Assembly (NCBI GenBank): GCA_947372535.1
Contig: CANBUA010000257.1
Span: forward strand, 1 to 6,775
Length of the DNA stretch: 6,775 nucleotides
DNA from: Burkholderiales bacterium
GTDB lineage: Bacteria > Pseudomonadota > Gammaproteobacteria > Burkholderiales > Burkholderiaceae
Reading direction: 5' to 3'
Part shown: piece by piece, positions 1 through 6,775 of the stretch
Layout of the letters: each line of letters opens with the position of its first letter
How positions within the stretch are numbered: position 1 is the stretch's first letter
Program-made: the position numbers and the translations under genes
The notes under the pieces: model-generated
The model's input: only the letters and a program-made list of their open reading frames with translations
Told to the model about the DNA's origin: nothing
Database searches by the model: none

Positions 1-2516
<2,516 letters not shown>

Positions 2517-2757
2517 AAACTCTCCGTTTCGGGCACCAAAAAGGGTGCGCCGTTTCGAATTCAGCCTGTTCCCTGGCCAGGGACAGGGCTGTTGTTCGGC
2601 GACTGGCCAATCGGACATTGCATCCGAGGCTTGGTGGTTGGCCACTACCAACCGCTGGCAGACAACCCCGTGAGCTGAATGGACCATACGGCGTCCATTT
2701 GTCACAAGGCTCGACCAAACCGGTTCTCCGCAGTCGGTTCAGAGAACACTCGAACCG
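2517..2757 (-). promoter_or_regulatory. Structured 5' leader of rpoB (gene-free)
   Basis: About 240 bases without a supportable gene. If the promoter at 2786-2758 is used, transcription starts near 2751 and this stretch becomes a leader of about 235 nt. Besides the 2563-2590 hairpin it contains AATGGAC/GTCCATT (2678-2684 with 2693-2699, 8-base loop) and GGTTGG/CCAACC (2636-2641 with 2648-2653, 6-base loop). A palindrome AACCGGTT lies at 2718-2725. The rpoB Shine-Dalgarno GGAG is at 2525-2522. Long open frames cross it on both strands but lack coding character. Regulation of rpoB through its leader is plausible but not shown. Confidence 0.45.
2563..2590 (-). promoter_or_regulatory. Hairpin in the rpoB leader
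   Basis: A 28-base imperfect inverted repeat centred on the perfect 14-bp palindrome TCCCTGGCCAGGGA (2570-2583). Read as minus-strand RNA it folds into an 11-bp stem with two single-base bulges and a GGCC loop, ending about 46 bases before the rpoB start codon. There is no following U-run, so it is not an intrinsic terminator. It could be an RNA processing or stability element, or a DNA-level binding palindrome. The structure is seen in the sequence; the role is inference. Confidence 0.5.
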
Positions 2758-2759
2758 AC
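2733..2759. promoter_or_regulatory. Inverted repeat over the putative rpoB -10 and start site
   Basis: Perfect 8-bp arms GTCGGTTC (2733-2740) and GAACCGAC (2752-2759) are separated by 11 bases. The dyad overlaps the -10 hexamer and the expected transcription start. A third CGGTTC lies at 2721-2726, a direct copy 14 bases from the one at 2735-2740. This arrangement resembles an operator with an extra half-site, but no regulator can be named. If the region is read through from upstream, it would also form an RNA hairpin. Confidence 0.4.
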
Positions 2760-2786
2760 CATATTACCACCGATTTGGCCAGTCAA
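2758..2786 (-). promoter_or_regulatory. Candidate sigma70 promoter for rpoB
   Basis: On the minus strand a -35 hexamer TTGACT (2786-2781, 5 of 6 to consensus) is followed after 17 bases by TATGGT (2763-2758, 4 of 6). An overlapping alternative -10, TAATAT (2766-2761), has a 14-base spacer, shorter than usual. It is the best match I see in the gene-free stretch before rpoB. A promoter is expected here because a strong terminator follows rplL. No transcript data support it. Confidence 0.5.
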
Positions 2787-2802
2787 TACCGCTCCTATTG
2801 AC
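2782..2802. promoter_or_regulatory. Inverted repeat overlapping the -35 of the rpoB promoter
   Basis: Perfect 7-bp arms GTCAATA (2782-2788) and TATTGAC (2796-2802) are separated by 7 bases. The left arm carries most of the minus-strand -35 hexamer TTGACT. The right arm carries a second TTGACT on the plus strand (2798-2803) with no convincing -10 beyond it. The dyad could be an operator. On the plus strand it is followed by TTTTT, but the AT-rich stem makes a terminator unlikely. Confidence 0.35.
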
Positions 2803-2807
2803 TTTTT

Positions 2808-2830
2808 GCTGTGGCCGGCGCTGTGGCCGG
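2808..2830. repeat. Short direct repeat, two copies of gctgtggccgg
   Basis: The 11-base string GCTGTGGCCGG occurs at 2808-2818 and 2820-2830, a 12-base period. It lies 5 bases from the octanucleotide array and shares CTGTGG with it, so the two may be related by slippage. Within it CCGGC/GCCGG (2815-2819 with 2826-2830) can form a 5-bp GC hairpin, but no U-run follows it on the minus strand, so it is not counted as a terminator. Confidence 0.6.
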
Positions 2831-2835
2831 TCTCA

Positions 2836-2893
2836 GGCTCTGTGGCTCTGTGGCTCTGTGGCTCTGTGGCTCTGTGGCTCTGTGGCTCAGTGG
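2836..2893. repeat. Octanucleotide tandem repeat (GGCTCTGT)n, seven copies
   Basis: Six perfect copies of GGCTCTGT (2836-2883), one copy with a single change (GGCTCAGT, 2884-2891) and a partial GG. The variant A at 2889 makes the TGA stop of the minus-strand mini-lipoprotein gene. Because 8 is not a multiple of 3, every minus-strand frame encodes the same eight-residue cycle ATEPQSHR and contains no stop. The array begins about 50 bases upstream of the putative rpoB -35. Arrays of this type commonly vary in copy number by strand slippage; variation here is inferred. Confidence 0.9.
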
Positions 2894-3060
2894 CCGCTGG
2901 TTTCGCGGCTGAGTTCGTCCTGGGCGCGGCCGGCGCGGTCCAGGCGATCGGGGATGCCCGCACGGCCATCGTCGGCCGGAGGGGGCGAGCTGCAAGCGCT
3001 CAGCGCGGCGCCGGCCAGCACGGCCAACACCAGGAGAACACGGCGGAAACGGGGCGTCAT
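2887..3060 (-). CDS. Mini-lipoprotein, 57 residues, function unknown
   Basis: A small predicted lipoprotein. The sequence shows a basic N-terminus (MTPRFRR), a hydrophobic stretch (residues 8-20) and the lipobox LSAC with the acylated cysteine at residue 23. Ser at +2 suggests delivery to the outer membrane by the usual +2 rule. The mature part is only about 35 residues, polar and charged (SSPPPADDGRAGIPDRLDRA). I chose the ATG at 3060 because AAAGGAG (3073-3067) lies 6 bases upstream and the signal peptide then begins at residue 1. The frame is open upstream to 3141, but that start would put 27 unlikely residues first. It begins 20 bases after the preceding gene's stop, so it looks like the last gene of the lipoprotein operon. 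The stop codon sits inside the octanucleotide repeat. I do not recognise the family. No terminator was found after it. Confidence 0.75.
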   Translation of the reverse strand: MTPRFRRVLLVLAVLAGAALSACSSPPPADDGRAGIPDRLDRAGRAQDELSRETSGH

Positions 3061-3080
3061 GGTGGACTCCTTTCTGCAGC

Positions 3081-3689
3081 TCATGGCTTGGACTTGACGA
3101 TTTCTGCTGCCAGCTCGTCCTGGCCTTGCTTGGCCTGCCACTTCTGCCAGGCGGCCTCGTCGTTCTTCATGCTGGTCATGATGGCCTTCTTGGCATTGGC
3201 TGCAGCGGTCACGGCATCCAGGCCCACATAGACGTAGAAGGTGCCCTTGGGGCTGGTGGCACTGCGGAAGACCTTGGAGCCGGAGATGTTTTCCGCGGTG
3301 ATCTGCTTGGTCACACTGGTGTTGGTGCGGTCAACGGTTTCCTTGCCCACGGCGCCCGTGGTTTCGGCGAACTGCTTGATCATGCCGGTCACATAGGTGT
3401 TCATGTTCTGGGCGAGTCGGAAACGGGCCGACGCCGTGGCTTGGTCACGCACGAACGCCACTCCGGCCGCCGATTTCTCGAACGAGCCCATGGCGCCCAC
3501 CGCCACACCGTCCACCGGCGCATCGCAGACCCACAACGGAGCGGGATCCTGAGGCGAATCGGGGTAGCCGCATTCGGTGATGGCCTGTGCCGGGGGCTTG
3601 CTGCCGCAACCGACGAGTGCGATGGCAGTCAGGGCCAGGGCGAGAGGCGCCAGCATGGCGCTGCGCGAAAGGCGAGTAGATGGGCTCAT
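3081..3689 (-). CDS. LPP20-like lipoprotein, 202 residues
   Basis: A predicted lipoprotein with signal peptide residues 1-27 and lipobox LVGC, Cys28 being the acylated residue. Gly at +2 is compatible with outer-membrane sorting. The mature part resembles the LPP20 fold: a PLWVC stretch around Trp53, then GVAVGAMGSF (61-70), an Ala-rich helix with RDQATASARFRLAQ (81-94), a further helix, and a strand-like GTFYVYVGLD (149-158). The C-terminus is a charged helix. Cys40 and Cys55 flank PDSPQDPAP and could form a periplasmic disulfide. The ATG at 3689 is preferred because AAGGAG (3703-3698) lies 8 bases upstream and gives a normal signal peptide. An in-frame GTG at 3719 overlaps the previous gene's TGA, but would add ten residues and has no comparable site. 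It lies 26 bases after the preceding gene. The family call is by eye. Confidence 0.85.
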   Translation of the reverse strand: MSPSTRLSRSAMLAPLALALTAIALVGCGSKPPAQAITECGYPDSPQDPAPLWVCDAPVDGVAVGAMGSFEKSAAGVAFVRDQATASARFRLAQNMNTYVTGMIKQFAETTGAVGKETVDRTNTSVTKQITAENISGSKVFRSATSPKGTFYVYVGLDAVTAAANAKKAIMTSMKNDEAAWQKWQAKQGQDELAAEIVKSKP

Positions 3690-3715
3690 GGTGTGTTCTC
3701 CTTGTTTGGCCTGAT

Positions 3716-4777
3716 TCACTTGATTTGATCGACCTTGTCGGCCAGCTTGTCCAGAAAGGTCTTCGGGCGGTGCTTCTGCTTGACCAGATCACCACGGTGG
3801 ACCTTGGGCACGTCGCCCTCATCATCCAGGGTGATCCAGGCCGACGCATCGGCGAATTGCATGGGCGCCACGGTACCGGTGCCCACCAGGATTTCTTCGT
3901 GCGCGGGCGCCGACTTCAGCAGGGTGGCGTCGTTGGGACGCAGGGAGTAGATCTCCACGCGATCGCCTGGCTGGAGGCCATCGGCCTTGCCCACCGAGAT
4001 CTGGAAGGCAGAGGTCTTGCGTTCGTTGTGGATGCGGCGCTGAACGATGTAGCCCTTGCTGGAAAACAGGTTGAGCAAATCCGGTGCGGCACTGCGGACG
4101 GCGTCGTCCGCGGCCTGGCCCAGCAAGGCGGTGCCAATGGTGTGGTTGGCGGCCTGGCCCGCGTCCGTCACGCTGGCCGAACCCCGACCGTTCACGGTTC
4201 CCAGCAGGCGCAAGGTGGGCAGCTCATAGACACGCACCACGGCCGACACGTTGGCGACGTGCTCATAGCCGGCAGGGCTGGCCGCCAGCTTGGCCAGCAG
4301 GGTCGCCCCCACCGGCGCCGTGGCCGCGTGGTAGACCGCAGCATAAGAGCTGTTGAGCACCGCCGGCTTGATCGCGTACTTGGCCACCTTGGGGCCTGCA
4401 TAGGTGGCGCCCGAACCGGTGTTCAGCGCTTCGGCCTTGCGCAAGGATTCGTCCAGGTTCGGGGCCAGCGCATCGTCCACGATTTCGATGTTGCGGCTGC
4501 CCAGCAACTGCTCGACCGCCTTGGTCAACTGCTTGCCCAACTGCGCCTGACGCGCCAGGCTGAAACTGCCATCCACACCATCGACCACCACCACCTTGGT
4601 GTTCTCGCGGTCCTCGTTGACGAGGGGCATGACCTCGGCATCGAGCAGGGGAGCGGCCACATAGGCCGAGGCGTCTTTGAGGGTCGGGGCAGACGAACAG
4701 GCCGACAGGGCCAATGACATCAGCGCGGCAGCCGCGATTGGCCAGTGGCGGCCCACCAGGGGCGAGGACGTGGACAT
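3716..4777 (-). CDS. CsgG/LpoB-like lipoprotein with FlgT-like C-terminal region, 353 residues
   Basis: A predicted lipoprotein: MSTSSPLVGRHW, a hydrophobic segment, then lipobox LSAC with Cys27 and Ser at +2 (outer-membrane type). Residues about 60-235 look like the CsgG/LpoB/FlgO alpha-beta fold: strand TKVVVVDGVDG, helix QAQLGKQLTKAVEQLL, strand NIEIVDDAL, then KVAKYAIKPAVL, VSAVVRVYELPTLRLLGTV and a closing Ala-rich helix (221-239). Residues about 255-335 (ISVGKADGLQPGDRVEIYS, later VGTGTV and VHRGDLV) resemble the C-terminal domain of FlgT, a small beta-barrel. The tail is basic. The frame is open to an ATG at 4810, but that start lacks a ribosome site; GGAG upstream of 4777 (10-base spacer) and a shorter n-region favour 4777. 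It lies 70 bases after the LPP20 gene. CsgG and LpoB act at the outer membrane (secretion pore, PBP1b activator). Which of these roles applies is unknown. Confidence 0.85.
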   Translation of the reverse strand: MSTSSPLVGRHWPIAAAALMSLALSACSSAPTLKDASAYVAAPLLDAEVMPLVNEDRENTKVVVVDGVDGSFSLARQAQLGKQLTKAVEQLLGSRNIEIVDDALAPNLDESLRKAEALNTGSGATYAGPKVAKYAIKPAVLNSSYAAVYHAATAPVGATLLAKLAASPAGYEHVANVSAVVRVYELPTLRLLGTVNGRGSASVTDAGQAANHTIGTALLGQAADDAVRSAAPDLLNLFSSKGYIVQRRIHNERKTSAFQISVGKADGLQPGDRVEIYSLRPNDATLLKSAPAHEEILVGTGTVAPMQFADASAWITLDDEGDVPKVHRGDLVKQKHRPKTFLDKLADKVDQIK

Positions 4778-4847
4778 GGGACTCAGACTCCGTGGGTTGA
4801 ACTCGATCATGGTCGGGCTGGATGGCGGGGGCGCACCCCGGCCAGTT

Positions 4848-5906
4848 TCATCGCTGGGTTGACTGAACAGACAAGGGCTGGATCCCCAGCGCGGCCAGGA
4901 GGCCCCCTGCGCGCAAATCCTGCTGCAGTTTCATCACGGCTTGCTGGCGTGCCGCCTTGGCGTCGGTGCGGGAAGCGCCGTTGATGACGTGCTCACGCGC
5001 CGACAACACCGTGCCCCGCGCGCCCTTGAGGGTGAGCTTGACGGACAACTTGGCCAGGGCGTCCTTGCCGAACTGGGAATCCTGCTGTCCCACCGTGACG
5101 TCCAACGTGCCTTGAGATGCCGAGGCTTGCTCGGTCAGCTTGAGCCCTTGCTCGGTCAGCAAGGCGGAGACCACCCCCTTCACATCGGCATCCACCGCAG
5201 CCGCCTGGACCATGAGCACCAGACGGGATGCTGCTGCGTCGGCATCGGCCAGACGCTGCTGCAGATCGCTTTGTTTTGCCGAATCTTCACGGCTCAGGTC
5301 CAGGGGCTTGAACAACATGTACAGCCCCTGCTGGGCGGCCAGCAGAGGGCGAGCGCGCTGCAAGGCGATGTAACGATCCAACGGGCTCGCACCCGTTCCG
5401 GCCAGCAACTGGCTGGTGAGCAGGTTCATGCGCTGGATGCGGTCTCGCGTGTCAGCCAGAAAAGCCTGACGATCCACCTTGACCAGGGCATACACCCCGG
5501 ACGGCGCCGGCGCCGATTGCACCAGGGTGTACTGCCGGAATTCGGTCTTCTGGATCTCGGACATCAAGGAACTGGACGCGGAACTGTCCACACGCCCGTT
5601 GGCTTCACTGACCTGGCTGCGCACGGAGCCCGACACGCTCACCCGCAGCTTGCTGGCCACATCGCGCAGCGCCAGGCGGGTGGCGGTGCCCACGTCCAGG
5701 CCTTCGCCCACACCGTACATGGCATCGTCGGTGTCACCGGGAGGGCTGACCATCCAGCTGGGCACTTCTGCCGCCGACGGCGTCGACTTCATCGTGATGC
5801 AGGCGGACAACATCAGCAGGGACAGCCCAAGCGCCACCCCGCTCAGGTTCCGCAGGGCCGATCGGGGCGCAAGCGCACGGAAACACAGCACGTCAAACGC
5901 CCTCAT
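4848..5906 (-). CDS. LPP20-family lipoprotein, 352 residues
   Basis: First gene of the lipoprotein block. The signal peptide ends in LSLLMLSAC, with the lipidated Cys at residue 36 and Ile at +2, so outer-membrane placement is expected. Residues about 49-155 match the LPP20 pattern by eye: PSWMVSPPGDTDDAMYGVGEG, then LALRDVASKLRVSVSGSVRS and a strand pair ending GVYALVKVDRQAFL. LPP20 proteins include H. pylori Lpp20 and Vibrio FlgP. The remaining 190 residues hold a helical stretch (157-225, partly coiled-coil-like) and a second alpha/beta portion (about 228-335) ending in an Ala/Gln-rich helix, so the protein is longer than a simple LPP20 protein. I chose the ATG at 5906 because GGAG (5916-5913) lies 6 bases upstream. 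An ATG at 5918 in the same frame would add MESG and has no clear site. Operon with the next three genes is likely. The exact role is unknown. Confidence 0.87.
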   Translation of the reverse strand: MRAFDVLCFRALAPRSALRNLSGVALGLSLLMLSACITMKSTPSAAEVPSWMVSPPGDTDDAMYGVGEGLDVGTATRLALRDVASKLRVSVSGSVRSQVSEANGRVDSSASSSLMSEIQKTEFRQYTLVQSAPAPSGVYALVKVDRQAFLADTRDRIQRMNLLTSQLLAGTGASPLDRYIALQRARPLLAAQQGLYMLFKPLDLSREDSAKQSDLQQRLADADAAASRLVLMVQAAAVDADVKGVVSALLTEQGLKLTEQASASQGTLDVTVGQQDSQFGKDALAKLSVKLTLKGARGTVLSAREHVINGASRTDAKAARQQAVMKLQQDLRAGGLLAALGIQPLSVQSTQR

Positions 5907-5968
5907 CCCAGACTCCATCCCGTTTCAATTGATTCACACCTGACCATGAGGTGCGACCTTGGCTGGCG

Positions 5969-5996
5969 AACATACCATGTACTGGAAAGCGGTCAG
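5969..5996 (-). promoter_or_regulatory. Weak candidate promoter for the lipoprotein operon
   Basis: On the minus strand CTGACC (5996-5991) and TATGTT (5974-5969) are 16 bases apart, each 4 of 6 to sigma70 consensus. It sits between the rplL terminator and the first lipoprotein gene, where a promoter must exist if the terminator is efficient. A short dyad CACCT/AGGTG (5937-5941 with 5949-5953) lies between it and the start codon. Another sigma factor could be used; I see no stronger match. Confidence 0.25.
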
Positions 5997-6035
5997 CCAG
6001 AGGTCGAGCCGGCAGTGTCACTATTCGTAAGGATG

Positions 6036-6066
6036 AAAAAAAACCGCCTCTGTGCGAGGCGGTTTT
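6036..6066 (-). terminator. Rho-independent terminator after rplL
   Basis: On the minus strand a perfect 11-bp stem AAAACCGCCTC/GAGGCGGTTTT (6066-6056 with 6050-6040) encloses a 5-base loop and runs into eight consecutive Ts (6043-6036). It starts about 40 bases past the rplL stop codon and should end the rplJL transcript before the lipoprotein genes. On the plus strand it is followed by only four Ts, so it is directional. Confidence 0.93.
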
Positions 6067-6106
6067 CTGGCGGGCCGCCCGAAGGCAGCCCAGGCAACCA
6101 AGTGAA

Positions 6107-6484
6107 TTACTTGAGTTCGGCCTTGGCGCCAGCGTCCAGCAGCTTCTTGACAGCGGCTTCGGCGTCGGCCTTGGCGATGGCTTCCTTGACGTTCTTGGGA
6201 GCGCCGTCGACCAGGTCCTTGGCTTCCTTGAGGCCCAGACCGGTGATTTCGCGCACGGCCTTGATGACGCCAACCTTGTTGGCACCAGCTTCGAGCAGCA
6301 CGACGTTGAATTCGGTCTTTTCTTCGACGGCAGCAGCAGCAGCGCCGCCACCAGCGCCGGCCGGAGCGGCCATTGCAGCGGCGGACACGCCGAACTTCTC
6401 TTCGATGGCCTTGACCAGTTCGTTGAGTTCCATCACGGACATGCTGTCCAGGGCGGTCAGGAATGCGTCTTTATCGAATGCCAT
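6107..6484 (-). CDS. rplL: 50S ribosomal protein L7/L12
   Basis: The stalk protein of the large ribosomal subunit, which recruits translation GTPases (EF-Tu, EF-G, IF2, RF3) and binds the ribosome through L10. It has 125 residues, normal for the family. Residues 1-33 are the dimerisation domain ([20 protein letters not shown]), residues 34-52 form an Ala/Gly-rich hinge ([19 protein letters not shown]), and residues 53-125 form the factor-binding domain with the conserved [20 protein letters not shown] and [16 protein letters not shown]. The ATG at 6484 is preceded by AGGAA (6495-6491). It lies 51 bases after rplJ and shares its transcript. A strong terminator follows the TAA stop. No anomalies. 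Confidence 0.99.
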
Positions 6485-6535
6485 TTTGGGTTCCTAAAAT
6501 CGGTTGAATGTTGAATCAGTACGGAGCGCGGGGGC

Positions 6536-6775
6536 TCAGGCGGCCGGAGCTTCTGCGGCCGGGGCTTCTGCAGCCTCGGCGGGGGCGGCTTCGCCACCAC
6601 CCTTTTGTTCGCCCAAAGCAGCCAGGACGCGTGCCAGACCCGAGATCGGCGATTGCAGCAGGCCACAGATCTGGGCCAGCAGCACTTCCTTGCTCGGGAT
6701 CGAGGCCAGGGCCTTGACGCCATTGGCGTCCAGGGCCTTGCCGGCGTAAGCGCCAGCCTTGATGACCAGCTTGTC
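6536..6775 (-). CDS. rplJ: 50S ribosomal protein L10, C-terminal 79 residues (start lies beyond the right edge)
   Basis: L10 anchors L7/L12 dimers to the 50S subunit and, with them, represses its own operon by binding the rplJ leader (outside this window). The visible part begins [20 protein letters not shown] and continues [20 protein letters not shown], typical of L10. The following [17 protein letters not shown] belongs to the C-terminal helix that binds L7/L12. The protein ends in an Ala/Pro/Glu-rich tail ([21 protein letters not shown]), partly a 15-base DNA duplication. Such low-complexity tails occur in other L10 proteins. The stop TGA is at 6538-6536. The position just before rplL is the standard order. 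Confidence 0.97.

Follow-up and report, generated by a model that had tools for sequence, protein, structure and literature searches.

A putative outer-membrane lipoprotein operon with counterparts of Helicobacter pylori HP1454 and Lpp20 between rplL and rpoB in a member of the Burkholderiales

The 6,775-bp stretch of DNA from a Burkholderiales bacterium considered here, hereafter termed the window, carries rplL, four genes designated A to D, and the beginning of rpoB, all encoded on the minus strand in this order and preceded by an open frame which, from its position, we take to be rplJ (Table 1). The rpoB frame matches the annotated Escherichia coli gene at the DNA level (69.8% over query bases 385-2504), and the encoded RpoB resembles those of the Burkholderiales. 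In keeping with the first-pass annotation, which described four consecutive, closely spaced lipoprotein genes of one strand within roughly 3.6 kb between rplL and rpoB, the interval measures 3,590 bp and holds four genes bearing lipobox-like motifs; its spacers amount to 188 bp (rplL-A) and 370 bp (D-rpoB), and the gaps inside the block to 70 (A-B), 26 (B-C) and 20 bp (C-D). That annotation places the block start at 5906, the position of the second ATG in gene A; the gene may begin there or at the ATG at 5918. The gene anatomy, the lipoboxes, the LPP20 domains and the terminator-like hairpin are read directly from the DNA and its translations, and the folds given for the block proteins are predicted.

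Table 1. Features of the window, with coordinates, strand and supporting evidence
Feature	Coordinates	Strand	Evidence
C-terminal portion of rplJ (ribosomal protein L10), truncated at window end	6536..6775	-	open frame upstream of rplL
rplL, ribosomal protein L7/L12	6107..6484	-	PF00542 E 5.5e-27, PF16320 E 5.7e-17
Intrinsic terminator-like hairpin with eight-T run, between rplL and gene A	6036..6068	-	
Gene A, HP1454-like lipoprotein: LPP20 (SHS2-like) domain, helical linker, C-terminal PelC/LptE/CsgG-like domain	4848..5918	-	
Gene B, lipoprotein with CsgG/PelC/FlgT-middle-domain fold (predicted), without Pfam family	3716..4777	-	
Gene C, Lpp20-type lipoprotein	3081..3689	-	PF02169 34.8 bits
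Gene D, putative small lipoprotein of 57 aa	2887..3060	-	ribosome site and lipobox
Octamer tandem repeat GGCTCTGT x 7.4	2836..2894	.	98% matches (Tandem Repeats Finder)
Promoter-like site ahead of rpoB, TTGACT-17-TATGGT	2758..2786	-	9/12 consensus matches
rpoB, first 838 codons, cut by window end	3..2516	-	open frame

The order and strand of rplJ, rplL and rpoB are those of the ordinary rplJ-rplL-rpoB-rpoC cluster, but the rplL-rpoB gap there measures only 319 bp in E. coli (NZ_CP134805). Judged against E. coli and one published statement, the position of the block is unusual, and no lipoprotein block between rplL and rpoB is mentioned in the titles and opening abstract lines of the open-access papers that the literature searches listed.

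Homologues, GC3 and a codon usage that sets each gene apart from its own shifted and antisense frames mark A, B and C as real genes. Their GC3 values (A 0.80, B 0.84, C 0.80) and their codon-usage correlations with rpoB (A 0.86, B 0.72, C 0.91, B being least alike) lie near their surroundings (GC3 0.84 for rpoB and 0.74 for rplL), as the first-pass annotation had stated of the composition, while each of the six shifted frames (0.26-0.56) and the antisense frames (A 0.76, B 0.56, C 0.61) correlate less well than the corresponding gene. Gene D is supported by its ribosome site, its lipobox and a GC3 of 0.81 over 58 codons. Under a permissive pattern, a lipobox-like motif is present in all four products (LSAC in A and D) and is retained in 13/13 aligned A, 11/11 B and 43/44 C proteins, those of the window included. 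In lipoprotein sorting, the residue at position +2 decides the membrane destination; since an aspartate at +2 occurs in none of the aligned A, B and C proteins, this rule would direct them to the outer membrane.

Genes A and C both encode an LPP20 domain. Relative to the curated cut-off of PF02169 (25.9 bits), gene A passes only just (26.8 bits) and C also lies above it; at relaxed limits (E 10 for A, E 1 for C) the family is matched by 13/13 A and 44/44 C members. A profile comparison relates A to C (93.6%, E 2.1e-7), and BLASTP between the two returned nothing (E 9.2). The C profile matches structure 5ok8, titled Lpp20 (HP1456), with an E value of 1e-10, and gene A matches HP1454 along its chain, the whole-chain architecture included. 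NCBIfam gave sub-cut-off matches only for A, C and D, and none for B. The absence of PF02169 matches from one Sinorhizobium plasmid record and from 14 control genomes was uninformative.

Gene B, by contrast with A and C, has no PF02169 match. Its predicted model (pLDDT 60.8) is well defined for residues 58-239 and falls below 50 for residues 253-341; Foldseek hits comprise 8z5n (2.7e-7) and FlgT 3w1e (4.3e-7). Residues of about 58-239 in B and about 228-344 in A are predicted to adopt the fold of the outer-membrane lipoproteins CsgG, PelC and LptE, at identities of about 10-18% in such alignments, although no curli, Pel or Lpt genes were recognised in the window. Despite this common CsgG/PelC-like domain by predicted fold, the profiles of A and B reveal no convincing sequence relation (4.5%).

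HP1454 and HP1456/Lpp20 are encoded in one operon of H. pylori according to PMC11756786. The window resembles this arrangement in that HP1454-like and Lpp20-like proteins are encoded together, the candidate Lpp20 homologue C lying in the cluster of A on the same strand and across short gaps. It differs in the CsgG/FlgT-middle-fold lipoprotein B inserted between them and in the placement of the block between rplL and rpoB. No lipoprotein like B is known to belong to the H. pylori lpp20 operon, and HP1455 is a small lipoprotein of H. pylori.

Searches of 5.8 billion proteins for relatives of A and B, with about 8,000 candidates scored for each, delineated a B family of 11 proteins, the window's own included, with at least 46% identity, and 12 relatives of A besides itself, down to 38% identity. 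The family of C is broad (524 proteins), one member being named Sideroxyarcus among the 120 matches listed. Relatives of A and B occur on contigs of identical size for seven of the ten B contig sizes (12 sizes for A); with 17 C entries included, four sizes are common to A and C, four to B and C, and three to all three. The coinciding sizes include 7,731, 21,693, 32,842 and 56,749 bp, and one B relative and one C relative, on the 56,749-bp contig, bear the consecutive locus tags RI907_2188 and RI907_2189. Such co-occurrence on equal-sized contigs makes the block look like a settled unit. The A-B-C block is read, on this indirect evidence, as a probably old unit of a narrow lineage that stays together in relatives; together with the neighbour-like composition, it favours the settled arrangement proposed in the first-pass annotation as far as the block as a unit is concerned.

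Two pattern scans for B in genome contigs, covering one genome per species and leaving out short contigs, so that absence is not proved, yielded 45 and 29 pattern matches, none of which was confirmed; one or both patterns of the second scan occur in 11/11 family members. Viral contigs contained no confirmed relative of A, B or C; one rpoB fragment was matched among them, and eleven (L004-L014) encode stretches related to L7/L12 with 42-68% identity in the best segment. Plasmids gave no match for A or C at the limits used and seven weak partial matches for B (best E 0.3). In line with the first-pass annotation, no transposase, integrase or other mobile-element family emerged from the five proteins scanned with Pfam, nor any tRNA or tmRNA gene from the window. 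A recent insertion of a mobile element was rejected on these grounds and on that of the neighbour-like composition, while an old insertion event may still have placed the block here.

With regard to transcription, the first-pass annotation had suggested that the position before rpoB may tie the block to growth-related transcription. A corresponding explanation holds that the block resides here because outer-membrane assembly is linked to the growth-rate control of rpoB, in accordance with the common strand, the place between two growth-related genes, and a consensus scan listing no coding-strand terminator between D and rpoB. The same scan, however, did not list the hairpin between rplL and A, which looks like a strong terminator by sequence: the folded segment 6030-6070 has an MFE of -20.4 kcal/mol (z -7.26), equalled by 0/200 shuffles. 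A match to the Rfam family RNAI over 6036-6106 was dismissed (24.5 bits against a threshold of 47, E 0.28). Moreover, the 370-bp rpoB leader holds the single promoter-like site of the window, which amounts to no more than chance given 0.7 expected per window in shuffles, and the consensus scan found none before gene A. The leader also contains an imperfect palindrome (2562-2591, 46-75 bp before the start codon), a possible leader hairpin. The terminator-like hairpin and the leader with its promoter-like site suggest separate transcription of the block and an rpoB that is at least partly independent. This weakens the growth-related link, which is left unsupported, and the corresponding explanation is regarded as very unlikely. 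A further explanation concerns the assembly: the block would follow rplL but owe its connection with the rpoB leader to the octamer array, rendering the gene order partly an artefact. Of the tandem repeats listed for the window the array, at 59 bp, is the longest, and it is where an assembly error would naturally be expected; the window's A, B and C proteins are each listed with one 6,775-base contig, leaving the junction without a second assembly. Nevertheless, GC3 and codon usage are similar on both sides of the array, the rplL-A junction is free of repeats of at least 18 bases, and an ordinary short read is longer than 59 bp, which renders this explanation highly improbable; even were the array a seam, the placement of the block after rplL would be unaffected. 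Within the array, a degenerate unit contains the stop codon of gene D and six exact units come after it, so that changes in copy number would spare gene D and alter the spacing to rpoB.

Somewhat less improbable, though still unlikely, is the view that the block forms a true flagellar accessory resembling the H-ring (FlgO/FlgP/FlgT). B and the C-terminal domain of A share the predicted fold of the FlgT middle part, and PMC12222027 describes the LPP20/SHS2 fold as common to FlgP and FlgT, with a beta-hairpin insert between the SHS2 helix and the second strand in FlgP only. The alignment of C with Lpp20 shows no long insert, and C appears to lack that of FlgP; in A, residues 91-120 of the corresponding region are modelled with low confidence. 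Of the three domains that FlgT unites in one chain (N-terminal SHS2, CsgG-like middle and FlgT_C), B shows the predicted middle-domain fold next to its poorly modelled C-terminal region and has no LPP20 match; A comprises SHS2 and CsgG-like domains with no third domain recognised, and matches HP1454 along its chain rather than FlgT. The Pfam signals are weak as well: FlgO (PF17680) is matched in 4/11 B family members (best E 0.037) and FlgT_C in 1/11 (E 0.062), whereas the window's own B has no match to FlgT and none to FlgO up to E 10. In addition, no flagellar neighbours were recognised in the window, and in a survey of Gammaproteobacteria, FlgO, FlgP and FlgT co-occur with Na+-driven stators (PMC6375700).

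Taken together, the probable, though by no means certain, explanation is a resident outer-membrane lipoprotein operon that corresponds to the lpp20 operon of H. pylori, extended by FlgT/CsgG-fold and small lipoproteins, and that in this organism lies between rplL and rpoB. Its products would be lipidated and targeted to the outer membrane, at whose inner face they may assemble into a ring or scaffold in the periplasm. Such a structure would support the envelope, perhaps encircling a large complex like the flagellum; this outer-membrane scaffold function is an inference. The operon would use its own promoter, an assumption given that the scan detected no such site before gene A, and rpoB would be read from its own promoter as well as by read-through. 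A bolder and distinctly unlikely extension is that an uncultivated lineage has fixed a ring or scaffold lipoprotein operon (HP1454-, FlgT-middle- and Lpp20-like) in its rplL-rpoB cluster, so that rpoB is no longer coupled to the stalk genes and shares part of its transcription with an envelope machine.

The lpp20-type lipoprotein operon of Helicobacter is little understood. The block is a variant of the Lpp20/HP1454-type lipoprotein operon, whose new part is the partner with the FlgT/CsgG fold. An HP1454/Lpp20-type pair outside Helicobacter, together with such a partner, offers a second setting for proteins of unsolved role. Moreover, if rplL and rpoB are kept apart by four envelope genes throughout the lineage, this lineage would constitute a natural test of whether the link between the expression of stalk proteins and polymerase is needed.
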